A stretch of DNA of 64,000 nt from Nodularia sp. NIES-3585. Its GTDB lineage: Bacteria > Cyanobacteriota > Cyanobacteriia > Cyanobacteriales > Nostocaceae. The position numbers were made by a program, and so were the translations under genes. This document shows, in pieces, positions 1 through 64,000 of the stretch; position 1 is the first letter of the stretch; every line of letters starts with the position of its first letter. The DNA lies in contig NZ_BDUB01000001.1 in assembly GCF_002218065.1 (NCBI RefSeq), forward strand, positions 3,071,270-3,135,269. The letters are read 5' to 3'. The notes under the pieces are model-generated. The model searched no databases and had not been told where the DNA came from. It saw nothing but the letters and a program-made list of their open reading frames with translations.

Positions 1-73
1 GGAGGAGGGAATTTCTTCTATTGTGCTGGGTAATGGTTTTTCAAGTTGTGAAATCATAAAAAATATATTAATT

Positions 74-544
74 ATGAACTTACGAAGATACGAAGTCGGT
101 GATACCGCACAAATTATGCAGTTGTTTTATGACACTATTCATGAAGTGAATATTCGAGATTATACAAAAGCTCAAGTAGATGCTTGGACATCAGTAAATA
201 TGGATGTTGAAGTTTGGATGAACAGCTTAAAAAGTAAGTTTACTTATGTAGCAGAAGCGGATGGTAAAATTATTGGTTTTGGGGAATTAGAGGCAAATGG
301 ACATATTGACCGTTTTTATTGTCATAAAGATTTTCAAGGTCAAGGAGTGGGGACGAAGATTTTAGAACAAATTGAATTAACAGCGAGAGATTTAGATATT
401 GAAAGGTTATTTGTTGAAGCTAGTATTACAGCTAAACCTTTTTTTGCTAGGAAGAGTTTCATGGTTGTAAAAGAACAAGAAGTAGAACGCAGTGGGCAAA
501 AGTTCATAAATTTTGTCATGGAAAAGGTTTTATCTAATGGCTGA
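74..544 (+). CDS. GNAT family N-acetyltransferase (YafP-like)
   Basis: Predicted acetyl-CoA-dependent N-acetyltransferase of about 156 residues, a usual length for a single GNAT domain. The acetyl-CoA loop reads QGQGVGT (about residues 88-94), and the C-terminal part carries EASITAKPFFARKSF, which strongly resembles the YafP-type branch. The substrate cannot be inferred. An in-frame start exists at 23, but the ATG at 74 begins MNLRRYEVGD, the usual beta-1 start of GNAT proteins, so 74 is preferred. It stands alone, with about 0.5 kb of non-coding DNA before the next gene. Family confidence is high, function low. Confidence 0.8.
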   Translation: MNLRRYEVGDTAQIMQLFYDTIHEVNIRDYTKAQVDAWTSVNMDVEVWMNSLKSKFTYVAEADGKIIGFGELEANGHIDRFYCHKDFQGQGVGTKILEQIELTARDLDIERLFVEASITAKPFFARKSFMVVKEQEVERSGQKFINFVMEKVLSNG

Positions 545-1064
545 ATTGGTGTGCAGTCACAGCTTTTAGAGGATGTTTTCAAAGTTCATGGCTAACGCGA
601 CGCTACGCTATGGGCGACTAGAAGTCGCCAGGGCTAGTAATAAATTAGACTTGTGCATTCATCCTCTTATATACAGGCGCATTTTTTGAGCATAAATTAA
701 TATTAATCCATTAAACGTAATTCTAAGTCTTTAATTATCTGAAAATATTTTTTATCAAAAATACATAAATATTGAGCTTGGTTTTATATACCCAGAGAAA
801 GAAAGGGTAGTTATTCCATTAGAAAGAAGTTATTACATCTCCTACTCTCTAAAGTGAACCCAGGAAGAATGAAATAACTTTTTTGAGCAATCTTGGTTAG
901 TTAGTAGTTACCACCCATAACAAAATTCAACGTTAAAAGTTCAACAAAATAATCTGGGTTTGGGAATAGAGCATAGTGGTAATTTTTGCTGGGAAATAGC
1001 TGAAGTTAGCCAAAAATTTGCCGAATTCTATAAATTACCTGTATTTTCATTTAGGAAAACCATT
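545..1064. other. Gene-poor stretch with short dispersed repeats
   Basis: No convincing gene. Positions about 590-640 hold a GC-rich dispersed motif (CGCGACGCTACGCTATGG and GACTAGAAGTCGCC), the latter a small hairpin. Positions 828-835 (AAGTTATT) and 872-880 (AATAACTT plus a T run) could pair as a weak terminator-like stem with a long loop. The rest is AT-rich and presumably holds the transketolase promoter; I could not place -10/-35 boxes with confidence. Confidence 0.4.
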
Positions 1065-2954
1065 ATGACCACACAGGAACAACTACACCGATGGCATGAA
1101 TTAGCGCAACAGTTCCGTGTTGATAGTATTCGCACGACTACTGTTGCTGGTTCTGGTCATCCTACCTCGTCTATGTCGCCGGCTGATCTGATGGCGGTTT
1201 TACTCTCTAAATATCTCCGCTATGATTTCGACAATCCAGATAATCCTAATAACGATCGCTTGATTTTCTCTAAAGGTCATGCTGCACCCTTACTATATAG
1301 TATGTATAAAGCAGCCGGGGTAATTAGTGATGACGAATTGCGATCGCTACGGCATTTTGGTAGTCGTTTAGAAGGTCATCCCACACCGATTTTACCTTGG
1401 GTTGATGTCGCCACGGGTTCTTTAGGACAAGGTTTACCCATTGGTGTCGGTATAGCTTTAGCAGGTAAATATTTAGACCAATTACCTTATCATACCTGGG
1501 TATTATTGGGTGATAGCGAAACGGCGGAAGGCTCAGTTTGGGAAGCTTTTGATCATGCTGCACACTATACCCTAGATAATTTAATTGCCATTATTGATGT
1601 TAATCGTCTTGGTCAACGGGGTCAAACTGAATTGGGTTGGAATACACAAGCTTATGCTAAACGTGCTACGGCTTTTGGTTGGCAAGCGATTGAAATTGAC
1701 GGTCATGATTTAACCGAGATAGATCAAGCATATAGCGCGGCGGTGACTGTGAACGATCGCCCCACAGTGATTATTGCCCGCACGAAGAAGGGTAAAGGTG
1801 TCGCTTCCCTCGAAGATTTAGGCGGTTGGCATGGTAAAGCGCTGGAATCTGATGATGCAAAACGAGCAATTTCTGAATTAGGTGGTGAAAGACAGATTAT
1901 AATTTCAGTGGATACACCTGACGAACAAGGACAACCAGCAAATATTGGGAATGCTCAACCATTGCAACTTCCCAAATATGACAAAAGCAAAAAGGTTGCA
2001 ACACGTCGAGCTTATGGTGATGCTTTAGTAGCATTAGGCGCTGCACAACCGAATATAATTGCTCTTGATGCAGAGGTGAGTAATTCCACTTATGCAGAAG
2101 ACTTTGCCGAAACTTATCCAGAGCGCTACTTTGAGATGTACATTGCTGAACAGCAAATGGTAGCAGCTGCGGTTGGTTTACAGGTGAGAGGATACAAACC
2201 CTTCGCTTCTACCTTTGCGGCGTTCCTCACCCGTGCTTACGACTTTGTGCGGATGGCGGCTGTGTCTCGTGCCAATATTAAATTAGTGGGTTCTCATGCT
2301 GGAGTATCCATTGGCCAGGATGGTGCTTCACAGATGGCTTTGGAAGATTTAGCTGCATTTCGGGCTGTCTGGAGTAGTACAGTAATTTATCCCTGTGATG
2401 CCAATCAGACAGCCAAATTAGTCGCCCAAATGAGCGATCGCAATGGTATTGTGTATCTTCGCACAACTAGGGAAAAAACACCGATCATTTATGAACCTCA
2501 TGAAGAATTTCCCATTGGTGGTAGCAAGATTATTCGCAGTTCTGACCAAGATCAAGCGGCGGTGATTGGTGCAGGTATTACTTTGCATGAAGCAATTAAG
2601 GCTTACGACAGACTCAAAGACGAAGGAATCACAGTCCGCGTCATCGATGCTTACTCAGTCAAACCCATTGATATGCAGACATTGCATCAAGCCGCACGGG
2701 ACACCGAAGGAAATTTAGTTGTGGTGGAAGACCATTGGATAGAAGGCGGACTCGGTGCGGCGGTACTGGATGCTTTTGCAGGTACTAGCAACACTCCCAT
2801 TTATGATGGTCCCCAACTGCAATTAATTAAATTGGCGGTAAGAGATATGCCGGGTTCAGGTACACCAGAAGAATTACTTCATGCTGCCAAAATCGATGCT
2901 GATGCCATTGTGGAAGCTGTGAAATCGCAAGTTAGACAGCCAGTAGGAGTATAG
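1065..2954 (+). CDS. Transketolase, short (animal-type) form
   Basis: Thiamine-diphosphate enzyme moving two-carbon ketol units between sugar phosphates (Calvin cycle/pentose phosphate pathway). At 629 residues it is shorter than the usual bacterial/chloroplast transketolase (about 660-670) and close to animal TKT. Fragments such as SGHPTSS (30-36), EGSVWEAFD (155-163), IDVNRLGQ (177-184) and GGWHGKAL match the animal-type layout. The ThDP/metal motif GDG reads GDS here (149-151), with the partner Asn at 180. The C-terminal half holds the pyrimidine-binding and transketolase C domains. The ATG at 1065 is preferred over an upstream in-frame TTG at 960, because homology begins at MTTQEQLHRW. 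It is probably a second transketolase beside a conventional one elsewhere. Confidence 0.88.
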   Translation: MTTQEQLHRWHELAQQFRVDSIRTTTVAGSGHPTSSMSPADLMAVLLSKYLRYDFDNPDNPNNDRLIFSKGHAAPLLYSMYKAAGVISDDELRSLRHFGSRLEGHPTPILPWVDVATGSLGQGLPIGVGIALAGKYLDQLPYHTWVLLGDSETAEGSVWEAFDHAAHYTLDNLIAIIDVNRLGQRGQTELGWNTQAYAKRATAFGWQAIEIDGHDLTEIDQAYSAAVTVNDRPTVIIARTKKGKGVASLEDLGGWHGKALESDDAKRAISELGGERQIIISVDTPDEQGQPANIGNAQPLQLPKYDKSKKVATRRAYGDALVALGAAQPNIIALDAEVSNSTYAEDFAETYPERYFEMYIAEQQMVAAAVGLQVRGYKPFASTFAAFLTRAYDFVRMAAVSRANIKLVGSHAGVSIGQDGASQMALEDLAAFRAVWSSTVIYPCDANQTAKLVAQMSDRNGIVYLRTTREKTPIIYEPHEEFPIGGSKIIRSSDQDQAAVIGAGITLHEAIKAYDRLKDEGITVRVIDAYSVKPIDMQTLHQAARDTEGNLVVVEDHWIEGGLGAAVLDAFAGTSNTPIYDGPQLQLIKLAVRDMPGSGTPEELLHAAKIDADAIVEAVKSQVRQPVGV

Positions 2955-3135
2955 CGCTCTTTTATGCCTCTAGAGAGAGAAAAATAAGATCAAATCCGGG
3001 AATTTAGGGAATTTCTTGAGAAATATAAATAAGCAGGCGATGGGGTGTCGGAAAAATGGGGAAGCAATCAAACATATTTGTGAAAAAATCAAGATATGGC
3101 AGACATTACAGGTAACATGATTAAGAAACAAAATC

Positions 3136-3639
3136 ATGTTTAAAGTGAATAAAAAAATTACTAAAAAAGCCTTAAACCCTAACTGGGGAGGATATAGAGA
3201 AAAATCTGGGAGAAAATCCACCTGGAATCATAAAGAAACCAGCACAATCCGTATACCAAAAGCACTAGAGCAAGAAGTGATGAGGTATGCACGATATTTA
3301 GATGCAGGATTGGAACTTGATCATGAAACAGATTCAAGTCAGTGGGATGATTTTGTGACTGAATCAAATTTGACAGTTGTAGATAGGATTAACGACGAAT
3401 TTGAAGATGAAATAAATTCAAGTTCAGAGACATTAAATGCGCTCAATACTACTGACCAACTTGAAAGAGTTACAGAATCAGGTTTCGAGGGTTATCCCAT
3501 GCGATCGTTCATGGATGCTATATTTCTAGCAAGAGAAATTGTGCAGCAGAAAAAGTCTGCGCGAATATCCTTAGCTAAATTTATATCTAGGTTTTATTTA
3601 ACACCTGTAAATAGTGAATCCTTAAGAAGTTATCCTTGA
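3136..3639 (+). CDS. Hypothetical protein with basic GGYREKSGRKS N-terminus
   Basis: A 167-residue protein of a type often seen on cyanobacterial plasmids and accessory islands. It has a basic, glycine-containing N-terminus (NWGGYREKSGRKSTW) followed by TIRIPKALEQEVMRYARYLD, which looks like the strand-helix of a ribbon-helix-helix-type DNA-binding or antitoxin-like fold. The middle (residues 55-115) is acidic and probably disordered; the C-terminus is helical. It converges on the IS701 transposase only 13 nt away, so the insertion could have altered its C-terminus. Function unknown; DNA binding is an inference from the N-terminal pattern only. Confidence 0.6.
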   Translation: MFKVNKKITKKALNPNWGGYREKSGRKSTWNHKETSTIRIPKALEQEVMRYARYLDAGLELDHETDSSQWDDFVTESNLTVVDRINDEFEDEINSSSETLNALNTTDQLERVTESGFEGYPMRSFMDAIFLAREIVQQKKSARISLAKFISRFYLTPVNSESLRSYP

Positions 3640-3652
3640 ATTACCTGATAGT

Positions 3653-4972
3653 TTACCCCGAATTCACAGTGATATAACCTTGAAATTGATTCATTATCTC
3701 TATCAATTTCTGGAATCCTAACTGTAAATTAGGGTTAAGAAAAACAATTAACCAAGGTTTAATTAAATTCCAGAATACGTATGGTTGAATAACTAATCTT
3801 AAATTGTTTAAAGTGGATTTCCATCCCAAATTAAAATCCCACCATTTATGATTGCTAAAATTCTCTGGTTCTGTTGATATTGGCGGTGAACTTTTTTCAT
3901 GGAGGCTTTCACTATCAGATTCATTTCTAGCGTTGGCTTGTAAACTTACTAAGAAATAAGCACTCATAATTAGTTCCCACCATCTTTCTATCTGGTGATA
4001 ATTAGTAAGTCTAAAGTCAGCCCATCCTAGTTCATTTTTACCTTGCTTAAAAGCATACTCTACCCAATTACGAAATCCATAAAGGTTTCCTAATTGGTCA
4101 GCCATATCACTTTTCAAGTTTGTTTTGACATACCACGTCTGATTTTTTGGTAAAGTCTCTGGGTCATTAGTGATTCGCCAATATGTTATGAGCTTTGAAT
4201 CACCACAAGTGATTTGTTGTATATATCTTTTTTGAGTCTTTTTATCACTAAATACACGCTCAAACTCCTGCCATACCTCATATATAGCCTCTCTCTCCTG
4301 TACGCTAAATCTGGCATGATTACTTCTTATAGCAAGTAAATAAGGTTTTTTATGCTTGTCTAATACTGCGATGAATGTTGGACTTTCACCATACAAACTA
4401 TCAGCTAAAACCAAGTCAAAATTAAATCCATATTTTAGCAGGGTTTCAATTATTTCCACTGCCAATTGTGGCTTGGTTTTATATATTCCCTTTTCTTCCA
4501 ATCTCTTCCTTGGTTTATATATTAGAAATATTAACGGAAAAGTCAAGTCTCCCAACACTCCATAAGCATTTACTGAAACTATCCCATTATCCACTTTCCC
4601 TAAGTTTCCAATATATTGTCTTGCTACATAATCAGTCGTCTTACCTTTCTTTTTATCCCCGGTTTCATCAATTACCAACTTAAATGAACGTCCCTGCAAC
4701 ATTTTCAGAGTCAGTTCTAATCTTCTATCTTGCAAAACTACTACTGACCAAGGTGAATCCGTCAAAAAGTTTTGCAGTGGTTGTGCGTCATGTAAGCCCA
4801 CTGCCTTGGCGATTTCTGGTAAAGTTTTACGTTTGATATCAGATAACATTCCTACGTGTAGATGTTTGAAGTTCTCAAATGTCCTTACTTCTGGAAACAA
4901 GTCTCTATACGCATTGCAATACTCATCTACCACTGTGACAGTCGAGGTAGCCGTTCTTGAAACCAATTCCAC
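3653..4972 (-). CDS. IS701-family DDE transposase
   Basis: Full-length (439 residues) transposase. The acidic residues are visible as LVIDETGDKKKGK (about 98-110), LVLADSLYGES (about 188-198) and RNWVEYAFKQGKNELGWADF (about 300-320), the IS701/DDE_5 arrangement. It begins with GTG at 4972, since family members have an aligned N-terminus (RTATSTVTVVDEYC). No frameshift or stop is visible, so it may be active. The element ends were not resolved: GATAGTTTACC near 3647 and GATTAACTTACC (complement, near 4990) look like an imperfect terminal pair, but no clear target duplication was found. Confidence 0.92.
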   Translation of the reverse strand: MELVSRTATSTVTVVDEYCNAYRDLFPEVRTFENFKHLHVGMLSDIKRKTLPEIAKAVGLHDAQPLQNFLTDSPWSVVVLQDRRLELTLKMLQGRSFKLVIDETGDKKKGKTTDYVARQYIGNLGKVDNGIVSVNAYGVLGDLTFPLIFLIYKPRKRLEEKGIYKTKPQLAVEIIETLLKYGFNFDLVLADSLYGESPTFIAVLDKHKKPYLLAIRSNHARFSVQEREAIYEVWQEFERVFSDKKTQKRYIQQITCGDSKLITYWRITNDPETLPKNQTWYVKTNLKSDMADQLGNLYGFRNWVEYAFKQGKNELGWADFRLTNYHQIERWWELIMSAYFLVSLQANARNESDSESLHEKSSPPISTEPENFSNHKWWDFNLGWKSTLNNLRLVIQPYVFWNLIKPWLIVFLNPNLQLGFQKLIEIMNQFQGYITVNSG

Positions 4973-5125
4973 GCCCCTGGTAAGTTAATCTTCTAGTAGT
5001 TAATTATACTCTTTTGAGAGTAATAAAAGAGCGATAGATATTAATGTCTAATTCTTTCCTCTGGTAGGAGTTACCAGCAAAAGCCACAGTTACCGTAGAA
5101 ATTACTGTCATCAGGAGTGAAGGAA

Positions 5126-5359
5126 ATGTCTGATAAGTATCATACCGGAACTAAAGACGAACACTTTAATTTGATTAGTGTATTGTACCATGCACTGAAG
5201 TGTTCTGCTTGCTGTGAAACATATATTCAAGATGCCGAACAAGCAGGCGATCGCGAACTCGTCCAATTCTTCCAAAATATCAAACAAGAAAACCAAAATA
5301 CAGCAGAGCGAGCCAAGCAGCTGCTAGCAAAGCGCACTGAACAACTTGTATCGCATTAG
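5126..5359 (+). CDS. Small conserved helical protein (ferritin-like/rubrerythrin-like)
   Basis: A 77-residue, probably all-helical protein: DEHFNLISVLYHALKCSACCETYIQDA, then GDRELVQFFQNIKQEN and AERAKQLLAKR. I recognise the pattern as a small cyanobacterial family resembling one half of a four-helix ferritin-like bundle, with conserved E/H positions in helix 1. Start: AGGAG at 5113-5117 lies 8 nt before the ATG at 5126, favouring it over the GTG at 5117. It sits between two insertion sequences. Two adjacent cysteines (CSACC) occupy the place where relatives usually have GAET-type residues. Metal binding and stress function are guesses. Confidence 0.7.
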   Translation: MSDKYHTGTKDEHFNLISVLYHALKCSACCETYIQDAEQAGDRELVQFFQNIKQENQNTAERAKQLLAKRTEQLVSH

Positions 5360-5423
5360 GGTAGGGTATTCGTGACGCTTGTACAGGCGGGTTTAGCCAT
5401 ATCGTCATTCATGTTGAATGATA

Positions 5424-6611
5424 AGCTGTTGTGCAGCTAAATCGAATAAACAGCGTTACCTTTATTTTTAACTTTGCGCTCCCATTTAATAATAAGACCT
5501 CCTTCGTTCAGTAATTTATTTAATAACTCTTCTAACTGTTCTACCGACTCAAATAACCTATGAGCTATATATTCTTTTGCCGAATGCCATACCAGTTCAA
5601 TTAAATTAAAATCTGGACTATACGGGGGTAAGAACTCCAAAATAATATTTGGCATTTCTACTTGAATAAGATATAAAATATCTTTTCTTTTATGGTAACT
5701 AGCGTTATCAAGAATAATCACTATTTTAGCCGAACCATTATTAAAATCTTCTGACTTATTTCCTGCTGCTATCCATTCTTCTTTCAAAAAATGATTGAGA
5801 GATTTCAACTGTTCATAAAAGACATCTGCATTTCCCCGTTTAATAACAAAATTTATTCTTTTCTTGTCATGATAACGCAGCCCTCCCATAATATTCACTC
5901 TTCCTCTTCTTCTTTGTCCTGTCACCTTTTTTCTGTTACCTTTTCTTCCCCATGTTTTTCTTCTTATCACTCTTAAACTAAATCCACTCTCGTCCCAAAA
6001 CCATACCTGTAAACGCTCTGGAGTTGATTCTGTTATTTTTAAATATTCGGCTAATTTTTCTTTAAATAATTTACGCTTCTCTGGATCTTGTTTGTCCTCC
6101 AGGCTATACTTTGCCCAAAGGTAAACGTACTTTTTTCTCTCTAAAATCCTCCTCACTTGCGAGCTACTTAACTTTATTCCTGTCTCTAATTCTAAATATG
6201 TCGCTAGTCTTGCTGATGTCCATCTCCCGAATTCATATCCACATTCATCAGGGGTTTTCTCAATTACTTCCAATAACAAATTTTCGTATTCTTTAGTCGC
6301 TTTCCGGAAGTTACCTTCTCTTCTTCCGTCTAAAAAACTTTCTATGTTATCCGGATCACCATGCACTGCCCAATATGCTACTGTTGTATATGCAATGTCT
6401 AAAAACTTACTAATCTCTTGGTAAGTTTTCCCATCATTCATCAACAATAATATCAGTATTTTCTCTCTTACATAAGGATTATCTTGCTCTTTTAACTGTT
6501 TTAATAGCCTCTCTCTTTGTTCTTGAGATAGATAGTTTTTTGCTGGCATACTTTACAGGCGATCGCTTAGTTACTTAATGTCATATTATACAATCTAGCT
6601 GCACGACAGCT
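5424..6611 (-). mobile_element. IS630-type insertion sequence, 1188 bp, ends resolved
   Basis: Both ends can be read. Left begins AGCTGTTGTGCAGCTA (5424). Right, complemented from 6611, begins AGCTGTCGTGCAGCTA, and the match continues (18 of 21 positions). Both sides are flanked by TA (5422-5423 and 6612-6613), the target duplication expected for the IS630/Tc1/mariner group. One intact transposase fills the element. Intact ends and an open gene suggest a recent insertion. Confidence 0.88.
5437..6549 (-). CDS. IS630-family transposase
   Basis: 370-residue DDE transposase. The N-terminal ~120 residues hold helix-turn-helix segments (TYQEISKFLDIAYTTVAYW and SSSQVRRILERKKY). The catalytic acids lie in VWFWDESGFSLR, IVIILDNASYHK and FLPPYSPDFNLIELVW (third acid E/D in this group). 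Length and motif order are normal and no disruption is seen, so the gene appears functional. It lies wholly within the element 5424-6611, about 12 nt from the left end. Confidence 0.93.
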   Translation of the reverse strand: MPAKNYLSQEQRERLLKQLKEQDNPYVREKILILLLMNDGKTYQEISKFLDIAYTTVAYWAVHGDPDNIESFLDGRREGNFRKATKEYENLLLEVIEKTPDECGYEFGRWTSARLATYLELETGIKLSSSQVRRILERKKYVYLWAKYSLEDKQDPEKRKLFKEKLAEYLKITESTPERLQVWFWDESGFSLRVIRRKTWGRKGNRKKVTGQRRRGRVNIMGGLRYHDKKRINFVIKRGNADVFYEQLKSLNHFLKEEWIAAGNKSEDFNNGSAKIVIILDNASYHKRKDILYLIQVEMPNIILEFLPPYSPDFNLIELVWHSAKEYIAHRLFESVEQLEELLNKLLNEGGLIIKWERKVKNKGNAVYSI

Positions 6612-6810
6612 TATCTGTAAACCCGCCCCTACCGGATATGGGGAGTTTTTTCCTCTCATATCATTGATTATCAGGTTGCGATAAATTTCCTTCTTTCCTT
6701 CTTTCCTTCTTTCCTTTGTGTCCTTCTCCCAAGGGGAGACGCTACGCGAATGCGTCCTTTGTGGTTCGTTCCTCATACAGAATGATATTAATTCCCAAAG
6801 CAGGTAAATT

Positions 6811-7827
6811 ATGACGAGAGTAGCAATTAATGGATTAGGTAGAATTGGTAGAGCAGTTTTAAAAATTGTCCTGAATACTAGCCAATTAGAATTAGTCGCT
6901 GTAAATGAGATAATTCCACCAGATAATTTAGCTTATTTGTTAAAATATGATACTGTTTATGGTAGATATGAAAAGCCAGTAGAAAGTAATAGTAATAATT
7001 TAATAATTTCTTGTAAGAAATATCAAGTATTTAATGAGAAAGACCCGATGCAACTGCCTTGGGATGATTTAGATATTGATATCGTCTTTGAATGTACAGG
7101 AAGATTCACGAAAAAAGAACAATTAGAAAAACATCTGCAAGCGGGAGCTAAAAACGTTATTTTATCGGCTCCAGCCAAGAGTGAAGATATTCATACAATT
7201 GTTTATGGCGTGAACGAAACCCCAGAATCAGAGCGGATGGTTTCTTGTGCTAGTTGTACCACTAATTGCATCACTCCTGTCGTCGAAGTGATGGGCAGAA
7301 GAATCGGGGTAAAAAAGGCGATTATGACCACAGTCCATGCTTATACTTCTAATCAACAATTAGTGGATAGACCGCATCAAAAGTTTACTAGAGGTAGAGC
7401 TGCGGCTGCTAATATAGTACCAACTACAACCGGGGCTGCGATCGCCACTGCTAAAGTTCTCACCCAATACGCAAACAAATTTGATGGTGCGGCGATACGG
7501 GTTCCTGTGACTGTCGGTTCCATTGCAGATATCACCTTTGTCACGGAAAGACCAACTACTGTAGAAGAAATTAACAATATTTTTAGAGAAGAAACCAATA
7601 ACCAAAGATACCAAGATGTTTTAGGTGTCTGCGAAGATCCTATAGTTTCATCTGATATCATCCAAGACCCTCGCGCCTCAATTGTCGATTTAAGCATGAC
7701 TCAAGTTGTGGATGGCGACTTGGTAAAAGTCATGAGTTGGTATGACAATGAATGGGGTTACGCCTGTCAGATGGTTCGACAAGCCCAACACATGGCGAAA
7801 ATCTCTCGACCTCTGCAAACTGTTTAA
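6811..7827 (+). CDS. gap3: Glyceraldehyde-3-phosphate dehydrogenase, Gap3-like
   Basis: Phosphorylating GAPDH of 338 residues. The NAD-binding start is VAINGLGRIGR, catalytic Cys149 sits in SCASCTTNC, His follows in TTVHAYTSNQQ, and WYDNEWGY is at the C-terminus. It differs clearly from the GapA/Gap1-type enzyme at 31964: residue 33 is Glu (VNE) where that protein has Asp, and the substrate loop reads DRPHQKFTRGRAAAANI. This resembles the third GAPDH (gap3) known from heterocystous cyanobacteria. The symbol is inferred from overall character, not a search. Physiological direction and cofactor are unknown. It may once have neighboured the transketolase before the insertions arrived. Confidence 0.85.
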   Translation: MTRVAINGLGRIGRAVLKIVLNTSQLELVAVNEIIPPDNLAYLLKYDTVYGRYEKPVESNSNNLIISCKKYQVFNEKDPMQLPWDDLDIDIVFECTGRFTKKEQLEKHLQAGAKNVILSAPAKSEDIHTIVYGVNETPESERMVSCASCTTNCITPVVEVMGRRIGVKKAIMTTVHAYTSNQQLVDRPHQKFTRGRAAAANIVPTTTGAAIATAKVLTQYANKFDGAAIRVPVTVGSIADITFVTERPTTVEEINNIFREETNNQRYQDVLGVCEDPIVSSDIIQDPRASIVDLSMTQVVDGDLVKVMSWYDNEWGYACQMVRQAQHMAKISRPLQTV

Positions 7828-8123
7828 ACGAACCGCCTATCGCTAAAGCGAAGCTCCGCTAACGCGCAGCGTCTGCCCCCAGGGCGCTAGTACGCAAAGT
7901 ACACGAAGGAAGAGAAGAAAGGAAACTCTGCGTATCTTTGCGTTAAAAAAAAACCATTTTAATGGTAACTGCTCATGAACATTAGCGCCAGGTAGCCGCG
8001 AAAAGAATTTAATGTCTATGAAAAGATATAAATTAACCGTAGGGCTAACACACCCTACTAAGGTGGGAAACTATTCAGAGTTTTACGATGAATTGTATTT
8101 GCTGCAATGGATGAGGTGATGAT
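7828..8123. other. Intergenic repeats, no gene
   Basis: Positions 7832-7890 carry the dispersed motif family CGCTAACGCGCAGCG plus TGCCCCCAGGGCG, and 7890-7950 carries the CGCAAAGTACACGAAGG phrase seen in variant form near 63280. Positions about 8038-8066 hold GGGCTAACACACCCTAC, a fragment of the repeat class also found at 22360 and 25060. No gene is seen. Confidence 0.5.
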
Positions 8124-8732
8124 TTATTTTAAAGCAGTCTCTTCCGGCTTTTGATATAGCATTTGTCCTGATTCTAATTCCGAAGCAATTTGCTGACGAT
8201 TATTAATGAATGTGTACTGTTCGTTAAAGCTACCCGGAGGACGCTCTCCAATAATGTATTGACGTACTGGTATATCTGGACTATTCACAACAACGCGATC
8301 AGAAACACGTACTCTTGTATTTGGTGCATTGGGATTTTCTTCTTCAAGTTGAGAAACCACCCAAAGCTCATTGTTTAGGGCATATATACCTTGAATTTCC
8401 AGATTGTAACCACTAGAAGGAACTTCAACTTCAGTTGTTATAGTCCGCTCTTTTCGGTCTGCTCCTGGTACATCAACATCAATATAAGGAACTTCAACGG
8501 TTTGTTCTTCCTGTATGACAATTACTTTGGGTACTGTAACCGTGCGCTTTGCTACTCCGACCTTCACATCGGGTCCTTCAATATCATATTGTGGTAGCCT
8601 TCCGGGTTCTACATTCACATCAGGTAAGCGACCTGCTTGTTCTCGCTCTACTTGACAGGATGCCAAAGGAAGGAGAAGCACAATTAAAGATAAAGGGATG
8701 ATTTTTTGTAATATTAAAGGTTTTGATTGCAT
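8124..8732 (-). CDS. Predicted lipoprotein of unknown function
   Basis: About 202 residues. The N-terminus (MQSKPLILQKIIPLSLIVLLLPLASC) is a signal peptide ending in lipobox LASC, so it is likely lipidated and membrane anchored. The mature part is rich in Val and Pro with beta-like repeats (VTVPKVIVIQEEQTVEVPYIDVDVPG), then a domain with LWVVSQLEEENPN and VRQYIIGERPPG. The ATG at 8732 places the signal peptide correctly; an in-frame TTG at 8750 would add six residues. I do not recognise the family. It is alone, between gap3 and the phospholipase-like gene. Confidence 0.72.
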   Translation of the reverse strand: MQSKPLILQKIIPLSLIVLLLPLASCQVEREQAGRLPDVNVEPGRLPQYDIEGPDVKVGVAKRTVTVPKVIVIQEEQTVEVPYIDVDVPGADRKERTITTEVEVPSSGYNLEIQGIYALNNELWVVSQLEEENPNAPNTRVRVSDRVVVNSPDIPVRQYIIGERPPGSFNEQYTFINNRQQIASELESGQMLYQKPEETALK

Positions 8733-8852
8733 AATATATCTAAACACCAAAAAAAGCTATCACTCCGTTATTTTGTGATAAAATAGTGTTGATTTGAATC
8801 TATCTACAGACCAATATCTATATCTATCTAAGTAGAGGTTTTGACGATAAAT

Positions 8853-10136
8853 TCACAAATACCAGCGAAACAACAACGTCAAACGTCCGATTAAATGCTC
8901 CTGCAAGGAACGATGGCGTAAATCCCTGTTGCTCACCAACCGACTATTTGCAAAAGCATCCAGAAAAAATTGTTCTATCTGCGGGAATAAATAGCGATCG
9001 CTTGTGGAAATATTTAACTCGTCATTATGAAATAAGCTCCGGGAGTCAAGATTAGCACTACCCAAACTGACCCAATCATCATCTATTAATAAGCACTTCG
9101 CGTGCATCATGCTAGGCTGATATTCATAGATTTGGATGCCGGCTTTTAACAGTTTTGGGTACAATCGCCGAGAAGCATAGCGGACTGGCGGTTTATCATT
9201 ATTCACTCCCATTGTCAAAATTTTGACATCAATTCCTCTAGATTTTGCTTGCTGCAATATTTTGCAGGAGTTGGGATTAGGTAAAAAATAGGGGCTAGCG
9301 ATCCAAATCCGTTTTCTCGCCGCTTGCAGTAATGATTCAAACAGAGCGCGAATTCCTGAATCTTCCTGGGTGGGATCTTCTCCCTTGGTAATTAATAAGG
9401 TTTCCTCTTGTTCGTGACGCTGAGAACTACTCGCCGAGTTCCAATCTAATGAACCACCCGTGTCTAGCCAGTGTTGCAGAAATATACCTTGGAAACGAGC
9501 AACTAAAGAACCTTGAAAACAAACCTCATAATCTAACCAAGGTTGGTGATTTTCAGTTTCGTCATTTCCATCCCACAAGTCAGAAACTCCAGCGCCCCCA
9601 ATCAGGACTATTTCTCCGTCCACTATCAGTAACTTACGGTGGTTGCGTCTGAGGTTAGCGGCGGGATCTCTCCAAGTGAAAGGATTGAACAGCAGCACTT
9701 CCACCCCTGCGGCTTTGAGGGTATGCCAGTATTTCTGAGGTATACTTTTTGCGCCATAGGTATCGGCAATTACTTTGACGGTAACACCTGCTTGGGCTTT
9801 TTTTATTAAAGCTTGAGCAAAATCATCAGCACGTTTTCCGGGGGTGATAATAAATGTTTCAAACTGAATGGATTGAGAAGCACTATTGATTACTTCCAGT
9901 CGCGCCGCAAAAATATCTGCCGCTTCCCGATAAAATCCGGTAACTTTACCCTGAGTGATAAAGGAATCTGACAGACTAGCTATGGTGACAGGAAAGTTAG
10001 CTGTGCTTGGTGAGGGTAAATTCTTAATTTTGTAAAAAGTTTGAGAACGGAATAACCCTCGGAAATAGAGAACTATTAAAGTAACGAGAATGAGTAGGCT
10101 AATAGTAAAAAATATCCACATAAATGTTTGACTCAT
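8853..10136 (-). CDS. cls: Cardiolipin synthase-like phospholipase D family protein
   Basis: 427-residue protein with one N-terminal membrane segment (about residues 6-27) and two PLD catalytic motifs: NHRKLLIVDGEIVLIGGAGVSD in the first half and MHAKCLLIDDDWVSLGSANLDSRS in the second (HxKx4D both times, followed by G/S-rich segments). This is the layout of bacterial cardiolipin synthases, which join two phosphatidylglycerols at the membrane. Homologous proteins can also transfer other head groups, so the substrate is inferred. Single gene, no operon partner visible. Confidence 0.82.
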   Translation of the reverse strand: MSQTFMWIFFTISLLILVTLIVLYFRGLFRSQTFYKIKNLPSPSTANFPVTIASLSDSFITQGKVTGFYREAADIFAARLEVINSASQSIQFETFIITPGKRADDFAQALIKKAQAGVTVKVIADTYGAKSIPQKYWHTLKAAGVEVLLFNPFTWRDPAANLRRNHRKLLIVDGEIVLIGGAGVSDLWDGNDETENHQPWLDYEVCFQGSLVARFQGIFLQHWLDTGGSLDWNSASSSQRHEQEETLLITKGEDPTQEDSGIRALFESLLQAARKRIWIASPYFLPNPNSCKILQQAKSRGIDVKILTMGVNNDKPPVRYASRRLYPKLLKAGIQIYEYQPSMMHAKCLLIDDDWVSLGSANLDSRSLFHNDELNISTSDRYLFPQIEQFFLDAFANSRLVSNRDLRHRSLQEHLIGRLTLLFRWYL

Positions 10137-10227
10137 TGCTCGTTTGTCCTCATTTTTATGTTTAACGGAGCAAAACTATTCTAAGTATTCACCTTTTGCT
10201 CATGTTGTGAAAATCTCTCCCAATTTC

Positions 10228-10470
10228 AAAGGCAGGCATCTTGCCTGCCCCACAAGAGAATACAATTAATTCAACGCTGAGAGCAAATCACTCTGTCGGT
10301 AACTTACTCGCATCACGTCCGCCGATTCGGTTTCCCACCGCCGCAAATCTTCGCTACAGCACCGACAAATTTACCGGCTTGCAGTCCCTAAAGCGATCGC
10401 TTACATCCTTAACTACTTTATCCCGAACATTGAGATAATCTAAAATCGCTAGGTCAGACACAGAATGCGT
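10228..10470 (-). pseudogene. Decayed duplicate of the alaS 3' end
   Basis: This stretch matches the 3' end of the intact alaS in the same orientation. About 12181-12379 (including the downstream GGCAGGC hairpin and the end of the gene) is followed directly by about 12692-12776, so roughly 310 nt is missing internally. Shared landmarks include GGTAACTTACTCGCATCACG, GCACCGACAAATTTACC and TTATCCCGAACATTGAGATA. Small deletions break the frame, so it makes no protein. It ends about 20 nt before the start of the antitoxin gene, so it borders the accessory genes at 10491-11897. Confidence 0.88.
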
Positions 10471-10490
10471 TACTATCGATTTAGTCAGTT

Positions 10491-10709
10491 GTGGAATCAA
10501 AATTGATTGTGGCTACACCACTCAACATAAACGAAGCCCTACTACAAGAGGCATTAGCACTTGAAGACCACGCGTCCATTGATTCTCTGGTGGAAACAGC
10601 ACTGCGCGAATATATTCAACGTCGTAAGCGGCTCAAAGTGTTAGAACTCTTTGGTACTATCGATTATGATGGAAACTATGACTACAAACACCAACGTCAG
10701 CAGACATGA
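10491..10709 (+). CDS. VapB-type antitoxin
   Basis: 72 residues matching the short VapB/DUF2191-type pattern: TPLNINEALLQEALAL, then SLVETALREYIQRRKRLKVLELFGTIDYDGNYDYK. The N-terminal strand-helix-helix is predicted to bind the operon's own promoter, and the C-terminal tail (LFGTIDYD) to fit into the PIN toxin. It starts with GTG at 10491 and has no strong ribosome binding site. Its stop overlaps the toxin start (ATGA at 10706-10709), so the two are translationally coupled. The promoter region falls at the edge of the alaS fragment. Confidence 0.82.
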   Translation: MESKLIVATPLNINEALLQEALALEDHASIDSLVETALREYIQRRKRLKVLELFGTIDYDGNYDYKHQRQQT

Positions 10710-11116
10710 GCGTTATTGTTGATACTTCTGTTTGGTCTCTGGCTCTGCGTCGGAAAACGCCACCTGATTCTTCCCCTGCCATCACAATATTGCAGAATTT
10801 AATCACTGACAACCAAGTTGCTTTGTTAGGTGCAATTCGCCAAAAAATTCTTTCTGGAATCCGCAATTTTGAGCAGTTTACCCGTTTGCGAGATTACCTT
10901 CAAGCCTTCCCAGATGTAGAACTCATACCTGAAGACTACGAAATAGCCGCAGAGTTTTTTAATACCTGCCGTAGTAAGGGCATTCAGGGTTCAAATACTG
11001 ATTTTTTGATTTGTGCCGTCGCTTATCGTCGCAGCTACAGCATCCTCACAACTGATAATGATTTTCACAGTTTTCGGATGCATATTCCTATTATTATATT
11101 GCCCGTTGATGGTTAG
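10706..11116 (+). CDS. VapC-type PIN toxin with altered second acidic position
   Basis: 136-residue PIN-domain protein, a Mg-dependent ribonuclease family. Asp6 (IVDTSVW), Asp99 (SNTDFLICAVA) and Asp117/119 (LTTDNDFHSF) are in place. The second conserved acid, normally Glu in an IRQE(I/V)LSGI-type segment, is Lys47 here (IRQKILSGI, codon AAA at 10844-10846; one base from GAA). Family knowledge says this Glu coordinates metal, so the toxin may be weakened or inactive while still binding its antitoxin. Otherwise length and layout are normal. Confidence 0.85.
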   Translation: MSVIVDTSVWSLALRRKTPPDSSPAITILQNLITDNQVALLGAIRQKILSGIRNFEQFTRLRDYLQAFPDVELIPEDYEIAAEFFNTCRSKGIQGSNTDFLICAVAYRRSYSILTTDNDFHSFRMHIPIIILPVDG

Positions 11117-11264
11117 ACAAAATCCTGACAAACTTTATTCGCATTTGGTGTAAGTTAGACTTGTGCGATCGTTTTTGCTATTGATAATCGAATTTGACTT
11201 GACCAAGGATGGCGTAAACCAAATGAAGATACTCTTGAAAATCATCGACTTCCCAGCGCAGCAT

Positions 11265-11897
11265 TCATTCCTCTAATAATTTATACATTTTATCAAAATT
11301 TTCTCTTGCAGTTTGAGATTCATCGTTATTTATATCTTTCAATTCATTGATATAACTTTCAAAATCAGATATTATATCCTTTAATAGTGTTGTTGGATTA
11401 ATTTCAATTATTTTTCCACTGTTTTTAAATTCTATTGCTTCAGGATAATCATTTTTAAACGTAACACTACCTCTTACCATTCCATTGTGAAACAAGCCAC
11501 ATCTTGCCTGCTCATAAAGCTTCTTTAAATGACCATCATTATCAAATTTCCCCGGATATAATCTTTTTATAGACTCTTTAAAGTATCGTTCACTGTACCC
11601 TCTAGCTCTACTAGAGATTCCAGTTTTATATTGTTGTACTCCCTCAAGGTATGACATACAAACCATTAATACAATAAAAGCATTATTAAAATTATTTTCT
11701 TCTAATAATTTTTTAGCTGGCAGTAAAAACCATTCTTCCACTTCTCTTTGATATATTTTAATTTTATCATCTATATTTCTTGGATTTAAGTCTTTATCAT
11801 TCCTTTCATCTGTAACTATAAATTCACCATTGCGACTATGCCCCAGCATTTCTACTGCAACATAAATTTCCGCATCAGGTCTTATTAGCTTAGACAT
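11265..11897 (-). CDS. Hypothetical protein with HEPN-like R-x4-H motif
   Basis: 210 residues, largely helical and AT-rich compared with its neighbours, suggesting transfer. Residues 131-138 read ARCGLFHN, giving Arg132-x4-His137. This fits the R-x4-6-H signature of HEPN domains, many of which are ribonucleases in toxin-antitoxin and phage defence systems. Upstream helices (EVEEWFLLPAKKLLEENNF, AFIVLMVCMSYLEGVQQY) suit a HEPN four-helix bundle. I do not recognise the exact family, and RNase activity is inference. It lies in the accessory segment between the alaS fragment and alaS, converging on vapC. Confidence 0.65.
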   Translation of the reverse strand: MSKLIRPDAEIYVAVEMLGHSRNGEFIVTDERNDKDLNPRNIDDKIKIYQREVEEWFLLPAKKLLEENNFNNAFIVLMVCMSYLEGVQQYKTGISSRARGYSERYFKESIKRLYPGKFDNDGHLKKLYEQARCGLFHNGMVRGSVTFKNDYPEAIEFKNSGKIIEINPTTLLKDIISDFESYINELKDINNDESQTARENFDKMYKLLEE

Positions 11898-12077
11898 TTA
11901 GATTTCCTTTTGAAAATATAAGTTTTATCAGACAATTGTTGAAGATATTCAGGTACAAGAATAATTAGATAAAATAATTATGCTTTATCTCCTCTCCTCG
12001 CTTGCGGAATTGGATTCTGGTAGTTGCTGGGTATCTTCTAACTGAACTTGTGAGGCAAACGAATAGATTAACTGGGC

Positions 12078-12140
12078 GTTGCTGAATTGATTGATGAACT
12101 CCTCTTTCTACCTTTGCGTCTTTGCGCCTTTGCGTGATAC
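12078..12140. repeat. Short intergenic repeats near alaS
   Basis: GGGCGTTGCTGAATTGATT at about 12074-12092 resembles the terminal sequence of the MITE-like element at 40113. It is followed by a tandem octamer run (CTTTGCGT, CTTTGCGC, CTTTGCGT; 12113-12136). The segment 11898-12180 holds no gene; an open stretch on the minus strand ending near 11987 looks like a coding tail but has no start. Confidence 0.45.
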
Positions 12141-12183
12141 AAATTCATATTTTCAATCAGCAGCACTTATTAAAAATATCAAA

Positions 12184-12202
12184 GGCAGGCAAGATGCCTG
12201 CC
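12184..12202 (-). terminator. Hairpin downstream of alaS
   Basis: GGCAGGC-aagat-GCCTGCC, a perfect 7-bp stem lying about 17 nt beyond the alaS stop on the minus strand. A copy (GGCAGGC-atctt-GCCTGCC, 10231-10249) is present in the duplicated fragment. There is no clear T run, so it may be a repeat hairpin that assists 3' end formation and not a classical terminator. Confidence 0.5.
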
Positions 12203-12218
12203 CCACAAGAGAAGATAA

Positions 12219-14861
12219 TTAACTCAAGGCTGAGAGCAAATCACTGTGCGCCTTGGCTAACGCCTCCGGTAACTTACTCGCATCACGTCCGCCGGCTTGG
12301 GCTAAATTCGGTCTTCCACCACCGCCACCGCCGCAAATCTTCGCAATAGCACCGACAAATTTACCCGCTTGCAGTCCCTTTTTATTCACCTCTGCACTGA
12401 AGGCTGCAACTATACTCACCTTCCCAGCTTCCGGAACCGAACCCAGCACCACTGCACCGTTACCGATTTTTTGCAGTAGCCTTTCCGCCGCAGTTTTCAA
12501 TGATTCTGGGTCAACGTCTTCCATCTGCGCCACCAAAATTTGATAATCGCCTACAGATTCTACAGTTTGCAGCAAACTGTCTGATTTAGCGATCGCCAAT
12601 TGTGATTTCAGTGTGGCTAATTGTTTCTCACTATTTCTCAGTTCAGTTTGCAGAGTTGTAATTCTCTCTGGTAATTCTTCGGGTTTAACTTTAAAGCGAT
12701 CGCTTAAATCCTTAACTACTTTATCCCGAACATTGAGATAATCCAAGATTGCCGGGCCAGATACAGCCTCAATGCGTCGCACTCCAGAAGCCACACCCGC
12801 CTCGGAGATAATCTTAAATATGCCAATTTCCGCAGTATTACTGACGTGAGTCCCACCGCAGAGTTCCATTGAAACGCTAGGAAAGTCAATCACCCGCACT
12901 TCTTCTCCGTATTTTTCCCCAAACATCGCCACAGCACCCCTAGCCTTAGCCTCTGCTATAGGTAATACTTCTATGTTTGCAGTATGTGCCTCAGCAATCC
13001 AAGTATTTACCTGGGCTTCAACTTGTTCCACTTCTGCTGCTGTCAAACCACGGGGACAGTTAAAGTCAAAGCGCAATCTATCAAAGGAAACCAGGGAACC
13101 GGCTTGAGATATACTATCATCGACAAGTTTCTTTAACGCCGCTTGTAACAAATGGGTTGCAGTATGGTTAGCTTCAGCGCGACGACGACAGGTCCCATCA
13201 ATTTGAGCAGTTACAGTATCTCCTACTCGGATTGTACCGCGTTCTATGCGTCCAAAGTGGATAAAAAAGTCAGATTCTCTTTTCACATCTTCCACACGCA
13301 CCACCACACCATCACCGGAGATATAACCTTTATCTCCAATTTGTCCCCCAGATTCGGCATAAAATGGGGTTTGGTTGAGAACAATTTGAATTTCTGTCCC
13401 GGCTTCTGCTTCCTCTTGGGAAATCCCATCTATTAATATGGCTTCAACTTTCGCTGTCGCCGCAGGTTGGGTATAACCGATAAATTCCGTCGCTTGGATG
13501 TGTTCAGCTAACTTATCCAGAGAACCTTGCACAGTTAAATCAATGGTTTCGTGGGCAGCTTTGGCACGTTCCACCTGCTTTTGCATTTCGGCGTTAAATC
13601 CTGCTTCATCCACAGTTAGCTGATTTTCTGCGGCGATTTCTTGAGTCAGTTCCAGGGGAAAACCAAAGGTATCATATAAAGTAAAGGCACTTTCACCGCT
13701 AATAGAGGTTTTGCCTTGCTGTTTCACCTCTTGGATGATTTCTTCTAAAAGTTTTTCGCCTCTATCCAAAGTTCTGAGGAAATTTTCTTCTTCTCGTTGC
13801 AACTCCGCTTTAATTGCTGCTTCCCGTTGCCGGACATTGGGGTAAGCTGATTCTGAGAGGGAAATTGCAGTTTCGGCAACTTGGGTAATAAATTCACTGG
13901 TAATTCCCAATAATCGCCCATGACGAACCACCCGCCGAATTAATCGCCGCAGCACATAACCCCGTCCCACGTTGGAGGCGCGAATTTCATCAGCTATCAT
14001 TTGTACCACAGAACGTACATGATCACCAATAACTTTTAAGGAAACTTTGGTGGTTTCGTCGCTTTTGTGGTAGTTAATTCCCGCAATTTTTGCTGCTGTC
14101 TCAATAATCGGGAAAATTAAATCAGTTTCGTAGTTATTCGGGACTTGTTGCAGGATTTGCGCCATCCTTTCCAAACCCATGCCGGTATCAATGTTTTTGT
14201 TTTGCAGAGGTGTTAAATTACCTTCAGCATCCCGGTTATATTGCATGAAAACCAGGTTATAAAACTCGATAAACCGGGTATCGTCTTCTAAATCAATGTT
14301 TTCATCTCCCAGTTCCGGGTGAAAATCATAATAAATTTCGGAACAAGGACCACAGGGGCCTGTGTGTCCAGATACCCAAAAGTTATCATCTTCGCCCATG
14401 CGCTTAATTCTAGCTTCCGGTACGCCGATGTCATCGCGCCAAATATTATAAGCTTCATCATCATCTTCAAAGACGCTGACAACTAGCTTTTCTGGTGGTA
14501 AGCCGAAAACTTGGGTGGATAATTCCCATCCCCAGGCGATCGCTTGTGGTTTAAAATAATCCCCAAAGCTGAAGTTACCCAACATCTCAAAAAATGTATG
14601 ATGGCGTTTGGTGCGTCCCACATTTTCGATGTCGTTGGTACGGATGCACTTTTGCGATGTGGTGGCGCGATTAAATTCTGCTGTGCGCTGTCCCAAAAAT
14701 ATCGGTTTAAATGGTAGCATCCCCGCGATTGTCAGCAGCACTGTGGGGTCTTCCGGGACGAGGGAAGCGCTGGGGAGTATTTGGTGTCCTCTTTCCGCAA
14801 AAAAGTTAAGAAATAAATCGCGAATTGCATTACCGCTGAGTTTCTGGGGATTAGAAGGCAT
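12219..14861 (-). CDS. alaS: Alanyl-tRNA synthetase
   Basis: Charges tRNA-Ala in the cytoplasm. 880 residues, the normal full length. The N-terminal class II catalytic domain includes [20 protein letters not shown] and [14 protein letters not shown]. The editing domain has metal/active-site residues in HTATHLL and [13 protein letters not shown]. The C-terminal DHHA1-like tail ends with the glycine-rich [16 protein letters not shown]. The start is the ATG at 14861 ([10 protein letters not shown]); an in-frame TTG at 14882 is unlikely. It is transcribed alone. Its 3' end is duplicated in decayed form at 10228-10470. Confidence 0.96.
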
Positions 14862-15297
14862 GGGTTGATAAATTAGTTTCAATAGTCGTTTTCACAGAAA
14901 AAGTATGCCCCACGATAGGGCTTTTATGCCATAAGTTGGGATATCAAAAGATAATCAACCACAGATGGACACAGATAAACACAGATAACTCTTTAATTTA
15001 TCGCAATGAAAGCTGCTGTATCTCTATTTTGGCATTTTGTTTGAGTTTCCTGCCAAGCATTTCTTCCTTCTCTTTCTTCACTTAGCGTACTTGGCGTACT
15101 TGGCGGTTCGTTAAAAAATTCTTGTATCTTACTCAACCGAGAACCGCTATATGCAGCCCTTGGTATATCTCTAGCTGTGAATTCCCCAATTACCTAACTT
15201 CAGTCAGATGTGCGATCGCCTTTGGCACTGCGCGAAGCGCAATCGCCATCTGTATCCATATCATTAGCTTAATCAAATTCATATACCGAGGTCAGTA
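14862..15297. other. Intergenic region with several dispersed repeats
   Basis: No gene. It contains a CACAGATGGACACAGATAA phrase (14962-14995), the tandem GCGTACTTGGCGTACTTGGC repeat (15085-15104), a half copy of the TATAGCGGTT-ended MITE-like family (15121-15152, TATCTTACTCAACCGAG then AACCGCTATA), and a 36-nt HIP1-containing repeat at 15212-15247. The promoter of the downstream metallochaperone must lie in the last ~50 nt. Confidence 0.5.
15212..15247. repeat. 36-nt HIP1-containing palindromic repeat
   Basis: The unit opens GCGATCGCCTTTGGCACTGC and closes GCGAAGCGCAATCGCC. A nearly identical 36-nt unit is embedded in the XdhC coding sequence at 62852-62887; only the loop (GAAGC versus TCCGC) and one further base differ. 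Confidence 0.75.
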
Positions 15298-15498
15298 ATG
15301 GCACTAAAACTAAAAGTTCCAGACATTGCGTGTGATAATTGTGCAGAAAAAATCACCGAATCTATCCACGTCATGGAACCTAACGCCCTAGTAGATGTCG
15401 ATGTTGAAAATAAAACTGTCACCGTAGATACTTCTGCGGCTGAAGAATCTATCAAACAGGTAATCGTTGCTGCTGGATTTAAAATTGAAGGTTATTGA
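15298..15498 (+). CDS. Heavy-metal-associated (copper chaperone-like) protein
   Basis: A 66-residue stand-alone HMA domain. The metal-binding C12-x2-C15 sits in DIACDNCAEKIT, followed by VDVDVENKTVTVDT and the C-terminal IVAAGFKIEGY. This is the ferredoxin-like fold of Atx1/CopZ chaperones, which hand Cu(I) to P-type ATPases. The usual Met before the first Cys (MxCxxC) is replaced: the motif reads I-A-C-D-N-C, so metal preference is uncertain. GAGG at about 15286 is a fair ribosome binding site. Its 3' end overlaps the converging peptidase gene by 7 nt. Confidence 0.82.
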   Translation: MALKLKVPDIACDNCAEKITESIHVMEPNALVDVDVENKTVTVDTSAAEESIKQVIVAAGFKIEGY

Positions 15499-16181
15499 TT
15501 ACAAGCTGAAAACTTCTCAATCACACCCTGACAATCACTCACAGAAGCGCGTTGCTGCATCGATTTTACCAAAGCTTCGTAACTAGACCAATTTTCTTGC
15601 AGTAAATTTTTGGCTTGCAGAAGGTGAAACCGTTGTTTCTGCAAAGAATCTGATTCTGAAAAACCTAAACCTGCTAAGACTCCAGCTAGCTTGGTTTTAT
15701 CATCAGCCCCACCTTCAGCTTGATTAAAAACTAAAGTTTCCGCCACAATCCCCGCCATCCAAATTGTACAATAGCGGTCGATGATTTGGGCGCTGATTGT
15801 CCCTCGTTCTAATTGAGTTGCTAATTCACCATCATCAAAGCTAACACCACCTTGTCCTGGTTGTCCTTGTTTCCAAGCTTCCCAAGCGCTGAGGGTATAG
15901 CCAGTCACAGGAATATCCAGCAGATGCGCTGTGAGAAAATGTCCCGCTTCGTGGTGGATAATGCGATCGCGGTGTTCAGGAGAAAAACTAGCAATCCAAT
16001 CTAGTATTATAGTACCTCCTTGACCTTGCAAACTGAAATTATCGAAAGTGGCTATTCCCAAAATAGCGAAGGTAGCCAGTGCTGGGACTGCGGGGGACAG
16101 ATGAATTAATGGCCCCAACAGCACTGATAAGGTCATGAGAAATATAGATATTGCCACTAAATTTAAAGCAGTTTGACTCAT
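15492..16181 (-). CDS. FtsH-like M41 peptidase domain without AAA ATPase
   Basis: About 229 residues. Two N-terminal membrane segments (residues 5-25 and 32-46) are followed by a zinc-peptidase domain with HEAGH at 77-81 (IIHHEAGHFLTAHLL) and helices resembling the FtsH protease domain (GIVAETLVFNQAEGGADDKTK). No Walker motifs exist, so this is a membrane-tethered relative of the FtsH protease part, known as a conserved cyanobacterial type. Activity without an ATPase is unproven. The ATG at 16181 is preferred; a GTG at 16199 is possible. Confidence 0.78.
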   Translation of the reverse strand: MSQTALNLVAISIFLMTLSVLLGPLIHLSPAVPALATFAILGIATFDNFSLQGQGGTIILDWIASFSPEHRDRIIHHEAGHFLTAHLLDIPVTGYTLSAWEAWKQGQPGQGGVSFDDGELATQLERGTISAQIIDRYCTIWMAGIVAETLVFNQAEGGADDKTKLAGVLAGLGFSESDSLQKQRFHLLQAKNLLQENWSSYEALVKSMQQRASVSDCQGVIEKFSACNQ

Positions 16182-16240
16182 TCTTTTTTTTAATGCCACT
16201 TAATCTTGCTTCATTTTGACACTTAATTCTAATTTGTAAT

Positions 16241-16729
16241 TTAGTTGGTCATGGCGTTTAATTCTTTGAGTTCTTGGCACTTAGCCTCAGCCGCCTGATA
16301 AGCTGCTAAATATTCTTGTCCACCCAACATGACATCACCGTAATATTCATAAGGTGCATTACCATAAATTGGTAATGGATCATCTTCTGGATAATCTTCT
16401 TTCGATTCCTCAATAATCGCTTTCAGTTGCTTGATACTAAAGCTTTGGGCGGCAAAATACCAAAGTTCTTGGGGGGTTTTATGCAAGTGTGGTAAAGTCG
16501 GGTCGATAATGCTGAGAACCGACTCATTTACACAAGCATCACTTAATTCTATCCAACTATGTTCAATGGGTTCGTATGGCATTTCGGCAACAACTAAAAA
16601 TCCCTGCACATACTTGGCATTCTCTGTTGCTAATATTGCTTTGTAAGCATTTTTAAATGGCTGATTAGCTTTGCTTTTTATGCTTTGGGCAATTTCAATT
16701 GAAAGCGTTTCATTCAATGCTTTGTTCAT
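16241..16729 (-). CDS. Conserved hypothetical protein
   Basis: 162 residues, soluble, acidic, not recognised. It contains NAKYVQGFLVVAEMPYEPIEHSW, a pattern seen in uncharacterised proteins that describe a beta strand followed by Pro/Glu turns, and a C-terminal acidic/Tyr-rich tail (EDYPEDDPLPIYGNAPYEYYG). It lies 59 nt upstream of the FtsH-like peptidase on the same strand, so the two may share a transcript. No functional inference is justified. Confidence 0.65.
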   Translation of the reverse strand: MNKALNETLSIEIAQSIKSKANQPFKNAYKAILATENAKYVQGFLVVAEMPYEPIEHSWIELSDACVNESVLSIIDPTLPHLHKTPQELWYFAAQSFSIKQLKAIIEESKEDYPEDDPLPIYGNAPYEYYGDVMLGGQEYLAAYQAAEAKCQELKELNAMTN

Positions 16730-16767
16730 CTAGAGCGGGGATTAGAACAATGACTAGAATATCTTAT

Positions 16768-16921
16768 CACTTCAGATCAAAGTTTATGAGAAATATACAG
16801 CGGTTTCCAATTATATGAGGTACATCTTAGCCCCCTCATCGCTTGCACCGGAGGGGGTTGGGGGTGGGGTTCTTTTACCTCATAACACCGAAAAGTGCTG
16901 TATCTGATCTGAAGTTGTGAT
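16768..16921. repeat. Palindromic MITE-like repeat with GC-rich core
   Basis: Ends TCACTTCAGATCA (16768) and TGATCTGAAGTTGTGA (16906-16921) are inverted copies. Inside lie a second inverted pair (ATACAGCGGTTTCC and GAAAAGTGCTGTAT) and a CCCCCTCATCGC...GGAGGGGGTTGGGGGTGGGG core. The core recurs at 63344-63384 within another element with related ends. No coding capacity. It fills most of the gap 16730-17047. Confidence 0.65.
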
Positions 16922-17047
16922 TTCACATATTGTCAGCAATTGAGAAAGTGTATTTCTCCAACTGAAGTTAGATTCACAAAAATCTGGCGTTAGATTTTGA
17001 TATTAAACCTATGATAGGAATTTTTATCTGTGTTTGTGGGTTAAATC

Positions 17048-17626
17048 CTAGATGTTTAATGTTGCTAGCTGAGGAACTAAAGCCTTTAAAGCTTTACCTC
17101 GATGACTAATTGATCCTTTCAACTCCCGCGACATTTCGGCAAAAGTCAATTGCTTTTCAAGAACGTAAAATATAGGATCGTAACCAAAACCACCTTCGCC
17201 ACGGGGTGCATGAAGAATTTCGCCGCGACATATGCCTTCTGATTCTAAAGCTATTGTACCATCAGGACGAGCGATCGCAACCGCACAGACAAATTGTGCT
17301 TGGCGATTAACTGCGTTACCTAATTCCCGCAATAACCGAGCAATGCGTTCGGAGTCGTTGCTGCCATAACGCGCCGAATATATCCCTGGTGCGCCATTTA
17401 GGGCATCTACTGCCAAACCAGAATCGTCAGCGATCGCCCATTGTCCTGTGGCTTGAGCAATTTGGGACGCTTTGAGACAAGCATTGGCGGCAAAGGTTTC
17501 GCCTGTTTCTTCAATTTCTAATGCTTCTGGTTTAAGTGTTAATTCCCAACCAGAGTTGGCTAGATAAGCTTGGAGTTCGCGCAATTTACCGGGATTTCCT
17601 GTAGCTACTACGAGTAATTTAGTCAT
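17048..17626 (-). CDS. rdgB: XTP/dITP pyrophosphatase (RdgB/HAM1)
   Basis: 192 residues. Hydrolyses non-canonical purine triphosphates to monophosphates, keeping them out of nucleic acids. The signature VATGNPGKLRELQ is at the N-terminus, with AIADDSGLAVDALNGAPGIYSARY in the middle and GGFGYDPIFYV plus MSRELKGSISHRGKAL near the end, all standard for the family. ATG at 17626. Normal length, single gene, no oddities. Confidence 0.94.
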   Translation of the reverse strand: MTKLLVVATGNPGKLRELQAYLANSGWELTLKPEALEIEETGETFAANACLKASQIAQATGQWAIADDSGLAVDALNGAPGIYSARYGSNDSERIARLLRELGNAVNRQAQFVCAVAIARPDGTIALESEGICRGEILHAPRGEGGFGYDPIFYVLEKQLTFAEMSRELKGSISHRGKALKALVPQLATLNI

Positions 17627-17631
17627 ATATA

Positions 17632-17820
17632 ATTCGTAATTCGTAATTCGTAATTCGTCAGGACTTACACAAAATTATGATAAAAAAATTATGAAAAAAC
17701 GAACCGCATTCGCGCAGCGTATGCCCCCAGGGCTTTAGGACACAAAGGACACCAAGTCAAGAGGGTTTCAGAGAGTTCTTGCGTAAGTCCTGTTCGTAAT
17801 TCGTAATTGGTAGTTCTCGA
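17632..17820. repeat. AATTCGT heptamer repeats and dispersed motif
   Basis: Tandem copies of AATTCGT at 17632-17660, then GAACCGCATTCGCGCAGCG and TGCCCCCAGGGC at 17700-17733 (related to 7850-7888), and TTCGTAATTCGTAATTGG at 17794-17811. GTAATTC-type heptamers recur at 47690-47745. These are short tandemly repeated repetitive sequences typical of heterocystous cyanobacteria. Confidence 0.7.
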
Positions 17821-17872
17821 TGCTGAGTTAAAAGTGCTGTGAGATTTTTTCTTCCCATTCAGCACTCAGCAT

Positions 17873-19312
17873 TTATTCTGCCCAATTTTTTGCCCAAGCT
17901 AGGGTTTGATGGACTTGTTGAAGTGTTGAGGCTTCGCAATACAGGCGTAATACTGGTTCTGTACCGCTAAATCGAATCATTAACCAGCTGTTGTCAGCTA
18001 GGCGGAATTTATAGCCGTCTATGGTTTGACAATCAGTTACAGTTTTACCCGCAATTTCTGTTAATGGTTGAGTTTGCAGTTGTTCTAAAAGACGCGATCG
18101 CACTTCCATACTGGCTAAGGGTAAATCAATGCGATCATAGGCTGAGGTGAAACCTGTTTTTTCTTGTAAGGAGTGATAATAATCGCTTAAATCTAAACCT
18201 GATTCCACGATCGCCTCTAGGACATACAGGGCTGATAGCAGTGCATCACGTTCAGGAATATGGCTACCATAACCGATTCCTCCCGACTCTTCCCCTCCTA
18301 ACAATACATCTGCGGCTAACATTCTATCGGCGATGTATTTATATCCTACGGCGGTTTCAAAAAGTGACAAGTTATGCAGTGCGGCGACACGGGGAATTAA
18401 ATCAGAACCGCTGACAGTTTTGACGATTTCACCGCTAAAGCCTCGTCTTAGGGTTAAGTGATCGATTAATATAGGGATTAAGATTTGGGAACTTAAAAAG
18501 TTAGCGTTGCCATCCACTGCGGCAATGCGATCGCAGTCGCCATCGAATACTAACCCCACTGCTAAATTTGATTTCTCTGTTTTCCGGTGAGTTTTAATCA
18601 CTGAAAATAAACGAGATAGGTATTTTGGTAAAGGTTCCGGCGCACCGCCTTCAAACAAAGGATCGCGATCGCTGTTGATTTCTTGGACACCATCACCCAA
18701 TAATCTCTCTAATCCCCCAGCCGCCGCACCGTGCATGACATCAGCAAATAATGTCAGTTTACCAGAGGTGATCGCTGCTTGAATCTTGGTAATATTAACT
18801 TTAGCTTTTAAGGCTGTGGTGTAACTAGGCCAAGGATTAAACGGCTTTTGTTTGCCAGGGGTAGCCACTGGATCAGGTACACCCCCAGATAATAAAGCTT
18901 CTATTTCTTGTGTCACTTCTGGCGGTACTGAACCACCAAAACAACCCTTGACTTTTAAACCCAAATATGCACCTGGATTATGACTAGCTGTAATTACTAG
19001 CGCCCCCAAAGCATTAAGTTCCTTAGCCGCCCAACTAAAAGCCGGAGTTGGGGCAAAAGTTTCGCTGAGTAAAACATCAAATCCAATAGCGCTGACAGAA
19101 TCAGCAACAGCACGAGCAAAGTCTTCTGCCATAAATCGGCGATCGTAGCCGACAATAATTGTATTGCTACCAACTGTAGAAAAATATGTATTATGTAATA
19201 CTTGTGCAGCAACTGGCGCGACAAGGGCTAGACGTTCAAAGGTGAACTCATCACCAATAACGCCCCGCCAGCCGTCTGTACCAAACTTAATGGAGTTAGC
19301 AGCAACTGGCAT
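17873..19312 (-). CDS. Phosphoglucomutase/phosphomannomutase family protein
   Basis: 479-residue alpha-D-phosphohexomutase, interconverting sugar 1- and 6-phosphates. Motifs run in order: KFGTDGWRGVIG (substrate/phosphate), the active serine loop TASHNPGAYLGLK, metal loop VFDGDCDRIAAVD, sugar-binding GGEESGGIGYG, and the C-terminal phosphate-binding RFSGTEPVLRLYCEA. Whether glucose or mannose (or glucosamine) is preferred cannot be told by eye. ATG at 19312. Single gene, normal length. Confidence 0.9.
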   Translation of the reverse strand: MPVAANSIKFGTDGWRGVIGDEFTFERLALVAPVAAQVLHNTYFSTVGSNTIIVGYDRRFMAEDFARAVADSVSAIGFDVLLSETFAPTPAFSWAAKELNALGALVITASHNPGAYLGLKVKGCFGGSVPPEVTQEIEALLSGGVPDPVATPGKQKPFNPWPSYTTALKAKVNITKIQAAITSGKLTLFADVMHGAAAGGLERLLGDGVQEINSDRDPLFEGGAPEPLPKYLSRLFSVIKTHRKTEKSNLAVGLVFDGDCDRIAAVDGNANFLSSQILIPILIDHLTLRRGFSGEIVKTVSGSDLIPRVAALHNLSLFETAVGYKYIADRMLAADVLLGGEESGGIGYGSHIPERDALLSALYVLEAIVESGLDLSDYYHSLQEKTGFTSAYDRIDLPLASMEVRSRLLEQLQTQPLTEIAGKTVTDCQTIDGYKFRLADNSWLMIRFSGTEPVLRLYCEASTLQQVHQTLAWAKNWAE

Positions 19313-19413
19313 TGAAGTATCCTCACTATTTACCAGAGGATTTTAGCATTTGTTACAGTGTATGAACTAAAAAATCTGTGTTCAACAGGTGCTAAAGCGC
19401 AACTACGGACAGA

Positions 19414-21087
19414 TTAGGGATTTAATGCTTGATTCAATTGCTCTGCTGATAACGACTTTAACAAACTGAGATTTAAGGGAGCTTGGCTGAGATATTGGGC
19501 ATAAGATGGTTGTAAATAAGAGGCGTATTCAGGACGGTTGAGTAGATGTGTTTGCCAGAAAGCCACATTCAGCATTTTCAGATAACCATAGGCTGGTGCA
19601 GGGTTCGGCCCCAATAAAGCGGGTGGTATGGGTAACACGTCGTTTCCTGGAGTTGGTTCTGCGATCGCACTAAAATGAGTAGCGTTTTCAATTAATACCA
19701 AATACTTATCAGGAGTAGTCAGCCAAGTAAACGGGCGAACCTGCTCATATACGATTGGGGTAGCAATATCCTGACTACTGGCTACTAGCATCACAGGAAC
19801 TTGAATTTGACTCATTTCACTTTCCCCAAAAATTGAGCTAGATAAAGGATTAATCGCCAATACTGCTTTAATCCGCTCATCTTGGAGTTGGTAATCTTTG
19901 GCTTCTAACTCTGTGACTTGACACTGCAAAAACAGCGACAAATTAAAAGCGGAAATATTGTCACCACAGTCTTGTTGCAGTTGTTCAAAGTTAATATTTG
20001 CTCCTGCCAAATTTAACACAGTGTAACCACCAAAAGAATGCCCAATTGCCCCAACTTGCCCAAGATTGAGTTTTCCTTGGAGTTCAGGATTTGATTTTTC
20101 CCGGCGCTCAAGTTCATCCAAAAGAAAGGTAATATCCAAAGGTCGGTTAATAAATTCTTCTGCTTCTAATGGCCCAGCTAAACCTGTGAGGTAACGTTCA
20201 ACGCGTTCAGCATTACTACCAGGATGTTCTAAGACAGCCACTGCAAAACCGTAGGACGCTAAATGTTCGGCTAAATAGGCAAAAGAAGAACGATCTGAAG
20301 CAACACCATGAGAAATCACAATTAGAGGAAAGGGCGCTGAGGGTGCTTCTGGGCTAGTTGATGATGTTGCTGCTGGCAAATAAATATGCGTGGGGATGGT
20401 GCGGTTGCGAGACTGATCCCTGAGAATTAACTCACTTCTGCGCCAAGTAAATGAACCAGGCGATCGCAAATCTGGCTGTTGTTCAAAGTCGGTGGTAGTA
20501 TTAGCAACTTTTGTATTAAGTGAATCTACGGTCGCAGTCCTAGCGATCGCTTCTTGTTGAATCCAAGCCACAACTTCATCCCTCTTCTGGAATACTTGCA
20601 ACAAATCATCGACCAACTTTAGCCCCTCTGTAAAATTTAGCCGCATTGTCCGGGAAGGAAACTGACGCAGCAAATTCACCACAGTTAAACCTTCTGGATC
20701 AGCAGCAGCCAATATCAAAGCACCTCTGAGGGCATAAAAGCCATTTTGTCTAGATTCAGTCAGCAGTAAGCCCCCTAAACGTTGCATCAGGTCTTCACCA
20801 ATGGGTGAGTAAGTAACCTGAGACACTAGCGTAGGAGTGACATCAAATTGCTCCAGGAGCAACTCTCGTAATTGAGCGAGTTGTTGAGGATTAGCACGAC
20901 TAGCATAAAACGCAAATTCATCAGTAATTTTGCCTTCTTTCGCAAATACTTCTAAAGAGTCAACACTGAGGGAGAACTCGCCATAGGGAGGATAAAAAAA
21001 GCTAATACGTTCAGCCCCCAGTCCGGGAGTAGCGGTCAGAAACGTAGAGAGTAGACCTAAGCTTAAGTATTTACCAATTTTTTTCAT
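19414..21087 (-). CDS. Secreted alpha/beta hydrolase with DUF1400-type N-terminal domain
   Basis: 557 residues. Signal peptide (MKKIGKYLSLGLLSTFLTATPGLGA), then a cyanobacterial N-terminal region of about 190 residues (YPPYGEFSLSVDSLEVFAKEGKI, matching the DUF1400 pattern). The hydrolase fold follows: oxyanion-side segment PLIVISHGVASDRSSFAYLA, nucleophile elbow GAIGHSFGGYTVLNL, and a late His in ENATHFSAI. Probably an extracytoplasmic esterase or lipase-like enzyme; substrate unknown. The ATG at 21087 is chosen because the codon before it is TTG. Confidence 0.85.
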   Translation of the reverse strand: MKKIGKYLSLGLLSTFLTATPGLGAERISFFYPPYGEFSLSVDSLEVFAKEGKITDEFAFYASRANPQQLAQLRELLLEQFDVTPTLVSQVTYSPIGEDLMQRLGGLLLTESRQNGFYALRGALILAAADPEGLTVVNLLRQFPSRTMRLNFTEGLKLVDDLLQVFQKRDEVVAWIQQEAIARTATVDSLNTKVANTTTDFEQQPDLRSPGSFTWRRSELILRDQSRNRTIPTHIYLPAATSSTSPEAPSAPFPLIVISHGVASDRSSFAYLAEHLASYGFAVAVLEHPGSNAERVERYLTGLAGPLEAEEFINRPLDITFLLDELERREKSNPELQGKLNLGQVGAIGHSFGGYTVLNLAGANINFEQLQQDCGDNISAFNLSLFLQCQVTELEAKDYQLQDERIKAVLAINPLSSSIFGESEMSQIQVPVMLVASSQDIATPIVYEQVRPFTWLTTPDKYLVLIENATHFSAIAEPTPGNDVLPIPPALLGPNPAPAYGYLKMLNVAFWQTHLLNRPEYASYLQPSYAQYLSQAPLNLSLLKSLSAEQLNQALNP

Positions 21088-21233
21088 CAATTTAATATAT
21101 TCCTGGCAAATTTAGCCATACTAAACTTATATATAGTATATATTGTTAAAAATAAAGTAATAAATAACGCCAAAAAAATATAGGGTTGACAATTATGCCC
21201 GCCCTATGAATTTAGGATCTGTCATGCTTATTT

Positions 21234-22187
21234 TTATGCTTGAGGTTTTTGACCTTTAGAACAGCGGTTAAACCACGCCTGATATTTTTCCCCAAGTGAC
21301 TCATCTGTAACAGCAATTGTAATTTTCACCTGCTGACAGCCATGATGTTTTTCCAGAGCGATCGCATTTAAAAGTAAACTAGCAATTTTCGGTGAACTAA
21401 ACTTACCACTGACTGTTAAATGACCATCTAGAATTGTCTCTTCAGGTCTTTCATCTGCCATAAACTCAACACCATAAATTTCACCTTCACTCAAATCAAT
21501 TTCGGCAAGTTGTTTATTTTCTGCCCCAACTTGTTCCACAATTAATTTTTCCCGCCGGACAGGTAATTGTATCATTTGAGTTTCAATTTCTTTGCGAACA
21601 ATCACCTCACCAATTTTCCGCTTTTTGTTATCAGCTATCAGTCGTTCCTCTAGTAAATGAACAATAATTTCTTCCTTAACCTCAGTAGAATTAGCTATTT
21701 CGACTTGATTTCTATTCATGGGGGTATTCATATTTGTTTCAGTTAATTTAGCTAATGACTTTTGACTATTGGGTGTTTCTGATTCTATGTATTCAGGCAT
21801 ACGCTCTATTTCTGATTTGTCTATATCTAGAAGAATAGATTGAACACAATTATCAATTTTTCTGATTTTTTGACTCAATAATAAAATTAAACGACGTGAA
21901 TTTACATCCGGTGTACTATCTTCGATAAACCTTTGGTTCGGCTGTTGAGATATAACTAAATTAAGCCGACGATTAGCATCGAAAATTAAATCTTTGACCT
22001 TCCCAACTAATTGACCTTGCTTATCAGTGACAGAAAAATCTTGTACTTTATTTTTCAGTGTTTCTAGTAAAATGTCGATACTAGTTTTATAGTTGACTTT
22101 TCTAAAATTATTCGCCATTGATTGGCTATCCATATAAAAAGTAATTCTATATTTCCTAAAATCCAGAATCATCTGTCTGTGAGGCAT
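21234..22187 (-). CDS. PRC-barrel / DUF2382 protein, divergent member
   Basis: Up to 317 residues. A PRC-barrel-like part (about residues 50-120: DFSVTDKQGQLVGKVKDLIFD) is followed by a YsnF/AvaK-type DUF2382 domain (LLEERLIADNKKRKIGEVIVRKEIETQM, then LPVRREKLIVEQV). It has an additional C-terminal region (SGKFSSPKIASLLLNAIALEK, HHGCQQVKITIAV) absent from the two neighbours. The start is uncertain: ATGs at 22187, 22133 and 22118 are all in frame, and residues before MANNFRKVNYK do not look conserved. Function unknown; relatives include the akinete marker AvaK. Confidence 0.75.
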   Translation of the reverse strand: MPHRQMILDFRKYRITFYMDSQSMANNFRKVNYKTSIDILLETLKNKVQDFSVTDKQGQLVGKVKDLIFDANRRLNLVISQQPNQRFIEDSTPDVNSRRLILLLSQKIRKIDNCVQSILLDIDKSEIERMPEYIESETPNSQKSLAKLTETNMNTPMNRNQVEIANSTEVKEEIIVHLLEERLIADNKKRKIGEVIVRKEIETQMIQLPVRREKLIVEQVGAENKQLAEIDLSEGEIYGVEFMADERPEETILDGHLTVSGKFSSPKIASLLLNAIALEKHHGCQQVKITIAVTDESLGEKYQAWFNRCSKGQKPQA

Positions 22188-22308
22188 AGTGGTGGGTTAC
22201 AGACTATCGTCCTCACCCACCCTACAAATTGGGGATTTCTTGGAAGTAAGTCCCTTATCACTGATTACAAGTACAGGTAAAGCTAACTTTAAAAACCCTA
22301 CCTGCACT

Positions 22309-22462
22309 ATAGGAATCCGATTTGATTATTGAAAAAATCTCAGTATATATAGGGTGTGTTATGGCTTTAGCCTAACGCACCGTCTTTGTGGGTCTTGGTG
22401 CCGTACTCTCCTGGATCACAACACACCCTACGTGTGTTTCATAAATCAAATATGAGTCCTAT
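22309..22462. repeat. MITE-like repeat, family A copy 1
   Basis: 154 bp. The left end ATAGGAATCCGATTTG and the right end (complement) ATAGGACTCATATTTG are imperfect inverted repeats, continuing into GATTATTGAAA / GATTTATGAAA. The inside has TAGGGTGTGTTATGGC and CACACCCTACGTGTG as a second inverted layer. The bases at each tip read TATAGGA/TCCTATA. A second copy is at 23692-23867. No coding capacity. Confidence 0.75.
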
Positions 22463-22478
22463 ATCTTGAATTAGTTAC

Positions 22479-22598
22479 AAGTAAGTTAGCGAAAATTAAC
22501 CCAACCATGTGAAGCCATGTAAAAATATTCTAATTTAGCCCTTAATTCAGGACTAAAGTCCTGACTACAAACCTTTAATTATTTACAACGACTTACTT
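22479..22598. repeat. MITE-like repeat, family B copy 1
   Basis: 120 bp bounded by AAGTAAGTTAGCG and the inverted CGACTTACTT. It contains the perfect hairpin CAGGACTAAAGTCCTG and the phrase CTACAAACCTTTAATTATT. A shorter copy is at 61029-61131. Confidence 0.75.
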
Positions 22599-22712
22599 AA
22601 ATTCGTAGCTAATAGCTTTGTTAAGCTAAAAAAACTAATATTGCACAACATATTTAAATACAACTCTGATGGGATAGACATCTTCTCCGTCCAAATTGTG
22701 CAATATTATTAA

Positions 22713-23573
22713 TTAGCGCTCCTCAACTGGAAGATTAGGAGCATTCACATCTAACTCTTCACGTCTTACAGTTCCTTGAGTTTCAACTGTTTCTTGCTCT
22801 ACAACCTTTTTCACTCTAATTTCTTCACGCAAAACTGCTTCCTTGTGAATTTCAGGTGTTTCTTCATAGATTTCTACACGAGCAACTTCGCCCTCACGAA
22901 AGTTAGCTTCATTACTAGAAACAACCTTACCTGCATCATCTGGAATAACACGCTCAATCACAACGTGTTCTTTTTCTATCGGTACAGAAACTCTTGCAGT
23001 TTCACTTTCAACGTGCTTACCAATTGATACTTCTCCAGTTTTTTCGCGTCTTTTGTGAGCAACTAGCCGTTCTTCATACAACCGTAAGGTTTGATGGTCT
23101 TGCTGATTTAGCCTGTACAAATCAGGTTCTTTTTCGTAAGTATAAGAATCACGGCTGTAACTTGGTTTAGTCGTTCCCGTCCGGGTTGATTCTTCTACAC
23201 TTCTGGTGTCATACTTCTTATCGCGATAAACGTTACGTACCTCTTCTTCATAATCATAATCAAGTGTTCTACCTTCTTCAAATTTCGGTAAAACTTCAGC
23301 TTGTTCTCTACTCATACCAATGGCGTAGATGCGATTAGCATCATAGTCAATGCGAGAACGTCCAATTGGTAGTAAGACTTTTTTACCAAATATCCAAAAA
23401 CCTAAATCAACGACTAGATAGCGAAAATGTCCTTCCTCATCGACTAAAACATCGGTAACTGTACCAATCTTTTCATTAGCTCTGTCTGTGTAAACACTTA
23501 GTCCTTTCAGGTCATTCCCTTGAAACGTTTCGCGGTAATTTGGAGCAAAATCTGCTAATTTGTGAAGAGCCAT
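22713..23573 (-). CDS. PRC-barrel / DUF2382 stress-type protein (AvaK-like)
   Basis: 286 residues. The N-terminal PRC-barrel domain (GLSVYTDRANEKIGTVTDVLVDEEGHFRYLVVDLG split across residues 25-58; VLLPIGRSRIDYDANRIYAIG) is followed by a Tyr/Arg-rich linker (about 110-160) and a DUF2382 domain (LYEERLVAHKRREKTGEVSIGK, VSVPIEKEHVVIERV, VARVEIYEETPEIHKEAVLREEI). It is a clear paralogue of 23986-24828. Homologues in Anabaena are induced by desiccation, salt or akinete formation; a stress role here is inferred. A soluble cytoplasmic protein with no catalytic residues visible. Confidence 0.88.
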   Translation of the reverse strand: MALHKLADFAPNYRETFQGNDLKGLSVYTDRANEKIGTVTDVLVDEEGHFRYLVVDLGFWIFGKKVLLPIGRSRIDYDANRIYAIGMSREQAEVLPKFEEGRTLDYDYEEEVRNVYRDKKYDTRSVEESTRTGTTKPSYSRDSYTYEKEPDLYRLNQQDHQTLRLYEERLVAHKRREKTGEVSIGKHVESETARVSVPIEKEHVVIERVIPDDAGKVVSSNEANFREGEVARVEIYEETPEIHKEAVLREEIRVKKVVEQETVETQGTVRREELDVNAPNLPVEER

Positions 23574-23691
23574 GACATTTCACCTTTTAATTTTTATACC
23601 ATCTCTTAATACTTAAGATAAATATTTATTTGCCGATTTCCCTCCTACTATCGAATGAATTTATTCAATAAAATGACATCAAAAGTTATAT

Positions 23692-23867
23692 ATAGGAATC
23701 CGATTTGTTTATTGAAAAAAGCTAAGTATATGTAGGGTGTATTATGGCTTTAGCCTAACGCACAGTCTTCTGGGTCTTGGTGCCGTACTCTCCTCGATTT
23801 AGCGCAGCCATGCCACTTGGGCTATACACACCCTACGTGTGTTTCATAAATCAAATATGAGTCCTAT
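23692..23867. repeat. MITE-like repeat, family A copy 2
   Basis: 176 bp. Same ends as 22309-22462 (ATAGGAATCCGATTTG and CAAATATGAGTCCTAT) and the same inner phrases (GGGTCTTGGTGCCGTACTCT, CACACCCTACGTGTGTTTCA). It carries about 22 extra nt in the middle (around GATTTAGCGCAGCCATGCC). Shared position upstream of paralogous PRC/DUF2382 genes suggests it moved or duplicated with them. Confidence 0.75.
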
Positions 23868-23985
23868 ATTTTTCTACTTGGAGAATCATCAAAGAAATCA
23901 AAAACAAAAGTACAGGCAGAGCTAACATTTTCCCTGCCTGCATAAGTTAATATATTTTTAACCAGCAAATTTATCACCCAGCTAC

Positions 23986-24828
23986 TTAAACTGCTTCTTC
24001 TCTTCTTGTCCCAGTCTCATCCACGTGCAATTCGCCTGTAGTATCAATATCTAACTGTTCTCGACGAATTGTGTCTTGTGCTTCTACTGTCTGCCGGTCT
24101 ACCACTTTTTTCACTCTAACTTCTTCGCGCACAAACGCTTCTTTGCGAATTTCAGGCGTTTCTTCGTACAACTCTATACGTGTTACTTCCCCTTCTTGAA
24201 ATTTGTGTGCATTGGGATCTACAACTATTCCTGTTTCCTTGGGCGGAATTCGTTCAATCAAAACACGTTCTTTTTTCACAGGGACTGTAACTCGTGCAGT
24301 TTGTGTTTCAATGTGCTTACCAACTGATACTTCCCCAGTTTTGACGCGATGCTTATTAGCAATCAATCGTTCTTCATACAACCTGAGAGTTTGATGATAT
24401 TGTTCATTTAAAGTATATAAATCTGGTTCTCTTTCGTAAATAGATATCTCCTGGTCATCAGCACCATCTCTGCTTTCAGGACGAAAAACTAGGCGAACTT
24501 CTTTTTCATAATTTTCATCAACGGTCATGCTTTCTCGATATTCAGGTAACCGCTCTACTTGTTCTTTGCTCAGTCCATCAACATAAACACGTTTGGCAGG
24601 ATAATTGATGTGAGAAAGCCCTATTGGTAGTAATATCTTCTTACTAATAGAGTCTAAGCTGGTGTCAATAACTAAATACCGAAAACGTCCACCTTGGTCA
24701 ACTAAAGCATCAGCCACAGAGCCAATTCTTACTCCTCCTTCGGTATAAAGCTCTAAAGCTTTCACATCATCACCACCAAAGGTTTCTCGATAGTTAGGGT
24801 CAAAATGTTCGAGTTTGTAAAGAGGCAT
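23986..24828 (-). CDS. PRC-barrel / DUF2382 stress-type protein (AvaK-like)
   Basis: 280 residues, paralogue of the preceding gene with the same N-terminus pattern (YKLEHFDPNYRETFGG versus HKLADFAPNYRETFQG). PRC-barrel at about 25-95, acidic linker, then DUF2382 (LYEERLIANKHRVKTGEVSVGK, VTVPVKKERVLIERI, VTRIELYEETPEIRKEAFVREEV). ATG at 24828. The three such genes lie in tandem but are separated by 400-500 nt gaps filled with repeats, so they are probably not one tight operon. Function inferred only by relation to AvaK. Confidence 0.88.
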   Translation of the reverse strand: MPLYKLEHFDPNYRETFGGDDVKALELYTEGGVRIGSVADALVDQGGRFRYLVIDTSLDSISKKILLPIGLSHINYPAKRVYVDGLSKEQVERLPEYRESMTVDENYEKEVRLVFRPESRDGADDQEISIYEREPDLYTLNEQYHQTLRLYEERLIANKHRVKTGEVSVGKHIETQTARVTVPVKKERVLIERIPPKETGIVVDPNAHKFQEGEVTRIELYEETPEIRKEAFVREEVRVKKVVDRQTVEAQDTIRREQLDIDTTGELHVDETGTRREEAV

Positions 24829-25105
24829 ATATTTCCAGGTGCAGAATATTTCTATCTATCAGCATAAGTATGATTATTCTGGGTTACATCTGACTGGCGG
24901 CTGAATTTAAGGAATATATTACATGGTGGAAATTAAGTAAGTCGGCAGTAATATTTCCAGCTATGCTAAGAATTTTTAATGTAGTCTGTGTTGTCGTGCC
25001 GCGCAACGCACCGTCAAAACTTGGACTTTTTGTCTCAACAATTCCAGGTGCGTTAGCCTATGGCATAACACACCCTACGAATAATAAAATATTGAATTCA
25101 TCCGA
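24829..25105. other. Intergenic with repeat fragments
   Basis: AAGTAAGTCGGCAG at 24933-24946 looks like one end of repeat family B. At 25005-25080, CCAGGTGCGTTAGCCTATGGC and AACACACCCTACG belong to the same phrase class as the core of family A. No gene is seen. Confidence 0.45.
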
Positions 25106-25480
25106 TTAGAAAAGTCGAAAAATAAACGGATAACGGAATGGTTGATCTGGCTGGCTGAAACAATGCAACAGCGCCCAAATTGTTAATCCCCAGTGTAGAG
25201 CGAAACCCAACGCCACCACGGGAAAGAATAAAATGCCCCCCAAGCCAAAGGTGAGGAAAGATAGAATCCCCATGGGAACGCCAATTATAGTTGCCCAGAA
25301 CCAAACATTGAAGTGAAAATTAATCGATTCTTTAGCGTTGCTTTTCACAACTGGGTCGTCAGAAATGAAGGTAATGACAATTGGAACCCCAATAGAGAAT
25401 AATGTTGTGCTAAAGAAAATCGCCCCGTGAGACACAGATGATAGCAATTTACGCTTATCAGGATCATATTCAAGTTGCAT
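25106..25480 (-). CDS. DUF4870 (Tic20-like) small membrane protein
   Basis: 124 residues with four predicted membrane segments: ISHG-like start (SVSHGAIFFSTTLFSIGVPIV), VVKSNAKESINFHFNVWFW, GVPMGILSFLTFGLGG and FFPVVALGFALHWGLTIWAL. The N-terminal SHG, the D(P)xV(K) loop and AKESINFH are typical DUF4870 features. The family is related to Tic20/HOATZ-type four-helix proteins. Role in the cell unknown. ATG at 25480; a single gene. Confidence 0.85.
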   Translation of the reverse strand: MQLEYDPDKRKLLSSVSHGAIFFSTTLFSIGVPIVITFISDDPVVKSNAKESINFHFNVWFWATIIGVPMGILSFLTFGLGGILFFPVVALGFALHWGLTIWALLHCFSQPDQPFRYPFIFRLF

Positions 25481-25627
25481 TCTGGTGTCCTCTCAACTCA
25501 GTTTCTAACTCTAATTCTAACGAACGCATCAGATGTTGAGTATTACAGTTTACCGTACTCAATAAGTTTTCCAGACTTTTTTCAGATAAACTAGGATCTA
25601 AGGTTTACTTAGAAAAGGGTCTTAAAA

Positions 25628-25888
25628 ATGGGTCGCATCAATCCCTACACATTACAAATGCAGATTACCCGGATGTTTGAGCAAGGGCAATCATTCTTTG
25701 CCACAACTAAGGTACAGGACTGGTTAAAGGAACGCAAACATAACCCACTAGATTACGACATTATTTTCCATCAAAAACCCGCCCCTCCTGGTTCCAAAGA
25801 AGTTATAGCAATAGAAATTGAACTACGTCGCAAAGATGGACAGCCTGTAGACCCCTGGTTACAAGAACAAGCCAATCTTCATGCTTAA
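25628..25888 (+). CDS. Conserved cyanobacterial small hypothetical protein
   Basis: 86 residues, soluble: RINPYTLQMQITRMFEQGQSF, DWLKERKHNPLDYDIIFHQ, then IEIELRRKDGQPVDPWLQEQA. Compact alpha/beta composition with no cysteines or signal. I recall similar proteins in other cyanobacteria but no known function. The ATG at 25628 has a GGGTC-like upstream sequence and only a weak ribosome binding site. Confidence 0.7.
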   Translation: MGRINPYTLQMQITRMFEQGQSFFATTKVQDWLKERKHNPLDYDIIFHQKPAPPGSKEVIAIEIELRRKDGQPVDPWLQEQANLHA

Positions 25889-25902
25889 TTTTTGCAATTC
25901 CC

Positions 25903-25926
25903 ACACTCGTGACTTTTAGTCATGAG
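25903..25926 (+). terminator. Hairpin after the 86-residue protein gene
   Basis: ACTCGTGAC-tttta-GTCATGAGT pairs with one G-T step, 15 nt after the stop at 25888. No long T run follows, so it is a plausible but weak terminator. Confidence 0.4.
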
Positions 25927-26057
25927 TTAGGGTCTCCATATTTCTATGTTGAGAATAGTAGTTGACTTTAAACCACAAGTTGCTTTCTTTGTCTAGATAA
26001 ATTGATCATGAATTTATCTCAATTTCGCATGAATAATTATAATAAAATATGTTTTTG

Positions 26058-26173
26058 TAGGTTGGGTAGAGGAATATTAACGTAGTTTGCCAAAGGCATA
26101 ACCCAACATTTTCATAAATTTGTTGGGTTGAACAAAGTGTTAGCGTAGCTTGCCGTAGGCATAACCCAACCTA
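26058..26173. repeat. Two diverged ~50-nt units in an inverted frame
   Basis: Outer ends TAGGTTGGGT (26058) and ACCCAACCTA (26163-26172) are inverted. Inside are two similar units (26060-26108 and 26121-26171), each reading GGTTGGGT or GTTGGGTT, then TTAACGTAGTTTGCC or TTAGCGTAGCTTGCC, then GGCATAACCCAAC. This fills part of the 360-nt gap 25889-26248, which has no gene. Confidence 0.6.
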
Positions 26174-26248
26174 GTTTAATTATAAGTGATTAACCGCACA
26201 TGATATGACAACTTCAAAATCAATTTTAAGTTTTAAATTTTGAATTGT

Positions 26249-27061
26249 TTAAGAACACCGTATCCGACTAATAGGGATACACATTGGTGTCCCAGAAACA
26301 GGGTCTGTAACAATCTGCGAATCTAACCCAAATACTTCCTGTACAGTGGTTTTACTCATCACCTCTTCTGGTGTACCATAACTATGAATCTTACCATGCT
26401 TTACCGCCACCAAATAATCTGCATAACGACAAGCTTGATTTAAATCATGTAAAACCATTACTAAAGTTCTACCATGATTTTGGTTTAATTCCCAAAGCAA
26501 ATCTAAAACTTCAATTTGATGTGCTAAATCTAAAAAAGTTGTCGGTTCATCTAATAGTAATATATCTGTATTCTGAGCTAGTGCCATTGCAATCCAAGCC
26601 CGTTGTCGCTGTCCACCGGAAAGGGTATCTAACTCACGTTCAGCAAATTCCCTCATTCTAGTAGTTTCTAAGGCCATGTCTACAAAGCGTTCATCTTCTT
26701 TAGTCCACTGCTGCATCCAATTTTGATAAGGAAATCGTCCACAAGCCACTAAATCTCTGACTGTTAAACCTTCTGGTGCAACTGGTCCTTGAGCCAAAAT
26801 TCCTAACTTTTTAGCCACATCTTTTGTGGATAACTTAAATAAATCTGCTGTATCTAAACAAACTGTACCTCCATGGGGTTTTAACAACCTTGCCAACCCC
26901 CGTAAAAGTGTAGACTTACCGCAACCATTGGCACCAACCAAGGCAGTAATTTTTCCTTTTTGGATAGTCAAATCTAATTTTTTGACTATAGTTATGCCAT
27001 CGTAACCGAGGGTTAAATTATTAGCTGATAGTTGATGATCAACCTGAGTCTCTAATTTCAT
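26249..27061 (-). CDS. Iron-siderophore ABC transporter ATP-binding protein (FecE/FhuC-like)
   Basis: 270 residues, the cytoplasmic ATPase for the two permeases upstream. Walker [15 protein letters not shown]-loop LAQGP, signature [13 protein letters not shown], Walker [18 protein letters not shown] and the H-switch [13 protein letters not shown] are complete. The start is the ATG at 27061 ([10 protein letters not shown]), which shares ATGA with the stop of the upstream permease; a longer in-frame start would bury it in that gene. The substrate class (ferric siderophore, heme or cobalamin) is inferred from family similarity. Confidence 0.92.
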
Positions 27062-28104
27062 TTTTTTCGAGTTTTTACTAATAGATATATAAAGTAAGGA
27101 GCGCCAATTATCGCAGTCACAATTCCACAAGGAAGTTCCACGGGGGCGAAAACAATTCTGCCCAACAAATCAGCGACAACTACAAGCATCGCGCCCCATA
27201 TCGCTGATACAGGAATTAACCCTTGATGATTACCACCTACTAACTGACGGGCGACGTGAGGAGCAATTAATCCCACAAAACCAATCGTCCCAGCCGTGGC
27301 TACGGCTGCACCAGAAAGTGCGGCACTAATTAATATTAAAAAACTGCGTTGCCACTCGACTCGACTTCCTAAACCTTTTGCTAGTTCATCTCCCAAAGCT
27401 AATGCGTTTAATTGTGGTGCGCTGGCTAAAGCTAAAGGAATAAATACGATTAACCAAGGTAATAAAGCTACTAGTTGTTCCCAACTGCGGCCATAAAGAC
27501 TACCAGCTAGCCAAACTAAAGCTTGACTAACATTATTAATCTCGCCAAATGTCACCAATAGGCTAGTAAAAGCACCAGTGAAAGCAGAAATTCCTACACC
27601 AATTAAAATTAGGCGAATGGGATGAGTACCACTATCCCAGGCTAGTAGGTAAATGATCACAGCAGCAGCTAAAGCACCACCAAAGGCGGCTAGAGGTAAA
27701 GTTCCTACGGGTAAATTGGGAAACAGGACAATGAAGGTTACAGCGGCTAGTCCAGCACCTGCATTAATCCCAATAATACCAGGGTCAGCTAAAGGATTTC
27801 TGGTGATGCCTTGCATAATTGTGCCGGAAATTGCTAAGGCCATGCCCACAAGTCCGGCTGTTAAAGTTCTTGGTAATCTCAGGGTTTTGATCACAAAAGC
27901 ATATTCAGGATACCCCGTATCTATGCCCAAAACTGTTTTAATTACAGCTAGGGGTGGTGTGGGATATTCGCCGATGGAAGTGCTAATCACCATTGTTACC
28001 AAAGTGATGATTACTAGGATCAGTAAAACAATGGGAACACGTTTTTGCAGGCGGAAAGAAATCGGCAATGTTTTGGAACGGAAAATTAAGCTGTTATTCT
28101 TCAT
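27058..28104 (-). CDS. FecCD-family permease (FecD-like)
   Basis: 348 residues, about nine to ten membrane helices. The motifs [43 protein letters not shown] are present over residues ~80-125 (pieces [22 protein letters not shown]), and [19 protein letters not shown] is near the C-terminus. These are typical of BtuC/FecCD permeases for ferric siderophores. Overlaps both neighbours by 4 nt (ATGA), indicating translational coupling and a 1:1 partner in the heterodimeric channel. Confidence 0.93.
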
Positions 28105-29132
28105 TTTTTGATTTTATTTTTGGCTAGATAAATGAAGAATGGCGCACCCAATAAGCCTGTCATAATCCCTACGGGGATTTCTTGGGGTCGAATTATCAAT
28201 CTGGCAAATATATCTGAACTTAACAGGAGAATTGAGCCAAAAAGGGCGCTATAAGGTAAAATCCATCGGTAATCTACCCCAACAAAGAAGCGAACCATGT
28301 GGGGAACAACTAAACCAATAAAGCCAATACCACCAGCAACTGCTACTGCACTACCTTGAAGCAAAAAAACACTAATGGCAGCTGCAATTTTTATCCAGAG
28401 AGTTTGTTGACCTAATCCTTGGGCGATATCTTCTCCTAGACTGAGAATGGTGATTTGCCTTCCTAAAAGGAATGCCAAGATTAAGCCAATACAGATATAA
28501 GGCAATACTTGACCAATGAGACTGGCATCAGCACCTGCTAAGGACCCTGCTAACCAAAAACGAATTTCTTCTAATGTGCGTTGACTGACGATTAAAATAG
28601 TAGTAATCAGTGATGCAAGTAAGGCGCTAATAGCTGCGCCGGCGATAGTGAGATTGAGTGGCGTTATCCCACTGCGACCAAGGGAAGCTAAAAAATAAAC
28701 ACTAATGGCGGTAATTCCTGCGCCTGCGAAGGCATACCAAATATAAACACTGGGTGCAGATGTACCAAAGATAAAGATGGCGATGACAACAGCCAAGGAT
28801 GCACCGGCATTAATTCCTAAGATGCCTGGATCGGCTAATGAGTTACGGCTTATACCTTGCATCAGTGCGCCAGATACGGAGATTGCTGCACCGACCATGA
28901 CAGCGAGGAGCGATCGCGGTAGTCTGACTGTAAGAATAATTAAATGGTCTTTAGAGCCATCAAAGTCAGTTAAGGCTGTATAAATTGTATGCAAGGGTAT
29001 CTCTGCTGCGCCCAGAGTAACGCTGAAAATTAGGCATATTAGGAGAATTAGCGCTCCTAAAATTAAACCCCCAATGGGTAAACTTAGGGACTGTAAAAAT
29101 CCTCGGTTTAAAGAAAAATTTGATTTACTCAT
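28101..29132 (-). CDS. FecCD-family permease (FecC-like), first gene of the operon
   Basis: 343 residues, multi-spanning. RLPRSLLAVMVGAAISVSGAL, QGISRNSLADPGILGINAGA and GGIGFIGLVVPHMVRFFVG are the family landmarks. It heads a three-gene operon in the order permease, permease, ATPase. No periplasmic binding protein or TonB receptor is next to it, so one must be encoded elsewhere. A candidate Fur-like site lies just upstream (29161-29175). Confidence 0.93.
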   Translation of the reverse strand: MSKSNFSLNRGFLQSLSLPIGGLILGALILLICLIFSVTLGAAEIPLHTIYTALTDFDGSKDHLIILTVRLPRSLLAVMVGAAISVSGALMQGISRNSLADPGILGINAGASLAVVIAIFIFGTSAPSVYIWYAFAGAGITAISVYFLASLGRSGITPLNLTIAGAAISALLASLITTILIVSQRTLEEIRFWLAGSLAGADASLIGQVLPYICIGLILAFLLGRQITILSLGEDIAQGLGQQTLWIKIAAAISVFLLQGSAVAVAGGIGFIGLVVPHMVRFFVGVDYRWILPYSALFGSILLLSSDIFARLIIRPQEIPVGIMTGLLGAPFFIYLAKNKIKK

Positions 29133-29160
29133 CCATCTGATATTCTCGCAAGAGTTTAAA

Positions 29161-29175
29161 ATGATTGATAATATC
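29161..29175 (-). promoter_or_regulatory. Candidate Fur-like box upstream of the iron uptake operon
   Basis: ATGATTGATAATATC lies about 30-40 nt upstream of the first permease ATG (29132). By eye it matches roughly 10 of 15 positions of one half-and-half of the Fur consensus (GATAATGATAATCATTATC). Position and AT-richness fit an iron-regulated promoter, but such matches arise by chance in AT-rich DNA. Confidence 0.3.
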
Positions 29176-29542
29176 TTTCAAATGTATATAAAATTAAATA
29201 ACATATATTCTTGTTTATTCAAATAGATAAATTCTGTGAACAGTGACCAAAAGTATTGTGTAGACATCTGGTGACACTGGGGCGATATCGACCCATCACA
29301 TCCGCTCTTGTCAATCTCAAACGCTACAACCCTTCTCAATTCGTTGTTGGTTGATAAAAGTTTATGAATATAGAATCATATAGCAAGTTGCTTTGTTAAC
29401 AATGTATTTTGTGCAGTAACTAAGAATTTTTCTGATTAAAGGATTATATAGCTCCATGGGGTGTTTACCGCCAGAGCGATCGCTTTTCCTCAATAAAACC
29501 AGTCGTCTCTAGGCACTCATATTCAGTCAAACTTTTCTAGAC

Positions 29543-29599
29543 AAAAAAAGGCTAAATCCCTGTTTTGCTATGCCAAGTTCTCAAAGCAGGATTCAGCCT
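29543..29599 (-). terminator. Orphan terminator-like hairpin on the minus strand
   Basis: On the minus strand AGGCTGAATCCTGCTTTG pairs with CAAAACAGGGATTTAGCCT across a 14-nt loop, and seven T follow. This is a good intrinsic terminator, yet no minus-strand gene lies upstream for at least 1 kb (the isiB remnant is on the plus strand). It could be left from a lost gene, end a small RNA, or belong to a repeat. Confidence 0.5.
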
Positions 29600-29869
29600 G
29601 ATCAATGCGGAAGGTTTATTAACATTGTGTGATTAGCTTCTAATGTACCATAAGCTTATTGACATTTACTAGCACTTTTTTATTAAAACTTTCTTTATGA
29701 ATACAGATTTTACTAACCACTAATATGCTTGAAAGCTAATAAAGAACAGCAGTTTGCAGCTTTCCTAGAAGTTGATTTACAAAAATTTATACTAAGCTAG
29801 TGATAAAAACTTTCAATAAATCTGATAATATGTTCCTAAAGTTTATTGAGATAGATACTCATTAGTTAG

Positions 29870-30166
29870 TTTATTGATGATGTTGATTTTAGCGGTAAAA
29901 CGGTGGCATATTTTGGTACGGGAGACCAGCTTGGCTATGGTGATAATTTCCAAGATGCTATCGGGATTTTGGAAGAAAAGATTGCTCAACAGGGAGGTAA
30001 AACTGTGGGCTATTGGCCAACTGAAGGTTATGACTTTAGCGATTCTAAAGCTGTGCGGAATGGGAAGTTTTGTGGACTAGCTCTTGATGATGATAATCAA
30101 TCTGACCTGACAGATGAGCGCATTAAGGTTTGGGTTGCACAGTTGAAAACAGAATTCGGTTTGTAG
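29870..30166 (+). pseudogene. isiB: Flavodoxin (isiB) remnant, N-terminal half missing
   Basis: About 98 codons encode the C-terminal part of a long-chain flavodoxin: VAYFGTGDQLGYGDNFQDA, IGILEEKIAQQGGKTVGYWP, DFSDSKAVRNGKFCGLALDD and the C-terminal TDERIKVWVAQLKTEFGL. Intact cyanobacterial flavodoxins have about 170 residues; the first ~75, including the FMN phosphate loop (T-x-T-G-x-T), are absent and a TAG at 29867 precedes the remnant. An internal GTG at 29903 could start an 87-residue piece, but it could not bind FMN normally. IsiB replaces ferredoxin in iron starvation, so its remnant beside a siderophore operon suggests a degraded iron-stress locus. Confidence 0.88.
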
Positions 30167-30208
30167 AGAATAGAGGCCACGGCATTAGACATCTGGAAGG
30201 AAAGAATT

Positions 30209-30234
30209 TAGAGACGTTCCATGGAACGTCTCTA
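30209..30234. repeat. Perfect 26-nt palindrome, GAGACG repeat class
   Basis: TAGAGACGTTCC and GGAACGTCTCTA meet head to head around ATG/CAT, giving a perfect 26-nt palindrome. The same class (GAGACGCG...CGCGTCTC) occurs after gap1 at 33024-33043. It may function as a terminator-like hairpin, but no T run follows. Confidence 0.6.
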
Positions 30235-30331
30235 CAAGGTTCTCGAATAAGGCATATTTAATTTTCACTAGATGGATGATGCAGTGGCTATTTAATTTGT
30301 AATCTCTAAATCAACACTATTACGGTTAATT

Positions 30332-31084
30332 ATGTCTGATTTATTCGATGTTCTTTGGTTAAATGCTAGTCCCACTTTGAAGCGTTTTGACCAACCTTTA
30401 CTTCAACACCTGTCTGGGTATATGCAAGTCGCCCAGTGGGAATATCAACAAACAAGGGATGAAGCCAGTTCTATAGATCAAGCTGTGCTATTGCTGCATG
30501 AATTTTTAGCTTCTTACCCGGATGCGGTGCATTTATGTGGTCATGGACTTAGTGGTGCGATCGCTTTATCTTATGCTAGACGTTATCCTGAAAAGGTGCG
30601 ATCGCTGACTCTGTTAGCTGTAGGATCTCAACCGGCTAATACTTGGCACGCTCATTATTACTTTCAACGACAAATGTTTACAATTAGCCGTGAACAAGTT
30701 TTAGCCAATTGTGTTCGCAGTCTGTTTGGTAAACAACCATGTCACACCACTAAAAAACTAATCACGGCTTTAGATAAGGATTTAGAGCGATCGCCTTCAC
30801 CCCATTCTCTTTTTAAACTGGTTTATTTACCCAAGGGAGGCGTTTCTATGCCGATGCTGGTCTGCGGTAGTAAGACTGATTCAGTTGTTAATGCACCTGC
30901 TTTAGATGACTGGCGCAATTGGTTAAAACCGGAAGATAAACTTTGGCAATTTCCCCAAGGTTATCATTTCTTTCACTATTTTCACCCCCAAGAAGTTGGT
31001 GAGCAAATTTTAAATTTTTGGGGCTGTGACAAGAGGCGATCGCTCGCAATATCTGCACAGCCTTCCACTACTTCCATATATTAA
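30332..31084 (+). CDS. Alpha/beta hydrolase-fold protein lacking the nucleophile serine
   Basis: 250 residues with alpha/beta hydrolase architecture: strand plus elbow VHLCGHGLSGAIALSYARRYPEKVRSLTLL, then a cap-like segment and MPMLVCGSKTDSVVNAPALDDW, and a late His region (FPQGYHFFHYFHP). In the elbow the usual G-x-S-x-G reads G70-H-G72-L-S-G, so the nucleophile Ser is replaced by Gly72. Hydrolytic activity is doubtful unless the neighbouring Ser74 takes over. ATG at 30332. The stop overlaps the start of the HigA-like gene by one base (TAATG). Confidence 0.75.
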   Translation: MSDLFDVLWLNASPTLKRFDQPLLQHLSGYMQVAQWEYQQTRDEASSIDQAVLLLHEFLASYPDAVHLCGHGLSGAIALSYARRYPEKVRSLTLLAVGSQPANTWHAHYYFQRQMFTISREQVLANCVRSLFGKQPCHTTKKLITALDKDLERSPSPHSLFKLVYLPKGGVSMPMLVCGSKTDSVVNAPALDDWRNWLKPEDKLWQFPQGYHFFHYFHPQEVGEQILNFWGCDKRRSLAISAQPSTTSIY

Positions 31085-31530
31085 TGAAAAATGAAGAAAT
31101 GTTATATCATCACAACAGTTACATGGAATTACTTACATCTTTCCCCCCACGCCCCATAAAACATGAAGAAGATTTAGAAAAGATTCAAGCAGTGGTCGAT
31201 AATCTACTTGATAAAAGGGAACTAACGGAGGAAGAAGAAGACTATTTGCATTTACTGGGAATGTTAATTTATGAATACGAAGAAAAACAGGATTTAGTTC
31301 CAGATATTTATGGGGTAGAACTTCTTAAAGTTTTAATTGCGGAATTGAATCTAAAACAAAAGGATTTAGTTCCTATTTTTAAAACGGAGTCAATTGTTTC
31401 TGATGTACTTAAAGGCAAGCGTAAATTAACGGTTGAACACATTCAAAAGCTTGCCGAATTTTTCAATGTTTCACCTGCTGTATTCTTCCCGGAACATCCA
31501 TCAGATAGAGATTTTTTAGAAGTAGCTTAG
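31084..31530 (+). CDS. HigA-like XRE-family regulator/antitoxin without visible toxin
   Basis: 148 residues. The N-terminal part ELLTSFPPRPIKHEEDLEKIQAVVDNLLD and the E-rich helix LTEEEEDYLHLLGMLIYEYEEK match the COG5499-type HigA antitoxin. The C-terminal HTH reads LNLKQKDLVPIFKTESIVSDVLKGKRKLTVEHIQKLAEFF. Relatives usually follow a HigB mRNA interferase gene; here the preceding gene is the hydrolase-like protein and the region downstream is empty. The ATG at 31084 or the in-frame ATG at 31123 (MELLTSFPP) could be the true start. A strong terminator follows. Confidence 0.8.
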   Translation: MKNEEMLYHHNSYMELLTSFPPRPIKHEEDLEKIQAVVDNLLDKRELTEEEEDYLHLLGMLIYEYEEKQDLVPDIYGVELLKVLIAELNLKQKDLVPIFKTESIVSDVLKGKRKLTVEHIQKLAEFFNVSPAVFFPEHPSDRDFLEVA

Positions 31531-31584
31531 TTTAATACCCAAGCATTTACCATAACGAATGATTCAAAAGAAATATTGGAAAAT

Positions 31585-31620
31585 AAAAACCTCCTAGTCT
31601 GCGTGTGCTAGGGGTTTTTT
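31585..31620 (+). terminator. Rho-independent terminator after the HigA-like gene
   Basis: AAAACCTCCTAG (31585-31596) and CTAGGGGTTTTTT (31608-31620) form a long stem with an 11-nt loop and a T run of six. It lies 55 nt after the stop at 31530 and is also partly symmetrical, so it could work in both directions. Confidence 0.85.
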
Positions 31621-32980
<1,360 letters not shown>

Positions 32981-33023
32981 CTCACTGGTGCTGGTGCTGG
33001 ATGAGAGACGCGATAAATCCCAC

Positions 33024-33043
33024 AGACGCGATAAATCGCGTCT
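33024..33043. repeat. Palindrome of the GAGACGCG class after gap1
   Basis: AGACGCGAT-aa-ATCGCGTCT is a perfect palindrome, preceded by a partial copy (AGAGACGCGATAAATCC, 33004-33020). Related to the palindrome at 30209-30234. It may end gap1 transcripts. Confidence 0.55.
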
Positions 33044-33274
33044 CTACAAGAGAAATGGCTAAGTTGGGAACAACCGATTTAATTAAAGTGCATTCCATTG
33101 GACAGCCAATTTTGGCATAACGCACCTAAAATAGGGCTGTGGTTAATTTTAGCTAGCCAATGTCGGCAATGTTTAAGAAAAGTTGCCAAAATCGGAATTC
33201 TGAGGAACAGTCAAGAGTGTAAACAAGTAAGGAATTAAGTAAGTCCGAAACCAGCACAAATCACGGAGAAACAT

Positions 33275-34279
33275 ATGTCTAAAACTTTACTAGAACAATT
33301 ACGTCAAATGACAGTGGTGGTTGCGGATACAGGGGATATTAAGGCTATTGAGAAGTTTACACCCCAAGATGCTACTACCAATCCTTCTCTGATTACGGCG
33401 GCGGCACAAATGCCGGAATATCAGGAAATTGTTGATCAAACTTTACTCCAGGCGAAGAAAGATGCCGGTGGTGCTGCTAGTCAAGCAGATATCGTGACTT
33501 TGGCTTTTGACCGTCTAGCAGTGGCTTTCGGGCTGAAGATTTTACAAATTATTCCTGGTCGTGTTTCTACAGAAGTAGACGCTCGTTTGTCTTTCGATAC
33601 TGAAGCTACTGTGACCAAAGGCAGAGAATTGATTGCTCAATACAAGGCGGCTGGCGTTGATCGCGATCGCGTGCTAATTAAAATTGCCACCACTTGGGAA
33701 GGCATTCGCGCTGCGGAAATTCTGGAGAAAGAAGGTATTCATTGTAACTTAACATTATTGTTTGGTCTTCACCAAGCGATCGCCTGTGCAGAAGCCGGCG
33801 TTACCTTAATTTCTCCCTTCGTCGGTCGGATTCTCGACTGGTACAAAAAAGATACTGGACGTGATAGCTATCCAGCCGCCGAAGATCCAGGCGTTCTGTC
33901 TGTAACCACAGTCTACAACTACTACAAAAAATTCGGTCATAAAACCGAAGTTATGGGAGCTAGCTTCCGCAACATTGGCGAAATTACCGAACTGGCTGGT
34001 TGTGACTTGCTGACCATTTCTCCAGGACTGTTAGCTGAATTGCAAGCCACAGTGGGAGAATTGCCACGCAAACTTGATCCGGCTAAAGTAGCAAACATGG
34101 AAATCAAAAAGATATCCGTTGATAAAGCTACCTATGACAAGATGCACGCTGCTGACCGGATGGCATCTGACAAACTAGCAGAGGGTATTGATGGCTTTAC
34201 CAAAGCATTAGTTGCTCTAGAAAAACTATTAGCAGAGCGACTAGCTAGCCTAGAAGGAGAAGTGATAGCCAGCCGTTAA
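33275..34279 (+). CDS. tal: Transaldolase
   Basis: 334 residues, TalB type. Moves a dihydroxyacetone unit from sedoheptulose-7-phosphate in the pentose phosphate pathway. DATTNPSLI near residue 32 and the Schiff-base Lys in [19 protein letters not shown] are present; [17 protein letters not shown] and [11 protein letters not shown] are standard. A GGAGA site precedes the ATG. It shares strand with gap1 and acetate kinase, giving a cluster of sugar breakdown and fermentation functions. The C-terminal tail ([12 protein letters not shown]) is helical. Confidence 0.95.
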
Positions 34280-34306
34280 GGCACTATCCTGAGCATATGC
34301 ATAAGA

Positions 34307-34329
34307 GGTTGGGGAATAAATCCTCAACC
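34307..34329 (+). terminator. Hairpin between tal and the secreted basic protein
   Basis: AGGTTGGGGA-ataaa-TCCTCAACCT forms a stem with one mismatch, 28 nt after the tal stop. The sequence after it is pyrimidine-rich but has no T run. It lies between convergent genes and could serve both. Confidence 0.5.
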
Positions 34330-34360
34330 TGTTGCTCTCATCTCCTATTCTCTTATTGCT

Positions 34361-34735
34361 TTAATATTTTCGCCAATCATAGATTAATCTACCATGGCGA
34401 TCCCGGACTTTTTGCCATCGCCCATGACGATAGTATTGTCCATTATAACGAGTGCGTTGAACGCCTTGTTTGCGGTGATAGTTTTGTTGATGACGCTTTC
34501 TACGGTTGTATTGGTTTCCTGTGGAAGGTTTGCTACGATAGCGTCGCCGATGATGTCGATGAGCTAGCAAAAGTTCTGGGCTGGTATCTCCCCCGACTAA
34601 ACTTGTTTCTAGTTCCACATTCTGGTGATGGAGAAGATTATTTACATTACTATCTTTAGCTTCAGCCATAGCCGACGGATAAATGAAGGCAAATACCAAG
34701 AGAGTAATTGAATATAGCTTCTGGAAACTTTTCAT
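34361..34735 (-). CDS. Small secreted Arg/His-rich basic protein
   Basis: 124 residues. The signal peptide (KLYSITLLVFAFIYPSAMAEA, cleavage about residue 24) is followed by an acidic/neutral stretch and then a strongly basic half (HRHHRRRYRSKPSTGNQYNRR, RKRHQQNYHRKQG) with a C-terminal WQKVRDRHGRLIYDWRKY. Similar short basic exported proteins occur in cyanobacteria; function unknown, perhaps binding nucleic acid or acidic polysaccharide. Preferred over the overlapping plus-strand open frame because it has a signal peptide and plausible composition. Confidence 0.65.
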   Translation of the reverse strand: MKSFQKLYSITLLVFAFIYPSAMAEAKDSNVNNLLHHQNVELETSLVGGDTSPELLLAHRHHRRRYRSKPSTGNQYNRRKRHQQNYHRKQGVQRTRYNGQYYRHGRWQKVRDRHGRLIYDWRKY

Positions 34736-34834
34736 GTTTTGCCCTGCCTGAATTATCAGTAGTTAGTTTATTTAATAACTGAAAATTAGCAACCATATAG
34801 TTAGCTGTTCACAAACATCAAATAGGTAAAAGTA

Positions 34835-36055
34835 ATGAAAGTATTAGTTTTAAATGCTGGCTCTAGTAGCCAAAAAAGTTGTCTGTATGAAATTGCAGAT
34901 AATTGTTTACCCAACGAACCACCCCAACCTCTGTGGTCAGGAAAAGTTAACTGGACTCAAGACCGGGGTGTAGCAGAAATTGAAGTCAAAACAGCTACGG
35001 GTGAAACCCTACAAGAATCAATTTATGGGGATTCGCGACGCGCCCACGTTGCCTATATGCTCTATACTCTCAGTCGTGGTGCGACCAAAGTCGTTGAGCA
35101 TCTGTCAGAAATTGATGTCGTGGGGCATCGTGTGGTACATGGTGGTCAGGATTACAGAAAAAGTGTGGTGGTTACAGAAGAGGTGAAACAGACAATCTCC
35201 AGATTATCTAGTTTAGCGCCAGCACACAATCCAGCCGCTTTGGAAGGCATAGAAGCCATTGAGCAAAGCTTGGGCGATGTCACCCAAGTAGCAGTATTTG
35301 ATACCGGATTTCATGCCACTCTCCCGGATGCGGCAGCTATCTATCCTGGCCCCTATGAGTGGGTAGAGCAAGGTATTCGCCGCTACGGTTTTCATGGTAT
35401 CAGTCATCAATATTGCTCAAATCGTGCGGCTCAAATCCTCAACCAAGATTTAGCATCCCTGCGCTTAATTAGTTGTCATTTGGGGAATGGTTGCTCGTTA
35501 GCAGCGATTAAAAATGGACGCAGTATTGATACTACGATGGGATTCACTCCCCTGGATGGGTTAATGATGGGTAGCCGTTCGGGTTCAGTTGATCCAGGGA
35601 TTTTAATTTATTTGTTGCGGCAATCGAATTACTCTGCGGAAAGGCTAGACTATGTATTAAATAAAGGTTCCGGCTTACGAGGAATTTCGGGTGTATCCAG
35701 CGACTTACCCCAGGTGATAGCCGCGATCGCCCAAGGGAATTATCGCGCGCAACTAGCTTGGGATATGTATGTGCATCACTTGCGGTCTGGTATTGGTTCC
35801 ATGCTAGCGAGCTTAGGCGGATTAGATGCTTTAGTATTCACCGCAGGTATCGGGGAAAAATCCCCAGGAATTCGTCAAGCTGCTTGTGAAGCCTTTGGAT
35901 TTTTAGGATTAAAAATTGACCCCGCGAAAAATCAGCAACAACCCATAGACGAAGATATAGCCACAGCTAACTCAGCGGTGCGGGTATTAGTAATTCGGAC
36001 TCAAGAAGACTGGGCGATCGCACAACAATCTTGGCAACTCCTACAAAAAAAATAG
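34835..36055 (+). CDS. ackA: Acetate kinase
   Basis: 406 residues. Interconverts acetyl phosphate plus ADP and acetate plus ATP, mainly in dark fermentation or acetate use. MKVLVLNAGSSSQKSCLYEI is the N-terminal phosphate loop, FDTGFHATLP and YGFHGISHQYCS carry the catalytic Asp/His region, CHLGNGCSLAAI is the second phosphate loop, and FTAGIGEKSPGIR lies near the end. Normal length. No phosphotransacetylase or phosphoketolase gene is next to it in this window. Confidence 0.94.
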   Translation: MKVLVLNAGSSSQKSCLYEIADNCLPNEPPQPLWSGKVNWTQDRGVAEIEVKTATGETLQESIYGDSRRAHVAYMLYTLSRGATKVVEHLSEIDVVGHRVVHGGQDYRKSVVVTEEVKQTISRLSSLAPAHNPAALEGIEAIEQSLGDVTQVAVFDTGFHATLPDAAAIYPGPYEWVEQGIRRYGFHGISHQYCSNRAAQILNQDLASLRLISCHLGNGCSLAAIKNGRSIDTTMGFTPLDGLMMGSRSGSVDPGILIYLLRQSNYSAERLDYVLNKGSGLRGISGVSSDLPQVIAAIAQGNYRAQLAWDMYVHHLRSGIGSMLASLGGLDALVFTAGIGEKSPGIRQAACEAFGFLGLKIDPAKNQQQPIDEDIATANSAVRVLVIRTQEDWAIAQQSWQLLQKK

Positions 36056-36083
36056 CTCAAACTCTGCTTTAAAAAACATTAAA

Positions 36084-36108
36084 GGGCGGGCAAAACATTG
36101 CCCACCCC
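36084..36108. terminator. GC-rich hairpin between ackA and atpE
   Basis: GGGCGGGCA-aaacat-TGCCCACCC lies between the convergent ackA and ATP synthase genes. The plus side is followed by CACAAAAAAAG, so the T run is on the minus strand before the stem. It may be a dispersed repeat hairpin acting as a bidirectional barrier. Confidence 0.5.
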
Positions 36109-36127
36109 ACAAAAAAAGTCTCTAAAT

Positions 36128-36541
36128 TTAGACAGAACCACCAGCCGCTTGCAAGCGAGCGCGGGCGCGTTTGAAGGCTTGGGTTGCCTGAATTTGGGCT
36201 TGTTTTTCTCCGGCTGGCACTTGATTTAGACGTGTTTGTGCTTGGCTGTAAGCTGCACGAGCATCTTCAAGTTTAATAGTGTCGCCACGTTCTGCACCGT
36301 TGACCACAATGGTCACTTCATTTTCTTCAATTTTGGCAAAGCCACCCAATAGAGCGATCGCTTGCCAATCCTGACCTTTGCTGGTGCGGACGCGCATCAC
36401 ACCTGTATCCAAAGCAGTAAACAGAGGTGCGTGTCCAGTCAGGATACCTAACTGACCAGTAGTGCTAGGTAGAACCACTTCCTCAGCTGCGGCATCCCAT
36501 ACTGTTTTATCTGGGGAAACTACACGAACGGTTAGAGTCAT
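36128..36541 (-). CDS. atpC: ATP synthase F1 epsilon subunit
   Basis: 137 residues (called atpE in older cyanobacterial papers). The N-terminal beta sandwich ([39 protein letters not shown]) is intact in pieces, and the C-terminal two helices ([32 protein letters not shown]) form the inhibitory arm. It is part of the thylakoid/plasma membrane F1 motor and regulates idle ATP hydrolysis. It lies 96 nt downstream of the beta gene on the same strand, the usual cyanobacterial beta-epsilon operon apart from the main atp cluster. Confidence 0.95.
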
Positions 36542-36602
36542 TTGTCCTTTGTCCTTTGTCTGTTATGTTTAATAATTTGTCACTAGCCATTAAGTAATTA
36601 CA

Positions 36603-38113
<1,511 letters not shown>

Positions 38114-38139
38114 TCAGATAGGGTCTGAGAAGACATAAG

Positions 38140-38350
38140 AATATGCAATTTGACATATCTCCTCGTCCTCAAGTCCGAGGATTCCTTGACGCTTCATCGG
38201 GTTGATGCTCCCAAGGTAGTCTGACCATCCCTCCACGTCCGTTTAAAGTCTCCCAATGCCCTATGGCGACTATATTCCAATTTTACCAGAAAGCCGTAGA
38301 AGGACGGGGCTTGTATCCCGTTATTCTCGGTCATCTTACACTCTAGCACC
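38140..38350 (-). mobile_element. Suspected IS200/IS605-type right-end relic
   Basis: No transposase is left. On the minus strand a segment of roughly 200 nt ends with CCTCG-gacttgagga-CGAGG, then AGATATGTCAA, which resembles the subterminal hairpin plus tail at right ends of IS200/IS605 elements. It is preceded by another stem-rich stretch (AGCCCCGTCC and ACGGCTT). The resemblance is from memory of such ends, not an alignment. It lies 55-260 nt upstream of the atpD start. Confidence 0.35.
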
Positions 38351-38589
38351 GGAGGGGTACACAACTCCCTTAGTAATTCCTTAAAAAATGGGGATTGCGG
38401 AAGAGGTAAGCCACTGATGCAAAAAAACTTTTGCCGTGTATCTTTTGCGACTTTGCGTTCAGCCCTGCGGTTTGGCAGTCCCCCAACACTCGGTAAACTG
38501 CTGAGATAAAAGCTCAGATGCCGATTTATGCCCAAATTAATCTGTAAGTTTTAGTTAGGCGAGCTATTATTGAGTCAACTTATTACATC
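38351..38589. other. Remainder of the atpD/DUF1194 intergenic region
   Basis: Contains a dispersed phrase around 38430-38500 (TTGCGACTTTGCGTTCAGCC, TTTGGCAGTCCCCCAACACT). A minus-strand open frame (38194-38535) has no family resemblance and is judged spurious. No gene is seen. Confidence 0.4.
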
Positions 38590-38634
38590 AAAAAAGCTAG
38601 ATGTTGGCAAGTACAGTTTTTGTCTCCATCTAGC
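38590..38634 (-). terminator. Terminator of the PEP-CTERM protein gene
   Basis: On the minus strand GGCTAGATG pairs with CATCTAGC across a loop of about 23 nt, and TTTTTT follows. It lies 31-75 nt beyond the stop at 38665. Confidence 0.8.
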
Positions 38635-38664
38635 CTTTATTTATTAATTTAATGATCGGTCTTG

Positions 38665-39477
38665 TTAGTCCTTAACTTGCAGCTTCTGTTTACGCTTCAT
38701 CTGGGAGGTGACACCGAACACACCCAAACCGAGCAAGCCAATTATAGAGGCTGGTTCAGGAACAGGTGTGGGAAGAATTTCTGAAGTAATCTTTTCCTGC
38801 ACTACTGCGCCAAACTCCTCAAAGGTGTTTGCTGTTCTGAGGAAAGCCGGAACACCAGTGGCATTAATGCCGCCAATTACATTATTTGTATAGAAAGCTG
38901 GAAGACCAAACTCGTTACCGATAACTATACCGTTAATTGCATCAACACCAGCAACTAGAGCAGCATTCCGGGCAGCGGCTGTATTAGCACCGTCGTTTGT
39001 AGAACCGTCACCAGATATATCGATAACCCAGCGCTGTCCATCAAAGTCGTTGGTTGAGAAACCGGGTACGGCAAAATTGAGGGCAGAACCAATAGCAGTC
39101 AATCCACTGAAAGGACGTGCTGCTAAGGCGATCGCGTTAGCAAAGTCTTGTGAAGCTGTTACACTATCAATTAAAGTCCAACCCACCGATTCTTGCTGCT
39201 GATTTGCTCCAGACCAATAGACCAGGTTGACAGCAATTTTGCCGATAGATCCCTCAGAGATAAAGTTGTTGAAAATGTCTGGATTTGAGAAAGCATCGAC
39301 ATAACCATTTCTTTGCAGAATAAACTCGTTATTATCTACGCTGCCAGATACATCAACGAGTAGCGAAAGTTCTAAATCTACCAGAGTGGCAGCATTAGCG
39401 GCTGTAGATATGCTTAAAACTGATAAACCACAAAAAATTGTGGTTAGTGTTGTACGCAAAAAGTTGGAAGTTGTCAT
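38665..39477 (-). CDS. DUF1194 / von Willebrand A-like exported protein with PEP-CTERM tail
   Basis: 270 residues. Signal peptide (LRTTLTTIFCGLSVLSISTAANA), then a VWA-like domain starting LELSLLVDVSGSV (MIDAS DxSGS), with IDISGDGSTNDG as a second metal-site segment, typical of DUF1194. The C-terminus is a PEP-CTERM sorting signal: VPEPASIIGLLGLGVFG, then basic MKRKQK. Predicted to be exported and processed by an exosortase, probably binding other surface or matrix molecules. Single gene with its own terminator. Confidence 0.88.
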   Translation of the reverse strand: MTTSNFLRTTLTTIFCGLSVLSISTAANAATLVDLELSLLVDVSGSVDNNEFILQRNGYVDAFSNPDIFNNFISEGSIGKIAVNLVYWSGANQQQESVGWTLIDSVTASQDFANAIALAARPFSGLTAIGSALNFAVPGFSTNDFDGQRWVIDISGDGSTNDGANTAAARNAALVAGVDAINGIVIGNEFGLPAFYTNNVIGGINATGVPAFLRTANTFEEFGAVVQEKITSEILPTPVPEPASIIGLLGLGVFGVTSQMKRKQKLQVKD

Positions 39478-40112
39478 AATTGACCTTATTACATCAAAAA
39501 AGTAGATATTGAGTCGGAAACAGCTTTTTAGAACACTGTGTATCTATGCGCCAAAACTTTAGTAAAACAGCCCATGAGCGAAATTTTTTGGGAGTACCTG
39601 TTACTTAAATTTTTAAAGCGATCGCACATACTGAAATATGCTAAATGCCTAACAATTCGGCACTTTTCTGACTTTTCCAGCATTGGCGACGTTTTAACTT
39701 CAGCAGTAAATATTTAATAATTTACCTTTACTAAGTAAAACCTCGTAAGTTTACTTTTAGACAATACTATGTGGTTTATGTCTTTTGCTAGTATTATTCC
39801 GGATCTTTATATAAAAATTACATAGTAAAGTTAAATTACAAAAATCCTGGATATTAGAAATTACAGGGGTTATACGGCAATTTTTTGGTGAAATAGACCG
39901 AGAAAGTGATTATATGTTTGTGAAGATTGTATGTAGTTGAAATAAATGATCATTCAATAACAGAGTACGGGTTTACACTGAATAAATATCAAGTTTTTAT
40001 AATGAATTCAGTAATAAGTGCGATCGCGCCATATCTGAATTAATTAGTAACTATTCACATTCGCTAGATAGCCTTTACAAATAGGTATCTTTATTTAAAA
40101 ATATAGAAAAAG
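39478..40112. other. Gene-free AT-rich region
   Basis: About 630 nt with no open frame of note. It includes HIP1-like GCGATCGC at 39618 and GCGATCGCGC near 40020. Near 39484-39510 a GACCTTATTACATCAAAAAA phrase repeats one found at 38575-38596, so the DUF1194 gene is flanked by a short direct repeat (TTATTACATCAAAAAA). Otherwise nothing recognised. Confidence 0.45.
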
Positions 40113-40221
40113 GACGTTGCTGATTTATGGTATAAATTTTGTTGTTTCGCATAAAGGCTGGAAGTGTCTACCTTTAAACCGGCTAAAACCATATTAATTT
40201 ATACGCTAACTCAACAACGTC
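40113..40221. repeat. MITE-like element with GACGTTG ends
   Basis: 109 bp. The left end GACGTTGCTGATTTATGG and the right end (complement) GACGTTGTTGAGTTAGCG are inverted repeats, continuing into GTATAAATT on both sides. Flanks read AAAAAG and AAAATT, so a short AAAA-type target duplication is possible. No coding capacity. A related end (GGCGTTGCTGAATTG) occurs near 12075. Confidence 0.65.
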
Positions 40222-40265
40222 AAAATTTTTACAGTCGCGAGAGTGTCAAAGGAATGATATTTAAC

Positions 40266-41888
40266 TCACCAAGTAACGCGATCGCTCCATTTTTCTGTCA
40301 TCTTGGTACTAATGCCTGATACTCTAGTTAAATCTGCTAGAGATGTAAATTTTTGCTGCTGACGAGCAACTGTGATTTTTTGTGCTAATTTTTCACCTAC
40401 TCCCGGAAGCGTGACTAATTCTTCTACAGTTGCTGTATTGATATTTACTGGTTTACTTTCTAGAGACTTGCTAGATGTCGGACTTATTATCTGAGGACAC
40501 TGTTTTTCTTCTGCGGCAATTCTTTGCTGAACTGATGGTGGTACACCAATTTTAGCATCGCTATAAAGACGAGAAAATTCACGCACGTAATGGGCTGCAA
40601 TCGTAGGATTTTCCACTATTAACAGTGTTTCATCGTTACCATTATTGGCAACTTTCGACCAATTATGAGAACCTGTAATAACTGTTTGTTGATCAATTAC
40701 AGCAAATTTATGATGCAATAAATCACCTTTAGCTAAGGTAGGTATACCAACAGTAGTCAAAGGATTTTGCCAAGGATTATTATCAACATCATATTTACAA
40801 TTATTACTCAGTGCTATTCCCATCATATCTAAGGCTTCGCTATAGTAACGATAGGCAAATTGTGAATCAATTAAAGCCCTAATGGAAACATTATTTTGAT
40901 GACGGATTTTGAGAATATTAGAAAGACTCTGTTCGGAAAAAACAAATAATGCCATATCAATAGATTTTGTGGCAGAATCTAAAGTTTTTCCGATTAAACC
41001 ATTACTAGATTTATACCAAGGTTGGGTGGGAGAAGTAGGCGAAAAATGTACAGTGATTTTGGTGTCACTTAATGTTATAGTTTGAGGCGATCGCATTGGT
41101 TTTTGCAAGCCGAATCTACTATCTGGCTTACCTCCTGGTCCATCCCCCCACATCAGATTAAATTCCTCAGTAAATAAAATAGCTAATTCTGGGCTATCAA
41201 TTTCTAAGAAATTATTGGCATTGCCTAAACTACTGAGATTTGTATAATCACCGTGAATATCACTCAAAGTGAAATTAGCTGAAGTTTTAATTACCCAACG
41301 ATTATCAACAATCACAAATTTGTGATGCATCAAATTACTGCCGGCTGAACCATCAGCACGATCATCTATCCAGGGAATTTTGGCATTTTCTAAAATTATT
41401 AATGCGTCTCGTTGATTTATTTCTTCGGGACTCAGTTGATTATCTTGATTCAAATCAACAAAATTATAAAATTCCTGATAACGGGCTTGTTCTCTAGGCG
41501 TTAATTTTTGGACTTCCCCAGATGTTAAACTACTCCAAGGGCGACTGTAATTATCTTCTAAAATTACCCTGACTTTAATACCCGCTTTTTGTCTCTGGGC
41601 TAATGCTTGAGAAATTTTAGGTAAACGCAATTCTTGAATAGCTACATCCACGCTGGTTTTAGCTTGAGAAATAGCATCAATAATCTGTTGTTCTAAGTTA
41701 TCCCCCAGGCGAGTTTGTTGGCGGTAAGGTTCTTTGTATTCTGAAGCCTGGGAGTGATTAAAGTAAACTTGAACTAATGTATCTTGTGGTAAGGCTGCTA
41801 GAAGCTGATTTTTGGCTGGGATTTTTTGACAAGCTGCTATGGCGAGAACCAGCAAAAAAATCACGAAATATTTTCGTTGCGGAAACAT
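40266..41888 (-). CDS. Lipoprotein with two PLD motifs, EF-hand and C-terminal helix-hairpin-helix
   Basis: 540 residues. Signal peptide with lipobox LAIAAC (Cys20), so anchored outside the cytoplasmic membrane. PLD module 1: HHKFVIVDNRW (His188-x-Lys190-x4-Asp195) with TSANFT. Between its strands sits an EF-hand-like loop, DLNQDNQLSPEE (145-156), predicted to bind calcium. PLD module 2: HHKFAVIDQQ with TGSHNWSKVANNGNDE. The C-terminal ~60 residues (VNINTATVEELVTLPGVGEK, FTSLADLTRVSGI) form a ComEA-like helix-hairpin-helix that binds DNA. The combination points to a calcium-responsive extracytoplasmic nuclease, perhaps for DNA use or uptake. ATG at 41888 chosen; a GTG at 41894 is possible. 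Confidence 0.85.
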   Translation of the reverse strand: MFPQRKYFVIFLLVLAIAACQKIPAKNQLLAALPQDTLVQVYFNHSQASEYKEPYRQQTRLGDNLEQQIIDAISQAKTSVDVAIQELRLPKISQALAQRQKAGIKVRVILEDNYSRPWSSLTSGEVQKLTPREQARYQEFYNFVDLNQDNQLSPEEINQRDALIILENAKIPWIDDRADGSAGSNLMHHKFVIVDNRWVIKTSANFTLSDIHGDYTNLSSLGNANNFLEIDSPELAILFTEEFNLMWGDGPGGKPDSRFGLQKPMRSPQTITLSDTKITVHFSPTSPTQPWYKSSNGLIGKTLDSATKSIDMALFVFSEQSLSNILKIRHQNNVSIRALIDSQFAYRYYSEALDMMGIALSNNCKYDVDNNPWQNPLTTVGIPTLAKGDLLHHKFAVIDQQTVITGSHNWSKVANNGNDETLLIVENPTIAAHYVREFSRLYSDAKIGVPPSVQQRIAAEEKQCPQIISPTSSKSLESKPVNINTATVEELVTLPGVGEKLAQKITVARQQQKFTSLADLTRVSGISTKMTEKWSDRVTW

Positions 41889-42017
41889 CTGCACGGTAAT
41901 TTGCTAAAAGTGGATTGGGTATGAACACATTTATATTTCCCAACCGGTAACAGCAGATGATCAAATCCAGCCATTGATGCAGAAGCCTTCAGATTTTTTC
42001 ACACAATTATTGATAAT

Positions 42018-43166
42018 ATGCAAATATATTTAGATTACAGTGCCACTACTCCCACTCGCCCAGAAGCGATCGCAGCTATGCAAACAGCCCTGAATCAACA
42101 ATGGGGCAATCCTTCTAGCTTACATGAGTGGGGACAACGCGCCGCCACAATGGTTGAACAAGCCAGAATCCAAGTTGCAGATTTAATTAATGCGGCTAAT
42201 CCAGAATCTATAGTTTTTACTGCTGGTGGTACAGAAGCTAATAATTTAGCCATTATGGGCATTGCCAGATTATACACTTTACCGCAACACATAATTATTT
42301 CCCAGGTGGAACATTCCGCCATTTCGGAACCAGCGCGGTTATTGGAAATGTGGGGTTGGGAAGTAACGCGTCTGGGTGTGGATAGCAAAGGGAGAGTAAA
42401 CCCTCTGGATTTAACAGCAGCGTTGCAAGATAACACTGTTTTAGTTTCGGTGATTTATGGACAAAGTGAAATCGGTACTATCCAACCAATTACCGAGTTA
42501 GGAAATATTACTCAACAGCATGGAACTTTATTTCACACAGATGCAGTCCAAGCTGCGGGACGTGTACCCATAGATGTGCAGAAATTGCCAGTAGATTTAC
42601 TCAGTCTTTCCAGTCATAAAATATATGGACCCCAAGGGGCTGGGGCGTTGTATGTGCGTCCGAATATCGAATTAGTGCCTTTGTTAGGTGGTGGTGGACA
42701 AGAAAGGGGATTGCGTTCTGGGACTCAAGCCGTACCTGCGATCGCAGGTTTTGGAATTGCCGCCGAATTAGCTATGGTAGAATTACGGAGTGAAATACCC
42801 CGATTAATTAAGTTGCGCGATCGCCTATTTGCTGAGTTAGCAGATATTCCTAGTTTAATTCCTACAGGCGATCGCAATCATCGTTTACCTCATCATGTAA
42901 GTTTCTGTCTAGAACACGCCGATGGTAAAAATCTTAGTGGTAAGGCTTTGGTTAGACAAATGAATCTGGCTGGTATTGGTATTAGTGCCGGTTCTGCCTG
43001 TCACAGTGGTAAACTTAGCCCTAGTCCTATACTCTTAGCAATGGGTTATCCGGAATCAGCTGCTTTGGGAGGGGTGCGCTTGACTTTGGGGCGTGATACT
43101 ACAGAGGCTGATGTTGATTGGGTGGCGATGGTGTTTAAGCAAGTTTTGCAGAGGCTGATCTGCTGA
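42018..43166 (+). CDS. Cysteine desulfurase (NifS/IscS-like)
   Basis: 382-residue PLP enzyme releasing sulfur from cysteine for Fe-S clusters and thio-cofactors. YLDYSATTPTRPEA at the N-terminus, FTAGGTEANNLAIMG (cofactor loop), SLSSHKIYGPQGAGALYV with the PLP Lys, and the flexible loop SAGSACHSGKLSPS with the catalytic Cys. No nif genes surround it, so it is a general-purpose or thiolation desulfurase; which one is unclear. ATG at 42018. The XPB helicase gene starts 81 nt downstream, with GCAGAGGCGCAGAGGCGCAG tandem repeats between (43185-43205). Confidence 0.92.
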   Translation: MQIYLDYSATTPTRPEAIAAMQTALNQQWGNPSSLHEWGQRAATMVEQARIQVADLINAANPESIVFTAGGTEANNLAIMGIARLYTLPQHIIISQVEHSAISEPARLLEMWGWEVTRLGVDSKGRVNPLDLTAALQDNTVLVSVIYGQSEIGTIQPITELGNITQQHGTLFHTDAVQAAGRVPIDVQKLPVDLLSLSSHKIYGPQGAGALYVRPNIELVPLLGGGGQERGLRSGTQAVPAIAGFGIAAELAMVELRSEIPRLIKLRDRLFAELADIPSLIPTGDRNHRLPHHVSFCLEHADGKNLSGKALVRQMNLAGIGISAGSACHSGKLSPSPILLAMGYPESAALGGVRLTLGRDTTEADVDWVAMVFKQVLQRLIC

Positions 43167-43247
43167 GGGAAATATGGATGAGTGTCACGCAGAGGCGCAG
43201 AGGCGCAGAGAGGAAGAGATGTTATTTTATTTCTGGAAAGTTCCTAA

Positions 43248-44816
43248 ATGGCTCGTACACCTACGTTAAAATTTGATCGCGGGACATTAATTTTACATCC
43301 ACCGCCACGGGGTAAGGGTTGGATGGATTATGCTACTTGGGATGATCGGGTGGAAAAGTTTCGCATTCCCGCCATGAGATATCGGGCTTTGGTGGAAGCG
43401 TTACAAGCTGAAGATGTTTATTTTGTGGATGAGGCTAAGGAATTTTATCCGGTGGATTTAATTCCGAGTATGGAAATGGAGCCTTATCCGCACCAAGTTG
43501 AGGCTTTAGCCGCTTGGAAGTTGGAGGGTAGGCAGGGGGTTGTGGTGTTACCTACGGCGGCGGGAAAGACTTATTTGGCACAAATGGCGATGCAATCTAC
43601 ACCCCGCACTACCTTAATTGTGGTTCCAACTTTGGATTTGATGCATCAGTGGTATGCTCATTTAGTAGCAGCGTTTCCTGATGCTGAGGTGGGTTTGTTG
43701 GGTGGTGGTTCACGCGATCGCACTGCAATATTAGTGGCGACTTATGATAGTGCGGCTATTCATGCGGAAACCTTGGGAAATAAGTATGCTTTGCTGGTGT
43801 TTGATGAATGTCATCATTTACCTACGGATTTTGGCAGAGTAATTGCAGAGTATGCGATCGCACCTTATCGTTTAGGATTGTCAGCAACACCAGAACGCAC
43901 TGATGGGAAACACGCTGATTTAAATATTTTGATTGGTCCGGAAGTTTATCGCAAACGGGCTGAGGATTTGGCGGGGAGTGCTTTAGCGAAGCATGAAATT
44001 GTGCAAATTAAGGTGAAGTTATCACAGCATGAGCGAGAAAGATACAATACATTAATTCAAACTCGCAATGATTTTTTGCGCCAATCGAAGATTTCTTTGG
44101 GAAGTATTCAAGGTTGGCAAATGTTTGTGAAAATGAGTGCGCGATCGCCTGCTGGACGTAGGGCTATGTTAGCACATCGGGAAGCGAAAAACATTGCTTT
44201 GGGTACTGATGGTAAGTTAAGAATTTTGGCTAATTTGTTGGCTGAACATTTCCCGGAAAGGATTCTCATTTTTACGGCTGATAATGCGACGGTTTATAGT
44301 ATTTCTGAAAAGTTATTAATTCCGGCGATTACTCATCAAACTCCTGTTAAGGAACGTCATGAAATTTTAACTAAGTTTCGGGAGGGGGAATACAATACTT
44401 TGGTGGCTTCTCATGTGTTGAATGAGGGGGTTGATGTTCCTGCTGCTTCTGTGGCGATTATTTTGTCGGGGACTGGTTCGACTAGGGAATATGTTCAGCG
44501 TTTGGGTCGGGTTTTGAGAAGGGGGAATGTGGCTAATAAGCGGGCGATTTTGTATGAGGTGGTGGCTGAGGATACTAGTGAGGAGGGGACTTCGGCGCGG
44601 CGTAGGGGGGTGGATATCGAACCGCCAAGTCGCCAAGGTCGCCAAGGGAAGAGGGGGAGTTTACAGGTTGTTTATGGGGGTGGGAAAGGTAGTACTCCGA
44701 AGGCTGCGGAACAGGTAGAGATTAAGTATTCAACGGATAAGAATAATGTTACCGACGGATTTACTGAGTCATCGCCAAAACGGAGAGGAAATTATTCCGA
44801 AGAGGTTGAAGATTGA
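43248..44816 (+). CDS. XPB-type superfamily 2 DNA helicase
   Basis: 522 residues. The N-terminal damage-recognition-like part (~1-80) is followed by the helicase core: Q/PYPHQ motif, Walker A LPTAAGKTYLA, DECHH box (VFDECHHLPT), motif III LSATPERTDG, a thumb-like helical insert (about 235-300), motif V SHVLNEGVDVPAAS and motif VI EYVQRLGRVLRR. This is the archaeal/bacterial XPB family, 3'-5' helicases that open DNA in repair. The last ~65 residues are low complexity, and residues 457-467 (EPPSRQGRQGK) are encoded by a dispersed repeat. The 3' end overlaps the Bax1-like gene by 71 nt. Confidence 0.92.
   Translation: MARTPTLKFDRGTLILHPPPRGKGWMDYATWDDRVEKFRIPAMRYRALVEALQAEDVYFVDEAKEFYPVDLIPSMEMEPYPHQVEALAAWKLEGRQGVVVLPTAAGKTYLAQMAMQSTPRTTLIVVPTLDLMHQWYAHLVAAFPDAEVGLLGGGSRDRTAILVATYDSAAIHAETLGNKYALLVFDECHHLPTDFGRVIAEYAIAPYRLGLSATPERTDGKHADLNILIGPEVYRKRAEDLAGSALAKHEIVQIKVKLSQHERERYNTLIQTRNDFLRQSKISLGSIQGWQMFVKMSARSPAGRRAMLAHREAKNIALGTDGKLRILANLLAEHFPERILIFTADNATVYSISEKLLIPAITHQTPVKERHEILTKFREGEYNTLVASHVLNEGVDVPAASVAIILSGTGSTREYVQRLGRVLRRGNVANKRAILYEVVAEDTSEEGTSARRRGVDIEPPSRQGRQGKRGSLQVVYGGGKGSTPKAAEQVEIKYSTDKNNVTDGFTESSPKRRGNYSEEVED
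44618..44646. repeat. Dispersed CGCCAAG repeat within the XPB coding sequence
   Basis: CGAACCGCCAAG followed by TCGCCAAGG and TCGCCAAGG corresponds to an intergenic repeat seen as AACGAACCGCCAAG plus TACGCCAAG units at 15080-15113 (complement). Here it is read in frame as part of the helicase tail. Confidence 0.65.
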
Positions 44817-45969
44817 TCAGAAGAGTATTGAGTTGGGGAATGAGTTGATTGGTTGTTTTGAGGCGGCGAAAGGGAAGTCTCAGGGGGTTTTGGAACGTCA
44901 ACTTTTGGATTTGGAGGGTGATGCTACTGATTATCGGGTGAAGCGGGGTTTGGCTTATATTCTCAAGAGTAGTTTCTGTACTTTTGAGGTGGTGAGTCCT
45001 CTGGAACCGCCTATGTTACGGGAACGAGTGTTTGCTTTGGCGGCGAAGTCGGTTCCTAGTGCGGAATCTACTCAGGTGACTTTAACTAAGATTGCTGATG
45101 AGTTGAGTCAGGAGTTGGAACGTGAGGTTTTGTTGGAACAGGTGCGCGATGGTTTATATGCTGATTTGGCGGAAAATAAGATTTTAACTAATTTTGATGC
45201 GCCGAGTCCGGTGGATTTATTAAATAGATATAATTTGTCTCAGGTACAGGGAATTTTTTATAAAGCCAGTAAGTTAATTTTAAATGCTCATCGTAATGTT
45301 CCTGGGGAATATAAGCTGTTGTTTCGTTATTTGAAGTTGTTTCAATTGATGGCTTATATTGAAGGAGATGCTGACCACGGGTTTACAATTACCGTTGATG
45401 GTCCGACGAGTTTATTTAATCCTAGTACGAGATATGGGTTAGCGATCGCTAAATTAATTCCGGCTTTACTTCATGTCACCAAATGGAGTCTTTCGGCGAC
45501 TTTACAAACTCGTGATCCTTATACCAAAGCATGGAACACGGGAAGATTTACACTCAATTCTGAATGTGGCTTAGTGTCTCACTATTCCAAGGGTAAGCCT
45601 TACGATAGTATGCTAGAGTCATCCTTTGCCGATAAATGGGATGCACTCAAAACAGACTGGGTATTAGAGCGAGAAGTGGATTTATTACCAGTTCCTGGTA
45701 GTGTGATGATTCCCGATTTTCGGTTAGTCCATCCTGATGGTCGTGACTTCTTATTAGAAATAGTTGGTTATTGGCGACCAGAATATTTACAAAAGAAATT
45801 TTATCAAGTGCGGAGTTCTGGATGTGACAATTTAATTTTAGCAATTTCCGAAAGATTGAATTTAGAAAAAGCCGGAGTAAAATTAGATAATGTCCCCGCA
45901 AAAATTGTGTGGTTCAAAGATAAGTTATTACCAAAAGCAGTATTAGCAGTAATCGAGGATGACGTATGA
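44746..45969 (+). CDS. Bax1-like nuclease (DUF790), XPB partner
   Basis: 407 residues. The N-terminal two thirds are helical and fit the DUF790/Bax1 pattern (LLDLEGDATDYRVKRGLAYI, VLLEQVRDGLYADLAENKIL, LLNRYNLSQVQGIFYKA). The C-terminal nuclease part carries YDSMLESSFADKW, then IPDFRLVHPDGRDFLLEIVGYW and a following Lys region, a PD-(D/E)xK-like arrangement. In archaea Bax1 binds XPB and cuts DNA near the unwound bubble, so this pair likely forms a repair-type helicase-nuclease. The ATG at 44746 lies inside the helicase gene. The stop overlaps the antitoxin start (ATGA). Confidence 0.9.
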   Translation: MLPTDLLSHRQNGEEIIPKRLKIDQKSIELGNELIGCFEAAKGKSQGVLERQLLDLEGDATDYRVKRGLAYILKSSFCTFEVVSPLEPPMLRERVFALAAKSVPSAESTQVTLTKIADELSQELEREVLLEQVRDGLYADLAENKILTNFDAPSPVDLLNRYNLSQVQGIFYKASKLILNAHRNVPGEYKLLFRYLKLFQLMAYIEGDADHGFTITVDGPTSLFNPSTRYGLAIAKLIPALLHVTKWSLSATLQTRDPYTKAWNTGRFTLNSECGLVSHYSKGKPYDSMLESSFADKWDALKTDWVLEREVDLLPVPGSVMIPDFRLVHPDGRDFLLEIVGYWRPEYLQKKFYQVRSSGCDNLILAISERLNLEKAGVKLDNVPAKIVWFKDKLLPKAVLAVIEDDV

Positions 45970-46208
45970 AAAGTATAGAAACAATAGCCACAGTCACAAA
46001 AGACGGTAAAATTACAGTACAATTACCGCCTGATATCCCAGCAGGTGAGCATCATGTAGTGATAGTAATTGAAGAAAAATATACAGATGAGAAAGTGGAG
46101 AGTCAGGAAAAGCGTCCTCCTTTAAACTTTCCCGTGCATAATTGTGGTCTTGGTTCTGAAAATCTTTCTTTAAGACGTGAGGATATGTATGGTGATTGGG
46201 GAAGGTAA
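45966..46208 (+). CDS. VapB-like antitoxin, coupled to Bax1 gene
   Basis: 80 residues. The N-terminal beta-rich part (IETIATVTKDGKITVQLPPDIPAGEHHVVIVIEE) is followed by a tail ending SENLSLRREDMYGDWGR, which is typical of cyanobacterial antitoxins paired with PIN toxins. The ATG overlaps the Bax1 stop by 4 nt and the gene overlaps the toxin start by 20 nt, so all are probably translated from one message. The N-terminal part may bind DNA; the C-terminal part should mask the toxin. Confidence 0.85.
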   Translation: MKSIETIATVTKDGKITVQLPPDIPAGEHHVVIVIEEKYTDEKVESQEKRPPLNFPVHNCGLGSENLSLRREDMYGDWGR

Positions 46209-46641
46209 TCCTGTTTTTTTAGATACAAATATCCTAGTATATGCTAGTCAAATTCAGTCTCCATTTCACATAGCCGCGATATCAGCTATGCAAAGTTTAT
46301 ATGATGTGGGTGTGGACTTGTGGATTAGCCGACAAATATTGCGGGAATATTTAGCTACTCTTACCCGTACTCAACAATTTACCAACCCATTACCCATTGC
46401 AACAGTAATTGAGGATGTTGTCTATTTTCAAACCCGTTTTCGGGTAGCTGAAGATAGTTCTCTGGTAACAGATAGGTTACTAAATCTCATTGAGCAAATT
46501 CCTAGCGGTGGTAAGCAAGTTCATGATGCCAATATTGTCGCCACCATGCTAGCTTACAATATCCCTCAATTACTCACCCACAACACAAGTGATTTTGCCA
46601 GATTTGCTAACTTAATTACTGTCTTGCCTTTGCAGGAGTAA
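46189..46641 (+). CDS. VapC-type PIN-domain toxin
   Basis: 150 residues with all expected acids: Asp12 (VFLDTNILVYA), Glu53 (QILREYLATL), Asp113 (KQVHDANIVATM) and Asp135 (HNTSDFARF). Predicted Mg-dependent RNase restrained by the upstream antitoxin. The ATG at 46189 has a GTGAGG site about 7 nt upstream, so it is preferred over a GTG at 46177. Unlike the PIN protein at 10706, the second acid is intact. It ends a four-gene overlapping run starting with the XPB helicase. Confidence 0.88.
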   Translation: MVIGEGNPVFLDTNILVYASQIQSPFHIAAISAMQSLYDVGVDLWISRQILREYLATLTRTQQFTNPLPIATVIEDVVYFQTRFRVAEDSSLVTDRLLNLIEQIPSGGKQVHDANIVATMLAYNIPQLLTHNTSDFARFANLITVLPLQE

Positions 46642-46645
46642 CTTT

Positions 46646-47206
46646 TTAAACTTTTATCATATTGAGTATATCATCTCGTGTTTCTTCAGGCAATTTACCA
46701 TTTGTATAAACAACGAACTTGGCTAAATCATGATTTGAATGATGCTTCACAAAATGTTCGTTAAAATCAACGCCATTACTCACAATTCCACCATTACGTT
46801 CATTAAGAATTTGGATAGACTCTTCTAAATTTGGAGAAGGAAGAATCAACACGACATTTTCATAAGGCGCTAAAACTCTTTGTACTCGTTGGAAAAGTTC
46901 ATTGTCTTCAAAAACAGAATGTCCTGCACCAAAATCAATCACACAATTTTTATGTTCAGAAAGTAATCTTGCCACTGCGTAGGCTTCAAAGGGTTTCCAA
47001 TAACGATAAATCCCTTCAAATCCTGCTTCTTCTCTTATTTGCTGTGCGAGTTCTGCATCATAATTTATTTCCTGATAATAATCCAATCGTACATCGTCCA
47101 TAGAACACTGTGAAATTCCTAAGTTTTGAGCGAGGAGTTTTCCCAGAGTGCTTTTACCTGTACCAACTGGGCCAATGAGAATAATATCTGAAATCAGATG
47201 GCTCAT
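46646..47206 (-). CDS. P-loop kinase of the shikimate kinase-like family
   Basis: 186 residues. Walker A GPVGTGKSTLGKLLA near the N-terminus, then SMDDVRLDYYQEI, where shikimate kinases have their metal/substrate Asp. CVIDFGAGHSVFEDNELF resembles the shikimate kinase VIALGGG region but lacks GGG, so the substrate is probably different. The C-terminus is helical. Converges with the PIN toxin gene with only 4 nt between. Small-molecule kinase or nucleotide-binding protein; exact role unknown. Confidence 0.75.
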   Translation of the reverse strand: MSHLISDIILIGPVGTGKSTLGKLLAQNLGISQCSMDDVRLDYYQEINYDAELAQQIREEAGFEGIYRYWKPFEAYAVARLLSEHKNCVIDFGAGHSVFEDNELFQRVQRVLAPYENVVLILPSPNLEESIQILNERNGGIVSNGVDFNEHFVKHHSNHDLAKFVVYTNGKLPEETRDDILNMIKV

Positions 47207-47253
47207 TTTAAATTGAAATAGCAGCTAAACAAAAAAGTTAAAGGCTTAATTAC

Positions 47254-47682
47254 TTACAAGTCGAACTGTCCACTCATTCTCTGTTCCAACAACTCCAACA
47301 ACCCATTTACATCCTTCCCCACTTCCTCAAAACAAACCGGCGGAGGAGGTTCAGGTGCAAACTGAATCAACTTCAGTTCACCCTTACCAATCCCAATCAT
47401 CACCACCTCCATTTCAGGTTTATGATGATCAACAATACCCAAAATTTCCTGAAGCCGATTATCAACCTTCTGATTTAAATTTTCTATCGCCGCTTGGGGA
47501 CAATAAATAAAATGCGGAGTTGGCTGTAAATCAATCCCAACAGTACCCTGACTATTGCCATTTTCCAACCACAACCCCCAAAAAAGCGCCGCCAAATCGC
47601 GCTGATTTTCCTTGACAAACCTATCCAACTGGCCGCGCCACTTGCTATTTCCTGTCTCCGGTTGACTACTTCCAAACATCAT
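47254..47682 (-). CDS. Conserved cyanobacterial hypothetical protein
   Basis: 142 residues, soluble. KWRGQLDRFVKENQRDLAAL is an amphipathic helix; TVGIDLQPTPHFIYCPQAAIENLN and EVVMIGIGKGELKLIQF suggest an alpha/beta core; a Pro-rich PEPPPPVCFEEVGKDV precedes the C-terminal helix. I recall close relatives only in cyanobacteria and have no firm function. ATG at 47682, preceded by AATTCGT-type heptamer repeats (47690-47745), which place its promoter uncertainly. Confidence 0.7.
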   Translation of the reverse strand: MMFGSSQPETGNSKWRGQLDRFVKENQRDLAALFWGLWLENGNSQGTVGIDLQPTPHFIYCPQAAIENLNQKVDNRLQEILGIVDHHKPEMEVVMIGIGKGELKLIQFAPEPPPPVCFEEVGKDVNGLLELLEQRMSGQFDL

Positions 47683-47755
47683 AAATAATTCGTAATATTT
47701 CCTTCGTAAACGCTGCGCGAACGTAATTCGTAATTCGTAATTGAATGGGTGAGAT

Positions 47756-49570
47756 TTATCTTAAGCCACTTTGCACACGCCAGAGGCTGGCATAAATACC
47801 GTCTTTATCTAGTAATTGCTCATGGGTTCCTGATTCTATCAATGTCCCATGTTCCATGACATAAATGCAATCAGCATTGCGGATAGTAGAAAGACGATGA
47901 GCGATCGCAATTGTAGTTCTATCTACTGTAATCCGTTCGAGCGATCGCTGAATAGCCGCTTCCGTTTCATTATCTACCGCCGAGGTAGCTTCATCTAAAA
48001 TCAAAATCGGCGGATTCTTGAGTACTGCACGAGCGATCGCAATTCTTTGTCGTTGTCCACCAGATAACTTTTGACCACGTTCCCCCACAATTGTCTCATA
48101 ACCTTGGGGCAGTTCCATAATAAATTCATGAGCCTCAGCCACCTTCGCCGCCTTCATTATCTCTGATTCTCTAGCCTCAAAGCTGCCATAAGCAATATTC
48201 TCCGCCACCGTACCATGAAACAAAAACACATCCTGACTCACCAAACCAATACAGCGACGCAAATCCTGCAAATTTAAATCTGGTAATGCAATCCCATCTA
48301 GGGTAATTTTCCCAGATTTTACCTCATACAACCGCAATAAAAGTTTAACTAAAGTGCTTTTCCCCGAACCAGTAGAACCCACAATTGCAATTGTATTTCC
48401 GGCGGTCACTCGTAAAGATAGATTTTCCATCACTGGTAATCTATCTTGATAAGCAAAACTGACATTGTGAAACTCCACTTCCCCCCGTACCGCATCCACA
48501 GGTAAAGCGATATTCCCCGGATGAATTGCAAAAGGAGTATCCAACAAATTCATCACCCGATTAGTAGAAGCCATCGCCCGTTGATATAAATCAAAGGTAT
48601 CGCCCAACCTAGTTAAAGGCCAAAGTAAACGCTGGATTAAAAATATTAATACACTGTAAGCACCTACAGACATTCTCCCAGCCACTGCTTCCATCCCACC
48701 AAATAGGAGTAAGGCTGTAAAACTGATTAAAATCAACATCCGAATCAACGGAATAAAAGCAGCAGACAATGCGATCGCTTTCGAGTTACTTTGTCTATAA
48801 GCTATACTTTCTGTTTCTAAACGTCCGGCTTCATACTCCTCAGCCGTGAAACTCTTAATGGTAGTAATACCGCTGAGATTATTAGACAAACGTCCATTGA
48901 GTAAACCTACCTTTTCGCGGACATCAGCATAACGCGGTGCTAGCAACTTCTGGAAAGCTACCGAACCCCAAAGAATAAAAGGCATCGGCAAAATTGCCAT
49001 CCAAGCTATACTAGGAGCCAAAACAAAAAATGCACCCCCAATAATTACCACAGTTGTGGTGACTTGAATGATGTCATTTGCGCCCACATCCAAAAACCGC
49101 TCTAATTGGTTAACATCATCACTGAGAATAGACATTAAACCGCCAGTGCTGCGTTCTTCAAAATAAGCCAATTCCAACTCTTGCAGGTGTTTATATGCAT
49201 CCAAACGCAAATTGTGCTGAACCTTCTGCCCTAAGTTACGCCACAATAACTTATAGCGATATTCAAAAAATGATTCTAAAACCCAAGTAATCACGGTGAG
49301 TAGAGACAGAATCAAAAATTGCCCAAAGACATCTTGAACACCAAACTGAGCAATGATAGAATCCTGCTGCTGAACTACCACATCCACTGCAATCCCAATT
49401 AATGCTGGTGGTGCTAAATCAAAAAGTTTATTCAGAATAGAACAGCCAATAGCCAGCCAAATTTGTTGCCGATACTCGTGTCCGTAGTCAAGCAAGCGCT
49501 GAAGAGGATGTACTGAATGCCTACGTCTTTTTGATGCCTGATCAGATTTCAATGCTATAGCCACAGTCAT
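47756..49570 (-). CDS. ABC exporter, fused membrane and ATPase domains
   Basis: 604 residues, half-transporter that should dimerise. The transmembrane domain (about 1-330) has six helices; the nucleotide-binding domain carries Walker [18 protein letters not shown]-loop VSQDVFLF, signature [15 protein letters not shown], Walker [16 protein letters not shown] and H-loop AIAHRLSTI. Similar to MsbA/multidrug exporters; lipid or drug substrate not deducible. ATG at 49570. Divergent from the SPFH gene with about 96 nt between. Confidence 0.9.
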
Positions 49571-49666
49571 TTACGGTTGCGTGACACTGATGTTACCACA
49601 ATAAGAGGCAGGAGACGTGTCACCATAGTATAGGAGTTGCCTAAAGATGCAAAAGGAGATAGAACC

Positions 49667-50518
49667 TTGAAAAGTCAGCAATTTGGGAATTGGCAAACCA
49701 CAGTTTTTGGAATTGTGTTAGCACTCATTGTCCTCGTCGGACTAAATTCCTTTGTAATTCTCAACCCAGGACAAGCAGGAGTCATCAGCATCTTAGGTAA
49801 AGCTAGAGATGGTGCGCTACTAGAAGGCATTCACATTAAACCACCCCTTGTGTCGGTAGTTGATGTGTATGATTTGACGGTACAGAAATTTGAAGTCCCA
49901 GCCGAAAGTTCTACCAAGGACTTGCAAAATTTATCAGCAAGATTTGCCATTAACTTTCGCCTTGACCCCACACAGGTAGTTGAGGTCAGAAGGAAACAAG
50001 GCACTTTAGCAAATATTGTCTCAAAAATCATTGCTCCTCAGACACAGGAAGCATTTAAAATCGCTGCTGCTAGAAGAACAGTAGAAGAAGCAATTACCAA
50101 AAGGAGTGAATTAAAAGAAGACTTTGATTTTGCTTTGGGCAATCGCTTGGCTAAATATGGGATAATTGTGCTAGATACTAGCGTAGTTGACTTGAATTTC
50201 TCGCCAGAATTTGCCAAAGCTGTAGAAGAAAAACAAATAGCTGAACAGCGAGCGCAAAGAGCTGTTTATATAGCCAGGGAAGCTGAACAACAAGCGCAGG
50301 CGGATGTGAATCGCGCCAAGGGTAGAGCCGAAGCCCAAAAACTCTTAGCAGAGACTCTCAAAGCCCAGGGTGGGCAGTTAGTTCTGCAAAAAGAAGCAAT
50401 TGAAGCTTGGAGAAATGGCGGCTCTCAGATGCCTAGAGTCCTCGTTATGGGTAATGAATCAAAAGGCGGTGTGCCATTCCTTTTCAACCTGGGAAATCCC
50501 GAATACAATCAACCGTAA
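49667..50518 (+). CDS. Prohibitin/SPFH (band 7) family membrane protein
   Basis: 283 residues. One N-terminal membrane segment (WQTTVFGIVLALIVLVGLNSF), the SPFH domain (LNPGQAGVISILGKARDGALLEGIHIKPPL, then PAESSTKDLQNLSARFAINFRLD), and a long Ala/Glu/Gln-rich coiled coil (about 195-240) for oligomerisation. Prohibitin-like proteins scaffold membrane domains and FtsH proteases. Start: TTG at 49667, 8 nt after AGGAG (49654-49658), is far better placed than the TTG at 49637, which abuts its own AGGAG. Confidence 0.88.
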   Translation: MKSQQFGNWQTTVFGIVLALIVLVGLNSFVILNPGQAGVISILGKARDGALLEGIHIKPPLVSVVDVYDLTVQKFEVPAESSTKDLQNLSARFAINFRLDPTQVVEVRRKQGTLANIVSKIIAPQTQEAFKIAAARRTVEEAITKRSELKEDFDFALGNRLAKYGIIVLDTSVVDLNFSPEFAKAVEEKQIAEQRAQRAVYIAREAEQQAQADVNRAKGRAEAQKLLAETLKAQGGQLVLQKEAIEAWRNGGSQMPRVLVMGNESKGGVPFLFNLGNPEYNQP

Positions 50519-50598
50519 TTTGAGTAAATAATCAAAATGGGGTGGGGATAACCCACCTCAGATACCACAGCCAAACCCAGAAAATCATAAATTGATTT

Positions 50599-51015
50599 AT
50601 GACGACACCAAATCATCAAAGCCTCACAATCTCAGAAGCTACAAAAATTCTGCATAAATTCAACTGCTTAGACATCGCACCCATTCTTAAACCCTCAGAA
50701 AAAGCCTTGGTGCGTCGGGCTTTAACTTTGGTAGCGAGTATTTCTGATTACCAGATATTAGGGATTTGTGCTGATACCGCAGAAGATGGGATACTAGCTA
50801 TGAGGACTTATTCTCATGCTTTTGGTTATGAAGTCCCCACTGATTTAGCCACACCCGAAGGGCCAGTTTATATCAAATTAAATGGCAAAAATGGGTTATG
50901 TTATCTCGACTCTTATGCCGGGCATCATCGGGGTGTATTAATTTCTTGCCAATCTTATAATGAAGGGGGAATCAACGAAATGTATGGACATTTACCCTTG
51001 GATTTATTTGTTTAG
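50599..51015 (+). CDS. DUF1824 protein
   Basis: 138 residues. ISEATKILHKFNCLDI, LVASISDYQILGICADTAEDG and VYIKLNGKNGLCYLDSYAGHHRGVLISCQS match the cyanobacterial/plant DUF1824 family. Compact alpha/beta domain, no signal peptide, no obvious catalytic residues. ATG at 50599. Role unknown. It lies 80 nt downstream of the SPFH gene and could share its transcript. Confidence 0.8.
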   Translation: MTTPNHQSLTISEATKILHKFNCLDIAPILKPSEKALVRRALTLVASISDYQILGICADTAEDGILAMRTYSHAFGYEVPTDLATPEGPVYIKLNGKNGLCYLDSYAGHHRGVLISCQSYNEGGINEMYGHLPLDLFV

Positions 51016-51031
51016 TTTGGGCAGTGTCGCT

Positions 51032-51119
51032 GGGAACATTCCAAATGCGTAAGAATTTAGTCACAATCTTGTGACTAACTCAGGAGTGAGAAAGAAAATC
51101 AACCCCTTGGAATGTTCCC
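51032..51119. ncRNA. Nested inverted repeats, candidate structured element
   Basis: Outer arms GGGAACATTCCAA (51032-51044) and TTGGAATGTTCCC (51107-51119) pair perfectly over 13 bp. Inside, AGTCACAA-tc-TTGTGACT (51059-51076) forms a second perfect hairpin. It lies 17 nt after the DUF1824 stop, followed by no T run. Could be a structured RNA, an unusual 3' UTR, or a solitary MITE-like repeat; only one copy is present here. Confidence 0.4.
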
Positions 51120-51187
51120 ATCTTAATCAGATTAGTAGCGCCGTGAAATCAAAACTTAAAAAGCTGATAAAACAAGCTTTTGCAAGT

Positions 51188-51229
51188 GACCAATGACTAA
51201 TGACTAATGACTAATGACCAATGACTAAT
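51188..51229. repeat. AATGACT heptamer tandem repeat
   Basis: Six copies of ACCAATG / ACTAATG directly upstream of the ABC-F gene, ending 5 nt before its ATG. Same repeat type as 36603-36642. It occupies the place of the ribosome binding site, so the start lacks a clear Shine-Dalgarno sequence. Confidence 0.75.
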
Positions 51230-51233
51230 TTTT

Positions 51234-53165
51234 ATGAGTATTATTACATTACAATCAGTTAAAAAAGATTTTGGCATCAAAGAACTTTTACGAGATGCTA
51301 GTTTTAGCTTAGATGCTACCGATAAAGTTGGCTTAATTGGCACTAACGGTTCTGGTAAGTCAACTTTATTAAAAATGATTGCCGGATTAGAATCAATTGA
51401 TAGTGGACAAATTACCTTTAGTTCTGGTGCAAAAGTCATTTACTTACCGCAGCAGCCAGATTTAGATGAAAATCACACAGTTTTAGAGCAAATTTTTGCG
51501 GATAGTGGCGAACATCTGGCTTTGGTGCGTGAGTATGAAGAACTATCTCATAAATTGGTTCATCATCCTGAAGATAGTCAGTTAATGTCCCGCTTGTCTG
51601 GGGTAATGCAACGAATGGAAACTGCTGGCGCTTGGGAACTGGAAACCAACGCCAAAATTATCTTGACTAAGTTAGGAATTTCTGATTTTGATGCAGTTAT
51701 CGGTACTTTGTCGGGAGGCTATCGCAAGCGCATCGCTTTAGCAACAGCTTTACTATCAGAACCAGATGTTTTATTGATGGATGAACCTACAAACCATCTG
51801 GATGCGCTGTCTGTGGAATGGCTACAAAGTTATTTAAATCGCTTTCGGGGCGCATTGTTGCTAATAACTCACGACCGCTATTTTCTCGACCAGGTTACAA
51901 ACCGAATTATTGAAATCGACCGAGGCGATATTTACACTTATTCAGGTAATTATTCATATTACCTCGAAAAGAAAGCTTTAGCTGAAGAATCGGCAATTAG
52001 TAGCCAACGCAAACACAAAGGTATATTACGCCGAGAATTAGAATGGTTAAGCCGGGGACCAAAAGCCAGAAGTACCAAGCAAAAAGCCCGAATTCAACGC
52101 GTTGAAAGTTTACGAGAAACTGAGTTTAAACAAGTCCAGGGAAAAGTTGATATTTCCACAGTTAGCCGTCGTATTGGTAAAAAAGTTATTGAATTAAATA
52201 ATATTTCTAAAGGCTACGATGGAAGGACTTTAATTAAGGATTTCACCTACGAATTTAGTCCAGAAGACCGCATTGGAATTATTGGCGGGAATGGAACTGG
52301 TAAATCTACTTTAATGGATATGATTACCAAACGTATTCAACCAGATTCCGGTACTGTAGATATTGGGACGACAATTCACATCGGCTATTTTGACCAGCAT
52401 TCGGAAGAGTTACTTTCAGCCGTAGACGAAAATCAGCGCGTGATTGACTACATTAAAGAAGAGGGCGAATTTGTCAAAGTCTCTGATGGAACTCAAATTT
52501 CTGCTTCTCAAATGTTAGAACGGTTTCTATTTCCCGGAAACCAACAATACGCGCCCATTAATAAGTTATCTGGTGGGGAAAAACGCCGTTTGTTTTTACT
52601 GCGGATTCTGATTGGTGCGCCTAATGTGTTGATTTTAGATGAACCTACCAATGATTTAGATGTGCAGACATTGGCGGTACTAGAGGATTATTTAGAAGAT
52701 TTTCCTGGTTGTGTAATTGCAGTTTCTCACGATCGCTACTTTTTAGATCGGACTGTAGATACTATTTTTTCCTTGGAAGAAGGCGGGAATCTGCGAAAAT
52801 ATCCAGGTAATTACTCAATTTATCTCGACTATAAGAAGGCTGAGGAGGAAGAAGCTAAACAGCAACAAGCAGCGAATACGAAGGAAAAACCCAAGGAAGA
52901 TGTAAAAGTTGCAGCTTCGTCTTCAGACAGCGACAATAAAAAGCGCCGCAGACTATCAAACTGGGAAAAGCGGGAATTTGAGGAGTTGGAAGGAAAAATT
53001 GCTAAGTTGGAAACTGAGAAAGCCACAGTGGAAAAATCCTTGGTAAATGTCTCTGCTGGGAATTACACTCAAGTCCAGAAACTCTACGAACAAGTGGAAA
53101 CTCTCAAGCACTCGATTGATACGGCCACAGAACGGTGGTTAGAATTAGCAGAGATGGATTCTTAA
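51234..53165 (+). CDS. ABC-F family ATPase (translation factor/ribosome protection type)
   Basis: 643 residues, two ATPase domains and no membrane segment. Domain 1: [45 protein letters not shown]. Linker (about 245-300) [12 protein letters not shown]. Domain 2: [43 protein letters not shown]. The Lys/Glu-rich C-terminus (about 530-643) is a coiled coil as in Uup/YfmR-like proteins. Family members bind the ribosomal E site and relieve stalling; the sub-type here is not certain. The stop lies just before the PrxQ gene. Confidence 0.92.
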
Positions 53166-53185
53166 TAAAATCGGTAAGAAATAAT

Positions 53186-53647
53186 ATGTCAGTTAAAGTT
53201 GGTGATACTGCGCCTGATTTCACTCTTTGCGCCCAAAATGGTTCCACAGTCAGCCTCAGCGCTTTTCGTGGTCAAAAAGCTGTGGTTTTATACTTTTATC
53301 CCAAGGATGATACACCGGGATGTACAGCCGAATCTTGTGCTTTTCGGGATCAATATGAGGTGTTTAAAACTGCTGGCGCTGAAGTGATTGGTGTAAGCGG
53401 AGATTCTAATGAGTCTCACCAGAAATTTGCACAGAAGTACAATTTACCTTTTACTCTCTTGAGTGACAAAGATAACCAAGTGCGGAAGCTATACGGCGCA
53501 ACTACAGCTTTTGGTTTCATCCCTGGTCGTGTGACTTATGTGATTGACAAAGAGGGAGTTGTGCAGTACGTGTTTGATTCAATGTTGAATTTTAAAGGTC
53601 ACGTTGAGGAAGCACTGAAGACTTTGCAACAGTTGGCTGTGAAGTAA
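53186..53647 (+). CDS. bcp: Peroxiredoxin Q/BCP
   Basis: 153 residues. Thiol peroxidase reducing hydrogen and alkyl peroxides. [11 protein letters not shown], then [20 protein letters not shown] holds the peroxidatic Cys and the resolving Cys five residues later, the PrxQ arrangement. [21 protein letters not shown] is standard. The ATG at 53186 ([11 protein letters not shown]) is chosen; an in-frame upstream ATG at 53135 falls inside the ABC-F gene. Probably co-transcribed with that gene. A strong hairpin follows. Confidence 0.93.
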
Positions 53648-53664
53648 AAGAACCTCACCCCCAG

Positions 53665-53689
53665 CCCCTCTCCTTAGTAAGGAGAGGGG
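53665..53689 (+). terminator. Perfect hairpin after the peroxiredoxin gene
   Basis: CCCCTCTCCTT-agt-AAGGAGAGGGG, 11 bp perfect, 17 nt after the stop. It lies in a CCTCACCCCCAGCCCCTCTC phrase that is a frequent cyanobacterial dispersed repeat. No T run, so termination strength is uncertain. Confidence 0.55.
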
Positions 53690-53731
53690 AGCTAGAGAGG
53701 GGTTTGGGCTTAGTTTAGGTGGAGGCTATGC

Positions 53732-54373
53732 TCACTTATGGGAGTGGGCTTTTTCGGGAACAGAGTGGGCTGAATTGCCATTTTTGCCGTTGGTGTGTCC
53801 GTTATTATTACGGGGTTGGATTACACCATAACCTCCGTGGTTACGCTCGTAAACGACATTGATTTCTCCAGTTTCAGAGTTGTGGAACATATAAAAGTCG
53901 TGTCCTACTAGTTGCAGCTGTTGTGTGGCTTCTGCAACGGTCATCGGGGGCATGGAAAAATATTTTGTACGGACAACCTCATTCGGTAATTCGGGGGTGC
54001 GATCGCCTATTAAATCTGCCGCTACTGGTTCGGGAACTAATACTTTATTTGTGGGTAGGGCATTAGTTTTCTGGTCTTGAAGTTTTTCCTTATATTTACG
54101 CAGTTGACGGGCAATTTTATCTGCTACTAAATCAATGCTGGCGTATAAATTTTCGCTGCTTTCCTCCGCACGGATAACACTACCATTTGCAAAAATAGTG
54201 ACTTCCGCCGCTTGCTTGGTGGTAATTCGAGGATTGCGGGCGACACTCAGATGCACATCCACTTCATTGGTGATGTTCTGAAAGTGACTTACGGCTTTTT
54301 CAATTTTTTGATGTACATATTCCCGAATGGCATCGGTGATTTCAATATTTTTGCCGTGGATGACAAGCTTCAT
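53732..54373 (-). CDS. lrtA: Long-form ribosome hibernation promoting factor (LrtA/HPF)
   Basis: 213 residues. The N-terminal domain ([43 protein letters not shown]) binds the 30S decoding centre. After a linker, the C-terminal domain ([43 protein letters not shown]) dimerises ribosomes into 100S. In cyanobacteria the gene is the light-repressed transcript lrtA, expressed in darkness with a long leader. The ATG at 54373 matches the family start; an upstream in-frame start at 54454 does not. The His-rich tail (PEKAHSHK) is variable in the family. Confidence 0.92.
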
Positions 54374-54544
54374 GTAAACTCTCCCACTGATATATTTGAT
54401 GTGAATTTGTTTTGTATGAAAAGAAGTCGCGGTAAGGTCTTTCACTACCGCCAAAACAAATTTTGAACTATTTTAATGTACTGCTTCTACGTTTGCGCTC
54501 AATTGGATGTTTGATCCAGTTCGAGTTTCAACGATTTATGAGAT

Positions 54545-54703
54545 TCACCAGCCAGTGCATTCGTTCTGATTGTGTTTGGCGTGATGCTGATTGCAGACAG
54601 TTCCTCCTAACACCGTTGAGGTTATATATTCAACGTAGCACTTTGTATTCTCTAATGCACCTGAGTTTGACGTTCCTTTAAGATCCTTTGCATAGCTTGA
54701 CAT
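54545..54703 (-). CDS. Possible 52-residue upstream ORF in the lrtA leader region
   Basis: Lies in the 390-nt divergent gap between lrtA and lipB. The minus-strand ATG at 54703 opens MSSYAKDLKGTSNSGALENT and runs 52 residues with three cysteines and a His/Asn-rich end. Start context is weak (no clear Shine-Dalgarno), and I do not recognise it. It would be translated from the lrtA leader if transcription starts upstream. May be chance. Confidence 0.25.
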   Translation of the reverse strand: MSSYAKDLKGTSNSGALENTKCYVEYITSTVLGGTVCNQHHAKHNQNECTGW

Positions 54704-54764
54704 TTCTTGACCCAAGAACTGTAAATTGCAATATATTTGGTCAATAAACCAGTTGATTTTTGGC

Positions 54765-55424
54765 ATGATCCGTAGTATCGAACCAGATTACAGACGTTGT
54801 TTGTTATTTAACACAGGATTAATGCCATACACAGATGCGCTTTTATGGCAGCGATCGCTTCTCCAGGAGCGCATTCTTGAACCTAGTCTGGATGATGTGT
54901 TAATCTTGCTAGAGCATCCGCCTGTCTATACTTGGGGACAAGGCAGCAATCCCGAATTTCTCAAAGACCTAGATCAAAGTCAATTCGATGTTCACAGAGT
55001 TGAACGTGGTGGCGAAGTAACTTATCATTGCCCTGGTCAAGTTGTAGGGTATCCTATTTTAAATCTGCAATATTATCGTAAAGATTTGCATTGGTATCTC
55101 CGACAGTTAGAAGAGGTATTAATTCGGGTATTGGCAGTTTATGGATTGACAGGCGATCGCCTTCCCGGTTTTACTGGAGTTTGGCTAGAAGGGCGAAAAG
55201 TTGCCGCTATTGGAATTAAAGTCAGCCGTTGGATTACCATGCACGGCTTTGCATTCAATGTTTGTCCCGATATGTCAGGCTTTAAACAAATTATCCCCTG
55301 TGGTATTGCTGATAAACCCGTAGGCAGTTTAGCCGAATGGATTCCCGGTATTACCTGCGAAGAAGTGCGCGTTAATATAGCCCAATCTTTTGCGGAAGTA
55401 TTCGGCGTGGAATTAGTCGAGTGA
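54765..55424 (+). CDS. lipB: Octanoyl-[ACP]:protein N-octanoyltransferase
   Basis: 219 residues. Moves octanoyl from acyl carrier protein to lipoyl domains, the first step of lipoate assembly. [39 protein letters not shown], catalytic Lys in [20 protein letters not shown] and catalytic Cys in [14 protein letters not shown] are all present. The ATG at 54765 is preferred over an upstream one at 54726. Tail to tail with a 37-residue membrane peptide gene that begins at the next base. Confidence 0.93.
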
Positions 55425-55538
55425 CTAAACGGCTGGTGCGGCAGAAATGACCAAAAATACTAGCAGTACCAAAATCAGGATACTGAGTTTAACAATCAGG
55501 TAGTTGGTAGGGTCAGATAATGTCAAGTTGTAAATCAT
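55425..55538 (-). CDS. 37-residue single-span membrane peptide
   Basis: Starts at the ATG complementary to 55536-55538, 5 nt after a full GGAGG Shine-Dalgarno site (complement of 55544-55548). The first half is MIYNLTLSDPTNYLIVK; the second, LSILILVLLVFLVISAAPAV, is one hydrophobic helix. TAG stop at 55425-55427, directly abutting the lipB stop. The size and shape resemble small photosynthetic-complex subunits, but it matches none I can name. Strong initiation signal and clean amphipathy argue it is real. Confidence 0.6.
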   Translation of the reverse strand: MIYNLTLSDPTNYLIVKLSILILVLLVFLVISAAPAV

Positions 55539-55573
55539 CACAACCTCCAATTGTAGATGACTCTACCTTAATT

Positions 55574-56863
55574 TTAAGCTTCCCCGGTCTGAAGACACGG
55601 GGATTTCTGAAGAGTCCATAAAAGAACTTTCTTAGGCTGACTTAAACAACCTCTACTGATTCCAGCTAAATCAAATTTAGCCATCATCGCTACTTTACGA
55701 ACGATATTTGCAGCACCGTTACAATCAGCATTTATCTTGATTCCGGTTGCTGTTTTGAACAAACCGCGCTCAGTTCTAATACCGCTACTTTTCCACCCTT
55801 CGGGTTTTTCACCAAATGTAGGTAGCTCATCGCTGTCTAGAAAACTAGCTTTAGAAGTATAGCTTTCTTCTGTTTCAATAAAATCTATTCCGGATTGTTC
55901 ACAAAGTTGTTCAATACGGTTTTTGAGTCTTGCAGTTGGGATTTGAACAAACTTTTGATTGTTCTTCTTACCCATGTCAGCACCATCTTTCTGACCAGTA
56001 TTCCAGCCGAAAACGATGGAACCTATTTTATTATCAATACAATAGTTGATTACAATCCTTGCAGCTTTGTTAACTGCATCACGTATTTGACGGTGGCGTT
56101 TCTCCGTAATTGCTGCCAGTCTGTTAGACCAAAAGCCTTGCGGCTTATTCTCTTTAATTTTGGCAACTGATTTGTTATACCATTGGTTTAGACTTTTTAA
56201 GTGTAAACCATCAACAATGAAGGATGTTCCGATGTTAGAAACACAAGTTAGCCAATTATTTAAGCCGTGGTCAATTCCTAGCACTTTTGATTTATCAAGC
56301 TCAATAACTTTTATGTTTTGTTGATAAACAAATTCCGCATAAAAGCATCTATTTCTTGGTAGAATTCTTACCTCTCGAATTGACTTAAAATCTAGATTTG
56401 CAGGCATTGGGAGATAAAAGCTATCAATGCCAAACCAAGCTTTTACCAGACTGCCTAACGGGAATCTAATCATCCCATCTTTCAATTTAAGAGAGCGTCC
56501 GGTAAACGTAGCTAGTGCCAAACCCCCTGGTGTTCTGTAATTGGGTAATCTAGGTTTTTGGGTAACAGTACCCTTTTTTACACCCTTCAATAGACTAGTA
56601 AAAGACTTAAAAGATTCTGCAACACCAGTTAATATCTGTTGTGCTGTGTCTGAATATAAAGCTTGATAGTGCTTATTCTTTTGAACAGTTCCTATCTGTT
56701 TGTGTAAATCAGCTTGACTGGGGAATTTACCAGTCCTGAAATAGTATTGACGGCTGTAATAAATACCACAATTGATTAACTTATTTGCTTCTATACAAAC
56801 ATATTCAAGCAAAGCCTTCAAATCTTTATCAGGATTAATTAAAACTTGCTGACAACCGTACAC
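55574..56863 (-). CDS. tnpB: TnpB, RNA-guided RuvC nuclease of an IS200/IS605 element
   Basis: 429 residues. The N-terminal WED/REC-like region is followed by a RuvC-like domain with VLGIDHGLNNWLTCV (first Asp), IDFIETEESYTSKASFLDSD (Glu) and INADCNGAANIVRKV (last Asp). The CxxC...CxxC zinc ribbon common in TnpB is replaced by FLDSDELPTFGEKPEGWKSS, marking the zinc-less branch. The last residues are read through the terminal hairpin (SPCLQTGEA), as usual where tnpB overlaps its guide RNA. GTG start at 56863 is the likely one. TnpB homologues cut DNA using the element-end RNA. Confidence 0.9.
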   Translation of the reverse strand: MYGCQQVLINPDKDLKALLEYVCIEANKLINCGIYYSRQYYFRTGKFPSQADLHKQIGTVQKNKHYQALYSDTAQQILTGVAESFKSFTSLLKGVKKGTVTQKPRLPNYRTPGGLALATFTGRSLKLKDGMIRFPLGSLVKAWFGIDSFYLPMPANLDFKSIREVRILPRNRCFYAEFVYQQNIKVIELDKSKVLGIDHGLNNWLTCVSNIGTSFIVDGLHLKSLNQWYNKSVAKIKENKPQGFWSNRLAAITEKRHRQIRDAVNKAARIVINYCIDNKIGSIVFGWNTGQKDGADMGKKNNQKFVQIPTARLKNRIEQLCEQSGIDFIETEESYTSKASFLDSDELPTFGEKPEGWKSSGIRTERGLFKTATGIKINADCNGAANIVRKVAMMAKFDLAGISRGCLSQPKKVLLWTLQKSPCLQTGEA

Positions 56864-56949
56864 AAATCAATTACCTCTGTGTTGTTTCTGTTGACCTATA
56901 AACTATAGCTGAGTTAAACTAAAATTGTCAATAGGTCGAAATCAACAAC

Positions 56950-57351
56950 ATGAAGACTACTTTAGAGTACAGAACTGGCAACCACTCAAAAGGTAATGCA
57001 GTAGTCCATCTAGTCTGGATTCCCAAGCGCCGCAAAAAGGTCTTAGTTGGGGAGATAGCTAAACGCCTTCGACAAATAATTAATGAGTTAGCACAGGAAA
57101 AAGACTGGGACATATTGGCTTTAGAAGTTGCACCTGACCATGTGCATATATTTGTAGAGCATCATCCAGATATAGCGATTAATCAAGTAGTTAAAGCATT
57201 TAAAGGACGTTCGTCTTATATATTGCGAAAAGAGTTTCCCCAGCTACTAAAACTGCCTAGCTTATGGACTAACAGTTATTTTTATTCAACTGCTGGGCAG
57301 GTTTCGGCTGAAGTAATCAAGAGGTATATTGAAGACCCTCACCACGGTTAA
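56950..57351 (+). CDS. tnpA: TnpA, Y1 HUH single-strand transposase (IS200-like)
   Basis: 133 residues. YRTGNHSKGNAVVHLVWIPK at the start, HUH motif DHVHIFVEHHP, and the C-terminal helix VSAEVIKRYIEDPHH with the likely nucleophile Tyr in KRYIE. It acts as a dimer on single-stranded element ends folded as hairpins. Length is normal and there is no disruption. Head to head with tnpB with an 86-nt gap, so their promoters overlap. Confidence 0.92.
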   Translation: MKTTLEYRTGNHSKGNAVVHLVWIPKRRKKVLVGEIAKRLRQIINELAQEKDWDILALEVAPDHVHIFVEHHPDIAINQVVKAFKGRSSYILRKEFPQLLKLPSLWTNSYFYSTAGQVSAEVIKRYIEDPHHG

Positions 57352-57423
57352 TCTTCACAGCGAATAAATTCGCCGTTGGCACTTCCTCCACTGTCTGAAG
57401 CCAAGTGGCTTCCGTGCCGTTCG

Positions 57424-57711
57424 TCAATTTTTTGTGACTTGAAAACCCTTGTCTGCTAAAGCTTCTGCATCATCTCCCAAACCACACCCAATCACCAGCG
57501 CCGAAAGTCCCTCACCTTGAGTATCATGAATAGTCAACCAATCTTGTAAATAAGGGTGACAAGTTAACTTAGCCCAAGGAATCTGTGTAAAATCACCATT
57601 AGATTTGCTATACACAACATCAAACCATGCAGTAGGATTTGAATCTTCTATAGCTTGGGTCGCTAACTCCTTCACCCGTTGCTGTAAACCTTCTGGCTGT
57701 TTCTCAAACAT
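57424..57711 (-). pseudogene. Truncated SAM-dependent methyltransferase (N-terminal part only)
   Basis: 95 codons: QQRVKELATQAIEDSNPTAW, the family's N-terminal helix, and motif I with LSALVIGCGLGDDAEALADKGFQV. Intact relatives continue for about 100 more residues with the rest of the Rossmann fold. Here the frame runs out two codons later (KN, stop) exactly at the insertion element boundary. The missing part is not present on the other side of the element, so insertion was accompanied by loss. Unlikely to be functional. Confidence 0.82.
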
Positions 57712-57814
57712 CTAAAACTCTCTGCGCCTCTGCGCCTCTGCGTGAAATAATAAATTTTAAAACTCCCCCAGAAAATCCGAGGGAGTCTTGAAGCTATTCA
57801 ATTTTTGCAAACAA

Positions 57815-58939
57815 CTATACAGGATTAGGTTGAGTTTTATTTTGCAGTAACTGAATAATCGCTGCTTTTTCTAAAATTCCTACCAGTACACCATTGTCAC
57901 GAATCACAGAAAGTGTGGATAACTTTTGTTGTTCGAGTAACTGTACTACTTCCAACAGAGGTTGATCTGATTTGACTGTAGTCGATTCCTCAATGGACTT
58001 CATCACGGCGCTGACTGGGGTTTCTGTCCACTGTGTTGTGGGAACAGTTCGTAAATCATTAAGATTAATTGCGCCGATTAATTTTCCATCTTCATCAGTG
58101 ACTAAGAATGTTTTCCAATCTTGATTGTTAAAAATTCGTTGGTCAGCAAACTCTCTGAGGCTATCATTGGCAGATACAATTGGGCTATTAAATGTCACAG
58201 CATCTGCTGCTGTCAAACCTGTGAATTTTTCTTGTACTCTCGCAAATTGCGCTGTTTTTCCGGCATTTTGCAGTAGGAAGAAACCGATTAACAAGTTCCA
58301 AGAGTTAGCGAAGCTACCAAAGAATAGTAGTGGAATTAAACCAGATGCGATCGCTACCCAACCAAATACTTGTCCGACGCGACTGGCAAAAGTGACACCT
58401 TTGTAAGGGTTGCCTGTAATCTTCCACACAGCAGCCTTGAGGATATTACCACCATCTAAAGGCAAGCCAGGAATCAAGTTAAATAACGCTAATGCCAAGT
58501 TTACAGAAGCCAGAACACCAAGAATAGCTGCTGTTGCACCTGTGGCGGCGGTCGTGACACCAATGACTGTAAATACACCACAGAGGACGAGGCTAACTAA
58601 AGGCCCGGCGATCGCTACCCAAAATGCTTCACCTGGGGTTTTCGATTCTTTTTCTAAGCTAGCCAATCCACCAAATATAAATAGTGTAATGGATTTGACA
58701 TCAATTCCTTGGCGAATTGCCACAAAACTGTGTCCTAATTCATGGGCGACGACAGAGGCAAACAATAACAACGCTGTCATCAATCCCAGTGTTAAAGCTA
58801 ATCCCCCAGATAACCAGGGAAACTGTGCCGTGAGTCCACTGCTATAACTCCAAGCTACCAAGCCCAGAACTAGAAACCACGACGGATGGATATAGAAGGG
58901 AATCCCGAAGAGATTACCAACGCGAATTGTGCCATTCAT
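57815..58939 (-). CDS. Site-2-type intramembrane metalloprotease with two CBS domains
   Basis: 374 residues. Multi-spanning zinc protease of the M50B/SpoIVFB-Rip3 type. IPFYIHPSWFLVLGL, zinc-binding HELGHSFVA, then LIPGLPLDGGNILKA supplies the third ligand (usual DGGR reads DGGN). The C-terminal ~115 residues are two CBS domains (SLREFADQRIFNN, VSAVMKSIEESTTVKSDQPL) that may sense adenylates. Family members cleave membrane-bound regulators. The ATG at 58939 with AAAGGTG upstream is preferred to starts at 58966 or 58960. Confidence 0.88.
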   Translation of the reverse strand: MNGTIRVGNLFGIPFYIHPSWFLVLGLVAWSYSSGLTAQFPWLSGGLALTLGLMTALLLFASVVAHELGHSFVAIRQGIDVKSITLFIFGGLASLEKESKTPGEAFWVAIAGPLVSLVLCGVFTVIGVTTAATGATAAILGVLASVNLALALFNLIPGLPLDGGNILKAAVWKITGNPYKGVTFASRVGQVFGWVAIASGLIPLLFFGSFANSWNLLIGFFLLQNAGKTAQFARVQEKFTGLTAADAVTFNSPIVSANDSLREFADQRIFNNQDWKTFLVTDEDGKLIGAINLNDLRTVPTTQWTETPVSAVMKSIEESTTVKSDQPLLEVVQLLEQQKLSTLSVIRDNGVLVGILEKAAIIQLLQNKTQPNPV

Positions 58940-59386
58940 GCCGTACACCTTTGAATACATCTGCAAGAGATTTGCTTGAGCTTTTCTCTTATGAGTTTAT
59001 TGTAACGTAATGTTAAAAAAGCTTAACCTTGGTCATAGTTGTGGTAACCGTCCCTTTTGGTGCGGTTCTTAGCAATCGGTAGAGATATAGCAACCGCCAA
59101 GGAGGTTAAGACATAAACGGATAATCAAACTTAGACACCAAAAGGGTTTTAACCCACTCCCCACTCCCTACTCCCTACTCCCCAGCTATAGATGTGTTTC
59201 CCCAAGGCCAGTTACTCCAGAATGATCCAGGTATTGGTCTAATTGCATACATAAGTACAGCAGGTGTAAATTTCTCATGACAAACTAAAACACTTAATCA
59301 GTGAAGATGCATAGTTATGAGTTTCTCATCGTCAATAACTAATTCTTACCCAGCTTTTAATTAGTGGGTATTTTGGGGAATTTATT
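58940..59386. other. Intergenic region with structured element and CT-rich tandem repeat
   Basis: Besides the structured element (59052-59146), 59155-59186 is a tandem of CTCCCCACTCCCTACTCCC type. The part 59187-59386 is AT-rich with no gene. Promoter of the protease gene (minus) should be within 58940-59020. Confidence 0.45.
59052..59146 (+). ncRNA. Candidate structured RNA with nested stems
   Basis: CCCTTTTGGTG (59052-59062) pairs perfectly with CACCAAAAGGG (59136-59146). Inside, GCGGTT (59063-59068) pairs with AACCGC (59092-59097), so the two stems stack. The remaining loop contains AAGGAGGTTAAG, a Shine-Dalgarno-like sequence with no following start codon. Four T follow the outer stem. 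It has no coding capacity. Strand is a guess; both strands fold. It could equally be a mobile hairpin repeat. Confidence 0.45.
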
Positions 59387-59866
59387 CTACCGAGCTTCTG
59401 GGGTTTTTTGCAGGCGGATCAATGTATTATAAACTTGTCGTTTTAAGTTGTTGTTATTTTGTAGCTCTACAGTAATTTTGTTGAATCGGTCAATACTGAG
59501 TCCATTATCTTCAACTATTTTTTGAGAGCGATTACAGTAAGTGACTGCGATATCTTGAGCCTGCCGTGGTAGACTATTCATGCTTTTGGGATCATTACAA
59601 ATAATTTTGGGGATTTCTCCACCCCCAATCAGTTTTTTAATCTCATCAAAAGCCTGTTGACGTGGTGATTCCATTGCCAACACAGCTTGGGCGTAGCTAG
59701 TGATGTCATCAGTACTGTTAACGGCAGGTGTTTGAGCATCGGCGTGGGAACTGAAGGTTATACTGCTGGTAACTAGACTAGCAGTGGCAAAAATACCGAA
59801 AAATAGATTCCTGGGAAATATATGTTGCAGACTAGTTTGAAAAAATAAATTAGGAATTTTTTTCAT
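59387..59866 (-). CDS. DUF4168 exported protein
   Basis: 159 residues. Long signal peptide (about 1-45, ending ITFSSHADA), then ITSYAQAVLAMESPRQQAFDEIKKL, DIAVTYCNRSQKIVEDNGLSI and FNKITVELQNNNNLKRQVYN, the three-helix pattern of DUF4168. Two cysteines (ICND, TYCN) might form a disulfide in the periplasm. Function unknown across cyanobacteria. ATG at 59866. Confidence 0.82.
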   Translation of the reverse strand: MKKIPNLFFQTSLQHIFPRNLFFGIFATASLVTSSITFSSHADAQTPAVNSTDDITSYAQAVLAMESPRQQAFDEIKKLIGGGEIPKIICNDPKSMNSLPRQAQDIAVTYCNRSQKIVEDNGLSIDRFNKITVELQNNNNLKRQVYNTLIRLQKTPEAR

Positions 59867-59969
59867 AAAGTTTATGGCACAGAAGTATTTTAGGGATATT
59901 GTTAATGGCTTTGAATTATTTTAGGAGTCAGAAGTTCCACACAACTGTCTGTGATTTAAATTTTTGTAT

Positions 59970-60965
59970 TTAATGTCCGCCGCGTTGGCATACTTGACAA
60001 AGTTCTATTACTTTGGTCTGAAGTGCAGATACTTCGGTATATCCTTGCTTGAGGCTGACTTCTAACTCTAGCAGTAGTGGTAAGCAAGAGATTAGTTGCT
60101 GTACAGAAAGTAATTTGACTTCTTGCTGTAGAAAGTAAATGCGTTTGGGATTGTTTACCTCGGCTAATTGGGCGATCGCTTGGGGATTCCGTTCCCCACT
60201 TTCCATAGCAATCTTAACCAATAACCAAGTACGAAACTGACCGATAAGAGTAGCAACTATTTTCAATCCCGGTTCGGCAGCGTTGATGAGATCAGCCAAA
60301 ATATTTAAAGCTTTAGCTGTTTCCCCCATTCTAATTGCTGCTGCTAATTGTAAACTATTTTGAGTAGTATTTCTGACTAATTGTGTAATGGTATCTACGT
60401 CTAAAGGTTTACCGCTATTTGATGTATAAAGCCGCAGTTTTTCCATTTCATTATACAACAAACGTGTATCATTACCCACAGCCTCTGCTAAAATTTCCGC
60501 AGTTCTGGGAGTCAGTTTTACTCCCACAGTTTGAGCAACTTGATTCACAGACTGTACCAGCAATTCGGTTTTCCAGGGTGGGATGAGCGGAAATTCGCGA
60601 AATTCATGGGCGGATTTTTTCAGCAATTTGGTAGATTTCAGGCGTTCATCTGGTTTGTTGCGGCTGGTGAGTAATAACCAGGAGTTTTCAGGAATGACTG
60701 ACAGGGTTCGCGTCAGTTCTGCTAAAATATTTTCTGGGCAATGCTGACACAGAGTAGTATTAATTAACCAGACTAATCGTCCACCACCACCGAAGGCGGG
60801 TGTCATCACTTCATTTAAAGCCGTAATTGCCGCATCGGGTTGATCTGGGGATAAAGATGTATAGTTAAAACTTGTCCAGAGTGGATCGAGAATGCGATCG
60901 CGTAATATTGTAACTGCTTTTTCGATGGCAAAATCATCCTCACCCCAGTAAACATAGATTGGCAT
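59970..60965 (-). CDS. holA: DNA polymerase III delta subunit
   Basis: 331 residues. Clamp-loader subunit that opens the sliding clamp. PIYVYWGEDDFAIEKAVTIL at the N-terminus; RLVWLINTTLCQHCPENILAEL and TSRNKPDERLKSTKLLKK in the AAA-like domain, with no Walker A as expected for delta; LTPRTAEILAEAVGNDTRLL and the C-terminal helical collar (LEVSLKQGYTEVSALQTKVI). Normal length; ATG at 60965. Annotated from overall pattern, with good confidence. Confidence 0.88.
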   Translation of the reverse strand: MPIYVYWGEDDFAIEKAVTILRDRILDPLWTSFNYTSLSPDQPDAAITALNEVMTPAFGGGGRLVWLINTTLCQHCPENILAELTRTLSVIPENSWLLLTSRNKPDERLKSTKLLKKSAHEFREFPLIPPWKTELLVQSVNQVAQTVGVKLTPRTAEILAEAVGNDTRLLYNEMEKLRLYTSNSGKPLDVDTITQLVRNTTQNSLQLAAAIRMGETAKALNILADLINAAEPGLKIVATLIGQFRTWLLVKIAMESGERNPQAIAQLAEVNNPKRIYFLQQEVKLLSVQQLISCLPLLLELEVSLKQGYTEVSALQTKVIELCQVCQRGGH

Positions 60966-61028
60966 AGATGAACCTCATAGCAGATGTGGGTGCGAGTAGA
61001 GAGAAAAAGATAATCTTATCCTAGAATT

Positions 61029-61131
61029 AAGTAAGTTGGCGAGAATAAAGCTAACTATGTCAAGCCATGTAAAAATAATTCAGGACTAAAGTCCTGACTA
61101 CAAACCTTTAATTATTGACGATGACTTACTT
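61029..61131. repeat. MITE-like repeat, family B copy 2
   Basis: 103 bp between AAGTAAGTTGGCG and TGACTTACTT, with the internal hairpin CAGGACTAAAGTCCTG and CTACAAACCTTTAATTATT, as at 22479-22598. About 17 nt of the longer copy are missing around TCTAATTTAGCCCTTA. It fills most of the gap between holA and the AllA-like gene. Confidence 0.75.
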
Positions 61132-61161
61132 ACCCCAATATTAATATAAGCAGTCAGATTT

Positions 61162-61659
61162 ATGAGTAGATCAAAGACAGTACAACAGTTGCAGGCTGAA
61201 TGGATCACACCAGACAATTTTCAGCGTTATGGACAGGTAATTTCCCCTAGTGAAGATGGTAAAACTTTTGATGTCGAAGATGCCCAATTAAACCTGAAAA
61301 ATGGGACTCCACGATTTTATATTATGAGGTTAGAAAAGCGCGGGCGGAAGTTTGATAAAATTACTCGTCATTTACAATGTACCCAATGTTTAGGTTCTTT
61401 GGCAGGAAAAGATTGGTTAATCGCGGTTTGTCCTCCTCATAATGATGTGAATCAACCAGTATTAGAAGAGATTGCAGCTTTCCGCATACCGGGAAATTGC
61501 TTCATTAAGTTAAATGAGGGTACTTGGCACGCTGGGCCATATTTTGAGCATGAATTTGTGGATTTCTATAACTTAGAACTTGCTGATACTAATGTGGTTG
61601 ATCATTTCACTTATGATTTTCTCCAGAGTCATCAATTAGAGTTTGAGATGGTGACTTGA
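61162..61659 (+). CDS. Ureidoglycolate lyase family (AllA-like) protein
   Basis: 165 residues. LQAEWITPDNFQRYGQVISP, MRLEKRGRKFDKITRHLQCT, then KDWLIAVCPPHNDVN and FIKLNEGTWHAGPYFEH with the His/Glu pattern of the AllA cupin fold. AllA releases urea and glyoxylate from ureidoglycolate in purine breakdown. Neighbouring XdhC- and MobA-like genes (needed for xanthine dehydrogenase) fit that pathway. Its 3' end overlaps the converging MobA-like gene by 53 nt. Confidence 0.82.
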   Translation: MSRSKTVQQLQAEWITPDNFQRYGQVISPSEDGKTFDVEDAQLNLKNGTPRFYIMRLEKRGRKFDKITRHLQCTQCLGSLAGKDWLIAVCPPHNDVNQPVLEEIAAFRIPGNCFIKLNEGTWHAGPYFEHEFVDFYNLELADTNVVDHFTYDFLQSHQLEFEMVT

Positions 61660-62239
61660 GGTTTAAAAGTTGCTCTTGATATATTTCCGGTGTGTTAATA
61701 TCTAGGAGAATATCAGAATTATCAAATTCAACTTGATGAATTTCTAAGTGAAACTTCTGGATAATCTGACGCAAACCCAAAGTATCTTCATGAATATCTT
61801 GTAAGTGCGATCGCATCTCATTTCCGAAAAGTATCGGATGTCCCATTTTACCTTGATAGGTGGGTGCAGTTATCAATGGTAAATTAGTTGTGTGCGCTGA
61901 TATAAGTTTTTGGTAAATCTCTAATTTCCTGGGTTGATCAAGAGCAGAAATGGCTAATATTTCATAATTTGGGGGAATATTTTGTAAACCTGCCAAAATT
62001 GAACTTGTTTTCCCAGAATTAGCATCAGAATTAATCACTGTTAAACTACCTGAAGGACAATCTTGTTGTTTCTGGCTATTGTGTAAACCCAAGACGACCA
62101 CAGGCGTAAAATCTACACTTAACCACTGTTCTATTTGATAGGTTAATAGCGTTTTTCCCTCACTCCAAGGTAGGGATGTTTTACAACTACCCATGCGAGT
62201 AGATTTACCAGCAGCGAGAATAATAGCAAAGTTTGCCAA
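61607..62239 (-). CDS. MobA/MocA-like molybdenum cofactor nucleotidyltransferase
   Basis: About 210 residues from the TTG at 62239 (ANFAIILAAGKSTRMGSCK). The N-terminal LAAGKSTRMG loop binds nucleotide; EILAISALDQPRKLEIYQKL holds the metal Asp; the region LITAPTYQGKMGHPILFGNE is standard for MocA/MobA-like transferases that add CMP or GMP to molybdopterin. A GTG at 62299 would extend it into the xdhC coding sequence and add residues unlike the family. Convergent overlap of 53 nt with the AllA-like gene. Works with XdhC in preparing molybdoenzymes. Confidence 0.82.
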   Translation of the reverse strand: MANFAIILAAGKSTRMGSCKTSLPWSEGKTLLTYQIEQWLSVDFTPVVVLGLHNSQKQQDCPSGSLTVINSDANSGKTSSILAGLQNIPPNYEILAISALDQPRKLEIYQKLISAHTTNLPLITAPTYQGKMGHPILFGNEMRSHLQDIHEDTLGLRQIIQKFHLEIHQVEFDNSDILLDINTPEIYQEQLLNLKSPSQTLIDDSGENHK

Positions 62240-62261
62240 TTTTAGTTTATATCTAATCTTT

Positions 62262-63239
62262 CTACATTTTCGCAGATAAGGATGTTCCGGTTCCACCACG
62301 GCGGACTTTAATTAATTCTGCACAGATACTCACAGCGATTTCTTCTGGTGTTAATGCGCCAATATCTAAACCAATAGGTGCATATATTTGTTGTATAAAT
62401 TCCGGATTTAGTTGCAAGTTTTTGTATACTGTCCGAACTCGTTTCTCACTACCCACCATCCCAATATATTGTAGCTGTAAATTACTGAGCATTTGTAAGG
62501 CTTCTAAATCTTGCACATAACCTCTAGTGACTAAAGCGACGTATAAATTAGGAATTTTTTCTAGGATCTCTGTAATTAAATTAATGGCTTGCGTTAGTAC
62601 CAGTGATGCGTCGGGAAATCTTTCTGGGGTAGCAAAGTCTGAGCGCTCATCGTGTACAATAATTTCAAATCCGGCTATTTTGGCAACTTGTGCTAAGTAA
62701 AAGCCTATATGTCCCGCACCCATAATTAAGAGTGTGGGTGGTGGTAGCAAGGTTTCGATTAAAGCATGATTTTTTAACTGTGGTAAGCTGGACGTGTTTG
62801 TTGTTTCTAAGTAAGGTTTGGCATCTGTATTAAATGGGGTGACAATTGCAAGCGATCGCCTCTGGCACTGCGCTCCGCGCAATCGCCCGGATGTTAAAAT
62901 ATCTATAATTTGGTTGACTAAGTTTAAATTTTCACTTTCTGTCCATAGTTCTAGCCATACCAACATTGTGCCACCACAAACGCCTTGAGTGGCTGGTGTG
63001 CCTGTTAAATCAATTTCTACAAATTTTTTCTCGCCTGTTTGGAGTATTTCTAAGGCTTGCTGATAAACTTTGGCTTCTCCAGCACCACCGCCAATTGTTC
63101 CGTAGGTTTTTCCGTCAGCGCTGATCAACATTTTTGCGCCTACTTCTCTGGGTACTGAACCTTTGGTACTTGTGACTGTGGCTAGGACTACGGGGTTTTG
63201 TTTTAAGCTTTTTGCTAGTTTTTGGTAAAAGTTGAGCAT
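62262..63239 (-). CDS. XdhC/CoxI family molybdenum cofactor insertion protein
   Basis: 325 residues. The N-terminal XdhC domain (VLATVTSTKGSVPREVGAKM, YGTIGGGAGEAKVYQ, CGGTMLVWLE) is followed by a Rossmann domain (LLIMGAGHIGFYLAQVAKIA, IVHDERSDFATPERFPDA) and the conserved YIGMVGSEKRVRTVYKNL and IGLDIGALTPEEIAVSI. XdhC proteins bind and sulfurate the cofactor for xanthine dehydrogenase-type enzymes. Residues about 118-129 (RLRGAQCQRRSL region) come from a 36-nt dispersed repeat read in frame. Confidence 0.9.
   Translation of the reverse strand: MLNFYQKLAKSLKQNPVVLATVTSTKGSVPREVGAKMLISADGKTYGTIGGGAGEAKVYQQALEILQTGEKKFVEIDLTGTPATQGVCGGTMLVWLELWTESENLNLVNQIIDILTSGRLRGAQCQRRSLAIVTPFNTDAKPYLETTNTSSLPQLKNHALIETLLPPPTLLIMGAGHIGFYLAQVAKIAGFEIIVHDERSDFATPERFPDASLVLTQAINLITEILEKIPNLYVALVTRGYVQDLEALQMLSNLQLQYIGMVGSEKRVRTVYKNLQLNPEFIQQIYAPIGLDIGALTPEEIAVSICAELIKVRRGGTGTSLSAKM
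62852..62887. repeat. 36-nt HIP1-type repeat inserted in frame in xdhC
   Basis: Opens GCGATCGCCTCTGGCACTGC and closes GCTCCGCGCAATCGCC; nearly identical to the intergenic unit at 15212-15247. Being 36 nt with no stop in this frame, it adds 12 residues without breaking the gene. Its GC content is well above that of surrounding xdhC sequence. Confidence 0.8.
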
Positions 63240-63310
63240 TTATGAGGAACGTTCGCGTAGCGTGCGCGTAGCGCATACCGCAAAGGACGCAAAGTACACG
63301 AAGAAGAAAG
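63240..63310. repeat. Dispersed GCGTAGCG / CGCAAAG motifs
   Basis: TTCGCGTAGCGTGCGCGTAGCGCAT followed by CGCAAAGGACGCAAAGTACACGAAG is the same class as 7850-7910 and 590-640. Written here in parts: GTTCGCGTAGCGTGCGCGTA and CGCATACCGCAAAGGACGC. Confidence 0.5.
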
Positions 63311-63416
63311 TATAGCGGTATGCACTTGAATCAAGTACATCATAGCCCCCTCCTCGCTCGCGGGGAGGGGGTTGGGGGTGGGGTTCTTGTATCTCACTTA
63401 ACTGATAACCGCTATA
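63311..63416. repeat. MITE-like repeat with TATAGCGGT ends
   Basis: 106 bp. Left TATAGCGGTATGCACTTG and right (complement) TATAGCGGTTATCAGTTAAG are inverted; both tips are TA. The core CCCCCTCCTCGCTCGC then GGGGAGGGGGTTGGGGGTGG matches the core at 16830-16870. A half copy lies at 15121-15152. Confidence 0.75.
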
Positions 63417-63452
63417 GAAAGAAATGATCTGGTTTTTTCTAATTATCTGTCG

Positions 63453-63656
63453 TCAGATACCCATAGGTTTACTGTAGTTTCGGCAAGAAGTATACTTAGC
63501 AATTTCTGGATGACTATTTAAATTGAGTTGAATCACTACCCAAACGGCAACTTTGGCATGATTAGGTAACTTTAAAACCGCACGTTGAGTAATTGGTTGA
63601 TATGATCGGGGCAATATTGATTTTAAACTTTGGTTTATGCAATATAAAATATAACT
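63453..63656 (-). pseudogene. Possible remnant of an allantoinase-type polysaccharide deacetylase
   Basis: A minus-strand open stretch of about 65 codons without an obvious start: SYQPITQRAVLKLPNHAKVA, VWVVIQLNLN, then CRNYSKPMGI and a stop at 63453-63455. The order (Y-P-I-T-x-R, L-P-N-x-A-x-V-A-V-W-V, R-(N/D)-Y-x4-G-I) resembles the N-terminus of PuuE/allantoinase-type deacetylases, whose proteins run about 300 residues. Only this part is present. Resemblance is by eye and could be coincidental, but it fits the purine-related neighbours. Confidence 0.4.
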
Positions 63657-63766
63657 TCTATGGTTGTGGTCAGGTATTATTTAAATTTTATATCTTAGAC
63701 GTAAGCCGTAATTGCACAGGAAAAATCTGAAAAATATGCAAGGGTGTATACTCGAATTTCTCAAAA

Positions 63767-63967
63767 TTAAGATGGGAATGAGCAGAATATATCGTTATAG
63801 CAAAAACCACGCTCATACAGATAAGTCAAATAGTATGAAAGACTAAAAGCAAATATGGCAAAAATTACAGGAATCATCGTTCTAAATTCTAGTTTCCGTT
63901 TATTGAAGATTTCCGATAATGACATTAAAATAGTTAAAGGCCAAAAAATAGTTGTAATGAGAAACAT
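63767..63967 (-). CDS. Small two-span membrane protein
   Basis: 66 residues. MFLITTIFWPLTILMSLSEI and MIPVIFAIFAFSLSYYLTYLY are two hydrophobic helices joined by a basic loop (NKRKLEFRT), with a short Cys-containing tail (GFCYNDIFCSFPS). ATG at 63967 follows an in-frame GTG. Not recognised. It is close to the window edge, so its context is unknown. It might be a real small protein or chance in AT-rich DNA. Confidence 0.45.
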   Translation of the reverse strand: MFLITTIFWPLTILMSLSEIFNKRKLEFRTMIPVIFAIFAFSLSYYLTYLYERGFCYNDIFCSFPS

Positions 63968-64000
63968 CACAAAAGATAAAAATTTCTCTTCTATATTGGC

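Follow-up and report, generated by a model that had tools for sequence, protein, structure and literature searches.

Does a toxin-antitoxin (TA) pair at the end of a DNA repair operon work for that operon, or does it only live there? The question is raised by four genes of the cyanobacterium Nodularia sp. NIES-3585 (Nostocaceae), found in a stretch of 64,000 nucleotides that we call the window. A preliminary description reported that the genes for an XPB helicase, a Bax1 nuclease, an antitoxin and a PIN toxin overlap by 71, 4 and 20 nt, and both the coordinates and the sequence at the junctions agree with this. It also called the genes fused, which is strictly wrong, as they are four separate reading frames. 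The reading we favour, and hold to be probable though far from certain, is that the pair is a self-contained type II TA passenger for which the place behind XPB-Bax1 is an old home in Nostocaceae, and which is expressed with the operon, persists by addiction, decays, and is renewed in place.

Organisation of the locus

The features are as follows:

43248..44816, plus strand, XPB-type SF2 helicase, 522 aa
44746..45969, plus strand, Bax1 nuclease (DUF790), 407 aa
45966..46208, plus strand, antitoxin with a type A C-terminal part, 80 aa
46177..46641, plus strand, PIN-domain (VapC-type) toxin, 154 aa from the GTG start or 150 aa from ATG 46189
46622..46637, plus strand, terminator-like hairpin at the end of the toxin gene, a pattern match only

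The toxin is likely to start at ATG 46189, which has GAGG six bases upstream; with the alternative GTG at 46177 its overlap with the antitoxin would be 32 nt. The 71-nt overlap of XPB and Bax1 recurs in 46 of 89 loci from the same family, and the antitoxin/toxin overlap is present too at pairs that do not lie behind Bax1, so both are ordinary for their parts. The 4-nt overlap of the Bax1 stop with the antitoxin start, at ATGA, is a local feature: among the 32 junctions listed it is found in the window, in the relatives G003, G004 and G029, and in the remnant of G001, while the remnant of G067 has TTGA. From this layout we infer that the pair is co-transcribed with the XPB-Bax1 operon and that translation is coupled. 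A ribosome finishing Bax1 at ATGA would restart on the antitoxin, and then on the toxin within the last codons of the antitoxin.

Terminator-like patterns occur six times between 43100 and 46900, against a mean of 3.2 in shuffled sequence. A search of 42000-47300 against Rfam gave no match, and an RNA element was rejected. A cysteine desulfurase gene upstream (42018-43166) was also considered as a member of the unit and rejected: the fetched flanks, reaching about 2 kb beyond XPB, hold close matches in four of five loci from the same genus, in G067 and partly in G020, and elsewhere only two matches of 25-28% identity.

Identity of the four proteins

The helicase-nuclease pair named in the preliminary description is supported by family and structure matches, its activity being predicted. 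XPB has the damage-recognition domain and both helicase lobes (Pfam XPB_DRD at 1.3e-25, ResIII and Helicase_C, all above the Pfam cut-offs), and among solved structures the closest chains are those of archaeal XPB (6p4f, 1.5e-101). Bax1 matches DUF790 over its full length (1.4e-155, profile 1-387) and the structure 6p66 at 8e-31, with the LExxF, IPDF and EIxGxW stretches aligned. As far as the archaeal XPB-Bax1 pair is described in PMC7293015 (6p66, 6p4f), the window genes are homologues over most of their length. They differ in being cyanobacterial and in scoring below the NCBIfam equivalogs, with 191.6 against 610 bits for XPB (NF045503), and 165.8 and 141.3 bits against 500 each for Bax1 (NF053694, NF053695). 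The last two families take their names from Archaeoglobus- and Sulfolobus-type proteins.

The toxin matches Pfam PIN at 1.2e-7 (32.8 bits, cut-off 23.6). Its match to the NCBIfam VapC family TIGR00028 has an E-value of 1.1e-13, but the score of 51.6 bits is under the curated cut-off of 73.6, so that we call it VapC-type and not a member of TIGR00028. The four PIN acidic residues D16, E57, D117 and D139 (numbering from GTG) do not vary across an alignment of ten chosen rows, and the predicted model matches VapC structures (best 7vwo, 1.8e-5, TM 0.72). The earlier view of an intact VapC-like toxin that keeps all four residues is thus supported by the alignment. The antitoxin is harder to place. 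No Pfam family scores above its cut-off, a PDB profile search was without match, and the predicted model is poor (pLDDT 57). The window copy reaches only 18.3 bits of the 70 needed for RelN (NF050107); similarity to the RelN family in the N-terminal part is seen in 11 of 16 rows at E<=0.01. The antitoxin would consist of a RelN-like N-terminal part and a C-terminal tail that binds the toxin, a probable PIN ribonuclease. The toxin would be held by the antitoxin, and on loss of the antitoxin it would cut RNA and growth would stop.

The pair shares with VapBC type II systems and RelN-like antitoxins a small antitoxin gene that precedes and overlaps a gene for a PIN toxin with VapC fold and catalytic acids. 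It differs from typical cases in scoring under the TIGR00028 and NF050107 cut-offs, in its home site behind XPB-Bax1, and in the tail swapping and antitoxin stacks of its subfamily. Both genes are under purifying selection, with dN/dS against five relatives of 0.14-0.26 for the toxin and 0.09-0.26 for the antitoxin.

The preliminary description knew of no XPB-Bax1-TA system, and none was found in the literature searched, where no paper had XPB, Bax1 and toxin-antitoxin together; the word "toxin" is absent from the main text of PMC7293015. PADLOC did not find all parts of any listed anti-phage system. XPB gave partial helicase-domain matches only (best PbeA, 178 bits), and Bax1, antitoxin and toxin were without match at E<=0.01.

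A home site behind Bax1

XPB (match at E<=1e-80) and Bax1 are each present in 144 of 150 relatives, and 17 of these 144 Bax1 loci carry the TA pair or a remnant of it. The other 127 are without it, including four where absence is unsure because less than 265 nt of contig follow Bax1. Seen from the side of the pair, the picture is different. The antitoxin occurs in 81 of 217 Nostocaceae genomes searched, and in 58 of these 81 it lies directly behind Bax1. Of 107 Nostocaceae antitoxin matches, 78 are on the same strand as Bax1 and follow it within 1500 nt; the model matches of Bax1 and of the first antitoxin copy are 10-158 nt apart. In a scan of named genomes, 33 of the best 80 loci (of 292 relatives) are behind Bax1. 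The pair is therefore no chance insertion, nor do the four genes form a fixed system. As a test of chance insertion, the preliminary description had asked whether XPB-Bax1 usually lacks the pair, which is the case, and whether the pair lies mainly at unrelated loci, which is not. TA pairs move easily, and the same-genus G002 has no pair, as an insertion in the window genome alone would predict; this is nevertheless highly improbable, since the site shared by most carriers contradicts it and G001 has a remnant at the same junction.

XPB is in the fetched flank at all 17 linked loci and at 59 of 72 other loci of the family (Fisher p 0.066, with genomes that are related), an observation that counts against a passenger. 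In genomes without the pair, no conserved downstream partner of Bax1 was seen among near ORFs on the same strand, as called by a simple ORF picker.

In G008 and G063, XPB, Bax1 and the pair are at three separate places, yet the pair has a Bax1 tail just upstream, and therefore derives from the linked state. These two cases also bear on the idea that the pair stabilises the operon by punishing loss of the XPB-Bax1 region. There is a cyanobacterial precedent of similar operon-like layout in Synechocystis PCC 6803, where TA genes within the hox operon were proposed to stabilise it (PMC4963859). As described there, that is likewise a TA pair inside an operon of unrelated housekeeping genes; the operon is another one, and the site in the window is common to a family and shows turnover. 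Such a role is quite unlikely here, as most genomes keep XPB and Bax1 without the pair, and G008 and G063 keep both genes though the pair is separate and, in G063, the toxin has a stop codon.

Decay and renewal

The linked pair turns over in several ways. Of the 17 linked loci in the sample of 150 genomes, 8 combine a decayed pair with an intact Bax1; in G001, for example, one internal deletion has taken away the whole toxin gene and the greater part of the antitoxin gene. Two or three tandem antitoxin copies, counting decayed ones, are found in 19 of 58 linked genomes, 10 loci have earlier toxins cut at the same junction, and in G015 a new pair comes after a decayed one. Among 23 chosen antitoxins, types A and B share a median of 0.77 of the N-terminal part and 0.40 of the tail. 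Tail and toxin have been swapped independently of Bax1, and the toxin swaps fall inside the antitoxin gene. Recombination would thus renew the pair in place by exchanging the antitoxin tail together with the toxin, and between renewals the pair would persist by addiction and by riding on a rarely lost gene, with frequent decay. The toxin of G029, with a third-position identity of 53% against 73% for XPB, looks replaced.

The history of the pair may differ from that of its neighbours. On the Bax1 tree the linked state needs 14 changes, against 15.7 when shuffled, and antitoxin distances at eight type A loci (two copies from the same genus dropped) correlate with those of Bax1 at r 0.01. Against G055, dS is 0.48 and 0.78 for the pair and 1.42 and 1.61 for XPB and Bax1, so half or less, which might reflect a later move of the pair between lineages. 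In third-position identity the pair resembles XPB and Bax1 when compared with G010, and is somewhat above them when compared with G055. Single inheritance of the pair is not clean. An origin from plasmid or phage was rejected: the antitoxin had no plasmid match, and the toxin had only nine plasmid matches, of 27-34% identity, and no phage match.

Orphan antitoxins mostly have open frames, with dN/dS of 0.25 and 0.37, where functional antitoxins have 0.15 and 0.19, so that the orphans may still do something. These open frames, and the unclean inheritance, count against the passenger reading. In its favour are the home site, the decay, the renewal by tail and toxin exchange, the selection on the pair, and the Bax1 tails of G008 and G063.

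The same subfamily at other loci

The preliminary description also suggested that the toxin may become active when the helicase-nuclease is engaged or suffers damage. In such a guard arrangement an intact XPB-Bax1 would keep the toxin restrained, and loss, block or overload of XPB-Bax1 (UV, phage) would free it, leading to dormancy or abortive infection. The family-wide home site would fit this, and so would a TA pair linked to XPB on its opposite flank, 19 nt upstream (L245). Members of the subfamily also lie between dndC and dndD (L276, L287), directly before a dndD-like gene that the toxin stop overlaps by 4 nt (L325), behind the Dnd-associated restriction helicase TIGR04095 (L277), and behind SbcD (L246). 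Such placements, before XPB or among dnd and sbcD genes, need not be seen with an indifferent passenger. However, most Bax1 loci are without the pair, Bax1 stays where the pair has decayed, and tail and toxin are swapped independently of it, so that the suggestion has no direct support and a guard is an unlikely alternative.

Away from Bax1, ordinary neighbours are commoner than repair or restriction ones, which speaks against a guard as well. By family match, 15 of 20 scanned upstream genes at these loci are not repair or restriction genes, and they include alpha-mannosidase, BipA, phytochelatin synthase and a histidine kinase. Counted by hand, 4 of 18 sites are of the repair/restriction kind, giving p 0.002-0.011 at an assumed background of 3-5%, which is no test, since the sites were counted after the fact and the background was assumed. 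A control of 12 loci of more distant PIN proteins had no repair neighbour by eye in 1.5 kb flanks. A broader proposal is that DNA-processing operons have repeatedly recruited this PIN TA subfamily: XPB-Bax1 on either side, Dnd between dndC and dndD, the Dnd restriction helicase, and SbcD. The pair would serve as a sentinel that lets its toxin go once the machine is sabotaged or engaged, and the stacked antitoxins would be leftovers of successive toxin replacements. We regard this as a long shot, at about the level of the operon stabiliser.

Significance

The earlier interpretation is thus partly supported. The four genes are not a fixed system, and the dnd and sbcD contexts keep a link with repair or defence open. 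The pair is probably a passenger of XPB-Bax1, and any role in repair is conjectural.

What the locus does offer is a TA pair whose position in the genome, behind core repair genes, is stable across a bacterial family, and where decay, toxin exchange and antitoxin stacking have left a visible record. This makes a long-standing question testable, namely whether a chromosomal TA pair is a passenger or serves its host operon, and the parallel placements at dnd and sbcD provide natural replicates.

The four-gene locus

Genes of the locus in Nodularia sp. NIES-3585 (window coordinates)
43248-44816, + strand: XPB-type helicase (Pfam, solved structures)
44746-45969, + strand: Bax1, the DUF790 nuclease (Pfam, solved structures)
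45966-46208, + strand: antitoxin (RelN similarity below cut-off)
46177-46641, + strand, with an ATG at 46189: VapC-type PIN toxin (Pfam, fold search with the toxin model)

The preliminary description had four frames overlapping by 71, 4 and 20 nt, which these same-strand coordinates bear out; the last overlap becomes 32 nt if the toxin starts at GTG. Against NCBIfam, all three of XPB, Bax1 and VapC give strong matches, each below the curated cut-off of its model. In a fold search, the toxin model (pLDDT 76.7) has 7vwo as its best match, with VapBC structures next. The four acidic residues that the toxin was said to keep are indeed invariant in 10 chosen alignment rows, and selection on the window's pair is purifying. 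Beyond its sub-threshold similarity to RelN, the antitoxin has no match among PDB profiles and yields a poor structural model; its typing is accordingly loose.

A P-loop kinase-like gene (46646-47206, - strand), which none of the other 143 fetched Bax1 loci matches at E<=1e-10, separates the toxin from a 142-aa gene. The 142-aa gene is found directly 3' of the pair or its remnant in G001, G003 and G004, all of the same genus. The window XPB (43248-44816) is similar in part to PbeA (178 bits) and TIGR04095 (113 bits), helicases of phosphorothioation-based systems (for PbeA, PMC6459918).

A home site behind Bax1

XPB and Bax1 are core genes, though not always adjacent ones: each is present in 144 of 150 relatives, in sets of genomes that are not identical. 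XPB lies inside the fetched flank of Bax1 (upstream about 3.5 kb at most, one longer stretch excepted) in 76 of 89 loci from Nostocaceae, the window's own family, against 16 of 55 others, and the exact 71-nt overlap occurs in 46 of the 89 but in 1 of the 55. One relative (G033, L101:10451-10741) has a second, partial Bax1 (residues 308-404) some 6 kb behind the intact one.

The proposed linkage of the pair to XPB-Bax1 holds when viewed from the pair and fails when viewed from Bax1. An antitoxin profile search of 217 Nostocaceae genomes (E<=1e-12, at most 25 candidates scored per genome) found 81 carriers, a count that leaves out weaker remnants such as that of G001; 58 of them have the antitoxin directly behind Bax1, and 78 of the 107 matches lie at this position. 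Among 144 Bax1 loci (143 fetched relatives and the window), only 17 have the subfamily or a remnant there, every one in Nostocaceae, with 9 pairs intact and 8 decayed or truncated. The 127 loci counted as lacking the pair include four in which no more than 265 nt of contig remain after Bax1, and G047, where a toxin fragment lies about 2.5 kb behind it. A named-genome scan found 292 relatives; among its 80 best loci, 33 lie behind Bax1, in Nostoc, Anabaena, Mojavia, Komarekiella, Hassallia, Scytonema, Brasilonema, Rhizonema and other genera. Loci were ranked by how closely they resemble the window toxin, which biases the top of the list toward this site. The subfamily is seldom seen beyond Nostocaceae: of 388 class genomes, with at most nine candidates scored in each, 12 carry it at E<=1e-30, and four of those 12 are themselves Nostocaceae.

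Loss, exchange and the age of the linkage

Within the genus, the pair is intact in G003 and G004, and G001 keeps 27-28 antitoxin codons followed by a deletion. G002 has neither pair nor remnant, yet its Bax1 shares the terminal EEDV of G001 and G003, which suggests a clean loss. In G008 (L077, L216) and G063 (L131, L215), XPB, Bax1 and the pair are at three separate places; here the pair is directly 3' of a short Bax1 tail, which means that either the pair departed from a Bax1 site or the site departed from the pair. Elsewhere it lies on the other side of the helicase, upstream of XPB: at 19 nt in L245, with one intervening gene in L251, and at about 1.9 kb in G109.

The antitoxins have two C-terminal tails, A (that of the window) and B, each paired with its own toxin type. 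Across 23 chosen antitoxins, median identity between A and B is 0.77 in the N-terminal part and 0.40 in the tail; for copies inside one genome the values are 0.77-0.90 and 0.37-0.43. As the front parts are alike and the tails divergent, tail and toxin are exchanged jointly while the front part stays local. Tandem antitoxins, in two or three copies and some with stop codons, occur in 19 of the 58 linked genomes. In ten loci (L229, L234, L237, L239, L243, L244, L260, L261, L263, L266) the toxins after the earlier antitoxins are cut at the same junction, and the spacer is 94-101 nt long except in L263, where it is 170 nt; L229 has an additional small deletion. L242, L255 and L257 double in a different manner. 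In the stacks of the ten loci, such as that at L244:4119-5459, one full pair stands after the orphans. Orphan antitoxins are under weaker constraint, with dN/dS of 0.25 and 0.37 against 0.15 and 0.19 for functional ones, the sequence pairs being non-independent.

The linked state is scattered on the Bax1 tree (94 rows), with 14 changes against a shuffled mean of 15.7, and 55 of 500 shuffles go as low. By third-position identity the pair is about as close to G010 as XPB and Bax1 are, and closer to G055 than these two genes. Distances between antitoxins correlate with those between Bax1 copies, at r 0.54 (p 0.0004) for 14 linked loci and less, at r 0.34 (p 0.08), for 10 unlinked loci; for the 10 linked type A loci r is 0.28 (p 0.05), falling to 0.01 without the two own-genus copies. 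What fits best is a linkage of long standing in which the pair was lost many times and exchanged in place; it may also have arrived at this site repeatedly or by transfer.

Other placements and precedents

Of the 47 named-scan loci not directly behind Bax1, the upstream gene was scanned in 20, and in five it is a repair or restriction gene: SbcD in L246, DndC in L276 and L287 (L323 and L327 in the dnd comparison), where DndD follows the pair, the Dnd-associated restriction helicase TIGR04095 in L277 (664 bits vs 600), and in L280 a gene 92% identical to that helicase, scanned with Pfam only. The other 15 are unrelated or without family, among them alpha-mannosidase, BipA, phytochelatin synthase, a histidine kinase and a Mur ligase; the Uma2 gene of L275, labelled a putative restriction endonuclease in Pfam, was left out of the five. 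In L325 the pair directly precedes a dndD-like gene, identified from its first residues only, and L276, L287 and L325 alike have a 4-nt overlap between the toxin stop and the start of dndD. These placements are a lead, as the loci are related and thus non-independent.

Titles and abstract openings gave no published XPB-Bax1-TA arrangement, most subscription-journal papers being outside the search. A precedent is the hox operon (PMC4963859), where a TA pair is likewise embedded in a cyanobacterial housekeeping operon. A sensing of repair by the toxin is hypothetical; the evidence supports a TA pair that has its home site behind repair genes and shows passenger-like dynamics.
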